A DNA stretch of 64,000 nucleotides from Candidatus Zixiibacteriota bacterium (lineage in GTDB: Bacteria; Zixibacteria; MSB-5A5; GN15; FEB-12). Shown one piece after another: positions 1-64,000 of this stretch (position 1 is its first letter; every line of letters begins with the position of its first letter). The notes below the pieces were generated by a model, which was not told the DNA's origin, made no database searches, and was given only the letters and a program-made list of their open reading frames with translations. The DNA lies in the NCBI GenBank assembly GCA_017999435.1, contig JAGNLV010000004.1, positions 1-64,000 of the forward strand, in the 5' to 3' direction. The position numbers were made by a program, and so were the translations under genes.

Positions 1-76
<76 letters not shown>

Positions 77-96
77 AAATGACCTGTAGGTTCGCC

Positions 97-125
97 AGTA
101 TACGCCCTCCCCGAGAGGTTGTCAA
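97..125 (-). promoter_or_regulatory. Sigma-70-like promoter of tRNA-Ala
   Basis: On the minus strand TTGACA (125-120) and TATACT (102-97) are separated by exactly 17 nt. The predicted transcription start is about 14 nt before the tRNA 5' end. The -35 box is perfect and the -10 box matches 5 of 6 positions. Confidence 0.8.
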
Positions 126-152
126 CTGCATTTTACGGCGCCGGCGGACCTG

Positions 153-1610
153 TCAGACTCCGGCGGCGGGAGGCTCCGGCGCTCCGCCCCCTTGTCCCGG
201 ACGCGGCCGGTTGTGCCGCGTGAGGCACAGCGGCACCGTCAACAGCGCCACCCCGAGCGAGACCTTCACGACATCATGGAAGGCCGCGACGAACAGGGCG
301 GCCGGGTCGCCGAGACTGACCGCCCGCCGCGACCGAAAATAGGCGAAGAGAGCTGTCGCCATTGCGATCCCGATCGAGTTGCCGATGTTGCGCGCGGTCC
401 CGATAATGCTGCTGGCCCGGGCCCGCTCCGTCGGTCCGACCGACCCCATGATCGACGAGGAGTTGGGCGTGTTGAAGATGGCCGCGCCCAGGCCGATGAC
501 CGCCAGCACGAGCATGATGAAAGCGTCTGATGAAGCGGCATCCAGGTGCAGCAGCAGATACTGCCCGAAAGCCGCCACCGCCGCTCCGCTCGTCGTGAGG
601 AAAAGAGACCCGATGCGGTCGGAGATTCGCCCCGACAGCGGCGCCACCACGAACATGATGGCGGGGATGATCACGAGGAACAGGCCGATGCGGCTGGGGC
701 CGTACCCCTTGACGCTTTCAAAATAGAACGGCAGGAGAATGGCCCCGCCGGCCATGGTAACGAACATCAGGATCGCCGCCGCAATCGCGGTGGAGAACTG
801 GCGGTTCCGGAACATGTCCAGGCCGATCATGTGGCGCGCCGGGCGGCTCTCGTAGCGAAGGAACAGCAGGAACGCCCCCGCCGCCGCCAGCGCCGGCGCC
901 CAAACCTGCCAGTCGCGCAGCGCGTGCTCCGAAACCATCGACAACGCCAGTGTGCCGGCCACCAGGGCGGTCGCGATCGCCGCCCCGCCGGCCAGGTAGA
1001 TCGGGCGATCGTCCTCCGGCTTCGGTAGGAGCCGGAAATAGCGGGCCGCCAGCGCGATCCCCACGGCGCCGATGGGAAGATTGATCACGAAAATCCACTG
1101 CCACGGGAGAAACTGCAAAATGAACCCGCCCAGCGGCGGCCCGGCCATCAGCCCGGCCGCCACCATCATCACCATCATCCCGATCCCTCTCCCCCTCTGT
1201 TCCGCCGGAAAGACGGCCGTCACCAGACCCGGTCCGACCGCCTGAAACATCGCCGACCCTATCCCCTGCACTACCCGGGCGAGGATGAGCGAGTGGATCG
1301 ACGGGCTCAGCGCACAGGCCGCCGACCCGAGAACGAAAAACGAGTAGGCGAACCGGTAGGCGAAGTCGTACCCCTTGCGCTCGGTCCAGGCGCCGAAGAT
1401 GAGCATGAGCGAGATGATCGTCAGCGTATAGGCGAGGACAACCCATGCCACCAGGTGAATGTCCGCCCCCAGGTCGGCGGCGATCGTGGGCAGGGCCACG
1501 TTGAGGATCGACCCGTCCAGGGTCGACATGAAGGTCCCTATGGCCCCCACGAGAAAGAATCGGTGTCGATGCGCCTCGATGATGCGCTGATGTTCGCCTG
1601 AACTGCCCAC
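153..1610 (-). CDS. MFS drug efflux transporter, DHA2 (EmrB/QacA) type
   Basis: Predicted inner-membrane proton-coupled multidrug exporter of the 14-helix DHA2 family. The first helix is followed by LDGSILNVALPTIAADL, the family signature around TM1. The loop TERKGYDFAYR fits motif A, and RVVQGIGSAMFQAVGPG and GPPLGGFILQ fit motifs B and C. The open frame reaches upstream to a GTG at 1697 and an ATG at 1661. However, the minus-strand promoter (-10 at 1657-1662) puts transcription start near 1650, so the GTG at 1610 (VGSSGEHQR..., about 485 aa) is the first usable start; it has no clear Shine-Dalgarno. The gene is divergent from the ECF sigma operon and shares its control region. Substrate unknown. 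Confidence 0.88.
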   Translation of the reverse strand: MGSSGEHQRIIEAHRHRFFLVGAIGTFMSTLDGSILNVALPTIAADLGADIHLVAWVVLAYTLTIISLMLIFGAWTERKGYDFAYRFAYSFFVLGSAACALSPSIHSLILARVVQGIGSAMFQAVGPGLVTAVFPAEQRGRGIGMMVMMVAAGLMAGPPLGGFILQFLPWQWIFVINLPIGAVGIALAARYFRLLPKPEDDRPIYLAGGAAIATALVAGTLALSMVSEHALRDWQVWAPALAAAGAFLLFLRYESRPARHMIGLDMFRNRQFSTAIAAAILMFVTMAGGAILLPFYFESVKGYGPSRIGLFLVIIPAIMFVVAPLSGRISDRIGSLFLTTSGAAVAAFGQYLLLHLDAASSDAFIMLVLAVIGLGAAIFNTPNSSSIMGSVGPTERARASSIIGTARNIGNSIGIAMATALFAYFRSRRAVSLGDPAALFVAAFHDVVKVSLGVALLTVPLCLTRHNRPRPGQGGGAPEPPAAGV

Positions 1611-1637
1611 GGGTATAAGTTGTTGCCGTAAAAAAGA

Positions 1638-1666
1638 TTGACAAACTTCAGCGGCAAGCATATGCT
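1638..1666 (+). promoter_or_regulatory. Promoter of the ECF sigma operon
   Basis: TTGACA (1638-1643), 17-nt spacer, TATGCT (1661-1666). Transcription would start near 1673, about 70-90 nt before the sigma-factor gene. The -10 box lies in the right arm of a perfect palindrome and overlaps the -10 of the opposite promoter. Confidence 0.7.
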
Positions 1667-1671
1667 TGCCG
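1652..1671. promoter_or_regulatory. 20-bp perfect palindrome, putative operator
   Basis: CGGCAAGCATATGCTTGCCG is a perfect inverted repeat centred between 1661 and 1662. Each arm carries the -10 hexamer TATGCT of one of two opposing promoters, so a dimeric repressor here could silence both. No regulator gene is adjacent that would identify the ligand. Confidence 0.6.
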
Positions 1672-1685
1672 TCGGGGATAGTCAA
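1657..1685 (-). promoter_or_regulatory. Promoter of the efflux transporter gene
   Basis: On the minus strand TTGACT (1685-1680), 17-nt spacer, TATGCT (1662-1657). The predicted transcription start is near 1650, downstream of the GTG at 1697 and the ATG at 1661, which rules those out as starts when this promoter is used. Confidence 0.65.
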
Positions 1686-1759
1686 CAGAATTTTCACCCC
1701 GATGATTGCACAGGTGGCGATGCCGTACGTCTCTTCGATACATCATGACTTCGGGGATT

Positions 1760-2335
1760 ATGCATAAGACTGTCCCGGAGTTAGTGGATGATTTCGTCCG
1801 AGGGAGTGACGCCGCCTTCACTGAACTTGTCCACCGGTACCAGCGGAAGGTCTACTCCCTGGCCTACCAGGTGCTCGGCAATCACCTGGATGCCGATGAA
1901 GTCGTCCAGGAGACCTTTGTCCGCATTTATCGACGACGAAAGGAGCTGGCCGAAGTAAAGTTTTTCTCGACCTTCCTGCTGCGCATCGCGTCCAACTACG
2001 CCATTGACGTCCTGCGCAAGCAGAGGGGCCACAGCCGGATGCCGGAAGATTCGTCCTCCCTGCCGGGGGAGGTCCAGATCGATCTGGCCCGGCAGGTGGC
2101 CACGCCGAGCGAAGAATTCGAGAACAGGGCTTTGCTGGAGGAGATCAAGCGGGCGCTCAGGGAGCTTCCTCCGCGACAACAACTAACCGCCATTCTGCAC
2201 GACATCGAAGGGTATTCGAAGGCGGAGATCGCGGCGATGTTGGGTTGCCCGGAGGCGACCGTCCGCTCCAATCTCCATATCGCCAGATCCAAACTGCGAA
2301 AGGCCCTGAAGAAGCGCCTGAGGAAAGGGAGTTGA
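1760..2335 (+). CDS. ECF-subfamily RNA polymerase sigma factor (RpoE-like)
   Basis: Extracytoplasmic-function sigma-70. Region 2 is visible as FTELVHRYQRKVYSLAYQVL and DADEVVQETFVRIYRR, with FSTFLLRIASNYAIDVLR completing it. Region 4 is visible as LRELPPRQQLTAILHDIEGY followed by the helix-turn-helix SKAEIAAMLGCPEATVRSNL. ATG codons lie at 1745 and 1760; 1760 gives an N-terminus matching the usual distance to region 2, and neither has a good Shine-Dalgarno. The gene is followed after 1 nt by a zinc-finger anti-sigma gene, the standard pairing for control by sequestration. Its trigger cannot be read from the sequence; divergence from an efflux pump suggests envelope or toxic-compound stress. 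Confidence 0.93.
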   Translation: MHKTVPELVDDFVRGSDAAFTELVHRYQRKVYSLAYQVLGNHLDADEVVQETFVRIYRRRKELAEVKFFSTFLLRIASNYAIDVLRKQRGHSRMPEDSSSLPGEVQIDLARQVATPSEEFENRALLEEIKRALRELPPRQQLTAILHDIEGYSKAEIAAMLGCPEATVRSNLHIARSKLRKALKKRLRKGS

Positions 2336-2336
2336 G

Positions 2337-2915
2337 ATGACCTGCTCTGATGTCGTAGCGCGGCTGGATGACTTTCTCGACGGCGAGCTGTCGGCCGAAG
2401 CCGCCGGGCGCGTGCGCGACCACCTGGCTGACTGCGCAGCCTGCCGGCGCGAACATGACCTCGCCGTCCAAGTCCGCGGCCTGCTCGGCTCGGCCGCCGC
2501 GCCCGACCCCGGGGACGAGTATTTCGCCGAAAGCGAGAGCCATATCCTCGCCCGCACGGTTCTGGCCGGCGACCCAGAGGCGGTTCGCCGCGGGGGCGGC
2601 GAAGGCGCCGCGCCGCGCTCCTCCACCGCCCTCCTGCGGGCGCTGGTGTCGGTGGCGGCCTCGCTGGCGATCCTCTTCGCCGCCATCTACCTCGGATCCA
2701 GCCGGGAGCTCCTGATCAGCCGGACGATCGGCCCGGAGATTCCCGTGCTGGCGACGGCCGAGGTGCGCTCCGAGCTCGGCGACAGCCCGGTCTTCACCCG
2801 CGAAGATCGGGCCCGGATCACCCGCGGCATGATGCTCATCGGCGGGCCGGGAATCCTCGGCCGTTTCACCGCCCTGCCGCAGATAGTCAAAACCAACCCG
2901 CTCGACGAATCGTAA
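2337..2915 (+). CDS. Zinc-finger anti-sigma factor, membrane-anchored
   Basis: 192 aa. The N-terminus carries the zf-HC2 anti-sigma motif HLADCAACRRE (His-x3-Cys-x2-Cys around residues 29-36), expected to clamp the sigma factor encoded immediately upstream. A single hydrophobic segment near residues 100-121 (LLRALVSVAASLAILFAAIY) would anchor it, leaving about 70 residues outside the cytoplasm as a possible sensor that resembles nothing I recognise. The ATG lies 1 nt after the sigma stop codon, so translation is probably coupled. Release by proteolysis or redox is family knowledge, not visible here. Confidence 0.88.
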   Translation: MTCSDVVARLDDFLDGELSAEAAGRVRDHLADCAACRREHDLAVQVRGLLGSAAAPDPGDEYFAESESHILARTVLAGDPEAVRRGGGEGAAPRSSTALLRALVSVAASLAILFAAIYLGSSRELLISRTIGPEIPVLATAEVRSELGDSPVFTREDRARITRGMMLIGGPGILGRFTALPQIVKTNPLDES

Positions 2916-2942
2916 TAGCCTCTGGGAAGGAGTCTCGGAATT

Positions 2943-3791
2943 GTGACCAGACTAACCGCCTGCCTCTCCGCAGTCATCCTCGCCGCTGTGCTCGCGCTGG
3001 CGGCCTGCCAGCAGGGCGAGAAGACCGTCCTGTTGCGCTACAAGTTCGCCCCCGGACTTCAGCTTGTCTACAACCAGGACATGAAGCGCAACGTCCTGGT
3101 CGCCCGGGGCGACTCGATCATCGAAAAGAGCAGCACCGCTTTCAAGGTCCGCGTCATGCAGACGATCGAGGAGGTCCGCGACGAGAACACCGCCCTCATG
3201 CGCGAGGTCGACTCCTGGTCCTACACGGTGCCGTCGCGCGAAGACACCCTCAAGCGCGACTCGGTGTCCATGGAGCGGACCATGCGCATCCTCATGCAGA
3301 GCGACGGCAACGTCCTCGATGTCAAGTTCGACGACAGCGACGACCTCCCCTCGCAGAACTACATCAAACACTTCATGGAGCAGGGCATGCCGGTGTTCCC
3401 GCCCGGCGAGGTGTCCCCCGGTTTCTCCTGGACCCAGACCGCCAAGGTGCTGCTGCCCAATGAGAACATGGAAGCCTCCACAACCTACGAAGTGGTCGCC
3501 TTCGTCCGCGAGGCCGGCTACGACTGCGCCCTGCTCAACGTCGACGGCAACCTGGTGATCCCGGTCGAGCCCAACCCGAAGGACAGCGTCCAGCGGTTCG
3601 GCGTCGACCGCATCCGCACGACCGGCAAGATGTATTTCGCGTTCCGCGAAGGCATGGTGGTGCTGCAGCGGGAGCGCTGGATCATTCAGGGCGACTACAC
3701 GCGCGTCAAGAAGAGCGACACGGCGACGTACGATGTGCGGATCGAGGCGGACGTCGACTACGCGCTCGAGTCGCGGAAGATCACCCCGTAA
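2943..3791 (+). CDS. Lipoprotein of unknown function, third gene of the sigma operon
   Basis: 282 aa. The GTG start is preceded by AAGGAG at good distance. The N-terminus is a lipoprotein signal: hydrophobic AVILAAVLALAAC with the lipobox LAAC at residues 18-21, then QQGEK. The mature part is beta-rich with no catalytic motif I recognise; it begins LLRYKFAPGLQLVYNQDMKR, a pattern seen in uncharacterised periplasmic lipoproteins. It lies 27 nt after the anti-sigma gene and is probably cotranscribed, so it may be a sensor or a target of the sigma system. Function not assigned. Confidence 0.8.
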   Translation: MTRLTACLSAVILAAVLALAACQQGEKTVLLRYKFAPGLQLVYNQDMKRNVLVARGDSIIEKSSTAFKVRVMQTIEEVRDENTALMREVDSWSYTVPSREDTLKRDSVSMERTMRILMQSDGNVLDVKFDDSDDLPSQNYIKHFMEQGMPVFPPGEVSPGFSWTQTAKVLLPNENMEASTTYEVVAFVREAGYDCALLNVDGNLVIPVEPNPKDSVQRFGVDRIRTTGKMYFAFREGMVVLQRERWIIQGDYTRVKKSDTATYDVRIEADVDYALESRKITP

Positions 3792-3891
3792 CCCGCACGC
3801 CTGCGGCCGGGCGGCCGGTTCCCGGTCTTGGTCCCGGCCAACGCGAAGCCCCCGGCGCCGCGGGCAGCGTCCTTGTGCGCCCCGTTTTCGG

Positions 3892-3920
3892 TTTACAACC
3901 GGCCGGCGCCGGCCTACTTT
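3892..3920 (+). promoter_or_regulatory. Putative promoter of deoB giving a near-leaderless transcript
   Basis: TTTACA (3892-3897), 17-nt spacer, TACTTT (3915-3920). The spacer contains the GC palindrome GGCCGGCGCCGGCC. The deoB ATG is only 6 nt after the -10 box and has no Shine-Dalgarno, so the mRNA may be leaderless. Confidence 0.45.
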
Positions 3921-3926
3921 GGCGGC

Positions 3927-5111
3927 ATGTATATCCGGCGCGCCATCATCCTTGTCATCGACGCCTGCGGGGTCGGCGCTTTGCCTGACGCCGCTGCATA
4001 CGACGACGTCGGGGCCGCCACCGTCCCGCACTGCGCCGCCGCGGTCGGCGGGCTGGACCTGCCGAACTGCCGGCGCCTCGGCCTCGGCAACATCGTCCCC
4101 ATCGCCGGCGTCCCCCCGGTCGCCGCGCCGGCGGCCGCGTTCGGCAAGATGGCCGAGCAGTCGGCCGGCAAAGACTCGACCGCCGGCCACTGGGAAATCG
4201 CCGGTCTCATCACCCCGGTGCCCTTTCCGACCTACCCGCACGGTTTCCCGCCAAGCCTTGTCCGAGAGTTCGAGCTCCAGGCGGGCGTCCGGACGATCGG
4301 CAACATCCCCGCCTCCGGGACCGCCATCATCGAGCAGTTCGGCGAAGAGCATCTCCGGTCCGGGGCGGTTATCCTGTATACCTCGGCCGACTCGGTCTGG
4401 CAAATGGCCGCCCACGAGGAGCGCTACCCCTTGGCCGAGCAGTATCGCTACTGCGAGGCGGCCCGCGAACTGCTCACCGGTGAGCACGCGGTCGCCCGGG
4501 TGATCGCCCGCCCCTTCATCGGCTCCCCCGGACGGTTTGTCCGCACCGCCGGCCGCCGCGATTTCTCGCTGCCCCCCGGCGGACCCACCCTGCTCGACCT
4601 GATGGTCGCGGCCGGCCGCCCCACGTACGCGGTCGGCAAGATCTGGGACCTGTTCGCCGCCCGGGGCATCACTTCCCACGTGAAGCCCGAGGGCAACGCG
4701 GCGGGCATGGAAGCGACCATCGAGCTGGTCCGGGGCGACCGCGACCATGGCCTCATTTTCACGAACCTCGTCGATTTCGATCAGGCCTGGGGGCATCGCC
4801 GCGACCCGGCGAATTTCGCCCTCGCCCTGGAGGATTTCGACCGCCGCCTCGGCGCGCTCCTTGACGCCCTGCGCGAGGATGACATGCTGATCATCACGGC
4901 CGACCACGGCTGTGACCCGACCCTGGCGCGCCACACCGATCACACCCGCGAGTATGTCCCGCTCCTGGCGTACGGGCGGCGGGTGAAAGCCGGCGTCAAT
5001 CTCGGCGCCCGCGCGACCTTCGCCGACGTCGGCGCCACGGTCGCCGAGCTGTTCCGCCTGCCGGGCAGCCTGGCCGGGAACTCCTTCGCCGGAGAGGTGG
5101 GACTGCGATGA
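3927..5111 (+). CDS. deoB: Phosphopentomutase
   Basis: 394 aa, normal length for DeoB. It interconverts ribose-1-phosphate or deoxyribose-1-phosphate and the 5-phosphates in nucleoside salvage, in the cytoplasm, with two Mn ions. Visible motifs are the N-terminal metal site [16 protein letters not shown], the phospho-acceptor region [13 protein letters not shown] (the Thr carries the phosphate), [14 protein letters not shown], and the C-terminal metal ligands [10 protein letters not shown] and [12 protein letters not shown]. The ATG at 3927 is chosen because the protein starts [15 protein letters not shown] as in the family; the frame is open further upstream but that stretch has no family match. 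The stop overlaps the deoC start by 4 nt (ATGA), so the two are coupled. Confidence 0.96.
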
Positions 5112-5812
5112 GCGACCCGCTCCTGCACGAGCTCCACCGTCGCTTCGATCACGCCGCGCTGAAACCGGACGTCACCGCGGCCGACATCGGGCGGCTGTGC
5201 GCCGAGGCGCGCGCCCACGAATTCTGCGGCGTCGCCGTCAATCCCGTCTGGATCCCCCTCTGCGGCGATCACCTCCGGGGAACGGGCGTCAAAGTGATCG
5301 GGGTCGCCGCCTTCCCGCTCGGAGCGAACCGCACCGACGTCAAGGTTGAAGAAGCCGTGAAGGGCGCGGCCGATGGTGCGCGGGAGATCGACTTGGTCGC
5401 CAACATCGGCTGGCTGGTCGAGGGACGGTGCGCGGACGTCGCGCGCGAGATCAGCGCCGTGCGCCGCGCCCTCCCCTACAACGTCCTGCTCAAAGTGATC
5501 ATCGAGGCCGGCCTTCTCCCCGCCTCCCGCTGGGCCGAAGCGGCGCAGGCGGTGATCGACGGCGGCGCACAATTCGTCAAGACCGGCACCGGGTTTTTCG
5601 GCGGGGCGACCGTGGAGCAGGTGCGCGCTCTTTCTCGGGCAGCTGGCGGCCGGATCGAGGTCAAAGCCTCGGGCGGGATCCGCACGCTGGCCGATGCGCG
5701 CGCCATGCTCGCCGCCGGCGCCTCGCGGCTGGGCAGCTCGGCCTCGGTCGCGATCATGCGCGAACTGGCCAGCCCGGAACCGGGCGGCGACACCGCAGCC
5801 GGGTCTCACTGA
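5108..5812 (+). CDS. deoC: Deoxyribose-phosphate aldolase
   Basis: 234 aa, class I aldolase cleaving 2-deoxyribose-5-phosphate to glyceraldehyde-3-phosphate and acetaldehyde, the step after DeoB. Family motifs are in order: [10 protein letters not shown] near the N-terminus, [21 protein letters not shown] (central Lys), the Schiff-base lysine in FVKTGTGF, and [10 protein letters not shown] with the second active-site Lys. The length and TIM-barrel spacing are normal. Translation is coupled to deoB through a 4-nt overlap, making a two-gene deoxynucleoside catabolism operon. No DeoR-type regulator or nucleoside phosphorylase is in the window. Confidence 0.96.
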
Positions 5813-5853
5813 CGGCGATCGAATCCTTCGCCCCCAGGGCCTCCTCCAAGTGA

Positions 5854-5882
5854 TTGATTTTTCCGTTTTTCTTCCGTATTCT
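5854..5882 (+). promoter_or_regulatory. Promoter of the small zinc-ribbon-like gene
   Basis: TTGATT (5854-5859), 17-nt T-rich spacer, TATTCT (5877-5882). The next ATG is at 5892, 9 nt after the -10 box and without a Shine-Dalgarno, so the transcript would have almost no leader. Confidence 0.55.
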
Positions 5883-5891
5883 TGTCAGCGT

Positions 5892-6083
5892 ATGAACGGT
5901 CCGAAAGACGCCCATCACCGGCCTTTTCTCGGGATGTATTTCAAGTGCTGCCGAGTCTACTCGCGCATCTACCTGAACCGGGAGGGTTCGGCCTTTGTCG
6001 GGTGGTGTCCGAAATGCGCCGGCCAGGTGCGGGTGGGTGTGTCCCCGACGGGCCGCAGGGACCGCTTTTTCACGGCCGAGTGA
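5892..6083 (+). CDS. Small conserved cysteine-rich protein, zinc-ribbon-like
   Basis: 63 aa, no signal peptide. The core reads FLGMYFKCCRVYSRIYLN followed by WCPKCAGQV. The paired CC and CPKC look like a small metal-binding knuckle. I recognise the overall pattern (FLGxxFxCCxVYxRIYxN...GxCPxC, ending in RFF) from short uncharacterised proteins of several environmental phyla, but I know of no function. It has its own promoter, and the ATG at 5892 is the only sensible start after it. The next gene begins 81 nt downstream and may be cotranscribed. Confidence 0.75.
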   Translation: MNGPKDAHHRPFLGMYFKCCRVYSRIYLNREGSAFVGWCPKCAGQVRVGVSPTGRRDRFFTAE

Positions 6084-6164
6084 CGCACAACCGCCGGCTG
6101 CCGATGAAGGGCGACCCGGCGACAGGTTGCGGCCGCCCGAGCCGACGGCCGGGAATTGGGGTTC

Positions 6165-6707
6165 ATGGCGATATTGAGATCTAAGATCGTGGTCGTCCCG
6201 CTCGGTGAGGTTGACCCGATGATGGTCAACCGGTTAGCCGCCGACATCGGCCCGGTGTTCAACCGGTCCGTCGACATCCTCAAGGGCATGAAAATGCCCA
6301 GCGAGGCCCTCAACGTCGTCCGCAGCCAGTACTATGTCACCGTCCTCTTGGCCAAACTCGAGCGCGTCAAAGCCAATTCCCGCGAAAAAGTGATCGCGGT
6401 GTGCGAAGAAGACCTCTATCTTCCCGACCAGGACACCCTGCTCGGCCACGCCGACATTGTCGCCGGAACCTCGGTGGTGTCCCTGTACCAGTTGCGGCAG
6501 GAGTTTTACGGCCTGCCCGAAGATGAGAAGAAGGTGTATCCCCGGCTGTACAAGGAGGCGCTCCACCAGTTGGCCCATTTGTTCGAGTTGCGGGAGTGCC
6601 GCAACCCCCGGTGCGTCAACTACTACAGCCAGATGATGCTCGATATCGACAACAAGGGCCGGAAGTTCTGTGATGTGTGCCGCCGTAAACTGACCGGCGT
6701 GGTGTGA
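6165..6707 (+). CDS. Archaemetzincin-family protein with degenerate zinc-protease motif
   Basis: 180 aa from ATG 6165. The body matches family M54 archaemetzincins: KVIAVCEEDLYLPDQDTLLG, then GTSVVSLYQLRQEFYG, then the C-terminal structural-zinc cysteines C145, C150, C169 and C172 (CRNPRC ... CDVC). The catalytic consensus HExxHxxGxxHC reads H134-QLA-H138-LFE-LRE-C145: the general-base Glu is Gln, the Gly is Glu and the third zinc His is Glu. Peptidase activity by the family mechanism is therefore unlikely, although the fold-holding cysteines remain. A pseudoprotease with a binding role is the simplest reading. The frame is intact, so this is not an obvious pseudogene. The helicase gene follows 62 nt later. 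Confidence 0.85.
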   Translation: MAILRSKIVVVPLGEVDPMMVNRLAADIGPVFNRSVDILKGMKMPSEALNVVRSQYYVTVLLAKLERVKANSREKVIAVCEEDLYLPDQDTLLGHADIVAGTSVVSLYQLRQEFYGLPEDEKKVYPRLYKEALHQLAHLFELRECRNPRCVNYYSQMMLDIDNKGRKFCDVCRRKLTGVV

Positions 6708-6769
6708 ACGGCCGCGCCGCCGGCGCCCGCGATCGGCTCCTCCGGCGCCCAAACCCAGACTGGCTATCC

Positions 6770-9046
6770 ATGAACCTCGAACAAGTTCTCGATCTCCTCC
6801 GCTCCGACAAGGACATTTCTGAGAATGTGACGCACTGGCGGTCGTTCGATGCCCGTCCGGCCCGCTATGTCGATTTCCCCGGCGCCCTCGACGGCCGCCT
6901 GATTGGGGCCCTCAAGACCCGCGGCATCGACCGCCTCTACACCCACCAGGGCGAGGCGGTCGCCCACGTAGCCGCCGGCCGCGACGTGGTCGTCGTCACC
7001 CCCACCGCCTCCGGCAAGACGCTCTGCTACAACCTCCCGGTCCTCGACCGCATCATGCGCGAGCCGGAGTCGCGGGCGCTCTACCTGTTTCCCACCAAGG
7101 CCCTCTCCCAGGACCAGCTCTCGGAGCTGTACGACCTGATCCAGAAGCTGGGAGTCGATATCGGGACGTATACGTTCGACGGCGACACGCCGCAGACGGC
7201 GCGGCGGAGGATTCGCGCGGCCGGCCACATCGTCATCACCAACCCCGACATGCTCCACGCCGGCATTCTCCCCCACCACACGAAGTGGATCAAGCTGTTC
7301 GAGAACCTGAAGTACGTGGTGATCGACGAGGTCCACCAGTACCGGGGCATCTTCGGCTCCCACCTGGCGAACGTGATCACGCGCCTGCGGCGGATCTGCC
7401 GGTTTTACGGCTCCGACCCGCAGTTTATCTGCTGCTCGGCGACCATCGCCAACCCGGCCGAGTTGACCGCGCGGATCATCGGCCGCCCGGTCGAGCTGGT
7501 GGACAACAACGGTGCGCCCGCCGGCGAGAAGCACTTTCTCATCTACAATCCGCCGGTGGTGAACAAGCAGCTCGGGATTCGCCGCTCTGCCCTCAACGAG
7601 GCCGCCCGCCTGGGCGCCCTCTTTCTGCGGCAGCGCATCCAGACCATCATCTTCGCCCACTACCGGCTCTACGTCGAGGTGCTCCTCACCTACCTCCAGC
7701 GCGAGCTGCAGGGGGATTTTGGCCGCGGCGTCGTCATTGCCGGCTACCGCGGCGGCTACCTGCCGAACGAGCGCCGCGCCATCGAACAGGGTCTCCGGGC
7801 GGGGCGCATCCACGGCGTCGTCTCCACCAATGCCCTGGAACTCGGGCTCGATATCGGCAGTCTCGACGTCTCCATCATCGTCGGCTACCCCGGCACCATG
7901 GCCTCGCTCTGGCAGCAGGCCGGGCGGGCCGGACGGCGCTCGAAGACATCGCTTACCGTCATGATCGCCAACTCGACCGCCATCAACCAGTTCCTCTGCG
8001 CCGAACCGGAGTACATCTTCGGCCGCACCCCCGAATCCGGCATCATCGACCCGAACAACCTCATCATCCGCAGCAACCACCTCAAGTGCGCGGCCTTCGA
8101 ACTCCCCTTCGAGGAGCACGAGTACGCCCGCGACGACGGCACCCGCGAGATCCTCGAGTACCTCGAGGACGCCAAGATCGTCCGCCACGCCGGCGCCCGC
8201 TACCACTGGTCGTCGGAAATCTACCCCGCCCAGGAGGTGTCGCTGCGCTCCGCCTCCCCGGAAAACTTCGTCATCCTCAACGAGAGCAACCGCTCCGAGG
8301 TGATCGGCGAGGTCGATTTCTTCTCCGCGCCCATCTTCCTCCACCCGCAGGCAATCTACCTCCACCGCGCCAACCAGTACCAGGTCACCCGCCTGGACTG
8401 GGAGGGGCGCAAGGCGTACGTGAAAGAGGTCTCCGTCGATTACTACACCGACGCCGAAACCAAGACTGACCTGAAGGTGCTCGATGTCGACCGGACCCGG
8501 CGGTTCGGCGAGGCCGACATTTCGTGCGGCGAGGTCACGGTGACCAGTGTCACCGTGCTGTTCAAGAAAATCAAGTTCGAGACCCACGAGAACGTCGGGT
8601 GGGGCAAACTCACCATGCCGGAGATCGAGATGCACACCCACGCAGTGTGGTACTCGTTCGCGGGCGACGTGGCTTTCCGGGTCGGGGTGGGCGGCGAGGA
8701 TTTCGGCGGGGCGTTGCGCGGCCTCGCCAACATCCTCGGCAAGATCGCCCCCCTGTGGGTGATGTGCGACGCGCGCGATCTGCGCGCCGTCTCCCAGGTC
8801 CGCGCCCCCTTCACCGAGTGCCCCACCATCTTCCTCTACGAAAACATCCCCGGCGGCGTGGGGCTGGCCGAGAAGCTCTTCACCGAGCACGAACGGCTCT
8901 GCGAGGCGGTCTACCACCGCCTCCGCGGCTGCGGCTGTGAGGCCGGCTGTCCCGCCTGTGTCGGACCGTCCATGGAAATCGGGGCCGGCGGCAAGGCGGG
9001 CGCCCTCCGCCTCCTGGAGTACATGCTCGCCACCGCCCCCGTCTAG
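6770..9046 (+). CDS. DEAD/H-box helicase with DUF1998 (MrfA/YprA-like)
   Basis: 758 aa. Superfamily 2 helicase motifs in order: Q-like region LYTHQGEAVAHV, Walker A TPTASGKTLCYNLP, DEVH box VIDEVHQYRGIFGSHL, motif III CSATIANP, motif V GLDIGSLDVSIIVGYPG and motif VI QQAGRAGRRSK. The C-terminal DUF1998 half ends in a cysteine cluster CGCEAGCPACVG, as in Bacillus MrfA, a 3'-5' helicase used in mitomycin-type lesion repair. Family members often work with an adjacent nuclease (MrfB), but none is next to it here. A GTG at 6704 would add 22 unmatched residues; the ATG at 6770 (MNLEQVLDLLRSDK) fits better. A DNA-repair role is inferred from the family. Confidence 0.92.
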   Translation: MNLEQVLDLLRSDKDISENVTHWRSFDARPARYVDFPGALDGRLIGALKTRGIDRLYTHQGEAVAHVAAGRDVVVVTPTASGKTLCYNLPVLDRIMREPESRALYLFPTKALSQDQLSELYDLIQKLGVDIGTYTFDGDTPQTARRRIRAAGHIVITNPDMLHAGILPHHTKWIKLFENLKYVVIDEVHQYRGIFGSHLANVITRLRRICRFYGSDPQFICCSATIANPAELTARIIGRPVELVDNNGAPAGEKHFLIYNPPVVNKQLGIRRSALNEAARLGALFLRQRIQTIIFAHYRLYVEVLLTYLQRELQGDFGRGVVIAGYRGGYLPNERRAIEQGLRAGRIHGVVSTNALELGLDIGSLDVSIIVGYPGTMASLWQQAGRAGRRSKTSLTVMIANSTAINQFLCAEPEYIFGRTPESGIIDPNNLIIRSNHLKCAAFELPFEEHEYARDDGTREILEYLEDAKIVRHAGARYHWSSEIYPAQEVSLRSASPENFVILNESNRSEVIGEVDFFSAPIFLHPQAIYLHRANQYQVTRLDWEGRKAYVKEVSVDYYTDAETKTDLKVLDVDRTRRFGEADISCGEVTVTSVTVLFKKIKFETHENVGWGKLTMPEIEMHTHAVWYSFAGDVAFRVGVGGEDFGGALRGLANILGKIAPLWVMCDARDLRAVSQVRAPFTECPTIFLYENIPGGVGLAEKLFTEHERLCEAVYHRLRGCGCEAGCPACVGPSMEIGAGGKAGALRLLEYMLATAPV

Positions 9047-9067
9047 CCGGCCCCGCCCGGCCCGGAC

Positions 9068-9370
9068 TCAGTTGCCGGAGCCGTCCCGCGCCCCCCGGCC
9101 GTGGCGCTCGAGAATCGCGTCGATTTCCTCCATCGTGAAGTAGGTCAACTGCGTCACTTTCGCCTGGGAGCGAAAGGCCGGCGGCACGACGCTGCGGGCG
9201 GCCTCCCGCGTGTCCGTCTCGACCGTGATCCAGGCCTTGTGCTCGCCGTCCTCGCACCCCCAGTCCGCGTGGGTGAGAAAATGCGATCCGGTCTCCAGGA
9301 ACACCTTCACCACCCGGGCGCAGGCGACCGTGTCTTCCTCGTGGGGCACTTCGATGAGATAGCGCGGCAT
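9068..9370 (-). CDS. Small conserved hypothetical protein
   Basis: 100 aa from the ATG at 9370, which has AAGGAG about 10 nt upstream; a longer frame upstream lacks this. The N-terminus MPRYLIEVPHEEDTVACARV and the block FLTHADWGCEDGEHKAWI are reminiscent of short uncharacterised proteins in environmental bacteria. No signal peptide or transmembrane segment. The alternating beta/alpha pattern and length resemble a ferredoxin-like single domain, but I know of no function. It converges on the helicase gene with a 21-nt gap and stands alone on its strand. Confidence 0.72.
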   Translation of the reverse strand: MPRYLIEVPHEEDTVACARVVKVFLETGSHFLTHADWGCEDGEHKAWITVETDTREAARSVVPPAFRSQAKVTQLTYFTMEEIDAILERHGRGARDGSGN

Positions 9371-9521
9371 CGTAATCACGCTCCTTTCGTCCGACGCATT
9401 ATGCAATGTATGGATCAAAATAATCTACGATACGCCTGCCCGCCGGGCAAGCGCAAAATGCATTCCCGCAGCGGCGCGTTCGTCCGCCGCCGGATGTGGG
9501 TCGCCGGCCCAGATCCCCTCT

Positions 9522-10154
9522 TTACCGGGGGCTGTACAGGAGGTAGCGCGCCCGCGGCGCCTCCCACCCGGCGTCCGTCTGGACCGGACGCCCCCACTTC
9601 TCCAAACTCAGCGACAGATCGATCGTGCTCACCTGCCCGTCCGCCACCACGATGCTGTCCACGAGAACGGGCCGGAAATAGTAGTCATAGGGCGGCATCG
9701 ACTTGACCGGGTCGGTGATGGTCGTGTCCCCATCCGGACTCACCACAGTATCCAGCTTGGTCTCCGCCCGACCCAGCCGCGACACGTAGACGAGCAGCGT
9801 GTACCTCCCCGGCGGGACGCTGTCGAGCACGCTCTCGAATCCGTCAAACTCGCGGTACCGGAGCACCTCGTAGTTGGCGATGGAATCCATGAGCGCGTAC
9901 TGGTGCAGGCCGAGTTCGAAGGGCTGGAGGGGAATCGGCCCGCGCAGGTGGTAGAAACCCCTTGAGACAATCTCGGGCGAATAGGGGCCGGTGATCAGGC
10001 GAATCACGCCGAAACCCTCCGGGACCGCAATGACCCGGTCGGGAACGACCTGGGGACGGTCCGGGTTCGGGGCAGGCTGCTCGGACTTCGAACAACCGCC
10101 GACAGCGAGGACCGACAGGGCGGCAAGCACAACGAGGATACGGCAGCGGCGCAT
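9522..10154 (-). CDS. Lipoprotein downstream of mlaD
   Basis: About 210 aa. The signal peptide VVLAALSVLAVGGC has a lipobox cysteine about 21 residues from the start, followed by SKSEQPAPNPDRPQ, a linker typical of outer-membrane lipoproteins. The mature domain is beta-rich with PPGRYTLLVYVSRLGRAET and VADGQVSTIDLSLS, suggesting an Ig-like or PEGA-like fold. The ATG at 10154 is preceded by GGGAG; an in-frame ATG at 10166 overlaps the mlaD stop as TGATG and is also possible. As last gene of the mla operon it might act as an outer-membrane partner, but it resembles neither MlaA nor PqiC. Confidence 0.78.
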   Translation of the reverse strand: MRRCRILVVLAALSVLAVGGCSKSEQPAPNPDRPQVVPDRVIAVPEGFGVIRLITGPYSPEIVSRGFYHLRGPIPLQPFELGLHQYALMDSIANYEVLRYREFDGFESVLDSVPPGRYTLLVYVSRLGRAETKLDTVVSPDGDTTITDPVKSMPPYDYYFRPVLVDSIVVADGQVSTIDLSLSLEKWGRPVQTDAGWEAPRARYLLYSPR

Positions 10155-10165
10155 TCCAACTCCCA

Positions 10166-11101
10166 TCAGAAAATCGAAAACCCCAGATACTTTTTCGGAT
10201 CGTCCTGAATATCCTTGACCAGCCGGTTGCTCCGGGCCAACAGAGCGGCGATCTCCACGTACAGGGTCGTATCGTTGACCAGCAGCCCGAGACTCCCTTC
10301 GGCCCGGTTGATCTTCGTCAGGGTCGAGTCCAACTGCGAGGTAAGCGCAGTCAGATTGGCGTAGAGCATGGTGTCGGTCACCAGCCGCCCGACTGTCCCC
10401 GTCGAGTCATCGAGCTTCTCCCCCACGTCGGCCATCGTGTTGGCCGCCCGGGTCACCGAGGTCAGCAGTTCCTTTTGGTTGGCCTGGAGACCGCGGGCGA
10501 GGTCGGCCATCTCGGAGGCCAGCCGCGTCATCTGCACGTACAACTCCTGGTTGGTGGCGAGCATTCCGAGCGTGCCGACGCCGGCGTTGGCCCGGGCGAG
10601 CAGCGTATCGAGGTTGGCCGCCAGCGCCTCCGCCTCACCGATGGCATTCTCGGCCGCCGCGAATACCGCTTCGGCGCTCCCCACGTCTTGGGGCGGAATG
10701 AGCGATCCCTCGGGAAGGACCGGCCCGCCGATTCCCCCGGGGATCACTTCGAGGTACTTGTCGCCGAGAAACCCGATCGTCCCGAGCTGCACCCGGGCGT
10801 CGCTTGTCACCATCTTGTGCACCGACTCTTTGACCGTGAAGGTGATCAGGACCCGCCGGAGGCTGTCGAGGTTGACGAATTCGATGCGGCGGACGTTCCC
10901 GACTTCGACCCCGGCCATCCACACCGGCGCCCCGGCGACCATTCCGCTGACATTCTTAAAGTAAGAGTGGTAGGTGAATTTGGCGGAGAAGATCGAGGTT
11001 CCGCCGCCGCTGAGCGAGGCCCAGAGCAGAACCAGGATCGCCAGCATGATGAGGATCCCCACCTTCAACCCGCCCCACTTGACACCGACCGTACTTCTCA
11101 T
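10166..11101 (-). CDS. mlaD: MlaD-like MCE-domain lipid transport protein
   Basis: About 311 aa. One N-terminal transmembrane helix (GGLKVGILIMLAILVLLWAS) is followed by a single MCE domain (YFKNVSGMVAGAPVWMAGVE, VGNVRRIEF, GTIGFLGDKYLEVIPG). The C-terminal half is a long helical/coiled-coil stretch with repeated LAxMAD and TMADVGEKLDD segments, as in longer MlaD homologues that form a hexameric periplasmic tube. An upstream TTG at 11140 is open in frame, but the ATG at 11101 (MRSTVGVKWGG) is a better start. The gene lies 57 nt after mlaF. It is expected to bind phospholipid in the periplasm for the MlaFE ABC transporter. Confidence 0.93.
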   Translation of the reverse strand: MRSTVGVKWGGLKVGILIMLAILVLLWASLSGGGTSIFSAKFTYHSYFKNVSGMVAGAPVWMAGVEVGNVRRIEFVNLDSLRRVLITFTVKESVHKMVTSDARVQLGTIGFLGDKYLEVIPGGIGGPVLPEGSLIPPQDVGSAEAVFAAAENAIGEAEALAANLDTLLARANAGVGTLGMLATNQELYVQMTRLASEMADLARGLQANQKELLTSVTRAANTMADVGEKLDDSTGTVGRLVTDTMLYANLTALTSQLDSTLTKINRAEGSLGLLVNDTTLYVEIAALLARSNRLVKDIQDDPKKYLGFSIF

Positions 11102-11158
11102 ATGCGCGCCTGTCGCTTGCCTTTTTCCTTTGGCGGCCAAACCGCCGCCGCTTCGACT

Positions 11159-11929
11159 CTATATAAAACGTTTTCTGCTGACTTCCGCAAACGATTCCCG
11201 GAAGGGGGCGAGGAAATCGAGCACCCGGGGATCGGCGCTATCGCGGAGAGCCTCGAAGGTCCCGTCGAACGCCACCTCGCCGGCCGATATGAGCACAAAC
11301 CGGTCGGCCACCGCGAGCGCATCGGCGATCTCGTGGGTCACCACCACCGACGCCGTTCCCTTGTCCGCGTTCAGCCGCTGGATGAGCTTGAGCACCTGCT
11401 CGGTGGAACGCGGATCGAGACCCGTTGTCGGCTCGTCGTAGAGCATGATTCGGGGATTGGTCGACAGCAGCGCCCGCCCGATCGCCACCCGCCGCTGCAT
11501 GCCGCCGGAGAGCTCCTCGGGCAGCTTGTCGATGATCTCGTCCGCGTCGAGCCCGACGAACCCGAGCATCTCGCGCGCCCGGCGGTCGACCTCGTCCCAC
11601 GGCAGCCGGGTGTGCTCCAGCAGGTAGTAGGCGACATTTTCGCCCACGGTGAGCGAATCAAACAGCGCCCCCGCCTGGAACACCATCCCGATCTTCTTGC
11701 GCACATCGATCTTCCGTGACTCCTTCATGCGGCAAATGCTCTCGCCGTCGATGATCACGTCGCCCCGCTGGGGACACTCCAGCCCGAGGATGAGCCGGAG
11801 GATGGTCGACTTGCCGGAGCCCGACGGCCCCAGGATCACCATGGACTCCCCCTCCGCCAGCGAAAACGACACATCCCGGAGAATGGGCCGGTCGGCGTAG
11901 GCGAAATGGACGCTGCGGAGCGCGATCAC
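11159..11929 (-). CDS. mlaF: Mla ABC transporter ATP-binding protein
   Basis: 256 aa. Complete ABC ATPase: Walker A LGPSGSGKST, Q-loop VFQAGALFDSLTVGEN, signature LSGGMQRRVAIGRAL, Walker B IMLYDEPTTGLDP and the switch His in VVVTHEIADA. GALFDSLTVGENVA is typical of MlaF-type (Ttg2A) ATPases. The GTG at 11929 overlaps the mlaE stop as GTGA and has AAGGGG 5 nt upstream; a GTG at 11935 is too close to that site. It powers lipid transport between inner membrane and MlaD with the MlaE permease. No MlaB STAS protein is encoded next to it. Confidence 0.95.
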   Translation of the reverse strand: MIALRSVHFAYADRPILRDVSFSLAEGESMVILGPSGSGKSTILRLILGLECPQRGDVIIDGESICRMKESRKIDVRKKIGMVFQAGALFDSLTVGENVAYYLLEHTRLPWDEVDRRAREMLGFVGLDADEIIDKLPEELSGGMQRRVAIGRALLSTNPRIMLYDEPTTGLDPRSTEQVLKLIQRLNADKGTASVVVTHEIADALAVADRFVLISAGEVAFDGTFEALRDSADPRVLDFLAPFRESFAEVSRKRFI

Positions 11930-12708
11930 AGCCACCCCTTAATGGTTGCGAACACCACCCGGGTGATGAAGAAATTCACCACCAGGATTGTGATCGACGA
12001 AATCATCACCGATTCCGTGGTCGCCCGGCCCACGCCCTTGGTGCCCCCCTCCGCGGTGAACCCTTTGTACGTCGACACCAGGGCAATGACCACCGAGAAC
12101 ACCACCGGCTTCAGCAAACCGATGAACAGGTTTCCGAATACGAGGCGCTCTTTCACCGCCGCCCAGTAGATCGACGGCGCCAGGTGCGCCACGAGCGTGC
12201 CGACGATGTACCCTCCGAGAATGGCCAGCACATCGGTCACCACCGTCAGCACCGGCACCATCACGAGGAGCGCGATGATGCGGGGGACGATGAGCTTCTT
12301 GCGCGGGTCGACCCCGAAGGCCACCATCGCATCGATCTGGTGCGATGATTTCATCGCCCCCAGCTCGGCCGTGATCCCGGACGACACCCGGGCGGCGATC
12401 ATCAAGGCCGCCAGGAGCGGCCCCAGCTCCCGCACCACCGCGATCGCCATGATCCGACCCAGGTAGTTCTTGGCCCCCAGTTCCGCCAGTTCAACCGCGA
12501 AAGCGTAAGCCAGCCCCTGCCCGGCGAACATCCCGGTCAGGATCACGAGAAAGAGCGACCCCACCCCGACGTTGTACATTTGCTCGATAGTCTCGGTCCC
12601 GTAGAAAGGGCGCTGGAAGAGGGCCGCCGACGTGCGGAGCGAGAAGAAGAACATCCGTTGGAGCTCGAAAGCGAAGTGCTTGAGCCAGCTGTTGATCGCG
12701 CGGAGAAT
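11926..12708 (-). CDS. mlaE: Mla ABC transporter permease; probable ATT start codon
   Basis: About 260 aa. MlaE/DUF140 permease: MYNVGVGSLFLVILTGMFAG, RELGPLLAALMIAARVSSGI, AELGAMKSSHQIDAMVAFGV and a C-terminal hydrophobic bundle. The frame is open back to a TTG at 12744, but that codon lies inside the -10 box of the operon promoter (12743-12748). Downstream, AAAGGA lies 8 nt before an ATT at 12708, and starting there gives a protein the same length as E. coli MlaE, with the N-terminal amphipathic helix kept. The first in-frame ATG (12654) would cut that helix. The ATT start is inference. First gene of mlaE-mlaF-mlaD-lipoprotein. Confidence 0.88.
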   Translation of the reverse strand: MLRAINSWLKHFAFELQRMFFFSLRTSAALFQRPFYGTETIEQMYNVGVGSLFLVILTGMFAGQGLAYAFAVELAELGAKNYLGRIMAIAVVRELGPLLAALMIAARVSSGITAELGAMKSSHQIDAMVAFGVDPRKKLIVPRIIALLVMVPVLTVVTDVLAILGGYIVGTLVAHLAPSIYWAAVKERLVFGNLFIGLLKPVVFSVVIALVSTYKGFTAEGGTKGVGRATTESVMISSITILVVNFFITRVVFATIKGWL

Positions 12709-12742
12709 GGCTGCTTTCCTTTCCCACCGTCGGTTGCGCCAC

Positions 12743-12771
12743 AAATTAGCCGCCCCGCAGCATCAAGTCAA
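12743..12771 (-). promoter_or_regulatory. Promoter of the mla operon
   Basis: On the minus strand TTGACT (12771-12766), 17-nt spacer, TAATTT (12748-12743). Predicted start of transcription is near 12736, leaving a leader of about 28 nt that contains AAAGGA before the ATT codon at 12708. Confidence 0.65.
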
Positions 12772-12782
12772 GGTCTTTGCCC

Positions 12783-12810
12783 TTGCCCGGTCGGCGGCCG
12801 GACGTATATT
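12783..12810 (+). promoter_or_regulatory. Promoter of the PP-loop gene
   Basis: TTGCCC (12783-12788), 16-nt spacer, TATATT (12805-12810). It reads away from the mla promoter. The leader of about 80 nt holds AGAAGGA (12881-12887) and a five-codon open frame, ATG at 12890 to TAA at 12905-12907, that overlaps the start codon of the main gene. Confidence 0.5.
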
Positions 12811-12899
12811 GTCACCGCCTGTCCGGGCGGCCAACAGTCCGTCGCCGGCCGGCGTATAGAGGCCAGCAGCAACGACGTAAAGAAGGACTATGCCAGCCC

Positions 12900-13931
12900 A
12901 TGTATAACGGTAGCGGCGCCAAACGCGGCCACGCCATCGCCCTCTTCTCCGGCGGCCTGGATTCGGCCCTGGCGATTCTCCTCATCCTGCGCCAGAACAT
13001 CGAAGTCACCGCCCTCACCTTCATGACCCACTTCGGCTGTGATCTCGGCGACCGGTCCTCCTGCGGCTCGAACCCGTACCCGACCGCCGAGAAGTTCGGT
13101 TTCAACGTCAAGCTCATGCACCTCGGGCAGAAATTCATCGACATCGTCGAGAACCCACGGTTCGGCCGCGGCAAAAACATGAACCCCTGCACCGATTGCC
13201 GCATCCTCATGCTCACCGAAGGCCGGACCTTCATGGAGATGGTAAACGCCGACTTCATCATCACGGGCGAGGTGGTGGGCCAGCGGCCCATGTCGCAGAT
13301 CAAGCCGAAACTGCGCCTCATCGAGGAAGAGACCGGCCTGGCCGGCCGCCTCCTGCGACCGCTCTCGGCCAAGCTGCTTCCCCCCACCATTCCCGAACGC
13401 ACCGGCCTGGTCGACCGCAACCTGCTCGAGGGGATCGAGGGGCGTTCCCGCAAACGCCAGCTCGAGCTGGCCGCCGCATTCGGTCTGGAGGATTACCCCA
13501 CGCCCGCGGCCGGCTGTCTGCTCACCGACGTCGGCTATTCAAATCGCCTGCGCGACCTCATGGCGCACACCGACCGGCTGACTTTCGACGAGCTGAACCT
13601 GCTCAAGTACGGCCGCCACTTCCGCCTCGCGCCCGACGCCAAAATCGTGGTCGGCCGCGACGAGGAGGACAACCGGCATCTGCTCGCGCTCAAGCGGCCC
13701 CAGCACGTCCACCTCGAGGCCCTCGACACCAACTCCCCCGTGACCCTCCTGGCCGGCCGGGACCGGTCGGAGGAGATACTCCGCACCGCGGCGGCGATCA
13801 CGGCGCGTTACTCCGATGCCAAGCACGCCGCCGCCGTGGCGGTCACGATTTTCGAGGAGGGTGCGGCGCCCCGCGCGATCAGCGTCGCACCGGCCGCCGA
13901 CGCCGATATCCAATTGCTGATTCTCAAGTGA
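12900..13931 (+). CDS. PP-loop ATPase, MnmA/ThiI-like (putative tRNA thiolation enzyme)
   Basis: 343 aa from ATG 12900. The N-terminal PP-loop ALFSGGLDSALAILL is that of adenylating sulfur transferases. It is followed by PCTDCRILML with a CxxC pair and by DFIITGEVVGQRPMSQ, as in the MnmA/ThiI-related family often annotated tRNA (5-methylaminomethyl-2-thiouridylate) methyltransferase-like. The middle holds GLEDYPTPAAGCLLTD with another conserved Cys. The C-terminal region (RHFRLAPDAKIVVGRDEEDN) resembles an NFACT-R-like domain. It is not a standard MnmA in length or domain order. tRNA-uridine sulfuration is a likely role; the exact base is unknown. Confidence 0.82.
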   Translation: MYNGSGAKRGHAIALFSGGLDSALAILLILRQNIEVTALTFMTHFGCDLGDRSSCGSNPYPTAEKFGFNVKLMHLGQKFIDIVENPRFGRGKNMNPCTDCRILMLTEGRTFMEMVNADFIITGEVVGQRPMSQIKPKLRLIEEETGLAGRLLRPLSAKLLPPTIPERTGLVDRNLLEGIEGRSRKRQLELAAAFGLEDYPTPAAGCLLTDVGYSNRLRDLMAHTDRLTFDELNLLKYGRHFRLAPDAKIVVGRDEEDNRHLLALKRPQHVHLEALDTNSPVTLLAGRDRSEEILRTAAAITARYSDAKHAAAVAVTIFEEGAAPRAISVAPAADADIQLLILK

Positions 13932-13961
13932 AGGGACAGACTTCGCCGCCGGCCGCTCGCC

Positions 13962-14399
13962 CTACGTCCCCGGGCCCGTTCCCCGGTCGTTCCGCTTCAC
14001 CCACGCATCGAGGATCCCGTTGACGAAGGCCGACGATTCGGCGGTCGAGAACTTCTTCGCCAGTTCGATTGCCTCGTTGAGCACCACCTTCACCGGCGTA
14101 TCGGGGAACTCATCCAGCTCCACCAGCGCCATTCGCAGGATCACCCGGTCGACGGCCGCGATGCGGTTGATATTCCAGTTGACCGCCAGCTCGGCGATGG
14201 CGGCGTTGGCCCATTCGACCCGGCGCCGCGTCGAGGCGAACAGACGCTGCGCAAAGGCCGTCGCCCCTTCGGCCAGCGGCTGGTCGGCGAGCAGGTCGGC
14301 CAACGCTTCCTCCGGCCGCGCGCTGCCGAACTCGGTGGCGTAGAGCGCCTGGAGCACCAGTTCGCGCGCCTGCCGGCGGGGTTGTTCGAACGGTCTCAC
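13962..14399 (-). CDS. nusB: Transcription antitermination protein NusB
   Basis: 145 aa from a GTG. All-helical NusB: ARELVLQALYATEF at the N-terminus, NINRIAAVDRVILRMALVEL in the middle and VKVVLNEAIELAKKFST near the C-terminus, closing with FVNGILDA. It binds boxA RNA with NusE (S10) for rRNA antitermination. It is the last gene of the riboflavin operon, 43 nt after ribH, an association found in many bacteria. Length is normal for the family. Confidence 0.95.
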   Translation of the reverse strand: MRPFEQPRRQARELVLQALYATEFGSARPEEALADLLADQPLAEGATAFAQRLFASTRRRVEWANAAIAELAVNWNINRIAAVDRVILRMALVELDEFPDTPVKVVLNEAIELAKKFSTAESSAFVNGILDAWVKRNDRGTGPGT

Positions 14400-14442
14400 G
14401 CGGCCCCCCCGTCGCCTGCGGCGTTCTCCGCCGCCGCCCGCT

Positions 14443-14913
14443 TCATTCGATCGCCCTGTAGAGATTCACCATTTCGAGCGCCGCCTCGGCCGCGTGCCAC
14501 CCCTTGTTCCCCGCCTTGGTCCCCGAGCGTTCGATCGCCTGCTCGAGCGTGTCCGCCGTCACCACGCCATAGATCACCGGGATCCCCGCCTCCATCGCCA
14601 GCCGGGCAATTCCCTTGGCCGACTCGGCGGCGATGTACTCGAAGTGCGGCGTGTCGCCGCGGATCACCGCGCCCAGGCAGACCACGGCGTCGTACTTCCC
14701 CGACCGCACCATGCGTGCCGCGACGGGCGGCACCTCGAATCCGCCCGGGCAGTAGGCGACGGCGATTTTATCCTCGCTCGCCCCGTGCCGCATCAGGCAA
14801 TCAAGGGCGCCCTCGAGCAGTTTGTCGGTCAGGAAATTGTTGAACCGGCTCACCACCAGCCCGAACCGAAAGCCCGCCGCCTCCAGCTTGCCCTCATAGG
14901 TCTTGTAGGCCAT
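14443..14913 (-). CDS. ribH: 6,7-dimethyl-8-ribityllumazine synthase
   Basis: 156 aa. Condenses 5-amino-6-ribitylaminouracil with 3,4-dihydroxy-2-butanone-4-phosphate, the penultimate step of riboflavin synthesis, in an icosahedral or pentameric assembly. Motifs: [28 protein letters not shown], and [20 protein letters not shown] with the catalytic His. [20 protein letters not shown] and [14 protein letters not shown] complete the C-terminus. It starts 3 nt after the ribBA stop codon. Confidence 0.97.
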
Positions 14914-14916
14914 ACG

Positions 14917-16143
14917 CTACGCTCCCATCCGTTTCAGTGAGAGAAAGTGTCCCAGCTTGTCCCGCTTCGCTTCCAGATAGCGGCGGTTGTATTTTCCGGG
15001 CGCGAACTCCAGCGGCACGCGCTCGGTGATCTCCAGACCGTACCCTTCCAACCCGATCACCTTCTTCGGATTGTTCGTCAATAGTCGGATCGAACTCAGC
15101 CCCAGATCAACCAGAATCTGCGCCCCGACGCCGTACTCCCGGAGATCCGGCTTGAACCCGAGCGATTCGTTCGCCTCCACCGTATCCTGCCCGTCCTCCT
15201 GAAGCCGGTAGGCGCGGATCTTGTTGGCGAACCCGATCCCGCGCCCCTCCTGCGTCATGTAGAGCACGACGCCGCAGCCTTCCCGGTCGACCTGGCGCAT
15301 CGCCGCGTGGAGCTGCTGCCCGCAGTCGCACCGGCAGGACCCGAAAATGTCCCCGGTCACGCAGCTCGAGTGGACCCGGACGAGCACGTCTTTTTTCCCC
15401 GCCACTTCCCCTTTCACCAGGGCGACGTGGTAGTGGTCATCGAGTTTCGACTTGTACAGGTGAAGGCGGAAATCCCCGTATTCGGTGGGGAAGTCGACGG
15501 TCTCCACGCGCTCGACGTTCTTTTCGGTCCGGCGGCGGTAGGCGATGAGGTCGCGCACGGTAATGAACGCCAGCCCGTGCTCCCTGGCGAACTGCGCCAG
15601 CCGGGGTACCCGCGCCATGCTCCCGTCGTCATCCATAATCTCGCACAGCATCCCCACCGGGTTCAGACCCGCCAGCCGCGCCAGATCCACCGCGGTTTCG
15701 GTGTGCCCGGCGCGCTTCAGGACGCCTCCGGTCACCGCCTGGATGGGAAAGATGTGTCCCGGCCGCGCCAGATCCTCCGGCCGCGAGGCTGGATTGGCCA
15801 GCACCCGCACCGTTTTCGCCCGGTCGGCCGCGCTGATCCCGGTCGTCGTCCCCTCCACCGCGTCCACCGACACCGTGAACCGCGTGCCGTGGAGCGCCGT
15901 GTTCCGATCCACCATCGGGTGCAGCGCGAGCCGGGCGATCCGCTCCTCGGGCATGCAGACACAAATCAGACCCCGGCCGTGTTTGGCGAAGAAGTTGACC
16001 CACTCCGGCGTCACTTTCTCGGCCGCCATGATCAGGTCCCCTTCGTTCTCGCGGTCCTCATCGTCGGCGACTATGACACACCGCCCCGCGTGAATCTCCT
16101 GGATGGCTTCTTCCACCGTGTTGAATATCTGCTCGTCCGCCAT
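14917..16143 (-). CDS. ribBA: Bifunctional 3,4-DHBP synthase / GTP cyclohydrolase II
   Basis: 408 aa with both domains. The RibB half (about residues 1-205) has VIVADDEDRENEGDLI (acidic metal site), RNTALHGTRFTVSVDA, GHIFPIQA and RAGHTETAVDLARLAG. The RibA half (about 206-408) has the zinc cysteines in SSCVTGDIFGSCRCDCG, then MTQEGRGIGFANKI and LTNNPKKVIGLEGYGL. No key residue is missing, so it should supply both entry substrates of the pathway from ribulose-5-phosphate and GTP. It sits 3 nt after ribE and 3 nt before ribH. Confidence 0.97.
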   Translation of the reverse strand: MADEQIFNTVEEAIQEIHAGRCVIVADDEDRENEGDLIMAAEKVTPEWVNFFAKHGRGLICVCMPEERIARLALHPMVDRNTALHGTRFTVSVDAVEGTTTGISAADRAKTVRVLANPASRPEDLARPGHIFPIQAVTGGVLKRAGHTETAVDLARLAGLNPVGMLCEIMDDDGSMARVPRLAQFAREHGLAFITVRDLIAYRRRTEKNVERVETVDFPTEYGDFRLHLYKSKLDDHYHVALVKGEVAGKKDVLVRVHSSCVTGDIFGSCRCDCGQQLHAAMRQVDREGCGVVLYMTQEGRGIGFANKIRAYRLQEDGQDTVEANESLGFKPDLREYGVGAQILVDLGLSSIRLLTNNPKKVIGLEGYGLEITERVPLEFAPGKYNRRYLEAKRDKLGHFLSLKRMGA

Positions 16144-16146
16144 GGC

Positions 16147-16782
16147 TTACCATCCGCTCTGCCTGAGCTTATCCAAGGTTAAAGTATTACTTCCGGTTGA
16201 TTGCCGTATCTTAATGATATATTTGCCAATCATATCGAATTCAATGTTCACCCGCCGGCCCGCCTGATATCCGCCCGCGGTCGTCCGGGCAAGGCTGTGC
16301 GGAATCAGAGATACCGCCAGCCAGGCCGATCGCACGGCATTCACCGTCAGCGAAATCCCGTCAAGCGCAATCGACCCTTTCTCGACCACGAGCGCATCGA
16401 AGGCCGGGTCGAAGGTCACGGCGATCTCCCGCGATTCCCCCGCCGATCGGGCGTGCTCGATTGTCCCGGTCGTGTCGACATGTCCGAGGACGAAATGCCC
16501 GCCGAGCCGGTCGCCCGCCCGCAGAGCCCGTTCGAGATTGAGCCGGTCGCCGCGCCGGTAGTCATTCAAAATTGTCCGCGCCGCCGTCTCGGGCGACGCC
16601 TCCACCGTGAACGTCCCCGCCCCGACCCGGACCACGGTCAGGCAGGCGCCGTCGCAGTTCACCGAATCGCCGATCCGCAGATGCTCATCGGCCAGCACCG
16701 AGACTATCGACAACACCCGGTAGTTCCCCCGCAGGCCGATGTCGGCGATCGTCCCCACGTCTTCGACCAACCCGGTAAACAT
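16147..16782 (-). CDS. ribE: Riboflavin synthase, alpha subunit
   Basis: 211 aa with the diagnostic N-terminus MFTGLVEDVG and two tandem lumazine-binding barrels. The first has VNCDGACLTV and TFTVEASPETA; the second has GHFVLGHVDTTGTI, GSIALDGISLTV and LIPHSLART. It dismutates two lumazines to riboflavin plus the pyrimidine that RibH recycles. It begins 1 nt after ribD ends and is 3 nt from ribBA. Length and motifs are normal. Confidence 0.96.
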   Translation of the reverse strand: MFTGLVEDVGTIADIGLRGNYRVLSIVSVLADEHLRIGDSVNCDGACLTVVRVGAGTFTVEASPETAARTILNDYRRGDRLNLERALRAGDRLGGHFVLGHVDTTGTIEHARSAGESREIAVTFDPAFDALVVEKGSIALDGISLTVNAVRSAWLAVSLIPHSLARTTAGGYQAGRRVNIEFDMIGKYIIKIRQSTGSNTLTLDKLRQSGW

Positions 16783-16783
16783 C

Positions 16784-17887
16784 TCACTTCCTCCTCTTCG
16801 GATACCCGATGACGACGATGTCCGGGCCGCAGGTGAGTATTTCAGTGCGCGCGAAGGTCAGCGCCCTGTCGATCGAGGCGATGCCGAGATCGCCGACGGC
16901 GTCGATTCCTGTGCCGAGGAGCTTGGGGGCCACGAACGCGACATACTTGTCGACCAGCCCGGCTTTGAGAAACGACGTTGCCACCCGGCTCCCCCCCTCG
17001 ACCAACAGCGAGCGCAGACCGAATTGGCCCGCCTTGCGCACCAGGTCGGCCACGTCGAGCTGCCCATCCCGGCGCCTCCGAATCGACCAGAAGGTGAGCG
17101 AGCGTCCGCGCCGGGTCCGCGCAAACCGCTCGACATTTTCGGCCATCGTCGCGATGATCGTGCGGGCGTCGGCGTTGTCGTCCAGAAGGCGGCAGGATTT
17201 GGGGAAACGCAGGGAGGCGCTGAGGATGACGCGGTAGGGATCGGGTCCGGTGACGTGGCGCACGGTCAGGGCGGGGTTGTCGCGCCGCACGGTTCCGCCC
17301 CCCACTACGATCGCATCCGCTTCGGCCCGCAGTTCGTGGGCCATCCGCCGCGAGGCCGGACTGGAAATCCATTTCGAGTCGCCGTTGCCCGCCCCAATCC
17401 GGCCATCGAGTGTCTGCGCCGTCTTGAGGATAATGAACGGCCGGCCGGTCCGATGGAAGGCGAAGAATACTTCGTTGAGCCGAACCGCCTGCTCGCGCAG
17501 GATCCCGGCCTCTACCCGGATACCCGCCTGCCGGAGCCGCCGCGCCCCCTTTCCCCGCACGCGGGGGTCGGGATCGGTGGCGGCGAACACGACGCGCGCC
17601 ACGCCGTGCTCGATGAGGGCCGCCGTGCAGGGACCGGTGCGCCCGGTGTGGCAGCACGGCTCCAGCGTCACGTACACCGTGCTCCCGGCCACCGGCTCGA
17701 CGGCGTTCCGGATGGCCGCGATATCGGCGTGATCCGAGCCTGCCTTCCGGTGATACCCCTCGCCGATGATGCGCCCCTGGCGGACAATCACCGCCCCGAC
17801 CATCGGGTTCGGCGCGGTTCGGAACCGTCCCCGCGCCGCCAGCTCGAGCGCCCGTTGCATGTACCTGATGTCCGTCTCGTCGGCCAC
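16784..17887 (-). CDS. ribD: RibD deaminase-reductase, with HAD in place of HAE
   Basis: 367 aa from the GTG at 17887, the same length as E. coli RibD. That start directly follows the riboswitch terminator; the frame is open further up but would run through the terminator. The deaminase domain has zinc ligands H53, C78 and C87 (LEPCCHTGRTGPC), but the catalytic motif reads S-D-H-A-D-I: the usual Glu after His-Ala is Asp55. The reductase domain looks intact (LKTAQTLDGRIGAGNGDSKW, DAIVVGGGTVRRDNPALTVR, SLLVEGGSRVATSF). First gene of ribD-ribE-ribBA-ribH-nusB. Confidence 0.94.
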   Translation of the reverse strand: MADETDIRYMQRALELAARGRFRTAPNPMVGAVIVRQGRIIGEGYHRKAGSDHADIAAIRNAVEPVAGSTVYVTLEPCCHTGRTGPCTAALIEHGVARVVFAATDPDPRVRGKGARRLRQAGIRVEAGILREQAVRLNEVFFAFHRTGRPFIILKTAQTLDGRIGAGNGDSKWISSPASRRMAHELRAEADAIVVGGGTVRRDNPALTVRHVTGPDPYRVILSASLRFPKSCRLLDDNADARTIIATMAENVERFARTRRGRSLTFWSIRRRRDGQLDVADLVRKAGQFGLRSLLVEGGSRVATSFLKAGLVDKYVAFVAPKLLGTGIDAVGDLGIASIDRALTFARTEILTCGPDIVVIGYPKRRK

Positions 17888-17888
17888 G

Positions 17889-17916
17889 AAAAAACCCCGA
17901 ATGCAGAGTTTCGGGG
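17889..17916 (-). terminator. Intrinsic terminator, expression platform of the FMN riboswitch
   Basis: On the minus strand CCCCGAA (17901-17895 paired with 17916-17910 as TTCGGGG) forms a 7-bp stem with an 8-nt loop followed by TTTTTT (17894-17889), ending 1 nt before the ribD GTG. The GGGG arm also sits where a Shine-Dalgarno would be, so folding could block translation too. Confidence 0.8.
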
Positions 17917-17973
17917 CCGAGGCGCACGGGCCGCCGGGCGGCATACACGGCCGCACCGCCGGTCGAATCGCAA

Positions 17974-18087
17974 TCTTCTCCCATCCGGACTGTACCGTCG
18001 GCGCCTGAATTTCACAGGCTCAGTCCCACTCTCGTGGGAGTCGCGGGCTCTCACCGCCGGTCGAGGATTTTCGCCTCGCCCCGAAGA
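17974..18087 (-). promoter_or_regulatory. FMN riboswitch (RFN element)
   Basis: On the minus strand the P1 arms TCTTC (18087-18083) and GAAGA (17978-17974) enclose the conserved RFN core: CTTCGGGGC, ACCGGCGGTGAGAGCCCGCG, GTGAAATTCAGG, GCCGACGGTACAGTCCGGAT and GGGAGAAGA. A variable hairpin (CTCCCACGAGAGTGGGA) lies in the middle. It is placed between the rib promoter and ribD, with a terminator directly after, so FMN should switch the whole operon off. Confidence 0.95.
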
Positions 18088-18101
18088 CTGTTACCGGGAA
18101 T

Positions 18102-18129
18102 AATATACGGCGCGGCGCGCAAAAGGCAA
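18102..18129 (-). promoter_or_regulatory. Promoter of the riboflavin operon
   Basis: On the minus strand TTGCCT (18129-18124), 16-nt spacer, TATATT (18107-18102). Transcription would start near 18095, a few nucleotides before the riboswitch aptamer begins. Confidence 0.65.
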
Positions 18130-18157
18130 CGGTTTTGTCCTGGCTGTGAGAAAGTTC

Positions 18158-20293
18158 TCAGGCGCCCGCCAGTTCGTCGACGAGCGCGCGAATATCCTTG
18201 AGATGAAACGGCTTAGACAGCACCGCCCGCACTCCCTTGGCCGCTATCTCCCGCTGGTCCAACTGCGTCCCCCAACCCGTGATCATGGCGATCGGCATTT
18301 TCGGCGCCTGCTCGTGCACAGCCCCGGCCAGATCGAGCCCGGACATCCCCGGCATCCCCAGATCGGTGATCATGATATCAAACGGCTCCCGGTTCACGGT
18401 CTCCAGCGCCTCGAAACCGTTCGCGCACGCCACCGCCTGGTGGCCGGCGATCACGAGCATGTCGCGGAGAACCTCCCGGATCTGGTCGTCGTCGTCGACC
18501 ACCAGGATGCGCAGCCCGGCGGCGCTCGCCTTCCGCCGCGTGGTGACCTCGGAGATCTCGGCCACCGTCGCGGGCCGCTTGAACGCCGCGGTGAACACCG
18601 TCCCGGCATCCGGCGTACATTCGTATCCGACTTTGCCGCCGTGTCGCGACACGATGCCGTGGACAATGGCCAGGCCCAGCCCCGCCCCGCGCTCCGTTTT
18701 TGTGGTGAAGAACGGGTAGAAGATCTTCTTGCCTGCCTCCGGCGGAATCCCCTTGCCCCTGTCGCACACCTGCAGCCGGTAGTCGGAGGCGTCGGCCGCC
18801 AGCGCCACCGCCACGGTGGATCCTTCCGGCGCGTGCTCCACGGCGTTTTCGAGAAGTTTTCGCAGGACGGTGGCGAGATCCTCAGCGCAACCCTCGATGA
18901 CCGCGGCCTCCGTTTCGGGGCGGAATTCTATCCGGATACTCTTGCTGACCGCCAGTTCCCGCCAGCGCGCCTGGGCTGGCTGCAGCGTCTTTTGCACGAG
19001 CGCGACAAGGTCGACCGGCTGCACATCCTTGGCCCGCCCGCTGGTGGCGAACTCCTGCAGACGGCGAACCGTCTCCGCCCCCTCGGCGACCAGCCGTTCG
19101 ACCTTCGCCAGCTCGTCGTTGAACTGCGGGAGTTCCCTCGCACGGAGGCGGAGCAGTTGCACGCGGCCCATGATCCCGCCGAAGATGTTGTTGAAATCGT
19201 GGGCCACGCCGGAGGTCAGATCGGTCAGCGCCGCCATCGCCTCGGCGTCGGCGAGCCGGTCGGAGGACCGTTCGAGGAGCCGGTTGGCCCGCTGCAGCCG
19301 CCGGAAGAGGAGCGCGTTCCGGAGCACCGTCTGGGCAAACACCGCAAACACCGACAGCAGCTCCCTGTCGTTCGCCGACAGGCCGTGCTCCCCCGTCGCG
19401 CCGACCGCAAGCAGGTAGTACAACTCGTCGCCGGGCGCGACCGGTAGCACGACCAGGTCGGTCAGGCCGAGGGTATCGGCCCGCGCGAGATCGCGGCAGC
19501 GGAACCGGCGCGTGTCATCCTCATCGCCCGCCGCCTCCACCTGCGTGAGCGGCTCGGCCGCCCGGAGGATAAAGTCGCACAGTTCGGACGAGGGTTTCCG
19601 GTCGCCGTACGACTCCGCGCAGCCGATTCTCCCGGTCCTGCGGTCGCGCGCCAGAAGCACCACGTACGCCGTCGGGCAGATCCGCGCCGCCCGCCCGAGC
19701 GTCGCGCTCACCAGGGCCGAGAACTTCGTTTCCTCCAGCGGCGCCTCGAACACCGGGAGCAGCTCGGAGAGGCGGGTCGAGTAGTTCTCGACCACGAGCA
19801 GTTGGTCGGCGATCGACAGGGCCGCCCGCAGCACCGACCCGACCAGATCGAGCATCCGCTCCGCTTCGCCGGCGATCGCGCCCGGCCGCTCAAACCAGTA
19901 GCCGATCACCACCGCGCACAGCCGCCCATCCTCGTGCACCGGGAGAAGGTAGCGGCAGGCGAAGCCGTTCGCGGCCCCGAAAGCGTCCGCCGCAGACGCC
20001 CTGGCCGGCAAGTCCCGCAAACCCCGCTCCGGCGGCGTCTTCTCCACCTCGGCCTCCCCCCACGCCTTCTCGAGCAACTCGAGGTTCCGAATGCTGAGGT
20101 GGCTCCCGTGCTGATACGACACGGGAATGAGCGTGCGGTTGCCCGCGGTCCGGTAAAACACGGCGCAGAAGTCGCAGCCGAGTTGCCGCGCCGCCATCAG
20201 CGAGAGCGTGTCGACCTGGGCGATGATGCCGGCCAGCTTATGGCCCGTGCGCACGTGGTAATATTTCTGAATGAGTATCCCCGAAGTGCGCAT
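18158..20293 (-). CDS. GAF-domain hybrid histidine kinase with C-terminal receiver
   Basis: About 711 aa, soluble. Two GAF-like regions (about residues 25-165 and 185-330) are followed by a dimerisation helix with the phospho-acceptor SGVAHDFNNIFGGIMG (His365), and a complete ATP-binding domain: N box LLENAVEHAPEG, G1 DRGKGIPPE, F box FYPFFTTK, G2 GAGLGLAIVHGIVSRHGG. The C-terminal receiver has the acidic pocket LRILVVDDDDQ, phospho-acceptor Asp644 in MITDLGMPGMSG and the Lys in SKPF. ATG 20293 follows GAGG by 7 nt; a GTG one codon upstream overlaps the previous stop. It is the only intact kinase of three adjacent sensor genes. No output domain or target is visible. Confidence 0.9.
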   Translation of the reverse strand: MRTSGILIQKYYHVRTGHKLAGIIAQVDTLSLMAARQLGCDFCAVFYRTAGNRTLIPVSYQHGSHLSIRNLELLEKAWGEAEVEKTPPERGLRDLPARASAADAFGAANGFACRYLLPVHEDGRLCAVVIGYWFERPGAIAGEAERMLDLVGSVLRAALSIADQLLVVENYSTRLSELLPVFEAPLEETKFSALVSATLGRAARICPTAYVVLLARDRRTGRIGCAESYGDRKPSSELCDFILRAAEPLTQVEAAGDEDDTRRFRCRDLARADTLGLTDLVVLPVAPGDELYYLLAVGATGEHGLSANDRELLSVFAVFAQTVLRNALLFRRLQRANRLLERSSDRLADAEAMAALTDLTSGVAHDFNNIFGGIMGRVQLLRLRARELPQFNDELAKVERLVAEGAETVRRLQEFATSGRAKDVQPVDLVALVQKTLQPAQARWRELAVSKSIRIEFRPETEAAVIEGCAEDLATVLRKLLENAVEHAPEGSTVAVALAADASDYRLQVCDRGKGIPPEAGKKIFYPFFTTKTERGAGLGLAIVHGIVSRHGGKVGYECTPDAGTVFTAAFKRPATVAEISEVTTRRKASAAGLRILVVDDDDQIREVLRDMLVIAGHQAVACANGFEALETVNREPFDIMITDLGMPGMSGLDLAGAVHEQAPKMPIAMITGWGTQLDQREIAAKGVRAVLSKPFHLKDIRALVDELAGA

Positions 20294-22371
20294 CACCCCA
20301 CCTCCCGGTCATGCCGATCCACCGGCCGGTCGGGCCGGAGGGTGTTGATGTCGTGCCGGATCGCCAGCCACGCCCGCTGGGGATCGCGCCCGCGCGCGTC
20401 GCACACCCATACGTACCGACCCGCGTCGAACAGGGTGCGCCCGCCTCCCTCGCGTTCTCCCGCCTCCCCGGTCCATACCTGCATAACGTCCGCGATACTT
20501 CTCCGGCCGAGCAGCGGCGCGGGACAGGTCACTTCCACCGCGTCGGCTCCCCGGTGAGTGGCCGCCCGGATGCGCACTTCGCCCGACCGAACCGCCGCCT
20601 CCATGACCGCCAGCAGCGCAGGGTAGAGATGGTCGTAGAGATCGCGGCGCAGAATCGAAAACGAGCGGCCCGACGGCGGCCCGATTGCCACTGTCAGCGC
20701 GAGGCCCCTTAGGTCCTCCAAGTGGTGCGCCTTCCCTTCCAGCATGCCCGGCAGTTCGGCCAGCGCCCGCTCGACCGCGACCGGCTCATCCGCCGCCGAC
20801 GCCGTGTCGCGCACGAGGGCGCGCAGGTGGTCGAGGCTGCGCACGACCCGGGCGAGCGCCTCGCCGGCCGGAGAATGTCCAGTCTGAGCGGCCGCGCCGC
20901 CGATCGCCGCCGCCACCTCCGTCTTCCCCAGCAGCCCTGAGAGGGTGTCGTACACGGCGTGGAAATGTCCCTCCGCCATCGCCGAGGCTGTCGCCCAGCG
21001 CCGCTCCGGTTTTCCCTGGGCATCCGCCGCTCCCGGTGACGCGTTGAGTCTCCCCTCCAACTGATAATAGAGGTCCAGCAGCATGGCGGTCGAGTCGAGG
21101 AGGCGCTCGAACTGCCGCAGTCGGAGCCCGGTCTCCGGATGGCCGAAGGCGACGAGCGTTTCGCCGCAACCGGCATCCCGCGGCCGCACGCAGTATTCGG
21201 AGCGCACGTTGTCCAGGTAGTAGCGCTTCGCCTCGTCGTCGTCGAGGAGCCCCAGGGCCGACACATCGGGCGAGAAACTGCGGCCGCCGCGCGCCGCCGC
21301 CTGAATCGCCGCGGCGATCCCCGGTGAGGATTCGGCGCGCACCGACGGCGGCATCTCGGGGCGGCCGACCGCGGCCGCGCCCCCGCCGTCGGCGGCCGCC
21401 AACACGATTCGGGAGAGCCCCATCCGGCGCTGCAGCACCTCGAAGAGGTTCTCCAGCAGCTCCCGGCCGGGCCGCCCCTGGTCGCAGGCGAAACGGAACT
21501 GGCCGCACACGTTGATCAGATCCTCGGTGATGCTCAGGCCGTCCGCATCGAGCGCGGCGATGAAGCGCGCGATCGTGAGCAGCCGCTCCCCGGCCTCGCG
21601 CGCGATGTCGCCGGGCACGGGCATGATGACGAAGGACCGGGGACGACTGCAGCGCAGCCCCTCATGCACGAACAGGAAATCGGGGGCGGCATCGAGAAGC
21701 ATGGGGCGTTCGGGGAGAAACCCCGCCGGCAGAAAGTGGCGCCCCACGGCCAGCCCCTCCATCCAGCGCCCCACGGTCGCGTGCGGCAGCGTCCCCTCGA
21801 GCATGTCCCACATGGCGATGTCGCCGACCGCCGTCCGCAGCCCGTACACGCCCTCCGATTCGCCGTACACGGCCGCCAGTCCCGATGGGACCTGCTCGAC
21901 GAGGAGGTTCAGGGCGTTGCGCAGCAGCCGCTCCGGCGACAGGTCGCAGGCCACCAGCGCCGCCGCCAGTTCCGCCTGCGCCGGAAGCAGCGTCGCCTGA
22001 GTCGCGATCTCCCGCGTCCGCAGCCAGTCGAGCACCGCGGCCTTGAGCGCAGCGCCGTCCGGCCGGTCCATGCCGCTGAGGAAACCGCGCACCGCCCCGC
22101 CGACCACCAGAGGACAGAAGCGACCGCTATCGTCCACCGTCAGCCCTTCCGCCGAGGCGAACTGACCCTCCGTCGCCGGCGTCGTCGGCACGAGGCTGTC
22201 CAGAGTGCCGGCCGGCACATAGAGCCATGCATCCGCGCCTTCGGCGGTGCCGAGGCGCCGGAACAACTGGGGAATGCCTCCGCCGGTGTAGAGCGCGGCT
22301 GCGGCGGGCAGCTCCGGCGGGGCCGCCTCCGGGCCGCGTGCGGCGCACCGCTTGTAGGTCGGCACATCCAT
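20293..22371 (-). CDS. GAF-like sensor with degenerate histidine-kinase core (pseudokinase)
   Basis: 692 aa, no signal or transmembrane helix. Two or three GAF-like stretches occupy about residues 20-430. Residues 462-487 (AEGHFHAVYDTLSGLLGK) align with the phospho-acceptor helix of the downstream kinase: His471 is kept but the acidic residue after it is Ala. The following region keeps an ATPase-like pattern (DHLYPALLAVMEAAVRSGEV) but the N-box Asn is gone, the G1 box reads CPAPLLG, and no G2 box exists. It should not bind ATP in the usual way. Its stop overlaps the start of the intact kinase gene, so the two are probably made together. Role as an accessory sensor is inferred. Confidence 0.75.
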   Translation of the reverse strand: MDVPTYKRCAARGPEAAPPELPAAAALYTGGGIPQLFRRLGTAEGADAWLYVPAGTLDSLVPTTPATEGQFASAEGLTVDDSGRFCPLVVGGAVRGFLSGMDRPDGAALKAAVLDWLRTREIATQATLLPAQAELAAALVACDLSPERLLRNALNLLVEQVPSGLAAVYGESEGVYGLRTAVGDIAMWDMLEGTLPHATVGRWMEGLAVGRHFLPAGFLPERPMLLDAAPDFLFVHEGLRCSRPRSFVIMPVPGDIAREAGERLLTIARFIAALDADGLSITEDLINVCGQFRFACDQGRPGRELLENLFEVLQRRMGLSRIVLAAADGGGAAAVGRPEMPPSVRAESSPGIAAAIQAAARGGRSFSPDVSALGLLDDDEAKRYYLDNVRSEYCVRPRDAGCGETLVAFGHPETGLRLRQFERLLDSTAMLLDLYYQLEGRLNASPGAADAQGKPERRWATASAMAEGHFHAVYDTLSGLLGKTEVAAAIGGAAAQTGHSPAGEALARVVRSLDHLRALVRDTASAADEPVAVERALAELPGMLEGKAHHLEDLRGLALTVAIGPPSGRSFSILRRDLYDHLYPALLAVMEAAVRSGEVRIRAATHRGADAVEVTCPAPLLGRRSIADVMQVWTGEAGEREGGGRTLFDAGRYVWVCDARGRDPQRAWLAIRHDINTLRPDRPVDRHDREVG

Positions 22372-22407
22372 GCTGCGTGACCGGGGGATTTCGCCGATCG
22401 GCGGCGA

Positions 22408-23991
22408 TCAGCGCGCCGGCGTCTCCTCCGAGAAAATTGTTTCGATGCGCCGGGCCGACCGATCGATGATCTCCACGAAGCGTTCGGCCTCAGGGCCGAC
22501 CGGGCGGGCGCGGAGCATCTCCACCGACCCGAGGATGCCGGTCAGCGACGAGCGAATCCGGCCGCGCAGCTCCGCCCGGCGGTCCGCATCCTCGCCACTC
22601 TCGCGATCCCGCCAGGTGAGCGCGCCCCAGGGTGTCTCGTGCAGGCGCACGGCCTGGGCCAGCACCGCCGCCACGGCCGCGGCGAATGTCCGGTCGTCGT
22701 CGGTGAATCCGAACCGGCGGCTCCCCCGGCGGTCGGCCAGGGCAATGATCCCCAGCGTCTCGGTTCCCGCGGTGATGGGCGACAGGAGCGCGGTCGAGAG
22801 ATCGCTCTGGTATATTTGTTGCGCCTCCGCCGCCGACATCCGCTCGGCCGCCTCGGCCTGGCTGATCAGGAGCGCCTCGCCCGTCGCCTGGACCGACTGG
22901 TGCAGGGGCATGAGCGAGCGGATCAGGTACCCGGTCGCCGGCACGGCGTTCTCCACCGGGTGCGCCGCCGCCGCGGCCCGCGACCGCAGGAACTGCCCGT
23001 CGTCTTCAAACAGCGCGATCCGCACCGCAGCCGCTCCGGTCGACCGGCGAAGGACGTCGGCTGCTTCGGCGAACAGCCGGTCGATGTCACCCAGCCGGGC
23101 CGCCGCCTGGGCGGACAAACGGGCGAGCGCCTCCGACCGCTTCATCCCGCGCGCCAGCCGGTCGCGTTCCCGTTCGACCGCCACCGCCAGCCGCAGCGGA
23201 AAGCGCACCTGCGCGGCGAGGTAGCGTTCGCGCTCGCCGAATTCCTCGGCCGAGCGCGCCGCCGCGACCAGCATCGCCGCGCCGCCCGGATCGCCGAGCG
23301 GCACCAACAGCGCCGCCGCCAGTTGCTGGCGGCGAAGCACCGCGGCCAGCGCCGGCTCGAGGAAACGCTCGAAATCCACGGTCACGAACGGTCGGTCCGG
23401 AGGCGGGCTGTCATTCTCCTGCGGGAGGCCCGCCGCCTCCCGCGCCAGCGACTTCTCCGTCAAATGCGTCCCGTTGCCGCCGGCCGTATAGCGGCGGATA
23501 TCCCACTCCCCGTATGCCATCGCCAGCGAACTCAATTCTCCCCCGAGCGCCGCTTTCAACACACGCGCAATCGCCGTGAACGAATCCGCCAGCGGCGCCC
23601 CGAGGGCGAGTGCGTCCTGGAGCTGGGCGCGGACGATTTCCGCCTCGCGCCGAAGCGGTTCTGACGGGACGTCATGGAGGATCTTCCCCGTCCGACGCGC
23701 CGGCAGCCACACGGAGGCCCCGGAGGCCGTCAGCACGGCCCCGGTGATCGCGAGAATCGCCGCGCTTACCTCCAGGAACGGCGGCTGCGAAATGAACGGC
23801 ACAGCGGCCGTCGCCCCCGTCGCCTCGCCGAGGTAGAGCACGGCCACCAAACCGAACAGGCCGACGCCGACGACGAGATTGCGGAACTGCTCGCGGTATT
23901 GATCCGCCAGGTATTTGCCATATAGTCTGAGCAGCACCAGCAGCGCCAACATGAACAAGGCGGCGCCAAACGGCGCCCACGGCAAAGCCAT
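22408..23991 (-). CDS. Membrane-anchored dual-GAF sensor with a remnant dimerisation helix
   Basis: 527 aa, ATG 23991 with GGAGG upstream. Three transmembrane helices lie at about residues 7-24, 36-54 and 74-95. Two GAF-like domains follow (about 135-270 and 300-450; the second has LSPITAGTETLGIIALADR). The protein ends in ELRGRIRSSLTGILGSVEML, which resembles a HisKA helix without the phospho-acceptor His; there is no ATPase domain. First of three same-strand sensor genes (36 nt to the next). It may be the membrane tether and input of a shared complex. Confidence 0.75.
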   Translation of the reverse strand: MALPWAPFGAALFMLALLVLLRLYGKYLADQYREQFRNLVVGVGLFGLVAVLYLGEATGATAAVPFISQPPFLEVSAAILAITGAVLTASGASVWLPARRTGKILHDVPSEPLRREAEIVRAQLQDALALGAPLADSFTAIARVLKAALGGELSSLAMAYGEWDIRRYTAGGNGTHLTEKSLAREAAGLPQENDSPPPDRPFVTVDFERFLEPALAAVLRRQQLAAALLVPLGDPGGAAMLVAAARSAEEFGERERYLAAQVRFPLRLAVAVERERDRLARGMKRSEALARLSAQAAARLGDIDRLFAEAADVLRRSTGAAAVRIALFEDDGQFLRSRAAAAAHPVENAVPATGYLIRSLMPLHQSVQATGEALLISQAEAAERMSAAEAQQIYQSDLSTALLSPITAGTETLGIIALADRRGSRRFGFTDDDRTFAAAVAAVLAQAVRLHETPWGALTWRDRESGEDADRRAELRGRIRSSLTGILGSVEMLRARPVGPEAERFVEIIDRSARRIETIFSEETPAR

Positions 23992-24150
23992 ACACCCTCC
24001 GGTCGGGCTAACTGATTATCTTTTTTCAGATTATCGGCAGAACCGGGGGACGGTTTATGCATCGTCGGAACTTGTCACCGGCACCGGAGGCCTCGCCGTC
24101 TCAGTTCCGTATCCCCCTGAAACACAAAGCCTTGTGGCCACGAAAAGGCC

Positions 24151-24810
24151 TCACGACGGGAACAAAGAAGGATTGATGACTCGCTGATAGTTCTTGAAAT
24201 GGATCTTGGCCGTCTTCCGCAGTATGTCCCGCCCGTGCTGCCGCACCAGCGCGGCTCCCGCCCGATCCACGATTGCCGCCGCCCCTTTCGGCAATTCCAC
24301 TCCCATTTCGCGCGAGAGCGTCTGCAGTTGCCGGATGAATTCGGCCCGGGCGATGATGGAAGCGGCGGCGACCTGTGGAATTTCCTCGGCGCGAAACCGC
24401 TGCTCGAGCGCGACCGAGTGCCCATGGAACGCCACGGCCTCGGCCACGAGGGCAGTCTTGCCGAACTGGTCGACCACCACCAAATCCGCCGGGTGGTCGC
24501 GCAGCAGACGGTCGATCGCCCGGGCGTGGAGATCGGCCAGCAGCCGATTGAGATTGCGGATTTTCTCGTAAGCCCGGTTGTATTCCTCGGGCGGCATGAT
24601 TTCAACTGCGAAGGGGTAGGCGCGCCGCAACTGCTCATCGATCGTCAGGAGACGCCGGTCGGCAATTCCCTTGCCGTCGCGCACCCCCAGCCCCTTCAGG
24701 TCCGCCAGCGCGCTGTCGGGCGCCGCCAGCGCGGCGACCACCAGCGGGCCGAAGAAGTCCCCCTTGCCGGATTCGTCGACCCCGATGACGCGGCGGTCCC
24801 CCGCCGCCAC
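24151..24810 (-). CDS. Ribonuclease H of the HIII type, lacking the N-terminal domain
   Basis: 219 aa from the GTG at 24810, which overlaps the efp stop as TAGTG. The active-site motif is DESGKGDFFGPLVVAAL, the RNase HIII form (GKGD), not the GRGPLAGP form of RNase HII. The later blocks VAAASIIARAEFIRQL and LPKGAAAIVDRAGAALV also match HIII, ending in KIHFKNYQ. RNase HIII proteins normally carry an extra N-terminal TBP-like substrate-binding domain of about 80-90 residues; it is absent here. It cleaves RNA in RNA-DNA hybrids during replication. Translationally coupled to efp. Confidence 0.88.
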   Translation of the reverse strand: MAAGDRRVIGVDESGKGDFFGPLVVAALAAPDSALADLKGLGVRDGKGIADRRLLTIDEQLRRAYPFAVEIMPPEEYNRAYEKIRNLNRLLADLHARAIDRLLRDHPADLVVVDQFGKTALVAEAVAFHGHSVALEQRFRAEEIPQVAAASIIARAEFIRQLQTLSREMGVELPKGAAAIVDRAGAALVRQHGRDILRKTAKIHFKNYQRVINPSLFPS

Positions 24811-25370
24811 TAGTTCGCCCGCTCGAGATACTCGCCCGTCCGCGTGTCCACCTTCACCATGTCCCCCTCCTTGACGAACGGCGGGACTTTCACCTCGAGC
24901 CCGGTGGACAGCTTGGCCGGCTTGGTGACATTGCTCACCGTGTCGCCGCGGGCGGCCGGTTCCGTATAGATGACCTCGAGAGTGACCGATGCCGGCAGAT
25001 CGACCGAGATCGGCTGACCATCCAGGAAGAACACCCGGTACTCGCTGTTCTCCACCAGGTACCACTTGGCGTCGCCCAGCGAATCAGCCAGGATCACCAC
25101 CTGCTCGAACGACTCGGTGTCCATGAAACTGAACTCCCCGGCGTTCTCGTACAGGTACTGCATTTTTCGTTCCTGGGTGTCGGGCGCCTTGAACGTGTCG
25201 TTCGAGCCGAACACCCTTTCGATCACCGCCCCGGTTTTCATGTGTTTCAGCCGCGTCCGGATGTTGGCTCTCCCGCGGCCCATTTTCACATGCTGGTAAT
25301 CGACAATGTAGAACGGTTGTTCGTCGACTATTATGCGCAGCCCTTTTCTGAAATCCGACGGTGAATACAT
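24810..25370 (-). CDS. efp: Translation elongation factor P
   Basis: 186 aa, three beta domains. It stimulates peptide-bond formation at polyproline stalls. Motifs: SDFRKGLRIIVDEQPFYIV, NDTFKAPDTQERKMQYLY, FMDTESFEQVVI and the C-terminal KVDTRTGEYLERA. The ATG at 25370 has AGGAGG 5 nt upstream. The modified loop reads VKMGRGRAN: the residue aligned with E. coli Lys34 is Arg32, as in the EarP-rhamnosylated class, although the rest of the loop differs from that class and no earP is in the window. Overlaps rnhC. Confidence 0.95.
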   Translation of the reverse strand: MYSPSDFRKGLRIIVDEQPFYIVDYQHVKMGRGRANIRTRLKHMKTGAVIERVFGSNDTFKAPDTQERKMQYLYENAGEFSFMDTESFEQVVILADSLGDAKWYLVENSEYRVFFLDGQPISVDLPASVTLEVIYTEPAARGDTVSNVTKPAKLSTGLEVKVPPFVKEGDMVKVDTRTGEYLERAN

Positions 25371-25566
25371 CAATTCCTCCTAGAGAATCGGCCCCAAATA
25401 TAACAAAAAGTCGGATCCGCAAAAGACCTTTTTTCCCCGGCCGCCGTGGCGGCCCGGCGGGGTTTGCCGCGGCCGGAGACCCCGGTCGGCGCCCACATCC
25501 CAGGCGCGACCAACCCTCCCTTTATCCTGGTGAGAAAACAGTGCGGCGCCGGTTGCCCCGGATTCC

Positions 25567-27405
25567 TTACCCCCGTACCCGCATCTCCGCCGGCCCTTCG
25601 GCGGCGGCGGGCTGCGGCGCGCCGACCGGCAGGGTGATCGTAAACGTGCTCCCCCGGCCCACCCGCGAATCCACCTCGATCCGCCCCTTGTGCAGGTCGA
25701 CAATCTTGCTGACGAGGGCCAGCCCCAGCCCGGTGCCCGAGGGGCGCGAGGAATAGAACGGCGTGAAGATCTTCGCCACATTCTCCGGGGCGATCCCGCA
25801 AGCGCGGTCGCGGACCCGGATAGCCGTTTCCCCGTTCCCCGCCGCCGCGTCGATCTCGATTTTCCCGGCCGCCCCGGAGTAGGCGTTGGCTGCGTTCTCG
25901 ATCAGGTTGAGAAGCGCCTGGCGCAAGAGGAGCGGATCGGCGGGAATCACGACCTCGGGGATTTCGCCCACCGCAATTTCGACCCGCGGATACGCTTCCC
26001 GCGTGGCAAAACTCGCCGCCGCCTGGCCGATCAGGTCGCGCAGCGGGACCGCCTGGAGATCCGCCTGCAGCGGGCGGGCGAATTCCAGGAACCGCCGCAC
26101 GAGCGATTCGGCCTGCGCCGCCTCGTCCGCGAGCTCCGCCACCGCCGGTTCCTCCACCCCCCGCTTGCCCAGCCGCCGCTTCAGAAGGTTCAGGTAGCCG
26201 GCGATCGCCCCCAGCGAGTTGCGCAACTGGTGCGCAAGCCCGCCCGACATTTCGCCGAGCGCCGCCAGCCGCAACCGCCGTTCGAGCTGTTCCCGCAACT
26301 GAGTGATCTCGGTCGCGTCATTGATCAGCAGCGCCGCGCCGATCGGCTCCCCTTCTCCGTCCCACACCGTCGAGGCCGCAATCCCCAGCACCGGTGTATC
26401 CGGCAGCCCCGCCGGCGTCACCTCCCGATACTCCCCGCCCGCTTCGTCGACAAGCGGCCCCGCGATAGCCTCTGCCAGTTCCCGGGGCATCAGCTCCGCG
26501 TGGAACCGCCCGCGCGCCTCGCCTTCCCGCAGGCCGAGAATCCGCTCCGCCGCCGCATTGATCGTCTGGATCCTGCCCGCCCGGTCGACCGTGACAATCC
26601 CCGATGGCATCGAGGCCAGCAGGTACCGGTTGAACTGCTCGAGCGAGCCGGCCCGCCGGCTGATCTCGAGGTTGAGGCGAAGCAGTTCCCGCTCTTTCTC
26701 GCGCAGCTCCGCGATCATCCGCCGGTAGTCGTTGAGCAGCACCTCGACATCGTCATCGCTCTCGTCCACCGTCCGGCCGGCCGTGCGCGCCTCTTCCTTG
26801 GCCTTCCGGAAGGGCGCAAAGATGAGCCGTGCGAGAATCACATACACCGCGGCGGTGGCCACCAGCGCAATGAGCGACATGACCAGCGCCAGCCGGTAGA
26901 CGTCATCGAGGCGGGCCAGTTCCGGCTCGCGGCGGGAGACCAGGAGCAGCTTCGCCCCCCCGGGTCCCGGCGCCGCCTGGAGAAGGAAATACTCCGCGCC
27001 TTCCCCGCGATTGAGCCGGCCCGGTTTTCCGGCGACGACCTGCCGCACAATTCCCGGCACCCGGTCCGGGGGAAACCGGTCGGCCACCGCCGCGAGCCAG
27101 CGCCGCCGGTCCTCGACCGCCCGGCTCTCGGGCGCCGCCGGCAGGATCCACAGGCTCTCGAGACGGAACCGGCGCATGATTTCCGACTGCCCTTCCCCGG
27201 TCGCGCCCTCGGCCCCCCGCTCAGCCATCAGCCGGAGGACCGCCTGCCCCGCCTCGGCCAGGTGCGCCGCCACCGCCGCCCGTTTGCTCGAGCGCGCGGC
27301 GTAAAGGAGAAAATTGGACGTGAAATTCAGAAACAAAAGCAGGAAGACCAGGGCGAGAATGCCCAGTTGCACCTCGGTCTGGAACTTGTGCCGGCCGGGC
27401 CTCAT
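25567..27405 (-). CDS. PilS/NtrB-like sensor histidine kinase with PAS domain
   Basis: 612 aa. Helix 1 at about residues 12-35, a periplasmic loop of about 135 residues, helix 2 at about 172-195, then a helical linker (200-260), a PAS domain (about 262-370, MPSGIVTVDRAGRIQTINAA), a HisKA helix with SGGLAHQLRNSLGAIAGYL (His392), and an intact ATPase domain (NLIENAANAYSG, DRACGIAPEN, FTPFYSSRPSGTGLGLALV). HxxRN is typical of NtrB/PilS kinases that feed NtrC-type regulators. The gene sits 36 nt after a prepilin peptidase gene; the only NtrC-type regulator in the window is about 11 kb away. Confidence 0.92.
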   Translation of the reverse strand: MRPGRHKFQTEVQLGILALVFLLLFLNFTSNFLLYAARSSKRAAVAAHLAEAGQAVLRLMAERGAEGATGEGQSEIMRRFRLESLWILPAAPESRAVEDRRRWLAAVADRFPPDRVPGIVRQVVAGKPGRLNRGEGAEYFLLQAAPGPGGAKLLLVSRREPELARLDDVYRLALVMSLIALVATAAVYVILARLIFAPFRKAKEEARTAGRTVDESDDDVEVLLNDYRRMIAELREKERELLRLNLEISRRAGSLEQFNRYLLASMPSGIVTVDRAGRIQTINAAAERILGLREGEARGRFHAELMPRELAEAIAGPLVDEAGGEYREVTPAGLPDTPVLGIAASTVWDGEGEPIGAALLINDATEITQLREQLERRLRLAALGEMSGGLAHQLRNSLGAIAGYLNLLKRRLGKRGVEEPAVAELADEAAQAESLVRRFLEFARPLQADLQAVPLRDLIGQAAASFATREAYPRVEIAVGEIPEVVIPADPLLLRQALLNLIENAANAYSGAAGKIEIDAAAGNGETAIRVRDRACGIAPENVAKIFTPFYSSRPSGTGLGLALVSKIVDLHKGRIEVDSRVGRGSTFTITLPVGAPQPAAAEGPAEMRVRG

Positions 27406-27441
27406 ACCGCGTTCGATCCCTTCCGCCTGCCCCCACCCGGG

Positions 27442-28224
27442 TCAGTTGAGGCCGACGATCCGGGTCAGGTAGAACCCGATGATGCGGTCGCCGTAGAGGC
27501 CGCTGATCACGGCGGCCACCGCCAGGTACGGCCCGAAGGGAATCATCCGGTCGCGGCGCATCTTCGATGAGATCAGCATGGCGATGACGCCCACGACCAG
27601 GCCGATCACGGCCGCCGCGAGAAACACCAGGAGCACTTTCTGCCATCCGAGGAAGGCCCCCAGCATCGCCGCCATCTTGATGTCCCCGCCGCCCATCGCC
27701 TCTTTGCGGAACAGCGCCTCCCCCAGCACCGCGATCAGGTAGAGCGATCCTCCACCCACGACGAGACCGATGAGTGACTGCACGATGCCGAGCCCGTTCG
27801 GTAGAAACGACGCCGCCAGCCCCGCCGCCATGCCCGACAGCGTGATCGAATCGGGAATGATCTGGTGGTCGAGATCCACGAAGATGATCACGATGAGGGC
27901 CGAGACGAGTGCCGCCCAGACAAAGAACATGGGGCTGAACCCGAGGTAGGCCCAGAAGTACACGTACGCCCCGGCCGTCATCAGCTCCACCAGCGGGTAC
28001 CGCCACGAAATCGGCTGCCGGCAGAATGCACACTTCCCCCGCAGAGCGGCCCAGCTGGCCAGCGGAATGTTGTGGTACCACCGCAGCTGCGTCCCGCACT
28101 TCGGACAGATCGACCGCCCGAGGCCGAACCGCTTCTTCAGCGGCAGCCGGTAGATGACGACGTTGAGAAACGAGCCGATCGCCAACCCGACCGCGCCGAT
28201 CCAGATGAGAATGAGTGTATTCAT
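27442..28224 (-). CDS. pilD: Prepilin peptidase (type IV leader peptidase)
   Basis: 260 aa, polytopic. It cleaves and N-methylates type IV prepilins or type II pseudopilins at the inner membrane. The N-terminal cytoplasmic domain has two CxxC pairs (SICPKCGTQL and KCAFCRQPISWRYPLVE) and the start motif GSFLNVVIYRLP. The catalytic aspartates are in FVDLDHQIIPD and MGGGDIKM (GxGD). About eight hydrophobic helices. No pilin gene is in the window, so the substrate must be elsewhere. Cotranscription with rsmE upstream and the kinase downstream is likely. Confidence 0.95.
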   Translation of the reverse strand: MNTLILIWIGAVGLAIGSFLNVVIYRLPLKKRFGLGRSICPKCGTQLRWYHNIPLASWAALRGKCAFCRQPISWRYPLVELMTAGAYVYFWAYLGFSPMFFVWAALVSALIVIIFVDLDHQIIPDSITLSGMAAGLAASFLPNGLGIVQSLIGLVVGGGSLYLIAVLGEALFRKEAMGGGDIKMAAMLGAFLGWQKVLLVFLAAAVIGLVVGVIAMLISSKMRRDRMIPFGPYLAVAAVISGLYGDRIIGFYLTRIVGLN

Positions 28225-28251
28225 ACACTCTCTGTATCGGCGGATCGGGCG

Positions 28252-29010
28252 CTAACTCAACTCGCCGAGCGCGTGCATGACCAGCGCGCAGACCACCGGA
28301 CCGGCTGTCTCGCTCCGAAGGATGCGCGGGCCGAGACTGATCGGCGCGTAGCCGGCCGCGATCGCCCGCCCCGCCTCGGCCTCGGAAAACCCCGCCTCCG
28401 GACCCACCAGCAGCGAGACCCTTGACACGCCCGGCGGGATCGCCTGGGCCGAGAGCGGCTTTCCCCCCGGCGCGGCGTGAAACACGAGGTTCAGGGCCTC
28501 GGGGTCGGTGTACGCGAGGAACGACTCGAGGCCGGTCGGCAGGGCAATCTCCGGGCGATAGGAACGGCGGCATTGCTTGACGGCCGCCAGGGCCACCTTC
28601 TCCAGGCGGCGCACCCGGGCCGCCGCCCGCCCGGCGTCCTCCATCCTGACCTTGGATTTCTCCCCGAGAATCGGCACGAACCGCTGCACGCCCAGCTCGG
28701 TTCCTCTCTGGACCACGGCGTCGAACTTCGCCCCCGCCGACAGCCCGGCCGCCAGCGTCAGCCGCACGGCCGGCTCCCCGAAATTGCGGATCGTGTCGCG
28801 GACTCGCACGGTCACCGTCGCCCCCCGCGCTCCCGCCTCGACGATCTCCCCCCGCCGCGCGGCGCCGAGACCGTCGATCACCAGCAGGCGGTCCCCGATG
28901 CCCAGGCGCAGGACGCGCAGGGCATGGTGCGCCTCATCCCCCCGGAGCACAACCGCGTCTCCGGAGAGGTCCTCAGGGGGAGCGTAGAAGATGGGGAGCG
29001 GGGTCGGCAT
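28252..29010 (-). CDS. rsmE: 16S rRNA (uracil1498-N3)-methyltransferase
   Basis: 252 aa, SPOUT-family methyltransferase. The N-terminal PUA-like part has LRGDEAHHALRVLRLGIGD; the knotted catalytic part has KFDAVVQRGTELGVQRFVPI, AAVKQCRRSYRPEI, LLVGPEAGFSEAE and ISLGPRILRSETA, the last two forming the SAM-binding knot. It methylates U1498 of 16S rRNA in the decoding region. Starts 3 nt after prmA, a common pairing. Confidence 0.95.
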   Translation of the reverse strand: MPTPLPIFYAPPEDLSGDAVVLRGDEAHHALRVLRLGIGDRLLVIDGLGAARRGEIVEAGARGATVTVRVRDTIRNFGEPAVRLTLAAGLSAGAKFDAVVQRGTELGVQRFVPILGEKSKVRMEDAGRAAARVRRLEKVALAAVKQCRRSYRPEIALPTGLESFLAYTDPEALNLVFHAAPGGKPLSAQAIPPGVSRVSLLVGPEAGFSEAEAGRAIAAGYAPISLGPRILRSETAGPVVCALVMHALGELS

Positions 29011-29013
29011 GGT

Positions 29014-29895
29014 TCAGGCAAACGTGATGGTGATCGTGCGCCACTCGTTGTCCGGGAGCACCGCCCGGTCGGCCGCGCCCAGGCGGTCGAGGCCAGCCGC
29101 CACCTCCGGAACATCCTGTTCGAGCAGCCCGGAGAGCACCAGGTGTCCCGGCCGGCCGGTCAACTCGACCAGCCGCGGGAGCATCTCCAGAATCGTGCTC
29201 TTGATGATGTTGGCGACGGCCAGGTCGTAGGGACGGTCGCCCCGGCATTTCCCGATGGAGCCGAAGAGAATGTCGTGCGGGGCCGCCACCGCGTTGCGCC
29301 GGAAATTCTCGCGGCAGTTGTCGATCGCCGTCACGTCATAGTCAATCGCCTTGATGTAGCCGGCACCCATTTTGTCGGCGAGGATCGACAGGATTCCCGA
29401 CCCGCAGCCCAGGTCGAGGACACGCCCTCCCGGCTGGAGATGCTGCCGGATGATCCTCAGACAGGACCGGGTTGTCTCGTGGGTCCCGGTCCCGAACGCC
29501 ATTTTCGGCTCGATGACGATGTCGTAGGGGGTGGCGATCGGCGCCGGTGCCCAGGGCGGTCGGATGACGATGTCGCCGATCACCACCGGCTGCACTGAGC
29601 GCCGGTATTCCTCTTCCCACGCCCGGTTCCTGATTTCGGTGGCCGTGACCAGCCGCCCCGGGTCGACGTCCGCGCCAAGCAGCTGCACGACATACCCCCT
29701 GACCATCGCCATCTGCGCCGCCACCGCCTCGGGGTTGGCGTAGAACAGCACCCGTGTTTCCGGGGACCCTTCCTCCTCCTCGAGCACCAGTCCGGCGCTG
29801 ATTCGTTCGACGATGAAATCCGACAATGCGTCGACCTGAGCGCGCGGGACCCGCACGCGAATTTCGTAGATCGATTCCGGCGAAGTTGCCGCCAT
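29014..29895 (-). CDS. prmA: Ribosomal protein L11 methyltransferase
   Basis: 293 aa from the ATG at 29895, which has GGAGG upstream; the frame is open for 49 more codons that overlap dnaJ and have no family match. The N-terminal L11-binding domain precedes a class I SAM methyltransferase: MAFGTGTHETTRSCLRII, LDLGCGSGILSILA (SAM motif), and DLAVANIIKST with the catalytic-loop Asn-Ile. It trimethylates L11. Located 13 nt after dnaJ, as in many bacteria. Confidence 0.95.
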   Translation of the reverse strand: MAATSPESIYEIRVRVPRAQVDALSDFIVERISAGLVLEEEEGSPETRVLFYANPEAVAAQMAMVRGYVVQLLGADVDPGRLVTATEIRNRAWEEEYRRSVQPVVIGDIVIRPPWAPAPIATPYDIVIEPKMAFGTGTHETTRSCLRIIRQHLQPGGRVLDLGCGSGILSILADKMGAGYIKAIDYDVTAIDNCRENFRRNAVAAPHDILFGSIGKCRGDRPYDLAVANIIKSTILEMLPRLVELTGRPGHLVLSGLLEQDVPEVAAGLDRLGAADRAVLPDNEWRTITITFA

Positions 29896-29908
29896 AGGCG
29901 CGCCTCCG

Positions 29909-31081
29909 TTACACTCCGAGTGTCTCGCGCAGTTTCGACAGGAACGATTTCCCGCCCTGGGGCGCTTTGAACGATTCACACCGCGCGAGTTGTTCGAGCA
30001 TCTCCCGCTCGCGCGCCTCGAGCCTGGTCGGGACCCAGACATGGATGCGCACGAGTTGGTCGCCGCGGCCGCCGGTGTGCAGATGGGGGATCCCCTTCCC
30101 CTTCAGTTTCAGCACTTTCCCCGGCTGTGTGCCCGGCGGGACTTTCAGCTTGGCCGACCCGTCAAGCGTCGGCACCTCGACCGTTCCGCCGAGGGCCGCG
30201 GTCGCGAACGACACCGGCAGCTCCATGACCACGTTGTCGCCGTGGCGCTCGAACGTCTCGTGCTCCTGCTCGTCGAACACGGCGATGAGATCTCCGGGCG
30301 GGCCGCCGGCCGGCGCGGCGTTCCCCATCCCCTCGACCGCGAGGTAGTTTCCGCTCGCCACGCCCGCCGGGATGTTGATTTTGACGGTGCTCTCGCCGCG
30401 CACCCGCCCCTCGCCGCCGCAGCTCGGACACGGATCGGCGATGATCTCCCCCGACCCCCGGCACATGCTGCAGGTCGACACCTGCTGGACCGTGCCGAGG
30501 AACGTGCGCGTGACGGTGCGCACCTGCCCCCGTCCTTTGCACTGCGGGCAGGTTTTCTTTGACGATCCGGCCGCCACGCCGGTCCCGTCGCACGCGTCGC
30601 AGGTGACCAGCCGCTTGACGCGGATCGATTTTTCCAGCCCCGTGTTGATTTCTTCCAGTGCCAGCGGGATCCGCACCCGCAGATCTTCGCCGCGCACGGT
30701 GCGCCGCTGGCGCGTCCCGCTCCCCATGCCCATGCCGAAGAGATCATCGAAGATCGAGCCGCTGCCGCCGAAGTCGCGCATGAACGCCCGGAGCGCGTCG
30801 CCGAGGTCGAACCCCTCGAATCCGCCGCCGAATCCGCCGAACCCCGGTCCGCCGGCGCCCACCCCGGCGTGCCCGAACTGATCGTAGGTCTGCCGTTTCC
30901 GCGGATCCTTCAGCACCTCGTACGCCTCGGTCGCCTCCTTGAACTTCTCCTCCGCCTCCTGATTCCCGGGGTTGCGGTCCGGGTGGTACTTCAACGCCAG
31001 CTTGCGATAGGCGGACTTGATCTGCTCTTCGGTGGCGCCGCGGTCGACCGCCAGCACCTCGTAGTAGTCTCGTTTGTTCAT
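29909..31081 (-). CDS. dnaJ: Chaperone protein DnaJ
   Basis: 390 aa, type I Hsp40. The J domain holds KYHPDRNPG with the HPD triad that stimulates DnaK ATPase. It is followed by a G/F-rich segment ([20 protein letters not shown]), a four-repeat zinc region ([32 protein letters not shown]), and two C-terminal client-binding domains. All eight zinc cysteines are present. Lies 11 nt after dnaK. Confidence 0.97.
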
Positions 31082-31092
31082 CCGGGCTGCGT

Positions 31093-33015
31093 CTACTTCT
31101 TCTTGTCGTCGTCAACGACCTCAAAGTCGGCGTCGACCGCACCCTCGCCGCCGGGGGCGCCGCCCGCCGGGGCCTCGCCCGCCGGGGCGCCGCCCGGCGA
31201 TCCCTGGCTCTGCGCCTGGCGGTACATTTCCTCGGCCAGCTTGTGCGACGCCGCAATGAGCTCGTCCTTCGCGCTCGTGATGTCCTGGAGCGACTCGCGC
31301 GGAATCGCCTCGCGCAGTTTCCTGATCGCGCTCTCGACCCGGCTCCGCTCCTCGGCGGAGATCTTGTCCCCCGCCTCCTTGAGGGTCTTCTCGGTCGAGT
31401 AGGCCAGCTGGTCGGCCTCGTTGCGGGCCTTGATCAGCTCCTCGCGCCGTTTGTCGTCGGCCGCAAACCGCTCGGCATCCTTGACCATCCGGTCGATCTC
31501 CTGTTCGGAGAGTCCCGACGAGGCCTCGATTCGGATCGACTGCTCCTTGCCCGTCGCCCGGTCCTTGGCGCTCACGTGGACGATGCCGTTGGCGTCGATG
31601 TCAAACTTTACCTCGATCTGCGGGATTCCGCGCGGGGCCGGCGGGATGCCGACCAGGTCGAATCGGCCGAGCGTGCGGTTGTCCTGCGCCATGGGCCGCT
31701 CGCCCTGCAGGACATGGATCGACACGGCGGTCTGGCTATCCTCGGCGGTCGAGAAGATCTGCGCCTTGCTCGTCGGAATCGTCGTGTTCCGCTCGATCAG
31801 CCGGGTCATGACGCCGCCGAGGGTCTCGATTCCGAGCGAGAGCGGCGTGACGTCGAGCAGGACGATGTCCTTCTCGCTCATCTCGCCGCCGAGAATTCCG
31901 CCCTGGATCGCGGCCCCGAGCGCCACCACTTCGTCGGGGTTGACGCCCTTGTGCGGCTCGCGCCCGAAAAGCTCCTTCACGAGCGCCACGATGCGCGGCA
32001 TGCGCGTCATCCCCCCGACGAGGATCACTTCGTCGATGTCCGAGAACGAGAGCTTGGCGTCCTGCACCGCCCGCCGGCACGGTTCGACCGTCCGCTGCGT
32101 GAGCTGGTCGGTCAACTGCTCAAGCTTCGCCCGCGACAGCGTCAGGTCGAGGTGCTTCGGGCCGTTCTGGTCGGCCGTGATGAACGGCAGGTTGATGTTC
32201 GTCTGCATGGTCGACGAGAGCTCGATCTTCGCCTTCTCGGCCGCCTCTTTCAGCCGCTGGAGAGCCATGCGGTCCTTGCGCAGGTCGATTCCGTTTTGCC
32301 GGCGGAACTCGTCGGCCAGCCAGTCGATCACGGCCTGGTCGAAATCGTCGCCGCCCAGGTGGGTGTCGCCGTTGGTGGCGCGCACCTCGAACACCCCGTC
32401 GCCGATCTCAAGGATCGAGATGTCGAAGGTGCCGCCGCCCAGGTCGTAGACCGCAATCTTCTGGTTCTTGTTCTTCTGGAGCCCGTAGGCGAGCGAGGCC
32501 GCGGTCGGCTCGTTGATGATGCGCAGGACCTCCAGCCCGGCGATCCTGCCCGCATCCTTGGTCGCCTGCCGCTGCGAATCGTTGAAATAGGCCGGCACGG
32601 TGATCACCGCCTGCGTGACCTCGTGGCCGAGGTAGTTCTCCGCCGCCTGCTTGAGCGACCGAAGGATCATCGCCGAGATCTCCGGCGGCGTGTAGCGGCT
32701 GCCGGCTGCCTCCACCTGCACCATGCCTTCGGCGCTGGCGACGATCTTGTACGGCACCAGCTTCTCTTCCGACTGCACCTCGCTGATCCGGCGGCCCATG
32801 AAGCGCTTGATCGACGAGATCGTGTTCTCCGGATTGGTGACCGCCTGGCGTTTCGCCGGCGCGCCCACCAGCCGCTCGCCGTCGCGGGTGAAGGCCACCA
32901 CCGACGGGGTGATGCGAGACCCTTCCTGGTTGGGGATGACTGCCGGCTCGTGGCCCTCGAGGACCGCGACCACCGAATTGGTCGTTCCCAGGTCGATGCC
33001 GATTACTTTGCCCAT
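31093..33015 (-). CDS. dnaK: Chaperone protein DnaK (Hsp70)
   Basis: 640 aa. ATPase domain signatures [37 protein letters not shown] and [20 protein letters not shown] are all present, as is the linker-proximal [19 protein letters not shown]. The substrate-binding domain has the canonical lid, and the C-terminus is a Gly/Ala/Pro-rich tail ending [13 protein letters not shown], close to the usual EEVxDDxK ending. ATG with GGAAGGAG upstream. Part of hrcA-grpE-dnaK-dnaJ. Confidence 0.98.
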
Positions 33016-33046
33016 GCTGCCAAAACTCCTTCCCTCACTATCTCAC

Positions 33047-33679
33047 TCAATTCTCTTTCCCTTCGTCGGGCGCCTCCGGCGCTCCCGTGCTGACGCCCAC
33101 TTTCGCGTACCGCAGCACCCGCTCCCCCCGCCGGTAGCCCCGGCTCACTTCCACCGCGACGGTCCCCGCCGGGTGCTCGGCCGACGGCACCCGCAGGAGC
33201 GCCTCGTGCACGTTGGGGTCGAACGGCCGCCCCACCGCCTCGATCGGTGTGACGTCGTAGCGCGCCAACAGCTCGGTCATCTGACCGTAGATCAGTTCCG
33301 TGCCCTGCCGGTAGGCGTCCATGTTCCCCTCGCCGGCGGCCGCGTCGAGCGCCCGGCGGAAATTGTCCACGATGTCGAGGAGGTCCGACAGGACGCGGTC
33401 GGCGGCCGTCTTCACCAGTTCGTCGTACTGGCGCGCCTGCCGTTTGCGGTAGTTGTCGAAATCGGCCGCCGTCCGCAGCAGGCGGTCCTCCAGCTCGGCG
33501 ATCCGTCGCCGGAGCTGCTCCTCTTCCGGGATCTCCCCTGGCGGCGGGCCCGGTTCGGCGTCGCCGTTTTCTACGCCGGCCGCCGGAGGCGCCTCCCCTG
33601 ATCCGCTGCGCTCGACACTTTCGCACGGCTGCCCTCCCGGCGCCACCGGGTCTTCCGGCTCGATATCCTTCTTACGCAT
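33047..33679 (-). CDS. grpE: Nucleotide exchange factor GrpE
   Basis: 210 aa. Acidic, Pro/Gly-rich N-terminus, then the long coiled coil (IAELEDRLLRTAADFDNYRK) and the beta domain FDPNVHEALLRVPSAEHPAG with VSRGYRRGERVLRYAKVGV, the GrpE signature. It releases ADP from DnaK and usually acts as a thermosensor. Its start overlaps the hrcA stop by 8 nt; dnaK follows after 31 nt. The N-terminal tail (about 65 residues) is longer than in E. coli. Confidence 0.95.
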   Translation of the reverse strand: MRKKDIEPEDPVAPGGQPCESVERSGSGEAPPAAGVENGDAEPGPPPGEIPEEEQLRRRIAELEDRLLRTAADFDNYRKRQARQYDELVKTAADRVLSDLLDIVDNFRRALDAAAGEGNMDAYRQGTELIYGQMTELLARYDVTPIEAVGRPFDPNVHEALLRVPSAEHPAGTVAVEVSRGYRRGERVLRYAKVGVSTGAPEAPDEGKEN

Positions 33680-34730
33680 CCTTCGATTCTCCCTCTTTGC
33701 TGCTCATGCCCGAGAGCACCTCGGTGATCGCGCGCGCCGTGTAGTCGACGATCGACACCAGCTTCCCGTACTCCATGCGCGTCGGCCCGATTATGCCGAT
33801 GGTCCCGGCAATACTCCCGACTTTGTATGACGACGTCACCAGGGAGCAGTTCAGAATCTCATCAAACTTGTTCTCCCGCCCGATGGTGATGAACAGCCCT
33901 TCTTCGTAGGCGCTGCTGAGAAACTCCTTGAGCGTACGGTTGTCCTCGAGCAGGCGGACAATGCGCGTGATGCGGTCGATCTCGGAGAATTCGGGCTGGC
34001 TGAGCAGCCGCTCGACTCCGGCGAGGTGGATCGCCCCCGCCGGATCATCCGCCCAGATGCGGTCCCGCGAATCGATGATGAGCTTGACCAGGCGCCCCGA
34101 CCCGGTGTGGTCGGCCAGCCGCTTGCTGATCGTGGTGCGAATCTCCCCCAGCGACAGCCCGGCGAGCCGCTCGTTGAGCACCTGCTCCACCTCGCGGAGC
34201 GAGGCTTCGTCGATGCTCGTTTCGACCTCGACAATCACGCTGCGGGCCAGCCCCGATTCGACCACCACGACCGCCATGATCCGACCCTGCGACAGCGAAA
34301 TCAACTCGATCCGGCGCAACACCCCCCGGTCAAAGCGCGGCGCGATCGACACTCCGAGCTGATTGGTGATATCGCTCAGCACCCGGCAGGTCTGCCCCAG
34401 GATATCATCCAACCCCCGTCCGTGGCTCACGATCACATCCTTGATCCGCTCCTTCTCCGACTCCGTGAGATCCTCCGGCTTCAGGAGGTAGTCCACGTAC
34501 ACCCGGTACCCCAGGTCGGTGGGGATTCGCCCGGCCGAGGTGTGCGGCTGACGCACCAGCCCCAGCTCCTCAAGATCCTGAAGCGTGTTGCGGATCGTCG
34601 CCGAAGACACTCCCATCCGGAACTTGTGGGCGATCACCCGCGACCCGACCGGATCTGCCGAACGGATGTAGTGCTCGATCAGATTCGACAGAACCTGCTT
34701 TTCGCGCTCTGTTAAATTCTCAAATGCCAT
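33672..34730 (-). CDS. hrcA: Heat-inducible transcription repressor HrcA
   Basis: 352 aa. The N-terminal winged helix TEREKQVLSNLIEHYIRSAD / VGSRVIAHKFRMGVSSATIR and LEELGLVRQPHTSAGRIPTD are the HrcA signature; the C-terminal GAF-like domain ends with GTIGIIGPTRMEYGKLVSIV. It represses heat-shock operons by binding CIRCE, with GroEL as co-factor. First gene of the operon, so autoregulated if the degenerate CIRCE-like site upstream works. No good Shine-Dalgarno precedes the ATG. Confidence 0.96.
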   Translation of the reverse strand: MAFENLTEREKQVLSNLIEHYIRSADPVGSRVIAHKFRMGVSSATIRNTLQDLEELGLVRQPHTSAGRIPTDLGYRVYVDYLLKPEDLTESEKERIKDVIVSHGRGLDDILGQTCRVLSDITNQLGVSIAPRFDRGVLRRIELISLSQGRIMAVVVVESGLARSVIVEVETSIDEASLREVEQVLNERLAGLSLGEIRTTISKRLADHTGSGRLVKLIIDSRDRIWADDPAGAIHLAGVERLLSQPEFSEIDRITRIVRLLEDNRTLKEFLSSAYEEGLFITIGRENKFDEILNCSLVTSSYKVGSIAGTIGIIGPTRMEYGKLVSIVDYTARAITEVLSGMSSKEGESKDA

Positions 34731-34760
34731 AACAGCTTAGTGTTTACCCACCGGGGGCTC

Positions 34761-34775
34761 CTGCCATTTTGGCAG
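34761..34775. promoter_or_regulatory. 15-bp inverted repeat in the hrcA leader
   Basis: CTGCCA-TTT-TGGCAG, a perfect 6-bp inverted repeat with a 3-nt centre, about 30 nt before the hrcA ATG. It overlaps one arm of the CIRCE-like site. It could be a separate operator or a small leader hairpin. Confidence 0.4.
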
Positions 34776-34795
34776 CATACCTGTCAGACCGCTAA
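34769..34795 (-). promoter_or_regulatory. Degenerate CIRCE-like element
   Basis: On the minus strand TTAGCGGTC, 9-nt spacer, TGCTGCCAA. Compared with CIRCE (TTAGCACTC-N9-GAGTGCTAA) the first arm matches 7 of 9 and the second 5 of 9, with the correct 9-nt spacing. It lies directly at the predicted transcription start of hrcA, where CIRCE normally sits. Confidence 0.4.
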
Positions 34796-34797
34796 CA

Positions 34798-34825
34798 AAT
34801 GTATACGATTTATAACGCAAGTCAA
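34798..34825 (-). promoter_or_regulatory. Promoter of hrcA-grpE-dnaK-dnaJ
   Basis: On the minus strand TTGACT (34825-34820), 16-nt spacer, TACATT (34803-34798). Start of transcription is predicted near 34791, inside the CIRCE-like element. Confidence 0.55.
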
Positions 34826-34884
34826 GCCCAAATGATTCCGGCGATCACAACTTCTCACGTTCAACTCGCCCCGAACCGGCCCCC

Positions 34885-34914
34885 AAAAAAGAAAGCCGGG
34901 CTGTTCGTCCGGCT
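34885..34914 (-). terminator. Rho-independent terminator after the Lys-rich secreted protein
   Basis: On the minus strand AGCCGG/CCGGCT form a 6-bp stem (34914-34909 with 34899-34894) around a 9-nt loop, followed by TTCTTTTTT. It lies about 35 nt after the stop codon at 34949 and separates that gene from the hrcA control region. Confidence 0.75.
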
Positions 34915-34948
34915 CCATCTTCGGTCCCCTCACTTCACTGCCCGATTA

Positions 34949-35353
34949 CTACTTCCCGTCCTTCTTGTCCGTGGCCTTCTTCGGCTCGACCTTCTTGACT
35001 GAGTCCGCCTTCTTCGAACCGTCCGCTTTCTTGCTCTCCGCTTGTTTGGCCGAGACCGACTGCGCCTTCGCTCTGGCGGCCTGCGATTCCGCCACCGCCT
35101 TGTTCTTCAGGTTCTCCCGGCGGTCATCGATCCCATTTCCATTTTCATCGACGAAGGTGTCGAACTGCTTGGTCGCCGGCTTCTTCGCCGCCGCCGGATC
35201 TTTTTTGACGGGAGCGTCCTTCTTCACCGCACCGGCCTTCGTCTCGGTCTTGGCCTTGTCGTCCTTGCTCTTCTTCTCGACCGCCCCGGCGTTTCCGCCG
35301 AGCGAGAAGAGGAGACCGGCGCACACCAGGGAAATGAATATCCGCTTGATCAT
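34949..35353 (-). CDS. Secreted Lys/Ala-rich protein with a calcium-loop-like motif
   Basis: 134 aa. Signal peptide MIKRIFISLVCAGLLFSLGG with a likely cleavage after NAGA. The mature protein is low-complexity and strongly basic (repeated KK, KKD, KKA), interrupted by one ordered segment FVDENGNGIDDRREN. That segment fits the DxNxNGxxDD calcium-loop pattern of dockerin or thrombospondin type 3 repeats. No enzyme motif. Function unknown; a periplasmic or surface polycation is possible. Confidence 0.75.
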   Translation of the reverse strand: MIKRIFISLVCAGLLFSLGGNAGAVEKKSKDDKAKTETKAGAVKKDAPVKKDPAAAKKPATKQFDTFVDENGNGIDDRRENLKNKAVAESQAARAKAQSVSAKQAESKKADGSKKADSVKKVEPKKATDKKDGK

Positions 35354-35372
35354 TTTCTCAACTCCCTCCGGT

Positions 35373-35402
35373 CGACTCCCCGGGGTAGAAGCCCCGGGGA
35401 GT
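35373..35402. repeat. Perfect 12-bp inverted repeat between two genes
   Basis: GACTCCCCGGGG, 6-nt loop TAGAAG, CCCCGGGGAGTC. On the minus strand it lies between the stop of the DUF4384/PEGA gene (35420) and the Shine-Dalgarno of the next gene. No T-tract follows on either strand, so it is not a classic intrinsic terminator. Confidence 0.7.
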
Positions 35403-35419
35403 CTCCGTCAGTCTGCCTT

Positions 35420-37024
35420 TTACCGGCCGCCTTTTCCTTTGCCTCCGCCGCCCCCGCTCTTCACTGTCCCGCTGCCGCCCGAACTCTTTCCGGAGGGACT
35501 TGATCCGCCCGAAGGTTTGCTCGGCGGGGCGACGGTTGCGCCCTTCCCCTTGGAGGAGCCGCCGTCGGACGGCTTGTACGAGGGTCGCGACCCGCTCGAT
35601 CCTTTGGATCGGCCCTGGTTCACTTCGACCTCGCGCCGCTGCGCATTTTCCTTAAAGCCGGAGCGGCCCGCATCCGAACCGGACTTCCGCTGGTAGTATT
35701 CGGAGCTGGTGCGCTCGCGTTCCTGCGTGACGGCTCCGCCCTGATTCTTGCTCTCCGTCTGCCCGTCCTTGCCGACTACCACGTCCCGCTTGCCTGAGGC
35801 ATACCCGCTCCCGGGCCCCTGGTAGCCGTCCGACGGCTTGGTGCTGCGCCCCTCGGAGCCGGCGGTGAACTTCTTGGAAGACCGGCTGTAGGACGACTCC
35901 GCCCAATCCGGGACGAGCCCGGCCGTTTCGAACCCGCGGTCGGTCTTGACCAAATTGGTCGCCCCCCGCACGTGCGTCTTCGGACCGATCGCCACCTTCT
36001 CCACTGTGCGTTCGCCCGACGGCCGCTGCACGGCCACCTCTTCTGTACGCACACCCTTGGCGCTCGCGATCTGCTTGGTCCGCGCGACATAATCCGGGTA
36101 ACCGTTCTTCACCGGGTCACGGTAGCCGGCCACCACCACTTCGCGGTACTTCGACTTCACGTGGGGCGCCGGGCGGATATGGTGATGGTCGAGCACCAGC
36201 GTGTGGTAGCGCGACACATGGATATCCGACTCCCAGCAGTACCCCCAGTGGTCGATGACGGTGATCGTGTGCCATCCGACGTACACCCGCGGCAGGTACA
36301 GCGGCGTGCAGCCCCAGTAAATGCCGTTGATGTACACGGTCGCGCCGAACGGGTAGTCGATATAGACGTTGCCCGCCAGCGTCCACGGATGGTACACGGG
36401 GTAGTAAACCGGCTGGAAATAGTACTCCTCCCACTCGTTGACGTGAATGGCCGTGCGGTCGTAGGCGAAGCGCTGCCCGCCGTAGCCCACGAAATACCGG
36501 TCATTCAGATAATCCATGTACGCCATGCGGTCGTCCCCTTCCGCCATGATGCCCGACACCGGGTACCAGTCGGGGATAGGGAACGGCTCGCGCGACGCGA
36601 CAATCTGGATATTCTCGACTCCCTCGGGACCCGAGACCACGAGGTCATAGTCGGCCTGGGACGCGGGCAGCCGGTGTGTCACCCCCCCTTGGACGAAGTT
36701 GTCCTCGTTCGGCCCGGCCGGGAACAGGAGGTTCACCCGTCCCCGCGAGTCGATGCTGTAGATCGCCACAAAGGCGTCCCGGTTGGCCCGGAAATTCAGC
36801 ACGATCCGATCCCCCTCATAGTACTCGCCGTCGTGATGGTTCGGCCAGATCTCGACCCCGAGGTAGCGGTCGATCTGCGCCTGGTCCCCGTACTCATACC
36901 CATAGTCGTAGGTATCGTCGCGGTCGACGCGTACGATGCTCTGCTGCTGCGACAGCGCTGCCGGCGCCGCCAGGGCCAGCGCCGCGAGCGCCATCACTGT
37001 CAGTCTGGTCACCTGCCGCAACAT
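35420..37024 (-). CDS. Secreted DUF4384 and PEGA-like protein with low-complexity tail
   Basis: 534 aa. Signal peptide (LTVMALAALALAAPAALSQQ). Residues about 50-145 fit a DUF4384 domain (LGVEIWPNHHDGEYYEGD, VLNFRANRDAFVAIYSID, VNLLFPAG). Residues about 205-265 fit a PEGA-like beta domain (GNVYIDYPFGATVYINGIYW ... WHTITVIDHWGY). From about 380 on the sequence is Ser/Gly/Lys-rich and disordered, ending in a Gly-Lys repeat. Probably surface- or periplasm-associated; tyrosine-rich loops suggest a glycan- or protein-binding face. No enzymatic motif seen. Confidence 0.8.
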   Translation of the reverse strand: MLRQVTRLTVMALAALALAAPAALSQQQSIVRVDRDDTYDYGYEYGDQAQIDRYLGVEIWPNHHDGEYYEGDRIVLNFRANRDAFVAIYSIDSRGRVNLLFPAGPNEDNFVQGGVTHRLPASQADYDLVVSGPEGVENIQIVASREPFPIPDWYPVSGIMAEGDDRMAYMDYLNDRYFVGYGGQRFAYDRTAIHVNEWEEYYFQPVYYPVYHPWTLAGNVYIDYPFGATVYINGIYWGCTPLYLPRVYVGWHTITVIDHWGYCWESDIHVSRYHTLVLDHHHIRPAPHVKSKYREVVVAGYRDPVKNGYPDYVARTKQIASAKGVRTEEVAVQRPSGERTVEKVAIGPKTHVRGATNLVKTDRGFETAGLVPDWAESSYSRSSKKFTAGSEGRSTKPSDGYQGPGSGYASGKRDVVVGKDGQTESKNQGGAVTQERERTSSEYYQRKSGSDAGRSGFKENAQRREVEVNQGRSKGSSGSRPSYKPSDGGSSKGKGATVAPPSKPSGGSSPSGKSSGGSGTVKSGGGGGKGKGGR

Positions 37025-37065
37025 CGTCTATCACCTCTTTCCGATTCGTGTTCTCACTCAGTCTA

Positions 37066-37923
37066 TTACATGGCGGGACGTCCCGCCGTCATCTCCGTCG
37101 CTCCGCCGTGGGGCGCAATCAACTCCGGGTTGTTCACCTGCGGCTGCCATGCCCACTGGAACATCACCGTCCCCGTGACCCCATCCACGCTGATCACCCG
37201 CAGCTTGGCGAAATGCTCGTCATCCGTCCAGATGATGTAGGTGTGTCCAATGATGATCTCCGCCCAGCCGAGGTTCGACCAGCCGTCGGTCGGCGCCCAG
37301 CCGATCACATCCCAACTCCCCGTGAACCCCATGTCCTGAATGTCCGTGTAGCGCGTGCCGAGGGTGTCGCCCGCATTCAGATAGAGGATACCGTCAAAAG
37401 AGTCAATCCAGACGTCGGCCGAGGGGCTTCCGGCCGACACCACGTTCTTGCCGTTGAAGTCAAAACCGGCGTTGTTTACATCGAGCGCGTAGTCCCGCAG
37501 CGTCACCACGCCCTCCGGCCGGGGCGTGTCAAAAACCGGCTCGGCCGACAAATCCGAAACCCGGCCCGCGTGGTCCACGGTCGCCAGCGCATACCAGTAC
37601 GTTTTCCCGTTGTCCACCGAGTTGTCCCGCGTCGAGTCCCAGACCAGGTTCAGTTCCGGGTTATCCACGGCCGGCACGCGAAACTGCAGCGTGTACTCTT
37701 CGGGCGGTTCGTCCATCGGCGCCTCAGCCCGGTAGACGAGGAACTCCTTGATATCCCGATCGTAGGGATACATCCACCAGAGATCAACCCATCCGTCGCC
37801 GGTAATGGAGAACACTCCCTGCGGGGGCTGCGGAATCGGATCGTACACCGGATCGTCATCCTCGCAGCCGGCCAGGGCCATCAGTACCAGAATCAGACCG
37901 CCGAATGTCAACGCCTTCTTCAT
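37066..37923 (-). CDS. Lipoprotein of unknown function
   Basis: 285 aa from the ATG at 37923, chosen because GGAG lies 8 nt upstream and a lipoprotein signal follows directly (GGLILVLMALAGC, lipobox LAGC at about residue 20, then EDDDP). The mature part begins with a fibronectin type III-like segment (FSITGDGWVDLWWMYPYDRD, YWYALATVDHAGRVSDLSAE) and continues as a beta-rich domain. A longer upstream frame is GC-driven and unmatched. It may form an operon with the DUF4384/PEGA gene. Function unknown. Confidence 0.78.
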   Translation of the reverse strand: MKKALTFGGLILVLMALAGCEDDDPVYDPIPQPPQGVFSITGDGWVDLWWMYPYDRDIKEFLVYRAEAPMDEPPEEYTLQFRVPAVDNPELNLVWDSTRDNSVDNGKTYWYALATVDHAGRVSDLSAEPVFDTPRPEGVVTLRDYALDVNNAGFDFNGKNVVSAGSPSADVWIDSFDGILYLNAGDTLGTRYTDIQDMGFTGSWDVIGWAPTDGWSNLGWAEIIIGHTYIIWTDDEHFAKLRVISVDGVTGTVMFQWAWQPQVNNPELIAPHGGATEMTAGRPAM

Positions 37924-38144
37924 ATCCCAAACTCCTGCCATACTGGTTTTCGTTACCTTCACACGACTATTCATCAAAAGCCGTGCCAATCGGTGCATCT
38001 CATTGCTAATCAATTTCTTATACACATAACAGGGAATCCGGAGCGGTCCGCGATGCACAAAAATTGTGCGGTCGCGCGCCGGGAAGCACAGAAATTGTCG
38101 GGGAGTCGCTGCAGCCGGGAAGCGGTAGATTTGACGGTTGGCGC

Positions 38145-39494
38145 CTAGCCCTGCGTGAGCCCGTATTCCTTTATTTTCGCCCGCAGCGTATTCCGGTGGA
38201 TTCCCAGGAGTTCCGCGCACAGGGTGATATTCCACGCGCGCGTCTCCAGGCACCGCTGGATGTGGCGCCGCTCCACCTCCGACAGCGGCAGCACTTCTTC
38301 CGAGGCCTCGGCCGCGGGCGCCTTTTCCAGCCCCGAGAGGTCCTCCGGCGAGATGCGGTCGCGGTCGCAGACAACCACGGCCCGCTCCAGCACGTTCTGC
38401 AGCTCGCGGACATTCCCGGGCCACGCGTACGAGGTGAGCAGGCGCGCCGCCTCCGGCTCGATCCCCTTCACGTCCCGCCCGATCTTCTGCGCAAACCGCC
38501 GCACGAAGGTGTCGGCGAGTAGAAGGATATCTCCCGGCCGCTCGCGGAGCGGCGGCACGTGAATGGTGATCACGTTGAGCCGATAGTACAAATCCTCGCG
38601 AAACGTCCCGGCGGCCACCGTGGCGGCGAGGTCGCGGTTGGTGGCCGCCACGATGCGGATATCCAGCGGAATTTCTTTCACCGACCCGAGCCGCTGGATC
38701 ACCTTGGCCTCCAGCACCCGGAGCAGTTTCACCTGCATCGACAGCGGCATCTCCCCGATTTCGTCGAGGAAGAGGGTTCCGCCGTCGGCCAGCTCGAACC
38801 GTCCCTGCTTTGCCCGGTCGGCGCCGGTGAACGCTCCCTTCTCGTACCCGAAGAGCTCCGATTCCAGCAGCGTCTCCGGGAAGGCGGCGCAGTTGATCGC
38901 CACGAGCCGCTGCTCGGCCCGCCCCGAGAGGGCGTGGATCGCCTGGGCCACCAGCTCCTTGCCGGTTCCCGAAGCCCCCGTGATGAGCACGGTGGCGTCT
39001 TTCGGCGCCACCAGCGAGATCATGCGCCGGACCTGCTGCATGGCCGGCGATTCCCCGATAATCTCGGTCCGGGGAAACACCTCCGCCAGCCGCTGCGCCA
39101 TGGCCTGGCGGTCGACCACCAGGCGGTTCTGCGCCTCCGCCTTCTGCAGCTTGATCAGCAGTTCATCGAGATCCTCGACCGGTTTGGTGAGGTAGTCGAA
39201 GGCCCCGGCCTTCATCGCCGCCACCGCCGTCTCTACCGACCCGAACGCCGTCAGCATGATCACCTGGAGAAACGGGTTGATCTCGCGCAACCTGCCCAGC
39301 AGCGTGATCCCGTCCATGCCCGGCATCTTCATGTCCACCAGGGCCACCGGCGCGAACACCTCGTGGTACGCATCGAGCGCCTGCGCGCCGTTCTCGCAGG
39401 GATAGACGGCGAACCCGTGCTTGGCCAGATATCCACAGAGCAGGTCGCGCTGCACCGCCTCGTCGTCGACAATGAGGAGTTTTGTGTCCGCCAT
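38145..39494 (-). CDS. NtrC-family sigma-54-dependent response regulator
   Basis: 449 aa. Receiver (residues 1-120) with IVDDE, phospho-acceptor Asp54 in LVDMKMPGMDG, and Lys in LTKP. AAA+ domain (about 145-375) with Walker A TGASGTGKE, the sigma-54 contact loop GAFTGAD, Walker B GGTLFLDEIGEM and the R-finger region. C-terminal Fis-type helix-turn-helix (NITLCAELLGIHRNTLRAKI). It should activate sigma-54 promoters on phosphorylation. No partner kinase is adjacent; the PilS/NtrB-like kinase at 25.6-27.4 kb is a candidate. Confidence 0.95.
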   Translation of the reverse strand: MADTKLLIVDDEAVQRDLLCGYLAKHGFAVYPCENGAQALDAYHEVFAPVALVDMKMPGMDGITLLGRLREINPFLQVIMLTAFGSVETAVAAMKAGAFDYLTKPVEDLDELLIKLQKAEAQNRLVVDRQAMAQRLAEVFPRTEIIGESPAMQQVRRMISLVAPKDATVLITGASGTGKELVAQAIHALSGRAEQRLVAINCAAFPETLLESELFGYEKGAFTGADRAKQGRFELADGGTLFLDEIGEMPLSMQVKLLRVLEAKVIQRLGSVKEIPLDIRIVAATNRDLAATVAAGTFREDLYYRLNVITIHVPPLRERPGDILLLADTFVRRFAQKIGRDVKGIEPEAARLLTSYAWPGNVRELQNVLERAVVVCDRDRISPEDLSGLEKAPAAEASEEVLPLSEVERRHIQRCLETRAWNITLCAELLGIHRNTLRAKIKEYGLTQG

Positions 39495-39523
39495 GTTTGC
39501 CCCGGGCCTCCCGCGGCCGGAAT

Positions 39524-39551
39524 AAAAAAGCCCGCCGGTGACCGACGGGCT
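39524..39551 (-). terminator. Rho-independent terminator after the beta-barrel gene
   Basis: On the minus strand AGCCCGTCGG-TCA-CCGGCGGGCT forms a stem with one mismatch and is followed by TTTTTT (39529-39524). It lies about 20 nt after the stop codon at 39571 and before the NtrC-type gene. Confidence 0.85.
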
Positions 39552-39570
39552 TGTCGTGCTTAAGTTCGCA

Positions 39571-40284
39571 TCAGTCCCCGGAACCGATGATCATCTTCAC
39601 GCCGGCGTTGAGGGTGAAAACGCCCGCGTTCTCACCGAACACGTAGTCGTCCGCCCCCAGGTAGGTCCCCACGGCGTCGTCGGTCATCGCGTAGTGGTAC
39701 CCGGCTTCCAGGAACAGGCCGCTATAGTCGGCCGTGTAGTAGAAGAGGCCGAGCGAGGCGCCGATCGCCACCGCGGGATGATACGATAGTTCGCGGAAGA
39801 TCCGCTGCTGGCCCGGGATGGCGCTCCGGTTCAGAACGGCGGTGCTGAATTTCGCGTTCTCCATTCCCACCCAGCATTTCACGAAGGGCACAAAATAGGA
39901 CTCGCCCTCAAACGCATACTTGGCGTACAGGTTCGGATTGAACAGCCGGTGCGCCTGCGACCCGTCGAGGTCCGAGTCAATCCCGAACTCCGTGTACCGG
40001 AAGTTGACGCCGGCCGTCAACCGCGGCGTCACGTAGTACCCGAGATCAATGGCGATGTCCCAGCCGGTTTTGGCTCCGCGGTCGTACAGCTTGTCGGCAT
40101 CCGCCTGCTGAAGCGGCAGCCCCATCCCGGTGGCGAAATCCGCGATACCGCCGACCGGAACGGCCAAGCCGCCGTACAGACTGATCTCCAGAATGTCCCG
40201 GGAGACGACCTCCTCCTGCGCGCACACCGTCGCGCTGCCCAGCAGCAGGGCCGCGGCCAACACCGATAGAAATGTCTTTGTCAT
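39571..40284 (-). CDS. Outer-membrane beta-barrel protein
   Basis: 237 aa from the ATG at 40284. Signal peptide MTKTFLSVLAAALLLGSATV cleaved near CAQ. The mature sequence alternates hydrophobic and polar residues in short strands (ISLYGGLAVPVGGIADFATG, DIAIDLGYYVTPRLTAGVNF, AVAIGASLGLFYYTAD, LFLEAGYHYAM, FTLNAGVKMIIG), typical of a small 8-strand barrel. It lacks a C-terminal aromatic residue. No OmpA-like peptidoglycan domain. Own promoter and terminator, so monocistronic. Confidence 0.8.
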   Translation of the reverse strand: MTKTFLSVLAAALLLGSATVCAQEEVVSRDILEISLYGGLAVPVGGIADFATGMGLPLQQADADKLYDRGAKTGWDIAIDLGYYVTPRLTAGVNFRYTEFGIDSDLDGSQAHRLFNPNLYAKYAFEGESYFVPFVKCWVGMENAKFSTAVLNRSAIPGQQRIFRELSYHPAVAIGASLGLFYYTADYSGLFLEAGYHYAMTDDAVGTYLGADDYVFGENAGVFTLNAGVKMIIGSGD

Positions 40285-40294
40285 TCGCAATCCC

Positions 40295-40323
40295 CGAATA
40301 TGTGTAAACGAACTCCTAGTCAA
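40295..40323 (-). promoter_or_regulatory. Promoter of the beta-barrel gene
   Basis: On the minus strand TTGACT (40323-40318), 17-nt spacer, TATTCG (40300-40295). The ATG at 40284 is 10 nt after the -10 box, so the leader is only a few nucleotides. Confidence 0.5.
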
Positions 40324-40494
40324 ACAAAGACGGTTCGCGCGCCGGTCGCTGTTCAAGACAAAGACCGGCCGCCGTAATTTCGGGCAATAAACATTCGGGG
40401 CTATCCTTTGTCAACAGATTATGTGGCGCCCCCGCATTCTGCGGCGCGGGCCGCGCCCCCGTTCCCGCGACCGCGCGTCGGGAGAAAAAAGCGC

Positions 40495-40522
40495 TTGAAT
40501 TCGGGGGATATTCTCCTATAAT
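40495..40522 (+). promoter_or_regulatory. Promoter of purD-purE
   Basis: TTGAAT (40495-40500), 16-nt spacer, TATAAT (40517-40522, perfect). Start of transcription near 40529, leaving about 35 nt of leader with AAGGAGAG before the purD ATG. Confidence 0.75.
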
Positions 40523-40563
40523 TCAGGTTCTGGTTTATTTGACGACATGCTCGAAGGAGAGCT

Positions 40564-41844
40564 ATGAAGGTTCTGGTGATTGGTTCCGGCGGGCGGGAAC
40601 ATGCTCTTGTCTGGAAGCTGAGCAAGTCCAAGAAAATCGACAAGATCTTCTGCGCGCCCGGCAACGCCGGGATTGCCCAGTTGGCCAAGTGTATCAGCCT
40701 CAAACCCACCGATACCCGCGGCCTCGCCGACTTCGCCCTCCGCAACAAAATCGCCCTCACCGTGGTCGGACCGGAAGATCCCCTCGCCGGCGGGCTGGTC
40801 GACGAATTCCAGAAGCGCCGCCTCAAAGTCTTCGGCCCCGACCGCAAAGGCGCCCGCATCGAAGCCAGCAAGGTGTTTGCCAAGCAGTTCATGCGCAAAT
40901 ACCACATTCCCACCGCTGCCTTCCGCGTGTTCTCCACGGCCGCCGAAGCCATCGGCTTCTGCCGCAGCGTGGAGTTCCCGGTGGTCATCAAGGCCGACGG
41001 CTTGGCGGCCGGCAAGGGCGTCTTCGTCGTCGACAACCTCAAGGCCGCCACCCACGCTCTGGAGAGACTCATGCTGGAGCGTTCTCTGGGCAAGGCCGGC
41101 GACCAGGTCATTGTCGAGTCCTGCCTGAAAGGTCAGGAAGTGTCGCTCATGTGCCTTACCGATGGGAAGACGGTCGTCCCCCTTCTGTCCAGTCAGGACC
41201 ACAAGCAGGCATTTGACGGAGACCGCGGGCCCAATACCGGCGGGATGGGCGCATACAGCCCTACCACATTGATCGACAAAGAGATGCTGGAGCAGATCAC
41301 CGACTTCATCCTCACTCCCACGATCAAGGGCCTCCAGCAGGAAGGGATCACCTACCGCGGCGTGCTGTATATCGGTCTCATGATCACCGAAACCGGACCA
41401 AAAGTGCTTGAATTCAACTGCCGATTCGGCGACCCCGAAACCCAAGTTGTCCTGCCGCTGTTAAAAAACGATCTGCTGGATCTTCTTCTCGCTGTTACCG
41501 GAGGCAAGCTGGCCTCGGTCGGGCGGCTTGACTGGCGCCCGGAATCCGCCGCCTGCGTCGTCATGGCCTCGAAGGGCTACCCGGGGAGCTACCACGCCGG
41601 CAAACGCATCACCGGTCTGCAGGAGATCGACGACAGTCAGACGTTCGTTTTCCATGCCGCGACAACCCTAAAAGGGAACCTACTGCTGACGGCCGGCGGG
41701 CGGGTGCTGAATGTCGTGGCGGTTGACAGGACGCTTAGCCAGGCGCTCGCCCGGGCCTACCGGTCGGTGCACAAGATTCGTTTCGACGGCGCTTTCTTTC
41801 GGCGCGATATCGGGGCTCGAGTGCTCAAAACTGCGCGGAGATGA
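40564..41844 (+). CDS. purD: Phosphoribosylamine-glycine ligase (GAR synthetase)
   Basis: 426 aa, ATP-grasp enzyme joining phosphoribosylamine and glycine in step 2 of purine synthesis. Motifs: MKVLVIGSGGREHALVWKL, VGPEDPLAGGLVD, the ATP-grasp VIKADGLAAGKGVFVVD, DHKQAFDGDRGPNTGGMGAY and EFNCRFGDPETQVVLPLL. Strong Shine-Dalgarno (AAGGAGAG). Length is normal. Followed by purE after 3 nt. Confidence 0.97.
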   Translation: MKVLVIGSGGREHALVWKLSKSKKIDKIFCAPGNAGIAQLAKCISLKPTDTRGLADFALRNKIALTVVGPEDPLAGGLVDEFQKRRLKVFGPDRKGARIEASKVFAKQFMRKYHIPTAAFRVFSTAAEAIGFCRSVEFPVVIKADGLAAGKGVFVVDNLKAATHALERLMLERSLGKAGDQVIVESCLKGQEVSLMCLTDGKTVVPLLSSQDHKQAFDGDRGPNTGGMGAYSPTTLIDKEMLEQITDFILTPTIKGLQQEGITYRGVLYIGLMITETGPKVLEFNCRFGDPETQVVLPLLKNDLLDLLLAVTGGKLASVGRLDWRPESAACVVMASKGYPGSYHAGKRITGLQEIDDSQTFVFHAATTLKGNLLLTAGGRVLNVVAVDRTLSQALARAYRSVHKIRFDGAFFRRDIGARVLKTARR

Positions 41845-41847
41845 TGC

Positions 41848-42294
41848 ATGCCCAAAGTACTCATCCTCATTGGTTCGAAATCCGACCAGGAATTCGCCGA
41901 CACGTGCCGGGAACAGCTCGCCGCGCTCGGCATCGACGCCGCCATCGAGGTCTCGTCCGCCCATCGGCATCCGGACAAGACTGCCCGTCTGGCGGCGGAA
42001 GCCGAGGCGAACGGGTACGAGGTGATCGTCGCCATGGCTGGTCTCGCGGCCGCTCTGCCGGGCGTAGCTGCCGCCCACTCCAACCTTCCGGTCATCGGCG
42101 TGCCGCTGCCCGCGGCGCTCGGCGGACTGGACTCACTTCTCTCGATCGTGCAGATGCCGCCCGGCATTCCGGTGGCCGCCGTCGCCATCGGCGCCCCCGG
42201 GGCGAAAAACGCCGCCGTGCTGGCCGCCCGCATTCTTGCGCTCCGGCACCCGGGTGTCCGCGATGCTCTGCGCAAGCACCGCGCCGCGCTGTGA
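41848..42294 (+). CDS. purE: N5-carboxyaminoimidazole ribonucleotide mutase
   Basis: 148 aa. PurE core: LIGSKSDQEFADT, SSAHRHPDKTARL (active-site His), AGLAAALPGVAAA, and VIGVPLPAALGGLDSLLSIV with QMPPGIPVAAVAIG. The overall pattern is class I, but the usual AGGAAHLPG is AGLAAALPG, lacking the second His; I recall such variants elsewhere, so this is a note, not a defect. purK is not in the window. Coupled to purD. Confidence 0.95.
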   Translation: MPKVLILIGSKSDQEFADTCREQLAALGIDAAIEVSSAHRHPDKTARLAAEAEANGYEVIVAMAGLAAALPGVAAAHSNLPVIGVPLPAALGGLDSLLSIVQMPPGIPVAAVAIGAPGAKNAAVLAARILALRHPGVRDALRKHRAAL

Positions 42295-42372
42295 AAACCC
42301 TGAACGAATCGGCTGGGAACTGGTACAAATAACAAATTGGACATTGGATAGTGGAAGACTGAAGGGAGACCT

Positions 42373-43281
42373 ATGAACAACCGTAATCGAATTCGTCTGC
42401 TCGCCCTCCTCGGCCTAGCGCTCGTGATCGGGCTCGCCGCCGCACCCCCCGCCGCGGCCGACGCCGCCAAAGCCAAAGAAGCGTTCAACGCCGGCGTCAA
42501 GGCCATGCAGGCGGGCAATGTCGACGAGGCGATCGTCAATTACAAACTGGCTATTCAGGAAGATCCGGCTTACGCCGACCCGGCGATGAACCTCGGCGCC
42601 ATCTATTTCGACAAGCAGGCCTACCAGGAAGCCCTCACCGCCTTCCAGACCGCGACCGAGCGCGACCCCAAACGGGCCGAGGCCTGGTCAAACCTCGGCA
42701 AGGTCCACTACACGCTTAAGCAGTGGGTCGAGGCCACCACGGCCTTCCAGAAAGCGGCCGACCTGGAACCGAACAAGGTCCAAAACTTCATCGACCTCGG
42801 CAAGACTTTCAGCCAGCGCGACATGGCCGCCGAGGCGGCCGCCAGCCTCGAGAAGGCCCACCAGTTGGGCGGCGGCGATTACCTCTCCTGGTACTATCTC
42901 GGCAAGGCCTACGAGGGGCAGAGCAAGCCCACCGAGGCGGTGGCCGCGTATGAGAAGTCGATTCAACTGAAGGATGACTTCTACTACTCGCACTCCGCCC
43001 TCGGCAATTACTACCTGTCCAAGGAGAAATACGGGCTGGCCGCCGGGCATTTCAAGAAGGCCGCCGCGACCGGCGATACCCAGGCTTACCGTGCCGCCTA
43101 CAACTATGCCATCGCCGTGCAGTCGGAAGATCCGGAGGACTACGAAGCGGCCACCGTCGCCTGGGAGTCCTTCATCCAGAGCTACAAGAACAACCCCAAG
43201 GCCGCCAAGCAGGTCGCCGGCGCCCGCGAGACGTTGAAGGCGCTGAAGGAAGCGAAGGATCAGGCCTCGAACATGCAATAG
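42373..43281 (+). CDS. Secreted TPR-repeat protein
   Basis: 302 aa. Signal peptide (LLALLGLALVIGLAAAPPAAA), then at least five TPR units, e.g. AFNAGVKAMQAGNVDEAIVN, AMNLGAIYFDKQAYQEALTA, AWSNLGKVHYTLKQWVEATT, WYYLGKAYEGQSKPTEAVAA and SALGNYYLSKEKYGLAAGHF. Probably a periplasmic scaffold. Shine-Dalgarno GAAGGGAG. It follows purE by about 80 nt and ends at a strong terminator, so it is the last gene of this plus-strand unit. No partner can be named. Confidence 0.85.
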   Translation: MNNRNRIRLLALLGLALVIGLAAAPPAAADAAKAKEAFNAGVKAMQAGNVDEAIVNYKLAIQEDPAYADPAMNLGAIYFDKQAYQEALTAFQTATERDPKRAEAWSNLGKVHYTLKQWVEATTAFQKAADLEPNKVQNFIDLGKTFSQRDMAAEAAASLEKAHQLGGGDYLSWYYLGKAYEGQSKPTEAVAAYEKSIQLKDDFYYSHSALGNYYLSKEKYGLAAGHFKKAAATGDTQAYRAAYNYAIAVQSEDPEDYEAATVAWESFIQSYKNNPKAAKQVAGARETLKALKEAKDQASNMQ

Positions 43282-43316
43282 CCCGCACGTGCGGTGAGAA
43301 GTTTCTCATGGCGAAC

Positions 43317-43346
43317 AGCCCGGTCCCCCCGGACCGGGCTTTCTTG
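43317..43346 (+). terminator. Rho-independent terminator after the TPR gene
   Basis: AGCCCGGTCC / GGACCGGGCT form a perfect 10-bp stem around CCCC, followed by TTCTTGT. It starts 35 nt after the TPR stop codon. Confidence 0.85.
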
Positions 43347-43362
43347 TGCCTCCGCAATGCAA

Positions 43363-43390
43363 ACGGCGGGTTCTCCTGCGAACCCGCCGT
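43363..43390 (-). terminator. Probable terminator for the repeat-protein gene
   Basis: Perfect 11-bp stem ACGGCGGGTTC / GAACCCGCCGT with a 6-nt loop, in the convergent gap about 36 nt after the minus-strand stop at 43427. On the minus strand it is followed by only a short T run (TTTGC); pyrimidines follow on the plus strand, so it may act both ways. Confidence 0.55.
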
Positions 43391-43426
43391 CTTCCCTTCA
43401 TTCCGATTGCACCGAACTTGCCGCCG

Positions 43427-44668
43427 CTAACGCCGGTCGAACTCGACCGACGCAAAATCTTCCCACGCCACTTCCACCGTCTCCCCGTCGCCCTGCGTTA
43501 CGAAGATCCCCTTGTTGTCGCTGTCGACGTCGTTGGAGCCCCGGAGCCGGAACTCCCGGCCGTCCCACAGCGTGACCATGGACGATCGGTTGGTGCGCTT
43601 CTCGATCCGTTTTATGGCTCCGAATTCGATGTCGAACTGGATGTCCTGGCTGTCGCCGTCGAGAATCTCCCAGGTGTGCGACTCGTCGTCGTCCCACCGG
43701 ATCCGGCCCGTGTAGGTCTTGCCGTCTTCTGTGGCCACTTTGCCGGAGAGCGGCCGGCCGCCGTCAAACGCGTCATACGATGCGCGGTCCTCGTTCGGAC
43801 GGCTGAACTCGACCCGCTCGAATTCATCCCAGCCCACGATCACCTGCCCGAATGACGGGTCGGCGACAATGATTCCGCGGTTGTCGTCGTTCACATCGTT
43901 GGTCCCCCGCAGCACGAGCTCGTCGCTGCCGGAGACGAGAGACACGGTGGCCCCGCTCGACGAGTAGCGCTCGATCGTCTTGATCTTGGCGAACTGGATC
44001 TTCCGCGACCGGTCCCCTTCCTCGCCGTCCAGCACATCCTGCCCGAAGACCTCGTCGACATCCCAGGCGATGAACCCGGTGAACGTTTCCCCCCGCCGCG
44101 TGGTCAGGGTCCCATACAGCCGTTCTCCAAAGACCGACTCGCTGTCTTTGTCGGTGAGCTGGAAAATGACTTCCTCGATATCCCCCCAGACGAGGTGCAC
44201 TTCGCCTTCGCCGGGATCCTCGACCACAATCTCCCGCACGCCGTCTCCCAGATCAGTCGAACCTCCGGACAGTTCGACTCTCTGGCCCGACTTGAATTCC
44301 AAAAGCGCCCGATCGTCGCCCAGGGGCTGCAACCGCCGGAGGTGGCCGAAGCGCACGCCGCACTGGGCGGAGGGGGACCACCAGGAGTCCGATTCGGTGC
44401 CGACGGTGAATCCGAAAATCTTGATCCGCCGCTCGGTCTTGCCCCGCGTCGTGCGGTCGCTGTCGTCGCCGCCCTTTTCGGAGCTTCGGATGCCGTCGAG
44501 CATATCCGCCCAGGAGGCCTCGTTTTTGTCCCAGCGAATCAATCCCTCGTACTCGTCGCCATCGACCGTTACCACCCTCGCGTAGATGCGGTCGCCGCCT
44601 GCGGCGTGCGCACACGCCGCCAGGAGCGCTCCGGTCGCCACGGCGAGGATCAAGCGAATGCCGTTCAT
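43427..44668 (-). CDS. Secreted protein with three internal repeats, function unknown
   Basis: 413 aa. N-terminal signal (LILAVATGALLAAC; either a lipobox or cleavage after AHA). The rest is three copies of one domain at about residues 29-170, 184-290 and 307-411. Each opens with a strand pair such as VTVDGDEYEGLIRWD, TTRRGETFTGFIAWD or ATEDGKTYTGRIRWD plus an acidic DxLDG, and each closes with DxxxGIxV...GxVxVxWxxxExVxF (LRGTNDVNDDNRGIIVADP in copy 2, LRGSNDVDSDNKGIFV in copy 3). The pattern suggests a beta-barrel or SH3-like repeat. I do not recognise the family. Shine-Dalgarno GGAGGA. Confidence 0.8.
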   Translation of the reverse strand: MNGIRLILAVATGALLAACAHAAGGDRIYARVVTVDGDEYEGLIRWDKNEASWADMLDGIRSSEKGGDDSDRTTRGKTERRIKIFGFTVGTESDSWWSPSAQCGVRFGHLRRLQPLGDDRALLEFKSGQRVELSGGSTDLGDGVREIVVEDPGEGEVHLVWGDIEEVIFQLTDKDSESVFGERLYGTLTTRRGETFTGFIAWDVDEVFGQDVLDGEEGDRSRKIQFAKIKTIERYSSSGATVSLVSGSDELVLRGTNDVNDDNRGIIVADPSFGQVIVGWDEFERVEFSRPNEDRASYDAFDGGRPLSGKVATEDGKTYTGRIRWDDDESHTWEILDGDSQDIQFDIEFGAIKRIEKRTNRSSMVTLWDGREFRLRGSNDVDSDNKGIFVTQGDGETVEVAWEDFASVEFDRR

Positions 44669-44762
44669 GTCTGTCCTCCGACACCTTTCCGGTGACCGCT
44701 GTCTTTATCTGCGTTTACGAGATTGCCGGGAAAAGGTTTAGCCCGAGGCCGAATTTGAACCC

Positions 44763-47669
44763 CTATTTGACCAGGATCATCTTGGCCACCAGCGCTGTGT
44801 CCGCCGTCTCCAGGCGGTAGAAATAGACACCCGAGGGGGCCTCTCCCCCCTGCTCGTCCTTTCCCGCCCAGTGAACGCGGTAGACGCCGGGGGTGTGCAC
44901 CCCCTCGGCCAGAACCGCCACCCGTCGCCCGAGCACATTGAACACCTCGAGCCGGACCGGCGAGGTCTTCGGCACCGTAAACGACAGTGTCGTGCCGGAG
45001 TTGAACGGATTGGGGAAGTTCTGCGACAGCCCGACCGCGCCCGCCGCCTCCCGCTCCCCCTCCTCGCCGACCCCCCCCGGGCTCTCCAGCGCCACCCGCC
45101 CCGCCTGCACCACGGGAAACTTTGTGTCCCCCTCGTCGGTCACCACCACCGGCGAGAGCGAGTCGCTGTCCAGCGCCCGCAGCGAGACGATTCCGGTCAC
45201 GCTATCGGCGGTGAAGTAGATGCGGGCCAGAAGGTACTCGCCCGGCGCCAGGGCCGTGTCGCTGGTCGTACGGACCAGTTGCACGACGATCGCCGAAGCG
45301 GCCGGTTCAATCCGGTAATAGCGGTCGAGAAAGTAGGGCAGTCCCTCCCCGAATTGCAGGGAATCGAACGAAATCAGTCCGGGCGAACACTGCAGCGGCA
45401 GAACGAGCGCCGCCAGCCGGTTGTGGATGCGTGCCCGGATCGAGGTCACACCCGACTGGCCCGGCCTGACGGTCGCCGGCTCGACTACAATTGTGTCGGT
45501 GCGCAGCGGCGCCCACGTCAACGAGACGCCAACGGACGCCGAGTCGGTATACGAGCCCGGCGCATTCACGGTCAGCACCGCCGTGTTGGCTCCCGGTGCG
45601 AGCTGCCCCGCGTTGGCCGTCAGCCGGACCGTCCCCGGCCCCACGCCGGCGGCGGGCTCCGCCTCGAGCCAGGCTGCGCCGCCGGAGACGCTCCAGATCA
45701 GGCTTCCCCCGCCAGCGTTGGCGACGGTGAAAGCGGTATCGAAATCGGCCGGGTCGGCCACGGTCGTCGCAATCGCCGGCGGGGCCACGGCCAGCACCGG
45801 CAGGTCATCGCGGACCTCCAGCACCACGGCCACCGTAGCGGGAGAATTCTCGGCGGCACCGGCATCTATGACGATTTCCGCAGCGTAGGTTCCGGCGGCC
45901 AGGGCGCGGGCGTCGATAGCCGCGACCACGACCGAGGGGGCCGACCCGCCGGTTGATCCGAGGCCCAGCCAGGGCGCGCTCTCCGCCGCCGTCCACGTCA
46001 TCGCCCCCGGGCCGTCATTGGCGATCGTGAAGGCCTCGTGGAGCACGGTGTCGTATCCCTCCGGGGCCAGTGCCCGGATGGTGTCGACGGAGACGCTCAA
46101 CCGGGCCGAGCGGACCTCGAGCCGCACGGCCGCGTCGATCGCCGAGTCGCTCGCCATCGGCGCGCGAAAGCGCACGTACCCGAGGTAGACGCCGTTGGGA
46201 AGGGTGTCGGAGGCGATCGCCACGGCGACCGAATCCGGCGTCGTTCCGCCGAGCGGCGCCACGGTCAGCCACCGGCTGTGCGACACCACCTCGAAATCGA
46301 GAGCGTTGTACCCCCGGTGGTCCAGGGCGATCGTCTGGGCCGGCGGTATCGGTCCGCCCACGCGCATGTCGAATGCCAGGTCGAGCGGCGTGACGGTCAG
46401 TCCCGGGCTGTTGTACCGCTTGACCGAGGCGAAAATGTCCCAAGCGACGTCCTCGCGCTGGTCCGTCCACACCACATAGCGGTAGGCGCCGTCGGCCGCC
46501 GCATCGGGATTGTACTGATTCCCCGCCGTGGCTGTGCTTCCGGCGAAATTCGCTTCCCGCACCACGCCGTCGGCATCGACCATCTGCCCGATCACGTCCC
46601 ACCCCGAGGTGGTCGAATCCCCCCACACGATCACCGTGTTGCCCATCCGGTCGGCACCGATCGCGGCGCCGCGCTGCACCGGGTTCGTCCCGACGGAGTT
46701 GAGCCGGAGGTTGGCGGTGAGCGGCGTCATGGTGGTGTCGAAGCGGGCCGCGTAGATATCCGGATTGCCCGTTCCGTTGCGGTAGTCGGTCCAGACGACC
46801 GTGAACCGGCCCGCGCCGTCGGCCGCTACGTCGGGGGCCGTCTGCTCCGCGGACCCGGCGTCGGCGTTGACTTTCACGTTTGGCCCCACGCGCTGGCCGG
46901 CCGCGTCGAATCGCTGCACGAAGATGTCGTGGTGTCCGAACCGCTTATCCTGCCAGGCCACCACGAACCATCCCCGCGGCGAGCAGGCGACCCGCGGTGC
47001 GTGGCGCGCGCTGTCGAGCACGGTGTTCGCCCGCCACAGCGGCCCGGTGACATTCCCGGCCGTATCGATGCGCTTGCCGAGAATTCCCCAGTGCCCGCCG
47101 GAGTACTCGCCCCAGACGAGCACCCCGCCCCATGAGGAGAACGCCAGATCGGGCGCCTGGCGGATAGCGATCGTGTCGGTGATCCGCACGTTCCCGCCGA
47201 GCGGCGTCCCGGCCCCGCTGAACCGCTGCAGGTACACCTGGGGGTCGATGGGAAATCCGCCGCGGTAGTCCAGCCAGGCGACGACAAAGCGCCCGGCGTA
47301 ATCGGCCGCCACTGCCGGCTGCGCTTTGGCCGACCCGACCGGGTCGTCGCTCACGCGGCGGTTGCCGCCCAGCCGCGCCCCGGCGCTGTCGAAACACTGG
47401 ATGAAGATGTCGCCGTTGGCCCCGAGGCGGCGGTCCGACCAGACCACCGCAAAGGTGCCGTTGGCTGCGACGGCCACCCGGGGGTCGGCCTGAATGGCCG
47501 ACCCGGCGTCGTCGTTGACGCGCAGGTCGCTCAGCTCGCCGGCCGCAGCCGGCCGGGCGCACAGGAGAGCCGCGCTGAACGCCGTGCGAATGAAAAGAGC
47601 CCGCCACGGGTGGCGGGCTCGAATCGCCGCATCGTTGGCTGGACGGATCGTGTCGAGGCAGCGCAACAT
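44763..47669 (-). CDS. Large secreted repeat protein with FlgD/Por-type C-terminal sorting domain
   Basis: About 968 aa from the ATG at 47669 (the frame is open to an ATG at 47750). Signal-like stretch FIRTAFSAALLCARPAAAGE. Residues about 45-420 are tandem beta-propeller-like repeats (DPRVAVAANGTFAVVWSDRR ... DIFIQCFDSAG). They are followed by three BACON/Ig-like segments (HSRWLTVAPLGGTTPDSV, SAPWLGLGSTGGSAPSVVVA, GAAWLEAEPAAGVGPGTVRL) and a cohesin-like stretch. The end is a typical sorting domain (LSQNFPNPFNSGTTLSF, VRLEVFNVLGRRVAVLAEG, GVYFYRLET). Probably surface-displayed or secreted. A terminator hairpin lies inside the first coding part, so the start is uncertain. Confidence 0.82.
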   Translation of the reverse strand: MLRCLDTIRPANDAAIRARHPWRALFIRTAFSAALLCARPAAAGELSDLRVNDDAGSAIQADPRVAVAANGTFAVVWSDRRLGANGDIFIQCFDSAGARLGGNRRVSDDPVGSAKAQPAVAADYAGRFVVAWLDYRGGFPIDPQVYLQRFSGAGTPLGGNVRITDTIAIRQAPDLAFSSWGGVLVWGEYSGGHWGILGKRIDTAGNVTGPLWRANTVLDSARHAPRVACSPRGWFVVAWQDKRFGHHDIFVQRFDAAGQRVGPNVKVNADAGSAEQTAPDVAADGAGRFTVVWTDYRNGTGNPDIYAARFDTTMTPLTANLRLNSVGTNPVQRGAAIGADRMGNTVIVWGDSTTSGWDVIGQMVDADGVVREANFAGSTATAGNQYNPDAAADGAYRYVVWTDQREDVAWDIFASVKRYNSPGLTVTPLDLAFDMRVGGPIPPAQTIALDHRGYNALDFEVVSHSRWLTVAPLGGTTPDSVAVAIASDTLPNGVYLGYVRFRAPMASDSAIDAAVRLEVRSARLSVSVDTIRALAPEGYDTVLHEAFTIANDGPGAMTWTAAESAPWLGLGSTGGSAPSVVVAAIDARALAAGTYAAEIVIDAGAAENSPATVAVVLEVRDDLPVLAVAPPAIATTVADPADFDTAFTVANAGGGSLIWSVSGGAAWLEAEPAAGVGPGTVRLTANAGQLAPGANTAVLTVNAPGSYTDSASVGVSLTWAPLRTDTIVVEPATVRPGQSGVTSIRARIHNRLAALVLPLQCSPGLISFDSLQFGEGLPYFLDRYYRIEPAASAIVVQLVRTTSDTALAPGEYLLARIYFTADSVTGIVSLRALDSDSLSPVVVTDEGDTKFPVVQAGRVALESPGGVGEEGEREAAGAVGLSQNFPNPFNSGTTLSFTVPKTSPVRLEVFNVLGRRVAVLAEGVHTPGVYRVHWAGKDEQGGEAPSGVYFYRLETADTALVAKMILVK
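47593..47620 (-). terminator. Rho-independent terminator downstream of the COX24-like gene
   Basis: On the minus strand GAGCCCGCCAC / GTGGCGGGCTC form a perfect 11-bp stem followed by TTTTCA. It is about 135 nt after the small gene and overlaps the assumed 5' coding part of the large secreted protein. Confidence 0.65.
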
Positions 47670-47753
47670 CCGTGTTGTCCGCAGCAACGAAGTAACTTGG
47701 AGGCCTTCGGGCCGGCAGGCAATCCTGCCGCCCCGCCCAGCAATCAACACAAC

Positions 47754-47849
47754 CTATCTGATTTTCTTCTTATGGCGATTGGCACGTCTGCGCTTTTTGC
47801 GCTTGTGCGTCTTGATTTTGAGCCGTTTCCGCTTCTTGCCGCTGGGCAT
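47754..47849 (-). CDS. 31-residue AURKAIP1/COX24-domain-like basic protein
   Basis: Reads MPSGKKRKRLKIKTHKRKK and then RRRANRHKKKIR: 31 residues, more than half Lys/Arg. GGAGG lies 4 nt before the ATG. The pattern (SGKKRKR, K-T/H-KRKKR, NRHKK) matches the short bacterial AURKAIP1/COX24-domain proteins, related to the mitochondrial small-subunit ribosomal protein mS38; ribosome association is an inference from that. It lies 28 nt after the HU-family gene and is probably cotranscribed with it. Confidence 0.82.
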   Translation of the reverse strand: MPSGKKRKRLKIKTHKRKKRRRANRHKKKIR

Positions 47850-47877
47850 TGATCCTCCAAAATCACTGGTGCGTGGT

Positions 47878-48162
47878 TCAGATCTCCAACTTGGTGATCA
47901 TGTTTTTAAACTCATTGGACGGCTTGAACACCGGGACCTTGCGGTCCGGCACCGGCACAACGTCGCCGGTCCGTGGGTTCCGGGCCTTCCGAGCCTTCCG
48001 TAATTTGACCTTAAACGTGCCGAAACCGCGAATCTCGATGTTGTGTCCCGTCTCGAGCGATTTCTTGACGGTGTCGAGAAACGAATCAACGACAACGGCG
48101 ACGTCCGTTCTGGTCAGACCGGTCTTCTCAGCAACCCGCTCAACCAAATCAGCTTTCGTCAC
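47878..48162 (-). CDS. HU/IHF-family DNA-binding protein
   Basis: 94 aa from a GTG with GAGGGAG upstream. Complete HU fold: MTKADLVERVAEKTGLTRTD, the core IEIRGFGTFKVKLRKARKAR, and the DNA-wrapping arm NPRTGDVVPVPDRKVPVFKP with its intercalating Pro, ending EFKNMI. RNPRTG is the HU/IHF signature. It could be HU or IHF-like; the sequence alone does not decide. Bends DNA and compacts the nucleoid. Confidence 0.95.
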   Translation of the reverse strand: MTKADLVERVAEKTGLTRTDVAVVVDSFLDTVKKSLETGHNIEIRGFGTFKVKLRKARKARNPRTGDVVPVPDRKVPVFKPSNEFKNMITKLEI

Positions 48163-48330
48163 AGCGTTCTCCCTCGACCAGGTTTATGCATTCGTGTTAT
48201 TCTCTGTTTCGGTCCAGTCCTTCTCCGTCCCCGGGGCCGATAAGTTAACCCTTTGAGACACGAAAAGATACACACCGTAGAGGAAACACGTTGCCGGACT
48301 GGTTGTCAACTATTTTTCGCGCCCAAACCC

Positions 48331-48359
48331 AAAAAAAACGCCGTAACTGACTGTTAGCG
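48331..48359 (-). terminator. Terminator of the transglycosylase-sppA operon
   Basis: On the minus strand CGCTAAC / GTTACGGCG form an imperfect stem overlapping the sppA stop codon, followed by an uninterrupted run of eight T (48338-48331). Confidence 0.6.
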
Positions 48360-49256
48360 GTACAAATACAGCAATTCCGGGCCGCTCATCTCCCGGACCA
48401 GGTCCGTCTGCGTCGCCCGGAGCAACCCCCCGAGCAGGTCAAAGACTGAAATTTGGCGTCTTTTGACCGGCCGGACCACCCTCGGCGTCCCCTCTAAGTC
48501 GGCCAGATCCGCCGCCACCTGAATCGCCTCGTTCAAACCGCCCAAAGTATCCACCAGGTGCAGGTTGAGGGCCTGGAGTCCCGTGAAAATCGACCCGTCG
48601 GCGAGCGGATAGATCTGCTCCGGGTCGAGTCCCCGCCCGTCCGCCACCGCCTGCACGAACTGCTCGTAAGTGTCCATCACAACCGACCGGAGCATGAGCC
48701 GCTCTTCCTCGGTCATCGCCCGGCCGAGCGAGCCGACGTCCTTGAGCTCGCCCGACTTGACCGTCTCCGTCTCGATCCCCACCTTTTCCATCAGCTTGCC
48801 GGCGGTATAGAACTGGAAAATGACGCCGATCGAGCCGGTGAGCGACCCGGGATTGGCGACCACGCGGTCGGCGGCACAGGCGATGTAGTAGCCGCCGGAG
48901 GCGCACACGGAGGCCATCGAGGCGACGACCGGCTTGACATCACGGGCCCGTTTCACGGCATCGTAGATTTCCTGGGAGATGGCCACGCCGCCGCCGGGGG
49001 AGTTGACGTGCAGCACGATGGCCCGGATGCCCGAGTTGTCCTTCCATTCGTCGAGCAGGTCGATAATCGGGCGCCCCATCTCCTCATCGATCGTGCCGTA
49101 CACTTCGACGAGTCCGATGTTGCCGCCCAGCCCGGCGAACCGGAATTCCCCCGACTCGGCCAGCATGCCCGCGATCATGAGGCCGAAGAACCCGATCGCC
49201 CCCAGGAAGACGACCGCAATAACCACCCCGACCACTACGTCGCGCGTCCGCGCCAT
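48354..49256 (-). CDS. sppA: Signal peptide peptidase SppA, short form
   Basis: 300 aa. One N-terminal transmembrane helix (VVVGVVIAVVFLGAIGFFGL), then a ClpP/crotonase-type serine protease domain: VLHVNSPGGGVAISQEIYDA, the nucleophile Ser in ASVCASGGYYIACAA, NPGSLTGSIGVIFQF, and the general-base Lys in VKSGELKDVGS. It degrades cleaved signal peptides in the membrane. It is the single-domain, about 300-residue form. Starts 12 nt after the transglycosylase gene. Confidence 0.95.
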   Translation of the reverse strand: MARTRDVVVGVVIAVVFLGAIGFFGLMIAGMLAESGEFRFAGLGGNIGLVEVYGTIDEEMGRPIIDLLDEWKDNSGIRAIVLHVNSPGGGVAISQEIYDAVKRARDVKPVVASMASVCASGGYYIACAADRVVANPGSLTGSIGVIFQFYTAGKLMEKVGIETETVKSGELKDVGSLGRAMTEEERLMLRSVVMDTYEQFVQAVADGRGLDPEQIYPLADGSIFTGLQALNLHLVDTLGGLNEAIQVAADLADLEGTPRVVRPVKRRQISVFDLLGGLLRATQTDLVREMSGPELLYLYR

Positions 49257-49268
49257 ACCCGACGTCCT

Positions 49269-51506
49269 TTACTCCGTGTAGATCCTCAGCTGGTCCCCGA
49301 CCTGAAGCTGGTCGGGGTTACTCAGCGCATTCGTTTCGATAATCTTCGCGATCGTGGTCCGGTACTTCTGGGCAATCTGGCTGAGCGATTCGCCGCGCCG
49401 GACGCGGTGAATCACGTAGTCGGCGGCGGCGCCGGAACCACCGCCCACGGTGAGGACCTGCCCGGGGTAAATGCGGCTGGAGCGCCCGAGGTTGTTCAGG
49501 CGGCGGATGTTCGAGGTCGTTGTCCCAAACTTCCGCGCGATCTCCCACAGCGTATCGCCGGAGCGGACCGTGTATCTCTGCGAACTGCCGGAGGACTTCT
49601 TCGAAGCCGCCGGCGTTCCGGCGTAGGTCCGACCCGCGTCGGCCGGATGGGATCCGCCGGGGATTCTGAGTTTCTGGCCCACATAGATGCGCGCCCCGCG
49701 GCCGATGGCGTTGCTCCGCCGCAGCGCATCCACGGACGTCCCGAAGGCTTTCGCAATATCCCACATGGTGTCGCCCGAGCGCACCACGTAGACGCCGTTG
49801 CGCGATTCGTAGGACCTTCCGTCGCCCCCGCCCGACGGCGCGCCGTCAAGCGGCACGGGCACGATCAGCGTCCTGCCCGCGTAGATCTTCGAGCGGCTGC
49901 TCATGTTGTTCGCGGCCAGGATGGAGTACTGCGACACCCCGTAGCGGGAGGCGATGGAGCTGACCGTCTCCCCCCGGCGAATGGTGTGCCGCACCCAGCT
50001 CGACTCCTTGGGCGATTCCATGCTCTCGTAGGCGGCCAGGAATTTCGTCCGCGACCCGGAAGGGATCTTCAGCCGGTAGTCCTTCACGTTCGGGGGCGTA
50101 AACTTGCGCAGCAGTTCCGGATTGAGGTCTTCCAGCTCGCCCACCGTGCAGCCGACTGCGTCCGCCACCACCGTGAGATCGAGGCACCGGTCGATCGAAA
50201 CTTCGTCCCAGGTGAGCTCGTCTTCGAACTCGATACTCTCAAAACCGTACTTCTCGGGTTCTTTGGAGATCATCGCCGCCGCCATGATGAGCGGGACGTA
50301 GTCCATCGTCTGGCGCCGCAGGTTGAGTTTCCAGAAATCCCGCGTCCCCTGCTTGGCGATCGTCCGCTCCACCCGGCCGGGACCGCCGTTGTAGGCCGCC
50401 ATGGCCAGTTCCCACGACCCGAATTTCTGGTAGAGATCCTTCAGGAAACGGCAGGCGGCGTGGGTCGACTTGATCGGGTCGCGCCGCTCGTCGATCCACC
50501 AGTCGCGGTCCAACCCGTAGAGGCGCCCGGTGGAGGCGATGAACTGCCACAGTCCCGAGGCCCGGGCCCACGAGTAGGCGCGCGGATTAAACCCCGACTC
50601 GACCATCGAGAGGTACACGAGATCCTCCGGCATCTCGTACTGCCGGATGATGTCCTTCATCATCCGGTCATATTTCTTCGACCGCCGCAGAAACTTCTCG
50701 AACGCCTCCCGCGCCACGGTCTGGAAATACACCACCGACTTGCGCACCCGCTCGTTCATGTAGACGGGGATATCGAAAGTGATCTCCTCCGGCTCGGTCG
50801 TGAACACCAGCATGGAGTCGTTGCTGAGATTGTTCGCAAGATCGCCGAACCGCTCGATCAGCACGGCGGGCGAGACGTCCCCCTGCAGATCGCCGAGCGA
50901 CAGAAGGGTGACCCGGTAGTCGGCGATGACGTCGTCCAGGAGGATGCTGTAGGCCGCCGCCTCGGGCGTCTCCAGCGAGTCGCCCTCGATGTCGAGCGAC
51001 GCCAGGATGGTCAGGCCCTGCTCGAAATAGTACTGGGCCTCCTCCCAGCTTCCCTCGCGGTTGGCGATCACGCCCATCGCGTGGTACTCTTCGGCCAGGT
51101 CGAGCTGCCGCCACAGCTCGTCATCCACGGCCGCTGTCGAATCCCCCACGTCCCCCATTTCCACGAGCGTGTCGGTCGAGGGCGAGGGGTCGCTGATCGC
51201 GGTCGCATTGCGGCGGTTGTATTCGCGGACCAATTCCTCGCGGGAGCGTTTGCCCGCGGGATCATGATTTGTCGCAAGGGAAGTGTCCTGGTCGGCCGGT
51301 GCGGCCGCGGCCACGGCGCCGGAGGATGCCGGCGCGGCCTTCGAACCGGAGTCGCCGGTGGCGCTCCGCGAGGATTCGGTGAAATTCGGCGGTCGGGAAA
51401 TGGCGGCCTTGCCGCCGCACCCGTCCATGACCAGCCCCGATACCCCGAGTGCACATGCCACAAACAGGGCCGGCAGACGGCCGTCGGCAATCGTCATTCG
51501 TCTCAT
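49269..51506 (-). CDS. Lytic transglycosylase (MltD-like) with four LysM domains
   Basis: About 745 aa. Lipoprotein-like N-terminus (ALFVACALGVSGLVMDGC, Cys about residue 30). A helical region precedes the SLT domain with the catalytic Glu in SMVESGFNPRAYSWARASGL and WQFIASTGRLYGL ... MAAYNGGPGRVERT. Four LysM repeats finish it, each opening like YVVRSGDTMWDIAKAFGT (about residues 522-570, 590-630, 650-690 and 700-743). It cleaves peptidoglycan glycan strands to anhydro-muropeptides. ATG choices are 51539, 51506 and 51497; 51506 has GGGA at the best spacing. Confidence 0.93.
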   Translation of the reverse strand: MRRMTIADGRLPALFVACALGVSGLVMDGCGGKAAISRPPNFTESSRSATGDSGSKAAPASSGAVAAAAPADQDTSLATNHDPAGKRSREELVREYNRRNATAISDPSPSTDTLVEMGDVGDSTAAVDDELWRQLDLAEEYHAMGVIANREGSWEEAQYYFEQGLTILASLDIEGDSLETPEAAAYSILLDDVIADYRVTLLSLGDLQGDVSPAVLIERFGDLANNLSNDSMLVFTTEPEEITFDIPVYMNERVRKSVVYFQTVAREAFEKFLRRSKKYDRMMKDIIRQYEMPEDLVYLSMVESGFNPRAYSWARASGLWQFIASTGRLYGLDRDWWIDERRDPIKSTHAACRFLKDLYQKFGSWELAMAAYNGGPGRVERTIAKQGTRDFWKLNLRRQTMDYVPLIMAAAMISKEPEKYGFESIEFEDELTWDEVSIDRCLDLTVVADAVGCTVGELEDLNPELLRKFTPPNVKDYRLKIPSGSRTKFLAAYESMESPKESSWVRHTIRRGETVSSIASRYGVSQYSILAANNMSSRSKIYAGRTLIVPVPLDGAPSGGGDGRSYESRNGVYVVRSGDTMWDIAKAFGTSVDALRRSNAIGRGARIYVGQKLRIPGGSHPADAGRTYAGTPAASKKSSGSSQRYTVRSGDTLWEIARKFGTTTSNIRRLNNLGRSSRIYPGQVLTVGGGSGAAADYVIHRVRRGESLSQIAQKYRTTIAKIIETNALSNPDQLQVGDQLRIYTE

Positions 51507-51594
51507 GCGTGATCCCACGGTTGCGGTTTTTGATCCCATTATCGGTCATCCGCCCACCCCCCTTTAAAGGGGCGGTCATTGTGTCAACCTGGCC

Positions 51595-51623
51595 AAAGTA
51601 CGGGTGTAAAAACCTCGTGTCAA
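51595..51623 (-). promoter_or_regulatory. Promoter of the transglycosylase-sppA operon
   Basis: On the minus strand TTGACA (51623-51618, perfect), 17-nt spacer, TACTTT (51600-51595). The leader contains the palindrome CCCCTTTAAAGGGG (51559-51572). Confidence 0.6.
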
Positions 51624-51684
51624 TTTTCAACAAGCCGGCCCGGTGATTTTCTCGTACTGCGCAAAAAGTGCACAGGCCCCGCCG

Positions 51685-52614
51685 TCACGCGCCCTGCAGC
51701 GCCGCCAAATTGGCGCGGAGCTCCTGCATAAGTGACGGTCGATCGGCGAAAAATCGGCAATCAGCCTGGTGGCGGAACCATGTCAACTGGCGTTTGGCGT
51801 AGCGGCGGTGGTTCTGTTTGACCAGGGCCACCGCCTCGTCCAGCGCCAGGCGCCCCTCCGCGTGATCGAGCAGCTCGGTGTAGCCGATCACGTTGGCCTT
51901 CCGCACCTGTTCCGGACCGATCCGGGCGGCCAGGCCGCGCACTTCCGCGAGCAGCCCCGCCGCCATCATCTGCTCCACCCGCGCATCGATGCGGGCGTAC
52001 AGTTCCGGGCGCTCCGGGGCCAGGCAGAGGTATGCAAAGCGATGCGCGGCCTTGCGGTATCGGCCGGTCACGGCCAGTTCCGAGCGTGTGCGGCCGGTCA
52101 CTTCGAATATCTCCAGCGCCCGGATCACACGCACGCGGTTGTTCGGGTGGAGCCGGGCCGCCTCCAGCGGATCGATCCGCGTGAGGTGGGCGTAGAGTGC
52201 CTCCGCGCCCTGCTCCGCCATCTCCCGCTCCAGTCGCTCCCGGATCCCCAGATCCCCCTCGGCGATCTCCACAATTCCGGTCGTGAGCGCCCGCAGATAG
52301 AATCCCGTACCCCCGACCACCAGGGGTATGGCTCCGCGGCGGAGAATGTCGTCGATCGCCGCCGTCGCATCATCGATAAACTGAAAAGCGGTGTACCGTT
52401 CTCCGGGATCGATAACATCGACGAGGTGGAAGGGCACAGCCGCGCGCTCCTCGGGCGTCGGTTTGGCCGTCCCGATATCGAATCCCCGGATCATCTGGCG
52501 GGAATCGGCGGAGACGACTTCGATGGGCCGCCCGTGCGCGGCTTCGACGGCCGCCGCCGTCTTGCCGGCGCCGGTCGGCCCGCAGAGGATCGGTATGGCG
52601 CGCGGCTCAGGCAC
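51685..52614 (-). CDS. miaA: tRNA dimethylallyltransferase
   Basis: 309 aa from a GTG that overlaps the mutL end by 8 nt. It adds the isopentenyl group to A37 of tRNAs reading UNN codons. Motifs: P-loop ILCGPTGAGKTAAAVEAA, SADSRQMIRGFDIGTAKPTP, VVGGTGFYLRALTTG, RLHPNNRVRVIRALEIFEVT, and the C-terminal NHRRYAKRQLTWFR. Complete and of normal length. Last gene of the lapA-miaA unit. Confidence 0.97.
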   Translation of the reverse strand: MPEPRAIPILCGPTGAGKTAAAVEAAHGRPIEVVSADSRQMIRGFDIGTAKPTPEERAAVPFHLVDVIDPGERYTAFQFIDDATAAIDDILRRGAIPLVVGGTGFYLRALTTGIVEIAEGDLGIRERLEREMAEQGAEALYAHLTRIDPLEAARLHPNNRVRVIRALEIFEVTGRTRSELAVTGRYRKAAHRFAYLCLAPERPELYARIDARVEQMMAAGLLAEVRGLAARIGPEQVRKANVIGYTELLDHAEGRLALDEAVALVKQNHRRYAKRQLTWFRHQADCRFFADRPSLMQELRANLAALQGA

Positions 52615-54481
52615 GGCCGAATTGCCTGTCGAGGTCGCTGCGCGTAATGCGCACGAAAGTCGGGCGCCCGTGCGGGCAGGAGTAGCGGTCCCGGCACTGC
52701 AGGAGGGCCTCGAGGAGGTGGACCGCCTCGTGCTCGCTCAGGCGGTCGCCCGCCATCACCGCCGCCCGGCAGGCGATCGATTGCGCCATCGCCTTGGTGA
52801 GATCCTGCCCGGCCCGGCGCAGTGATCCGAGGTCATCGAGAATGTGCAGGAACATCGTGTCGGGCGACCTCTGCCGGCGGGCGAGCACCGAGGGCGTCGC
52901 GTCGATCGTCACCGTCCGCCCGCCGAAGGGCGCCACGGCGAATCCCGACCGGTTGAGCAGATCGCATGATTCCTCAAACACGGCGAATTGCTCGGGGCTC
53001 AGCTCCACCTGGGCCGGAAACAGGAGGCTCTGCCCGCTCAGCGACTGCTCGGCCAGCCGCCGCAGAGTCTCCTCGTAGAGCACTCGCTCGTGCGCGGTGT
53101 GCTGGTCCACGACATAGAGCTCCTCGGCGCTTTCGATCAGCAGGTAGAGATTGGCGAACCGGCCGATGAACCGGAAACCCTGAGAGGGACCCGGAGCCGC
53201 CGGGCCGGAGTCCGCCGGCTGATCGCCGCGCACCTCGCCGGTCACCGTATCCACCGTCAGCCCCGGCGGCAGCGCCGGATCCGCCGCGGCCGGGCCGTCT
53301 TCCGGCGGGCGGTAGAACTCTCCGAGTTGGTCGAGGCTGACCGGCCGCGCGTGGTAGACGCCGGGGATTACGCCCTGGCGGGAGGGAGGCACGGGCACGG
53401 GACGGATACCCGGCGGCCCGCCGCCGCTTTTCTCCCCGTCGCCCGTACGCAACGGGAAAGTCGGGACGATCCCGTCCTGCCGCAGCGTCTCGCTGACCAG
53501 GCGGCGGACGGCCTCGTGGAGTTCCCGCTCGTTCGACAGCCGCACTTCCGCCTTGGTCGGGTGCACGTTGACGTCGACCTCGCGCGGGTCGACTTCGATG
53601 AGGAGCGCGCCGACAGGGAACATGCCTTTGGGAATCAACTCGCCGTAGCCAGCCAGGAATGCGTGCGCCAGCGTCGCCGATTGAATGAACCGGCGATTGA
53701 TGAAGAAAAACTGCCCGTAGCGGTTGTTCTGAATCATGTCGGGGCGCCCGATGCAGCCGCTCAGGCGCACCGGCCCGGCTTCCCCGGCAACCGGCAGAAA
53801 TGGCCGGCCCGGACTCAAGAGGGTCGGGACGCGTTCGGCCACGGCCTCGGCCGCCGGCGCCGCGAACATCTTCCGCTCGTTGAGCGTGTACGAGAACGCG
53901 ACATCCCAGCGCCCGATCGCCAGCGCCATGGCCATACGCGAGATATGCCGGGCCTCGGTCGTTTCGGCTTTGAGGAATTTCCGCCGCGCCGGGGTATTGA
54001 AAAACAGGTTCTCGACCTCAATCGTGGTGCCCGGCGCCGCCGCAGACGGCCGCTTGGTCATCAGCACCCCCCCTTCGTAGATGATCTCGGTTCCGTGCGC
54101 CGCCTCGCGCGGGCGCGTCACCATGCGCAGCCGCGAGACGGAGGCCACCGAGGGCAGCGCCTCGCCGCGAAATCCGTAGGTGTACAGCTCGTTGAGATCG
54201 TCAAACACGGCGATCTTCGAGGTCGCGTGGCGCGCGAATGCGATTTCGACCTGGTCTTCCGCAATGCCGCAGCCGTTGTCGACAATCTTGATCAGCCGGG
54301 CCCCGGATTTTTCGACCACGATGTCGACCCGGTCGGCGCCCGCGTCGAGCGCATTTTCGACCAGTTCCTTGACCACGGCAGCCGGCCGCTCGATCACTTC
54401 GCCCGCCGCAATCTTGTTGACCACCCGTTCGGGCAGGGGGCGTATCCGCTGCGGCGCCGGGGAATCGGTCGGCCGGGTCAT
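52607..54481 (-). CDS. mutL: DNA mismatch repair protein MutL
   Basis: 624 aa. GHKL ATPase: IAAGEVIERPAAVVKELVEN, DNGCGIAEDQVEIAFARHAT and YGFRGEALPSVASVSRL. The C-terminal domain keeps the endonuclease motif as DQHTAHERVLYEE (usual DQHAxxExxxxE with Ala to Thr) and the late CPHGRPTF motif, so it is a nicking MutL of the type found in organisms without MutH. A proline-rich linker separates the halves. Its ATG overlaps the mutS stop (ATGA). Confidence 0.97.
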   Translation of the reverse strand: MTRPTDSPAPQRIRPLPERVVNKIAAGEVIERPAAVVKELVENALDAGADRVDIVVEKSGARLIKIVDNGCGIAEDQVEIAFARHATSKIAVFDDLNELYTYGFRGEALPSVASVSRLRMVTRPREAAHGTEIIYEGGVLMTKRPSAAAPGTTIEVENLFFNTPARRKFLKAETTEARHISRMAMALAIGRWDVAFSYTLNERKMFAAPAAEAVAERVPTLLSPGRPFLPVAGEAGPVRLSGCIGRPDMIQNNRYGQFFFINRRFIQSATLAHAFLAGYGELIPKGMFPVGALLIEVDPREVDVNVHPTKAEVRLSNERELHEAVRRLVSETLRQDGIVPTFPLRTGDGEKSGGGPPGIRPVPVPPSRQGVIPGVYHARPVSLDQLGEFYRPPEDGPAAADPALPPGLTVDTVTGEVRGDQPADSGPAAPGPSQGFRFIGRFANLYLLIESAEELYVVDQHTAHERVLYEETLRRLAEQSLSGQSLLFPAQVELSPEQFAVFEESCDLLNRSGFAVAPFGGRTVTIDATPSVLARRQRSPDTMFLHILDDLGSLRRAGQDLTKAMAQSIACRAAVMAGDRLSEHEAVHLLEALLQCRDRYSCPHGRPTFVRITRSDLDRQFGRA

Positions 54482-57087
54482 GCGAGATCCTCTTTCATTT
54501 TGCGCAGCGCGTCGAGCGCCTCCAGCGGCGTCATGCGGTCAAGGTCGAGGGCCCGGATTTGTTCTTCGGTTGCCGACGGCTTCTGATCGAAGAGCGTCGG
54601 CTGCACGCGCTCCTTATACAGCCCTCGTCCCAGCTCGCTGCGGGTGAATTTTCCCGATTCGAGCAGACGGAGAATCTGGCGGGCGCGGGCGATCGCCGAC
54701 CGGGGCAGCCCGGCCAGCCGGGCCACCTCGATCCCGTAGGAGTCATCGCACCCGCCGGGGATAATGTGGTGGAGGAATACCACCCGGTCTTCCCACTTCT
54801 TCACCTGCACCTGGTAGTTGTGGACGGACTCGTAGATTTCCGCCATCCCGGTCAGTTCGTGGTAGTGGGTGGCGAACACGGTGCGCGCGCGGATGTGCTC
54901 GTTGATGTGCTCGACGACCGCCCAGGCGACCGAGAGTCCGTCGAACGTCGACGTCCCCCGCCCCACTTCGTCGAGCAGCACGAGCGAACGCGCGGTGGCG
55001 TTGTGGAGGATGTTCGCCGTCTCCACCATCTCGACCAGGAAGGTCGACTGCCCGCGGGCGAGGTTGTCGACGGCGCCCACCCGCGTGAACACCCGGTCGG
55101 CCAGCCCGATCTCCGCTTTCTCCGCCGGCACGAACGACCCGATTTGGGCGAGGATCACGATGAGTCCGATCTGGCGAAGGTAGGTTGATTTGCCCGACAT
55201 GTTCGGCCCGGTGAGGATGTGGATGCACCCCGCGTCGGGCGAGAGCGTCACGTCGTTGGCGACGAACGAGCCGGGCGGCAGCACGGCCTCGATCACCGGG
55301 TGGCGGCCGCCTGTGATCCGCAGCCGGGCGTCCTCGTAAATCTCCGGCTGCACGTACCCCCGCTCCACCGCCGTCTCGGCCAGCCCGGAGACGAGATCGA
55401 GCTCGGCGGCCAGCTCGGCCGCGAGCTTGATCGCGGCGATGCGGGTGTTGAGGAATTCCATCAGCTCCAGATAGAGCTCTTCCTCGAGCTTGAATATTTT
55501 CTCCTCGGCCGAGACGATGAGGTCCTCTTTCTCCTTCAGCTCGGGCGTGATGAACCGCTCGGCGTTCACCAGGGTCTGCTTGCGGATGTAGTCCGGCGGC
55601 ACCAGGCCGAGGTGGGACTTGGTGATCTCGATGTAGTATCCGAAGACCTTGTTGAACCCGACCTTGAGGTTGCCGATCCCCGTCCGCTCGCGCTCGGTTT
55701 TGGCGAGGCCGGCGATGTACTGCCGGGCGTCGCGGATTCCGTCGTTGAGGGCGTCGAGGCGCGGGGCGTACCCCCGGCGGAAGATGTCCCCCTTCAGGTG
55801 GGTGAGCGGCGGTTCATCGACCAGGGCGCCGGCGAGGCGGTCGACAATCTCGGTGGTATCGGGGAGGGCCGCCGCGAGTTCGGTCAATAGCGGGCTGTGC
55901 GCCGCAGCGATCAGGCGGCCGAGCGCGCGGCACTCGGCCAGTCCCTCGCCGATCGCTTTCATCTGGCGCGGGTTCAGCTTCCCGATCCCCAGCCGCCCGG
56001 CGATCTTCTCCAGGTCCGGCAGCCGCTGGGTATGTTCGCGCACGCGGGCGGCGAGGTCCCGGTCGCGCACCAGTTCGGCCACGCCCGAGAGGCGCTTCTC
56101 GATCCGCGCTTTGTTGCGGAAGGGCCGCACGAGAGCGGCCGCCAGCCGCCGCGCCCCCGGGGCCGTCCGGCACCTGTTCACCGCGGCGAAGAGCGAATTC
56201 GGCTCGGTCCCCTCGGCGAGATTGCGCAGCAGCTCCAGATTCCGCACCGTCCCGTAGTCCAGCACCATGTACTCCGCGGTGTCGAACCGCACGATGCGGT
56301 CGATGTGCGACAACCGCTCGCGGTGGTTTTCGCGGAGGTAGCGGAACACCGCCCCCGCGGCCGCAATCCCCAGGCGCGCCTCGCCGATCCCGAATCCGTC
56401 GAGCGTGCTCGTCCCAAAATGCTCGCTGAGCTCCCGCACCGCCGTCCGGTAGTCGAAATTCCACTCCGCGAACCCGGTCAGGTGGATCGCGCCATTGGCC
56501 GGATCGAACCCGGGCCGGCCGTCCTCCGCTTCCCCGCCGGTGGGGTACAGAACCTCGCGCGGTTCGAGGACGCGCAGGCGCTCGCGCACCTCGTCGGTCG
56601 GCCCCTCGTCGACGAGGAACGCCCCGGTTGACAGGTCGAGCGCAGCCAGCCCGAGCGCGCTGTCTCCCCGCGGGCAGACGGCCGCGAGCCACACCGCCTG
56701 CCGGTCCGAGGCCTCTCCCTCGATCGTCGCCGTCCCCGGCGTCAGGATTTCCACGATCTCGCGTTTGACCAGCCCTTTGGCGGTCCTGGGGTCCTCGACC
56801 TGCTCGACCACCACCACCTTCTCCCCCGCCGCGAGCAGGCGGGCGAGGTACTTGTCGGCCGAATGGTAAGGCACGCCGGCAAGCGGCACGCGCTCGTTGG
56901 CGCCGTGGGACCGCGAGGTCAGCGCAATCCCCAGAATGGGGGCTGCCTTCACCGCGTCGTCGCCGAACATCTCATAGAAATCCCCCATGCGGAAAAACAG
57001 GATCTTGCCCGGATGCTGCGCCTTCACCGCGTAGTACTGGCGCATGAGGGGAGTAAGGGAATCGTCTGTGTCCCGCGGGCCCGTCAT
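54478..57087 (-). CDS. mutS: DNA mismatch repair protein MutS
   Basis: 869 aa. Mismatch-binding Phe-x-Glu motif in ILFFRMGDFYEMFGDDAVKA. The C-terminal ATPase has Walker A GPNMSGKSTYLRQI, the segment FTRVGAVDNLARGQSTF with VEMVETANILHNA, and Walker B LVLLDEVGRGTSTFDG with GLSVAWAVVEHI and the composite-site His in TVFATHYHEL. Ends in a helix-turn-helix dimer region. Coupled upstream to the SPOR protein and downstream to mutL by ATGA overlaps. Confidence 0.98.
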   Translation of the reverse strand: MTGPRDTDDSLTPLMRQYYAVKAQHPGKILFFRMGDFYEMFGDDAVKAAPILGIALTSRSHGANERVPLAGVPYHSADKYLARLLAAGEKVVVVEQVEDPRTAKGLVKREIVEILTPGTATIEGEASDRQAVWLAAVCPRGDSALGLAALDLSTGAFLVDEGPTDEVRERLRVLEPREVLYPTGGEAEDGRPGFDPANGAIHLTGFAEWNFDYRTAVRELSEHFGTSTLDGFGIGEARLGIAAAGAVFRYLRENHRERLSHIDRIVRFDTAEYMVLDYGTVRNLELLRNLAEGTEPNSLFAAVNRCRTAPGARRLAAALVRPFRNKARIEKRLSGVAELVRDRDLAARVREHTQRLPDLEKIAGRLGIGKLNPRQMKAIGEGLAECRALGRLIAAAHSPLLTELAAALPDTTEIVDRLAGALVDEPPLTHLKGDIFRRGYAPRLDALNDGIRDARQYIAGLAKTERERTGIGNLKVGFNKVFGYYIEITKSHLGLVPPDYIRKQTLVNAERFITPELKEKEDLIVSAEEKIFKLEEELYLELMEFLNTRIAAIKLAAELAAELDLVSGLAETAVERGYVQPEIYEDARLRITGGRHPVIEAVLPPGSFVANDVTLSPDAGCIHILTGPNMSGKSTYLRQIGLIVILAQIGSFVPAEKAEIGLADRVFTRVGAVDNLARGQSTFLVEMVETANILHNATARSLVLLDEVGRGTSTFDGLSVAWAVVEHINEHIRARTVFATHYHELTGMAEIYESVHNYQVQVKKWEDRVVFLHHIIPGGCDDSYGIEVARLAGLPRSAIARARQILRLLESGKFTRSELGRGLYKERVQPTLFDQKPSATEEQIRALDLDRMTPLEALDALRKMKEDLA

Positions 57088-58085
57088 CGCGCGACGACCT
57101 GGTAGGTTTCGTTCATCTCGCGTTCGAGGCGGGCTTTGGCGGCGGCCGCCTCCTGGTAGGCGGCGAACCGCCCGACATACACCGCCCGGTAGGTCACGCG
57201 GGAGATGGTCTTGTCGGCGATCTCGGTCTTCCAGCCGGTCTGCCGGAAGCGCTCGGCCTGGGTGCGGGCGTTGTCGGCATCGGTGAACACCCCCACCTGA
57301 ATGGTGTAGTACGTGCCGGTCACCTGTTCGGCCTCGGCGGCGCGGCGCTCGACTCCTTCGGCCATGACTGCCAGCCGATCCACCAGCGCCTCGAGCCCGA
57401 CCGCGTTCGGGTACGCCTCCCGCAGCACGTTGTAGTAGAAGACGGCGTCGTCGGCCTTTCCCCGCCTTGCGGCATCCATCGCCAGCAGGTATAGGGCCTG
57501 GGGGACGCCTGGTCCGGTCTTTTCGCGCGCCAGTCCGCGGAGCATCTTATCGGCGCCGATTTCCTTCTTGCTCCCCTGGAGCACCCGCGCCTTGTCGATT
57601 TGCCCCCACTGCTGCGCCAAGCCCGATCCGTACTCGACCAGGTACCGGTCGGCCTGGCGGAGGGCCGATTCGCCGGCCCCGGCCTGCTCGTCCAGCAGCG
57701 TGGAGAATCGCATCATCTGTTCGCGGTAGCGGCCGTGCTCGAACTTCGCGCGGTAGTTGACAATCACGCGCTCGAGCTTGTCCCAGGCCTTCGTCAGGGA
57801 GTAGTACTGGGCCAGCCGCAAATTGGCCAGTTCGCGGTACTCCGCCCCGACGCCCGCACCGAGCGCCACCTCCAACAGCTCGGCCGCGCGTACGGCATCG
57901 GGCTCCAGGAGCGCCTGGAAGAACAGCGTGGCGCCGTCGCGCACCGACGCCGTCGACACCCGCGACAGTTCCTGCCGCGCCTCATCGAGTTTCCCCTGGG
58001 TAATCAGGCGGTAGATGAGGTCGTCGGCGGAGGCCGGGGCGGCCGGGGCGGCGGCCAGCATGACCATGCAGAGCAGTTTTTTCAT
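57084..58085 (-). CDS. Secreted SPOR-domain protein with helical repeats
   Basis: 333 aa. Signal peptide MKKLLCMVMLAAAPAAPASA. A helical TPR-like region (about residues 20-245; LITQGKLDEARQELSRV, AMDAARRGKADDAVFYYNV) is followed by a C-terminal SPOR domain (about 255-333; GTYYTIQVGVFTDADNARTQ, AVYVGRFAAYQEAAAAKARL). SPOR domains bind denuded septal glycan, so a cell-division or envelope role is likely. Lies between lapB and mutS, overlapping mutS by 4 nt. Confidence 0.85.
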   Translation of the reverse strand: MKKLLCMVMLAAAPAAPASADDLIYRLITQGKLDEARQELSRVSTASVRDGATLFFQALLEPDAVRAAELLEVALGAGVGAEYRELANLRLAQYYSLTKAWDKLERVIVNYRAKFEHGRYREQMMRFSTLLDEQAGAGESALRQADRYLVEYGSGLAQQWGQIDKARVLQGSKKEIGADKMLRGLAREKTGPGVPQALYLLAMDAARRGKADDAVFYYNVLREAYPNAVGLEALVDRLAVMAEGVERRAAEAEQVTGTYYTIQVGVFTDADNARTQAERFRQTGWKTEIADKTISRVTYRAVYVGRFAAYQEAAAAKARLEREMNETYQVVAR

Positions 58086-58116
58086 GACCGGTGGCGCGGG
58101 CGGATTCCCGTTCGGA

Positions 58117-59211
58117 TCAGGCGGTCCCGATCATCTTGCCGCCCGGGGCCGTGCGGGCGTCGGCCGCCGGCTTCTCCAGCCGCCCTTCGAGCTGGCGAAA
58201 AAACCGGTCGATCTGCCGCCGGTTGCCCTTTTCGACGAGCAACCGGAGATAGCCGATGATGGCTTTGAGGTTTTCCGGCGAACGCTCCACGACCTCGGCC
58301 AGGAGCGTCTCGGCCTGGTCGATTTCCCCTTTCGCGTGGTAGAACTCGGCGAGCGACAGCCGCGCCTCGACATTGCCCGAGTCGTGGGCCAGGATGTTGT
58401 GGCAGATGTCGGCCAGTTCGCTGAACCGGCCCAGATCGTAGAGCGCCTTTTTCAGCCGGTCGATCACGAGATGCCCCTTGTCCGGCACCGCTTCGATCAG
58501 CTTGACCCAGAAATTGACCGCGTCCTCGTGCCGCTCCTCCAGCCGGTAGGAATCACCGACCGCCAGGTAGGCCGGCGCGTAGGCGGGGTTCAGCCCGATC
58601 GCTTCCTTGAAGAGAATCCGCGCCTTGTGGTATTCCCTCTGTTTGTACAGCTGCATCCCCTGCTGGTACTTGTAGAAGGCGAGCGGTTTTTTCGACTTGT
58701 TGTTTTCGAGTTTGAGGATGTGGGCCGCCGTGTCGAAGGCCTCGTCCCAGCTCTGCTTCGCTTCCTGGATCTTCAGCAGCTTGATATGCGCCCACCGGTT
58801 GTTGCCGTCCAGCGAGATGAGTTCCTTGATGGCCGCGGCGGCCATGTCATAATCCTTCAGCTCGGAGTAGTCCTCGGCCAGCTGGTGGAGGATGCCCATC
58901 TTCTGGGAGGGCGGCAGGCCCGCCCGGAGCGTCAGATCCTTGTGGATCTGGAGGGCCCGGTCCGGCTTGTTGCCCTCGCGGAGGATCTGCCCCAGCCGGA
59001 TGTAGGCGTCGATGTTGTGGTAGTCCTCGTTGACAACCTGGCGCAGTTTTCCGAAAGCCCGCACCCGCTGGCCGTCGAGGAGGTCCCGGAGGGCCTCCAC
59101 GTAGAGGGCGGTCGACGGCATGGGCGTTCGGCGCACCAGCCGGTCGTAGCCGAGGTAGAAGATGATTGAGGCGGCCAGGAGAATGAGAAATGCCAGCACG
59201 TATTCGGCCAT
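58117..59211 (-). CDS. lapB: LapB/YciM-like TPR protein
   Basis: 364 aa. One N-terminal transmembrane helix (YVLAFLILLAASIIFYLGYD), then TPR units: LYVEALRDLLDGQRVRAFGK, IDAYIRLGQILREGNKPDRA, FYKYQQGMQLYKQREYHKAR, APAYLAVGDSYRLEERHEDA and ARLSLAEFYHAKGEIDQAET. It follows lapA by 2 nt, as in E. coli, where LapB controls LpxC turnover and hence LPS level. The E. coli protein ends in a rubredoxin-like zinc module; here no CxxC pair is found at the C-terminus. Confidence 0.85.
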   Translation of the reverse strand: MAEYVLAFLILLAASIIFYLGYDRLVRRTPMPSTALYVEALRDLLDGQRVRAFGKLRQVVNEDYHNIDAYIRLGQILREGNKPDRALQIHKDLTLRAGLPPSQKMGILHQLAEDYSELKDYDMAAAAIKELISLDGNNRWAHIKLLKIQEAKQSWDEAFDTAAHILKLENNKSKKPLAFYKYQQGMQLYKQREYHKARILFKEAIGLNPAYAPAYLAVGDSYRLEERHEDAVNFWVKLIEAVPDKGHLVIDRLKKALYDLGRFSELADICHNILAHDSGNVEARLSLAEFYHAKGEIDQAETLLAEVVERSPENLKAIIGYLRLLVEKGNRRQIDRFFRQLEGRLEKPAADARTAPGGKMIGTA

Positions 59212-59213
59212 AG

Positions 59214-59579
59214 CTACTCCCGCTCGTCAAAGGGCGACGTGAGGTCCCGCCGGCCCGGAACGTCCTCGTCCAGCACCTGCGCCGACTCCTCGATCGGCCG
59301 GTTGCGCAGCACGGCCAGCTCGGCCTCCAGGGCCCGCACCTGCTTGCGCATCGCCCGCCCGGCCATGGACAGGCGGATGTACACCGACACGAACATCACG
59401 AGCGACACGGCGATGCCGGCGACAAACGACCAGAACACGACTTCCACCAGCGCAACCTGGTGGTAGCTCTTCCAAATCAGGTTGACGTCGACCTTCTGGT
59501 ATTCGCCGACGTTATGGATCGCAAACGCGACGACCGCGATGACGATCACGGTGATGAGCACGGCCCTGACGGCCCACAT
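59214..59579 (-). CDS. lapA: LapA-domain membrane protein
   Basis: 121 aa. Two transmembrane helices (LITVIVIAVVAFAIHNVGEY and VEVVFWSFVAGIAVSLVMFV) separated by a short loop, then a cytoplasmic coiled coil (AMRKQVRALEAELAVLRNRP). This is the LapA/DUF1049 pattern; the protein pairs with LapB in LPS assembly. GGAGG before the ATG and a good promoter upstream. First gene of lapA-lapB-SPOR-mutS-mutL-miaA. Confidence 0.88.
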   Translation of the reverse strand: MWAVRAVLITVIVIAVVAFAIHNVGEYQKVDVNLIWKSYHQVALVEVVFWSFVAGIAVSLVMFVSVYIRLSMAGRAMRKQVRALEAELAVLRNRPIEESAQVLDEDVPGRRDLTSPFDERE

Positions 59580-59614
59580 ACGACCTCCATCGCTCGCTGA
59601 AACCTCAGCTTTAC

Positions 59615-59643
59615 ATGATAGGACTGCGGAAGCGCCCGGTCAA
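59615..59643 (-). promoter_or_regulatory. Promoter of the lapA operon
   Basis: On the minus strand TTGACC (59643-59638), 17-nt spacer, TATCAT (59620-59615). Start predicted near 59608, about 29 nt before the lapA ATG. Confidence 0.75.
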
Positions 59644-59646
59644 CAT

Positions 59647-59675
59647 AAAAGAAAGGCCGGTCCCCGCCGGCCTTT
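59647..59675 (-). terminator. Rho-independent terminator after the secreted hypothetical gene
   Basis: On the minus strand AAAGGCCGG / CCGGCCTTT form a perfect 9-bp stem with a 6-nt loop, followed by CTTTTATG. It ends directly before the -35 box of the lapA promoter. Confidence 0.8.
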
Positions 59676-59703
59676 CCCGAACAAACTGTAGCACGCTGCC
59701 CGC

Positions 59704-60390
59704 TCAGCGCGGCCACTTCAGCCCCTCGATCATGGTCCGAATCTCCTGCCACACCGAGGAGTGGTACATACCTTCGCTCATCAGGTGGAACAGCAGCAGG
59801 TTGTCGCCGTTTTTGACGGCCACGATGGTCCCGGCGTAATCGCCGTTCACCCGCTTGCCGCTCTGCGCGGCCGCAGAGAGGGTGACGTTCTTCACGTACT
59901 GCGCCTCACCGAACCAGAGCGACGCCGGTAGGGAGTCGAGATACAAGAGCTCGCGCGACTTGGTCACCACCGGCTCCCGCCGCGTCCCCTCGCCGATCGA
60001 CACGTCATTGAGGATCTCAAAGTACTTCCGGATATCCTTCTTCTGGTCCGATTCGTAGGTCTTCGACAACAGCGAATCGCGGAACTCCAGGGCGCTCATC
60101 GTCGTCTGCAGAACATAGACCGTCAGGCGAGGCACTTCAGTGTAGTCCTCGGCATCGAGGTACTCCGGAGGGATCTGGTAGTTTTTCTGCACGAGGACCG
60201 CCCGCACCGGGTCGTCCCCGTCCTTGATCGCCACGCTCCAGTTTCCCGGCACCTGGAATTTGAAGTCATATTTCGCGTCGACATACCAGCCGTCCTTGAT
60301 CGCCCCCGCTTTCGGCTTCTTCTTGGCGCCTTCCGCCGGGATCACGCAAACAGCCAGAGCAAGAACCGCAAGTAGCAGTCGTTTAAGCAT
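59704..60390 (-). CDS. Secreted hypothetical protein
   Basis: 228 aa. Signal peptide (LLLAVLALAVCVIPAEG). The mature part is KKKPK then an alpha/beta domain with DAKYDFKFQVPGNWSVAIKD, LTVYVLQTTMSALEFRDSL and LLLFHLMSEGMYHSSVWQEI, a layout reminiscent of PsbP/DUF1795-like periplasmic domains (YGFSFxxPxxW...). That similarity is suggestive only. GAGG upstream of the ATG. Bounded by its own terminator. Function unknown. Confidence 0.78.
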   Translation of the reverse strand: MLKRLLLAVLALAVCVIPAEGAKKKPKAGAIKDGWYVDAKYDFKFQVPGNWSVAIKDGDDPVRAVLVQKNYQIPPEYLDAEDYTEVPRLTVYVLQTTMSALEFRDSLLSKTYESDQKKDIRKYFEILNDVSIGEGTRREPVVTKSRELLYLDSLPASLWFGEAQYVKNVTLSAAAQSGKRVNGDYAGTIVAVKNGDNLLLFHLMSEGMYHSSVWQEIRTMIEGLKWPR

Positions 60391-60498
60391 TTGTCATTAA
60401 CCTCCTCTTGGTTCTCCGGTCTCCCAACCAAGGTTTACTCTTATACACATTTAGTCAAGGATATTTTGCGGAAAACGTCGCGCTCCCGCCCCCGCCGG

Positions 60499-61362
60499 CT
60501 ACGGGCGTTCGAGAAATCCGATCTGCCGCCGCTTCAGAAGGCGCAGGTAATCGGCCAGAGCGCAGAACTCGAAATCGCTGAGCAGGCGATCGAGCTTGTG
60601 GTAGAAAATCGAGGTCGAGCCGTACATGCGCAGCCGCTGCATCGCCGTCAACCCGGCCAGTTTGGGGGGGTCGGGGTCGATCTCCCAGGGGTGCATGTAG
60701 ACGACCGCCGGCACTCCCGAGGTGTTCAGCCGCCGGATGATGTGTTTCGAGTACCAGTAGGGGGAATGCCGGAGAAACCCGCCGCCGCCGATGGGGATGT
60801 TTGATCCGAGAAGGCGGTAGGTCGAGGCCGGCACTTCATACAGGAGCCGGTCGTCCTCCAGGTGCATACGGTGGATCACCCGCGGCCCGTGCGGCATCCC
60901 GTAAATGTCGTGCTTGATGGGGTAAATCGAGCTGTCGTAGTCGAATTCCAGTTCCGCCAGGATGCTGAACGCCCACGGGATGCTGTCGTTGATCGACCAG
61001 CTCGGCGCCCGGTAGCCGCGGGGGCGGCGCTGCACGGCGGCAGTGATAGCCTCCAGCGCCCGGAGGGTGTCGGCCCGGAATTCCTCGGGCGTCAACGTAT
61101 CCACCCGCCGGTGGTAGTAGCTGTGGCAGGCGATCTCGTGCCCCTCCGCCTCGATCTCGGCAATCAGCTCCGGGTGGCGCTGGGCCACCCACCCCAGCAC
61201 GAACCAGGTCGCCGAGACCCGGTGCCGCCCGAAGAGCTCCAGGAGGCGGTGGCAGTTCTTGGCCACCGTCGACTCCAGCCCGTCCCACTGGCGCGATTCC
61301 AGCCGCTCGGCCAGGGCCTCGACGACAAACCACTCCTCCAGGTCCACGGTCAGAATGTTCAT
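60499..61362 (-). CDS. Polysaccharide deacetylase, XrtA/PEP-CTERM-system type
   Basis: About 287 aa from the ATG at 61362 (MNILTVDLEEWF); a second ATG lies 4 codons upstream. NodB-type metal-dependent deacetylase: Asp in TVDLEEWF, the metal histidines in GHEIACHSYYHRRVDTL, and RAPSWSINDSI. The C-terminal part (YEVPASTYRLLGSNIPIGGG, PAVVYMHPWEIDP) fits the DUF3473 extension of deacetylases found with exosortase/EPS clusters. It removes N-acetyl groups from a surface polysaccharide, presumably the one handled by the neighbouring genes. Confidence 0.88.
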   Translation of the reverse strand: MNILTVDLEEWFVVEALAERLESRQWDGLESTVAKNCHRLLELFGRHRVSATWFVLGWVAQRHPELIAEIEAEGHEIACHSYYHRRVDTLTPEEFRADTLRALEAITAAVQRRPRGYRAPSWSINDSIPWAFSILAELEFDYDSSIYPIKHDIYGMPHGPRVIHRMHLEDDRLLYEVPASTYRLLGSNIPIGGGGFLRHSPYWYSKHIIRRLNTSGVPAVVYMHPWEIDPDPPKLAGLTAMQRLRMYGSTSIFYHKLDRLLSDFEFCALADYLRLLKRRQIGFLERP

Positions 61363-61386
61363 CGACGATTCCATAGGGGCGCGGAC

Positions 61387-62184
61387 TCAGTGCTGTTGCT
61401 TGATCGGATTGTCTTTCGAGGGGCCGGCGGCGCCCCGGCTGCCGCGCCGCCAGTGCCTGCGGCCCGCCTCGGCCGACCCCTCCGTCGGCTTGTCTGTCGG
61501 GTATTGGTAGCCGTAGTAGCGATAGTCGTAGTAGTAGGGAAGGCTGTTGTTGACGTTGTTGAGGATCACGCCGAGCACGCGGTCGCGGTGGAGTTCGAGC
61601 ATGTCGACCGCCCGTTCCACCACCTCGCGCTGCGTGGACCCGGCCTTGACCACCAGGAGGAGGCCGTCGACTTTGGCCGCCAGCAGGAGCGGATCGGACA
61701 CCGGCAGGAGCGGGGCGGCGTCGACGATGATGAGGTCGTAGAAGAATTTCATTTCCTCGATGATCGTGCCGATCGCCTCCGCGTCGAACACCTCGGCCGG
61801 CTGAGGCGTGGCCCGTCCGGCGGTGATCAGGTGCAGGTTCTCCAACGCGGTTTTCCGGATTACGTCGGCCGCCGCCACCCCGTTGCCGAGGGTGTCGGCC
61901 AGTCCCGGGGCCCGCTCGGTGGAGAAGAACTTGTGGATCGAGGGCCGCCGCAGATCGCTGTCGATGAGCAGGGTTTTCAGCCCCTTCTGGCGCGCCGCGG
62001 TGAGCGCGAGCAGGGCCGCGATCGTCGATTTCCCTTCCGCGAGCATGGCCGAGGTGATCATGATCGCTTTCGTCTCGCGGCTCTCGCCGTGCTTGCGCAG
62101 CCGGTGGAGGAGCCGGCGGAACTCCGTGGCGAAGGGCTGGTCGAGAGAAAACAGGTCGATGATGGACAGGGGTTTCCGCGCCAT
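61387..62184 (-). CDS. BY-kinase-like polysaccharide ATPase (CpsD/CapB type)
   Basis: 265 aa. P-loop ATPase: Walker A ITSAMLAEGKSTIAALLALT (Ala-Glu where Gly-Glu is usual), Walker A' LLIDSDLRRPSIHKFF, Walker B LIIVDAAPLLPVSDPLLL. The C-terminal end has a tyrosine cluster YYYDYRYYGYQYP, the autophosphorylation tail of bacterial tyrosine kinases. It works with the Wzz/GNVR protein encoded two genes upstream to control chain length and export of exopolysaccharide. Cytoplasmic. Confidence 0.92.
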   Translation of the reverse strand: MARKPLSIIDLFSLDQPFATEFRRLLHRLRKHGESRETKAIMITSAMLAEGKSTIAALLALTAARQKGLKTLLIDSDLRRPSIHKFFSTERAPGLADTLGNGVAAADVIRKTALENLHLITAGRATPQPAEVFDAEAIGTIIEEMKFFYDLIIVDAAPLLPVSDPLLLAAKVDGLLLVVKAGSTQREVVERAVDMLELHRDRVLGVILNNVNNSLPYYYDYRYYGYQYPTDKPTEGSAEAGRRHWRRGSRGAAGPSKDNPIKQQH

Positions 62185-62191
62185 GTGGTGA

Positions 62192-63313
62192 TTATCCTTT
62201 CGGCCCCATCGCTTCCAGCGTGGAGCGCATCCGCTCGTATTCGTCTTCCGCCGCTCGCAGCCGCTCGACCGCCTGGGTCAGGGCGGGATTGAGTTCCGTG
62301 GCCCGCCGGTACTGCGCGATCCCCTTCTGCCACCCCAGCCGCGCCCGCTCCAGGTAGCAGCGGCCCAGTTCCGTGTAGAGGTCCACGTAATTCGGATTGC
62401 GCCGCACCTCCCCCTCGAGGTAGCGGATCCGCTCCTCGATCATCTGCTCGGACACCCATTCCGGGTGGAGCACGTAGCGCATGTGGAATCCGGCCAGCTC
62501 GCGCCGCCGCCGGGCCTTCCACGCGGACTTCACTTCGTTCATCGCCGCCCACGCCCGGGTCGCCTCGCCCGCCGCCAGCGCCCGCATGCCGTCGTCGAAA
62601 TAGCCGGCGTCGTACCCGACGTTGACCATGGCGGCGCGGCGGAAACAATCGGCCGCCTTGTTCAACAGCGCGCGCGAGTCCTTGACCATCTCGTTGGTGC
62701 TGGCCAGCCCGACGTAGGTGAGGCCGAGATTGAAGTAGGCGTCGCCGTAGTAGAGGTTGATCTTGACGGCTTCGGAGAACTCGCGGTGGGCGCGCTCGAA
62801 CTGGCCCGCGGCCAGGAGCGCTTCGCCGCAGCCGTTGCGATAGTCGGCGTAGCCCGGCCGGGCCGTGGCCGCGGCTTCGGCGGCCGCCACCGCCTCATCG
62901 ACCTCGTCGAGCGCCAGGCAGGTCATGCCGAGGTAGGCGCGGGCCAGGTGGTTTTTCGCATCCAGCGCCACCGCCGCCTGAAAGACGCTCCGCGCGTCGG
63001 CAAAGAAATTCCTGTGAAAGAGCGCCGTCCCCAGGTGCAGCATCATCTCCGGATTCCCCTCGTTCATGATCCGGCGGTAGGCCCCCAGGAGCGTCTCGAG
63101 CTCCTTCTTCCGCTCGCCGTGGGTTTCTTTCAGCAGCGAGAGGACTTCCTCGGCCCGGATGTCGGGCGGGTGGGGTTGGCTGGCGGCCTCGGCCAGCCGG
63201 CCGTCGATGTAGATTTCCGACGAAATGGCGCCGAGGTTGGCGTCGTTGGCCGTCTGGATGACGAACTCGCGGTCGTGGTCGACCAGTCTGCTCTTGAGAC
63301 GATATGTTTCCAT
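62192..63313 (-). CDS. TPR-repeat protein of the polysaccharide cluster
   Basis: 373 aa, no signal peptide. TPR-like units: MMLHLGTALFHRNFFADARS, ARAYLGMTCLALDEVDEAVA, YRNGCGEALLAAGQFERAHR, GDAYFNLGLTYVGLAS and VDLYTELGRCYLERARLGWQ. The N-terminal 60 residues are a separate beta-rich segment. Located 3 nt after the Wzz gene and 7 nt before the ATPase, so it is a core member of the cluster, perhaps an adaptor; exact role unknown. Confidence 0.8.
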   Translation of the reverse strand: METYRLKSRLVDHDREFVIQTANDANLGAISSEIYIDGRLAEAASQPHPPDIRAEEVLSLLKETHGERKKELETLLGAYRRIMNEGNPEMMLHLGTALFHRNFFADARSVFQAAVALDAKNHLARAYLGMTCLALDEVDEAVAAAEAAATARPGYADYRNGCGEALLAAGQFERAHREFSEAVKINLYYGDAYFNLGLTYVGLASTNEMVKDSRALLNKAADCFRRAAMVNVGYDAGYFDDGMRALAAGEATRAWAAMNEVKSAWKARRRRELAGFHMRYVLHPEWVSEQMIEERIRYLEGEVRRNPNYVDLYTELGRCYLERARLGWQKGIAQYRRATELNPALTQAVERLRAAEDEYERMRSTLEAMGPKG

Positions 63314-63316
63314 GGT

Positions 63317-64000
63317 CTAGCGCCTGACGCTCCTCAACTTGTCGATGCGCGGGATGGTGGCGAGCACGGGCAGCCCGAGGCGCTCCTCGATATCCTCGAT
63401 CCGCTTGACCGAGGTATCGAATATCTCGGCCAGAAACACGGCCGCCCCGCCGAGGAGGAAGCCGAGCACCACCCCGAACACCATGATCTTTTTGCGGTTC
63501 GGCCACTCCGGCGCCACCGGCACCCGCGCCGGCTCGATCACCCGGTAGGTCGTCCGCTCCTTGGTTCGCTCCGACAGAATGCCGACCGTGGTCTCCTCCG
63601 ACTTGAAGGCGTCCCGATACTTCCGGGCATCATCCACGCGTCGCTCGAGCTCCTGAATTTCGGCCTGAAGGCGGGGGAGGCGGTTGACCCGCTGATCGAT
63701 GTTGGCCAGCGAGGTTTCGAGCTGGGATTTGCGCGACCGCGCCACGTCAAGATGCTCCTCGGCGATGAAATACCGTTTCAGCAGATCCCGTTGGCTCGCC
63801 TCATAGGAGGCAAACTGGTTGTCGACCGCCTGCTGGATCGCCCCCTCGAGCCGCCGGAGGTTGTCGTTGAGGCGGACGTTGACGTTGATGACGTTCTGCT
63901 CGTTCCAGGCGTACTTCTCCATCATGGTGGCAAACCGGGTCATCTGCCCGTCGATCTCCGTCCGCAGCTCCACGATGGAATCGGTGTATTTCAGGCGGGC
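63317..64000 (-). CDS. Wzz/GNVR-type polysaccharide chain-length protein (partial)
   Basis: The frame runs off the right end, so the N-terminus is missing. About 228 visible residues: a long coiled coil (LNDNLRRLEGAIQQAVDNQF, LANIDQRVNRLPRLQAEIQE), then the GNVR-like EERTTYRVIEPARVPVAPEW stretch with the Pro-rich PEWPNRKK motif, and the C-terminal transmembrane helix IMVFGVVLGFLLGGAAVFLA followed by a cytoplasmic tail. This is the polysaccharide co-polymerase architecture without the kinase domain, which is supplied as a separate gene two positions downstream. Confidence 0.88.
   Translation of the reverse strand, partial: ARLKYTDSIVELRTEIDGQMTRFATMMEKYAWNEQNVINVNVRLNDNLRRLEGAIQQAVDNQFASYEASQRDLLKRYFIAEEHLDVARSRKSQLETSLANIDQRVNRLPRLQAEIQELERRVDDARKYRDAFKSEETTVGILSERTKERTTYRVIEPARVPVAPEWPNRKKIMVFGVVLGFLLGGAAVFLAEIFDTSVKRIEDIEERLGLPVLATIPRIDKLRSVRR

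Follow-up and report, generated by a model that had tools for sequence, protein, structure and literature searches.

A Zixibacteria archaemetzincin with a degenerate active site and a conserved zinc cluster, paired with a small zinc-ribbon-like protein

Introduction

The closest described counterpart of the protein considered here is CarG of Myxococcus xanthus. This archaemetzincin has no proteolytic activity and, together with CarD, serves as a transcription cofactor (PMC3427221, PMC8156234, PMC9304148). CarG carries the motif HQx2Hx2Ex2HCx4CxM, its gene lies downstream of carD and is coupled to it, and the CarD-CarG complex serves ECF-sigma promoters (PMC3427221, PMC8156234, PMC9304148, PMC4374960). 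Inactive archaemetzincins of this type have been described as restricted to certain related myxobacteria (PMC8156234, PMC9304148). The NCBIfam family NF033824, "non-proteolytic archaemetzincin-like protein", probably models CarG. The statement in the initial annotation of our locus that archaemetzincins have no settled function in bacteria overlooks this work. Human AMZ1 offers a more distant parallel: its third histidine is replaced by Asn, Ser or Thr (PMC3427221), much as in the Zixibacteria families f14-f16, but loss of the catalytic glutamate has not been reported for it (PMC3427221), and it is a eukaryotic protein in a different context.

Here we describe an archaemetzincin gene from the window, meaning the whole 64,000-nucleotide stretch of Candidatus Zixiibacteriota DNA that was analyzed, together with its neighbours (Table 1) and its relatives. 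Genomes, loci and families are denoted by G, L and f numbers, and "the order" is that of the window genome. Copies with a degenerate active site are called dead.

Table 1. Features of the archaemetzincin locus in the window
Feature	Coordinates	Strand	Basis
p63, 63-aa zinc-ribbon-like protein with CC-x18-CPxC core, upstream partner gene	5892..6083	+	sequence, neighbourhood
Dead archaemetzincin, M54 fold, 180 aa	6165..6707	+	profile, predicted structure
Former zinc-protease motif HExxHxxGxxHC, now HQLAHLFELREC, residues 134-145	6564..6599	+	sequence
Structural zinc site CysX4CysX18CysX2Cys, residues 145, 150, 169, 172	6597..6680	+	alignment
MrfA/YprA-family DEAD/DEAH helicase with MZB zinc domain	6770..9046 (ATG 6770, or GTG 6704)	+	downstream neighbour; profiles

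Results

The active site is degenerate and the zinc cluster is retained

The archaemetzincin gene is a single uninterrupted frame, the product of which scores 62.5 bits against Pfam PF07998 Peptidase_M54 (cut-off 24.4) and 137 bits against NCBIfam NF033823 archaemetzincin, slightly below the cut-off of 145. Its AlphaFold2 model (pLDDT 81.6) matches the solved archaemetzincins 4axq, 3zvs, 3lmc and 2x7m with Z scores of 21-23 (4axq 23.4, 3lmc 22.4, 2x7m 21.4). The fold is common to archaeal AmzA (4axq, 3zvs, 2x7m) and 3lmc over near full length, and so is the Cys4 site; these proteins have the family catalytic motif, whereas the window protein is without Glu, Gly, third His and Met. The initial annotation had correctly read the catalytic glutamate, the motif glycine and the third histidine as substituted in HQLAHLFELREC, but missed the loss of the Met-turn methionine (CxM after the second cysteine), a residue of the published archaemetzincin family motif (PMC3427221), which is Asn152 here (CVN). 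The stretch is followed by CRNPRC and FCDVC, and the four structural cysteines of the CX4C...CX2C site are invariant in all 96 dead and all 27 intact sequences compared. The accompanying claim, that the cysteines and the fold are kept in an intact frame, is confirmed by this invariance, by the structural matches and by the single frame.

The substituting residues themselves vary. At position 135, the 63 order sequences carry Q in 43 cases, R in 13, H in 4, F in 2 and L in 1; position 141 is mainly D, E or N, and position 144 is E (33), D (10), S (10) or another residue. Gln/Glu/Glu, which the initial annotation proposed to check for conservation as a subfamily, is therefore not a conserved motif; the Met-turn position is Asn or His in 63/63. 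To judge from these alignments, the catalytic positions drift, whereas the Cys4 site and the fold stay frozen.

The loss is shared across the order and the gene is under strong constraint

Relatives were taken from Candidatus Zixiibacteriota records and comprised, for the same family and order, 61 genomes, 38 of them of good quality. An archaemetzincin match is present in all 38, and in 37 it includes a dead orthologue with 56-79% identity; the count falls one short because the sole match in G051 is an intact paralogue. None of the order orthologues has the catalytic glutamate or the third histidine. Close relatives with an intact motif, which the initial annotation took as the sign of a recent isolated mutation or a sequencing error, are missing among the order orthologues. 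The intact relatives that share the synteny all belong to a different family (G068) and there bear witness to the ancestry of the gene. Some archaemetzincin is found in 95 of the 97 phylum genomes, and the NF033824 cut-off is passed in none of the 97. Neither the archaemetzincin nor p63 matched any plasmid record. One locus, L050, comes from a record titled Ignavibacterium sp.; its gene order and 70% identity are typical of Zixibacteria, and the record is probably mislabelled.

For within-genus or near pairs, NG86 dN/dS ranges over 0.010-0.059 in the dead lineage (8 pairs, one of which, at 0.019, has saturated dS) and over 0.055-0.122 in the intact paralogues (4 pairs); values in the dead lineage are mostly under those of the paralogues, the numbers of pairs being small. 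The Cys4 site, E74, D83, R127 and D162 are invariant in the dead lineage and the motif positions variable, a pattern that fits the loss of catalysis with a binding role gained or kept. K7, P45, E47, K64 and E74 are near-fixed among dead copies, whereas the intact paralogues vary there, as a new interface would predict. The reading as a non-proteolytic M54-fold protein under strong selection is well supported, subject to biochemical proof. The selected non-proteolytic role proposed in the initial annotation draws its support from the order-wide conservation, the very low dN/dS, the invariant Cys4 site and the stable synteny.

The intact archaemetzincins of Zixibacteria share the phylum, the fold and about 30% identity with the window protein, but differ in their intact motif, patchy distribution, somewhat weaker constraint and association with a histidine kinase/NtrC-type operon. 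In many genomes these paralogues follow a histidine kinase and an NtrC-type regulator, which suggests two-component control of the active archaemetzincin. At L093, L099, L102, L105, L108, L112, L113, L129 and L131, the genes immediately before the intact paralogue encode a histidine kinase and a response regulator of the sigma-54 type.

Catalytic residues were lost in steps

A tree of 93 archaemetzincins (66 dead, 27 intact) was built with the five motif positions masked. Every dead sequence falls into one clade of 69 rows with support of 100/99, the early branches of which include intact members. Not all of the deep branches uniting the families of this clade are well supported. The early branch of G068 has HELGHTMNLHHC, in which the glycine is replaced and the glutamate and all three histidines are present, and its gene adjoins the helicase; G084 and G086 are intact early branches with HEIGHLMGFKHC and HELGHLMGFKHC. 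In f14, f16 and one f15 genome, HExxH is for the most part retained but the third histidine is lost, and families f5, f7, f9, f10, f17 and most of f18 display further loss, e.g. RVVGALFSIPYC and KIVARLMGMRAC. At minimum, 6 changes on the tree are needed for the glutamate and 3 for the third histidine. Since the replacement of Glu by Gln recurs in several branches (f6, f12, f13, f15 and the order) as well as in CarG, the shared glutamine is weak evidence of kinship. On this tree, the loss proceeds in steps, starting from an intact ancestor that in one family already lay beside the helicase.

A small zinc-ribbon-like protein is the tightest partner

The invariant pattern of p63 is G-x4-CC-x2-Y-x-R ... 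CPxC ... G ... F, and its predicted fold is small and of beta type. Searches of Pfam gave only weak and inconsistent zinc-ribbon matches and those of PDB sequences no match, while the fold matches of the model reach Z of about 3 or below and include the Elf1/ELOF1 and NrdR zinc ribbons. We found no curated family for p63; it represents a family of small, conserved proteins marked by CC and CPxC motifs, and this family deserves a name.

In 84 loci, a count that includes some genomes twice from two collections, p63 is located directly 5' of a dead archaemetzincin, the two genes overlapping by 4 nt at one extreme and lying 172 nt apart at the other (83/84 at most 150 nt). It is single-copy in 75 of the 97 phylum genomes, never without a dead archaemetzincin (0/75), and the genomes with no dead copy (G051, G080, G093) have no p63 either. 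The tree set contains 54 dead copies with p63, 12 dead copies without it and 27 intact copies, none of which adjoins p63; this association is confounded by phylogeny, with only 2-3 independent contrasts and few independent events. The absence of p63 at G002 and G061 is explained by contig ends. It is also absent beside the dead gene in G017, G065-G067, G078, G097, G104 and G106, and so is not strictly required. In the related genomes G104-G106, sequence suggests that p63 was lost and the archaemetzincin kept. At L125 (G105), p63 at about 913-1071 has an in-frame TGA; in the sister genomes G104 and G106, p63 was not matched at all.

Genes further upstream are deoB/deoC in the order and ROK, aminotransferase and others in other families; as they differ between families, p63 is the constant partner. 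In the window, an ECF sigma factor gene followed by a zf-HC2 anti-sigma gene occupies 1706-2915, and the block of sigma/anti-sigma genes, deoB, deoC, p63, archaemetzincin and helicase is conserved throughout the order. The helicase, which matches TIGR03817 and contains the zinc-binding domain of MrfA, follows the archaemetzincin directly, at 0-66 nt in most order loci and at 8-140 nt in several other families; it also adjoins the intact ancestor-like gene of G068. Within 4 kb of the archaemetzincin, no helicase was found in f14 and f16, and in f15 and f18 the two are separated by other genes, part of them in opposite orientation; the p63-archaemetzincin pair persists without the adjoining helicase in f14-f16 and f18. 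The expected place beside the helicase and p63 is therefore upheld for p63 upstream and for the helicase 3' in most order loci, and fails in the several genomes without p63 and in f14/f16 for the helicase. The p63 and archaemetzincin genes are a near-obligate pair, probably co-transcribed, and the helicase is a looser neighbour.

Beyond the helicase, the window contains two predicted proteins (9068-9418 and 9522-10166, both on the minus strand) with no Pfam match at E 0.01. Membership in a defence system was rejected: PADLOC gives only partial helicase-core matches for the helicase, and none for p63 or the archaemetzincin.

Discussion

For CarG, no protease activity is reported; in the window protein, the residues present predict that peptidase activity is absent. 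With the fold and zinc cluster kept, the cutting machinery lost and p63 nearly always adjoining, a non-cutting role as a partner protein is probable, and CarG offers a proven precedent, by analogy, for a non-proteolytic archaemetzincin acting in this way. On balance we favour a phylum-wide pseudoprotease that serves, with p63, as a zinc-stabilised adaptor or scaffold in a nucleic-acid transaction. The Cys4 zinc site would hold the archaemetzincin fold together, and the substrate cleft, lacking a general base, a complete metal triad and the Met-turn methionine, would be unable to cleave peptides. The protein likely works with p63; the two may form a physical complex and bind partners as adaptor or scaffold. 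The client process could be transcription control resembling that of CarG, or service to the adjoining MrfA/YprA-type helicase.

The first of these clients, taken as a full reading, would make the protein a zinc-bound, non-DNA-binding cofactor recruited to ECF-sigma promoters by an RNA-polymerase-binding protein of the CarD/CdnL family, which we regard as possible but rather doubtful. CarG, with its proven function, is inactivated likewise (HQx2Hx2Ex2HC): both proteins have Gln for Glu and Glu for the motif Gly, keep the four cysteines, measure about 170-180 aa and are encoded just 3' of a partner gene, and some 4 kb upstream are the ECF sigma and zf-HC2 anti-sigma genes, in a block conserved throughout the order. 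However, these sigma genes are away from the archaemetzincin gene in other families. The window protein matches the CarG motif through HQx2Hx2E only, with Glu for the third histidine and Asn for the methionine; CarG retains both and has CarD as partner, whereas the window protein has lost both and has p63. The partner of CarG is missing as well: the sole CarD_TRCF domain of the window genome is in a 1180-aa Mfd-sized frame, and each searched order genome with a match has one such domain in a long Mfd-sized frame, the exception being G053, where a contig end carries a second match. Apart from that exception to the single domain, no standalone CarD/CdnL was found in the window genome or in the searched order relatives. 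The score (90.9 bits, where the cut-off is 250), the motif and the missing CarD together rule out membership in NF033824/CarG proper.

The second client we regard as equally doubtful. An accessory protein of the DNA-repair helicase would be in keeping with the short spacing in most order loci and several other families, including G068, and with the MrfA-type domain content of the helicase, but the distant or interrupted arrangements in f14-f16 and f18, where the p63 pair persists, speak against it. It is improbable that the catalytic site still binds a metal through His134, His138 and Glu/Asp144, for other metal-dependent chemistry or regulatory metal sensing: two histidines and an acidic third-ligand residue are present in 30 of the 52 distinct order sequences, and two bound zincs are reported for CarG (PMC8156234), but at least one of these residues is missing in the other 22, R, K, Q or T stand in their place in related families, and the site belongs to the more variable regions of a protein in which other positions are invariant. 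A sequencing error, a recent isolated mutation or a pseudogene has practically no probability and no observation in its favour, the loss being common to independent assemblies across the order and dN/dS lying far under 0.1.

The adaptor or scaffold reading admits a bolder extension, which we offer as a long shot: the p63-pseudoarchaemetzincin pair might be an accessory complex that serves transcription or repair throughout the phylum, in the position that CarD/CdnL-type factors have elsewhere, and that reuses the protease fold as a scaffold. The Zixibacteria proteins represent a second inactive archaemetzincin lineage beside the CarG type, phylum-wide and with a different partner. The stages from intact to fully dead are visible in this lineage, under constraint at least that of the active paralogues. 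The reuse of archaemetzincins thereby becomes testable in a second setting, with a shortlist of two proteins.
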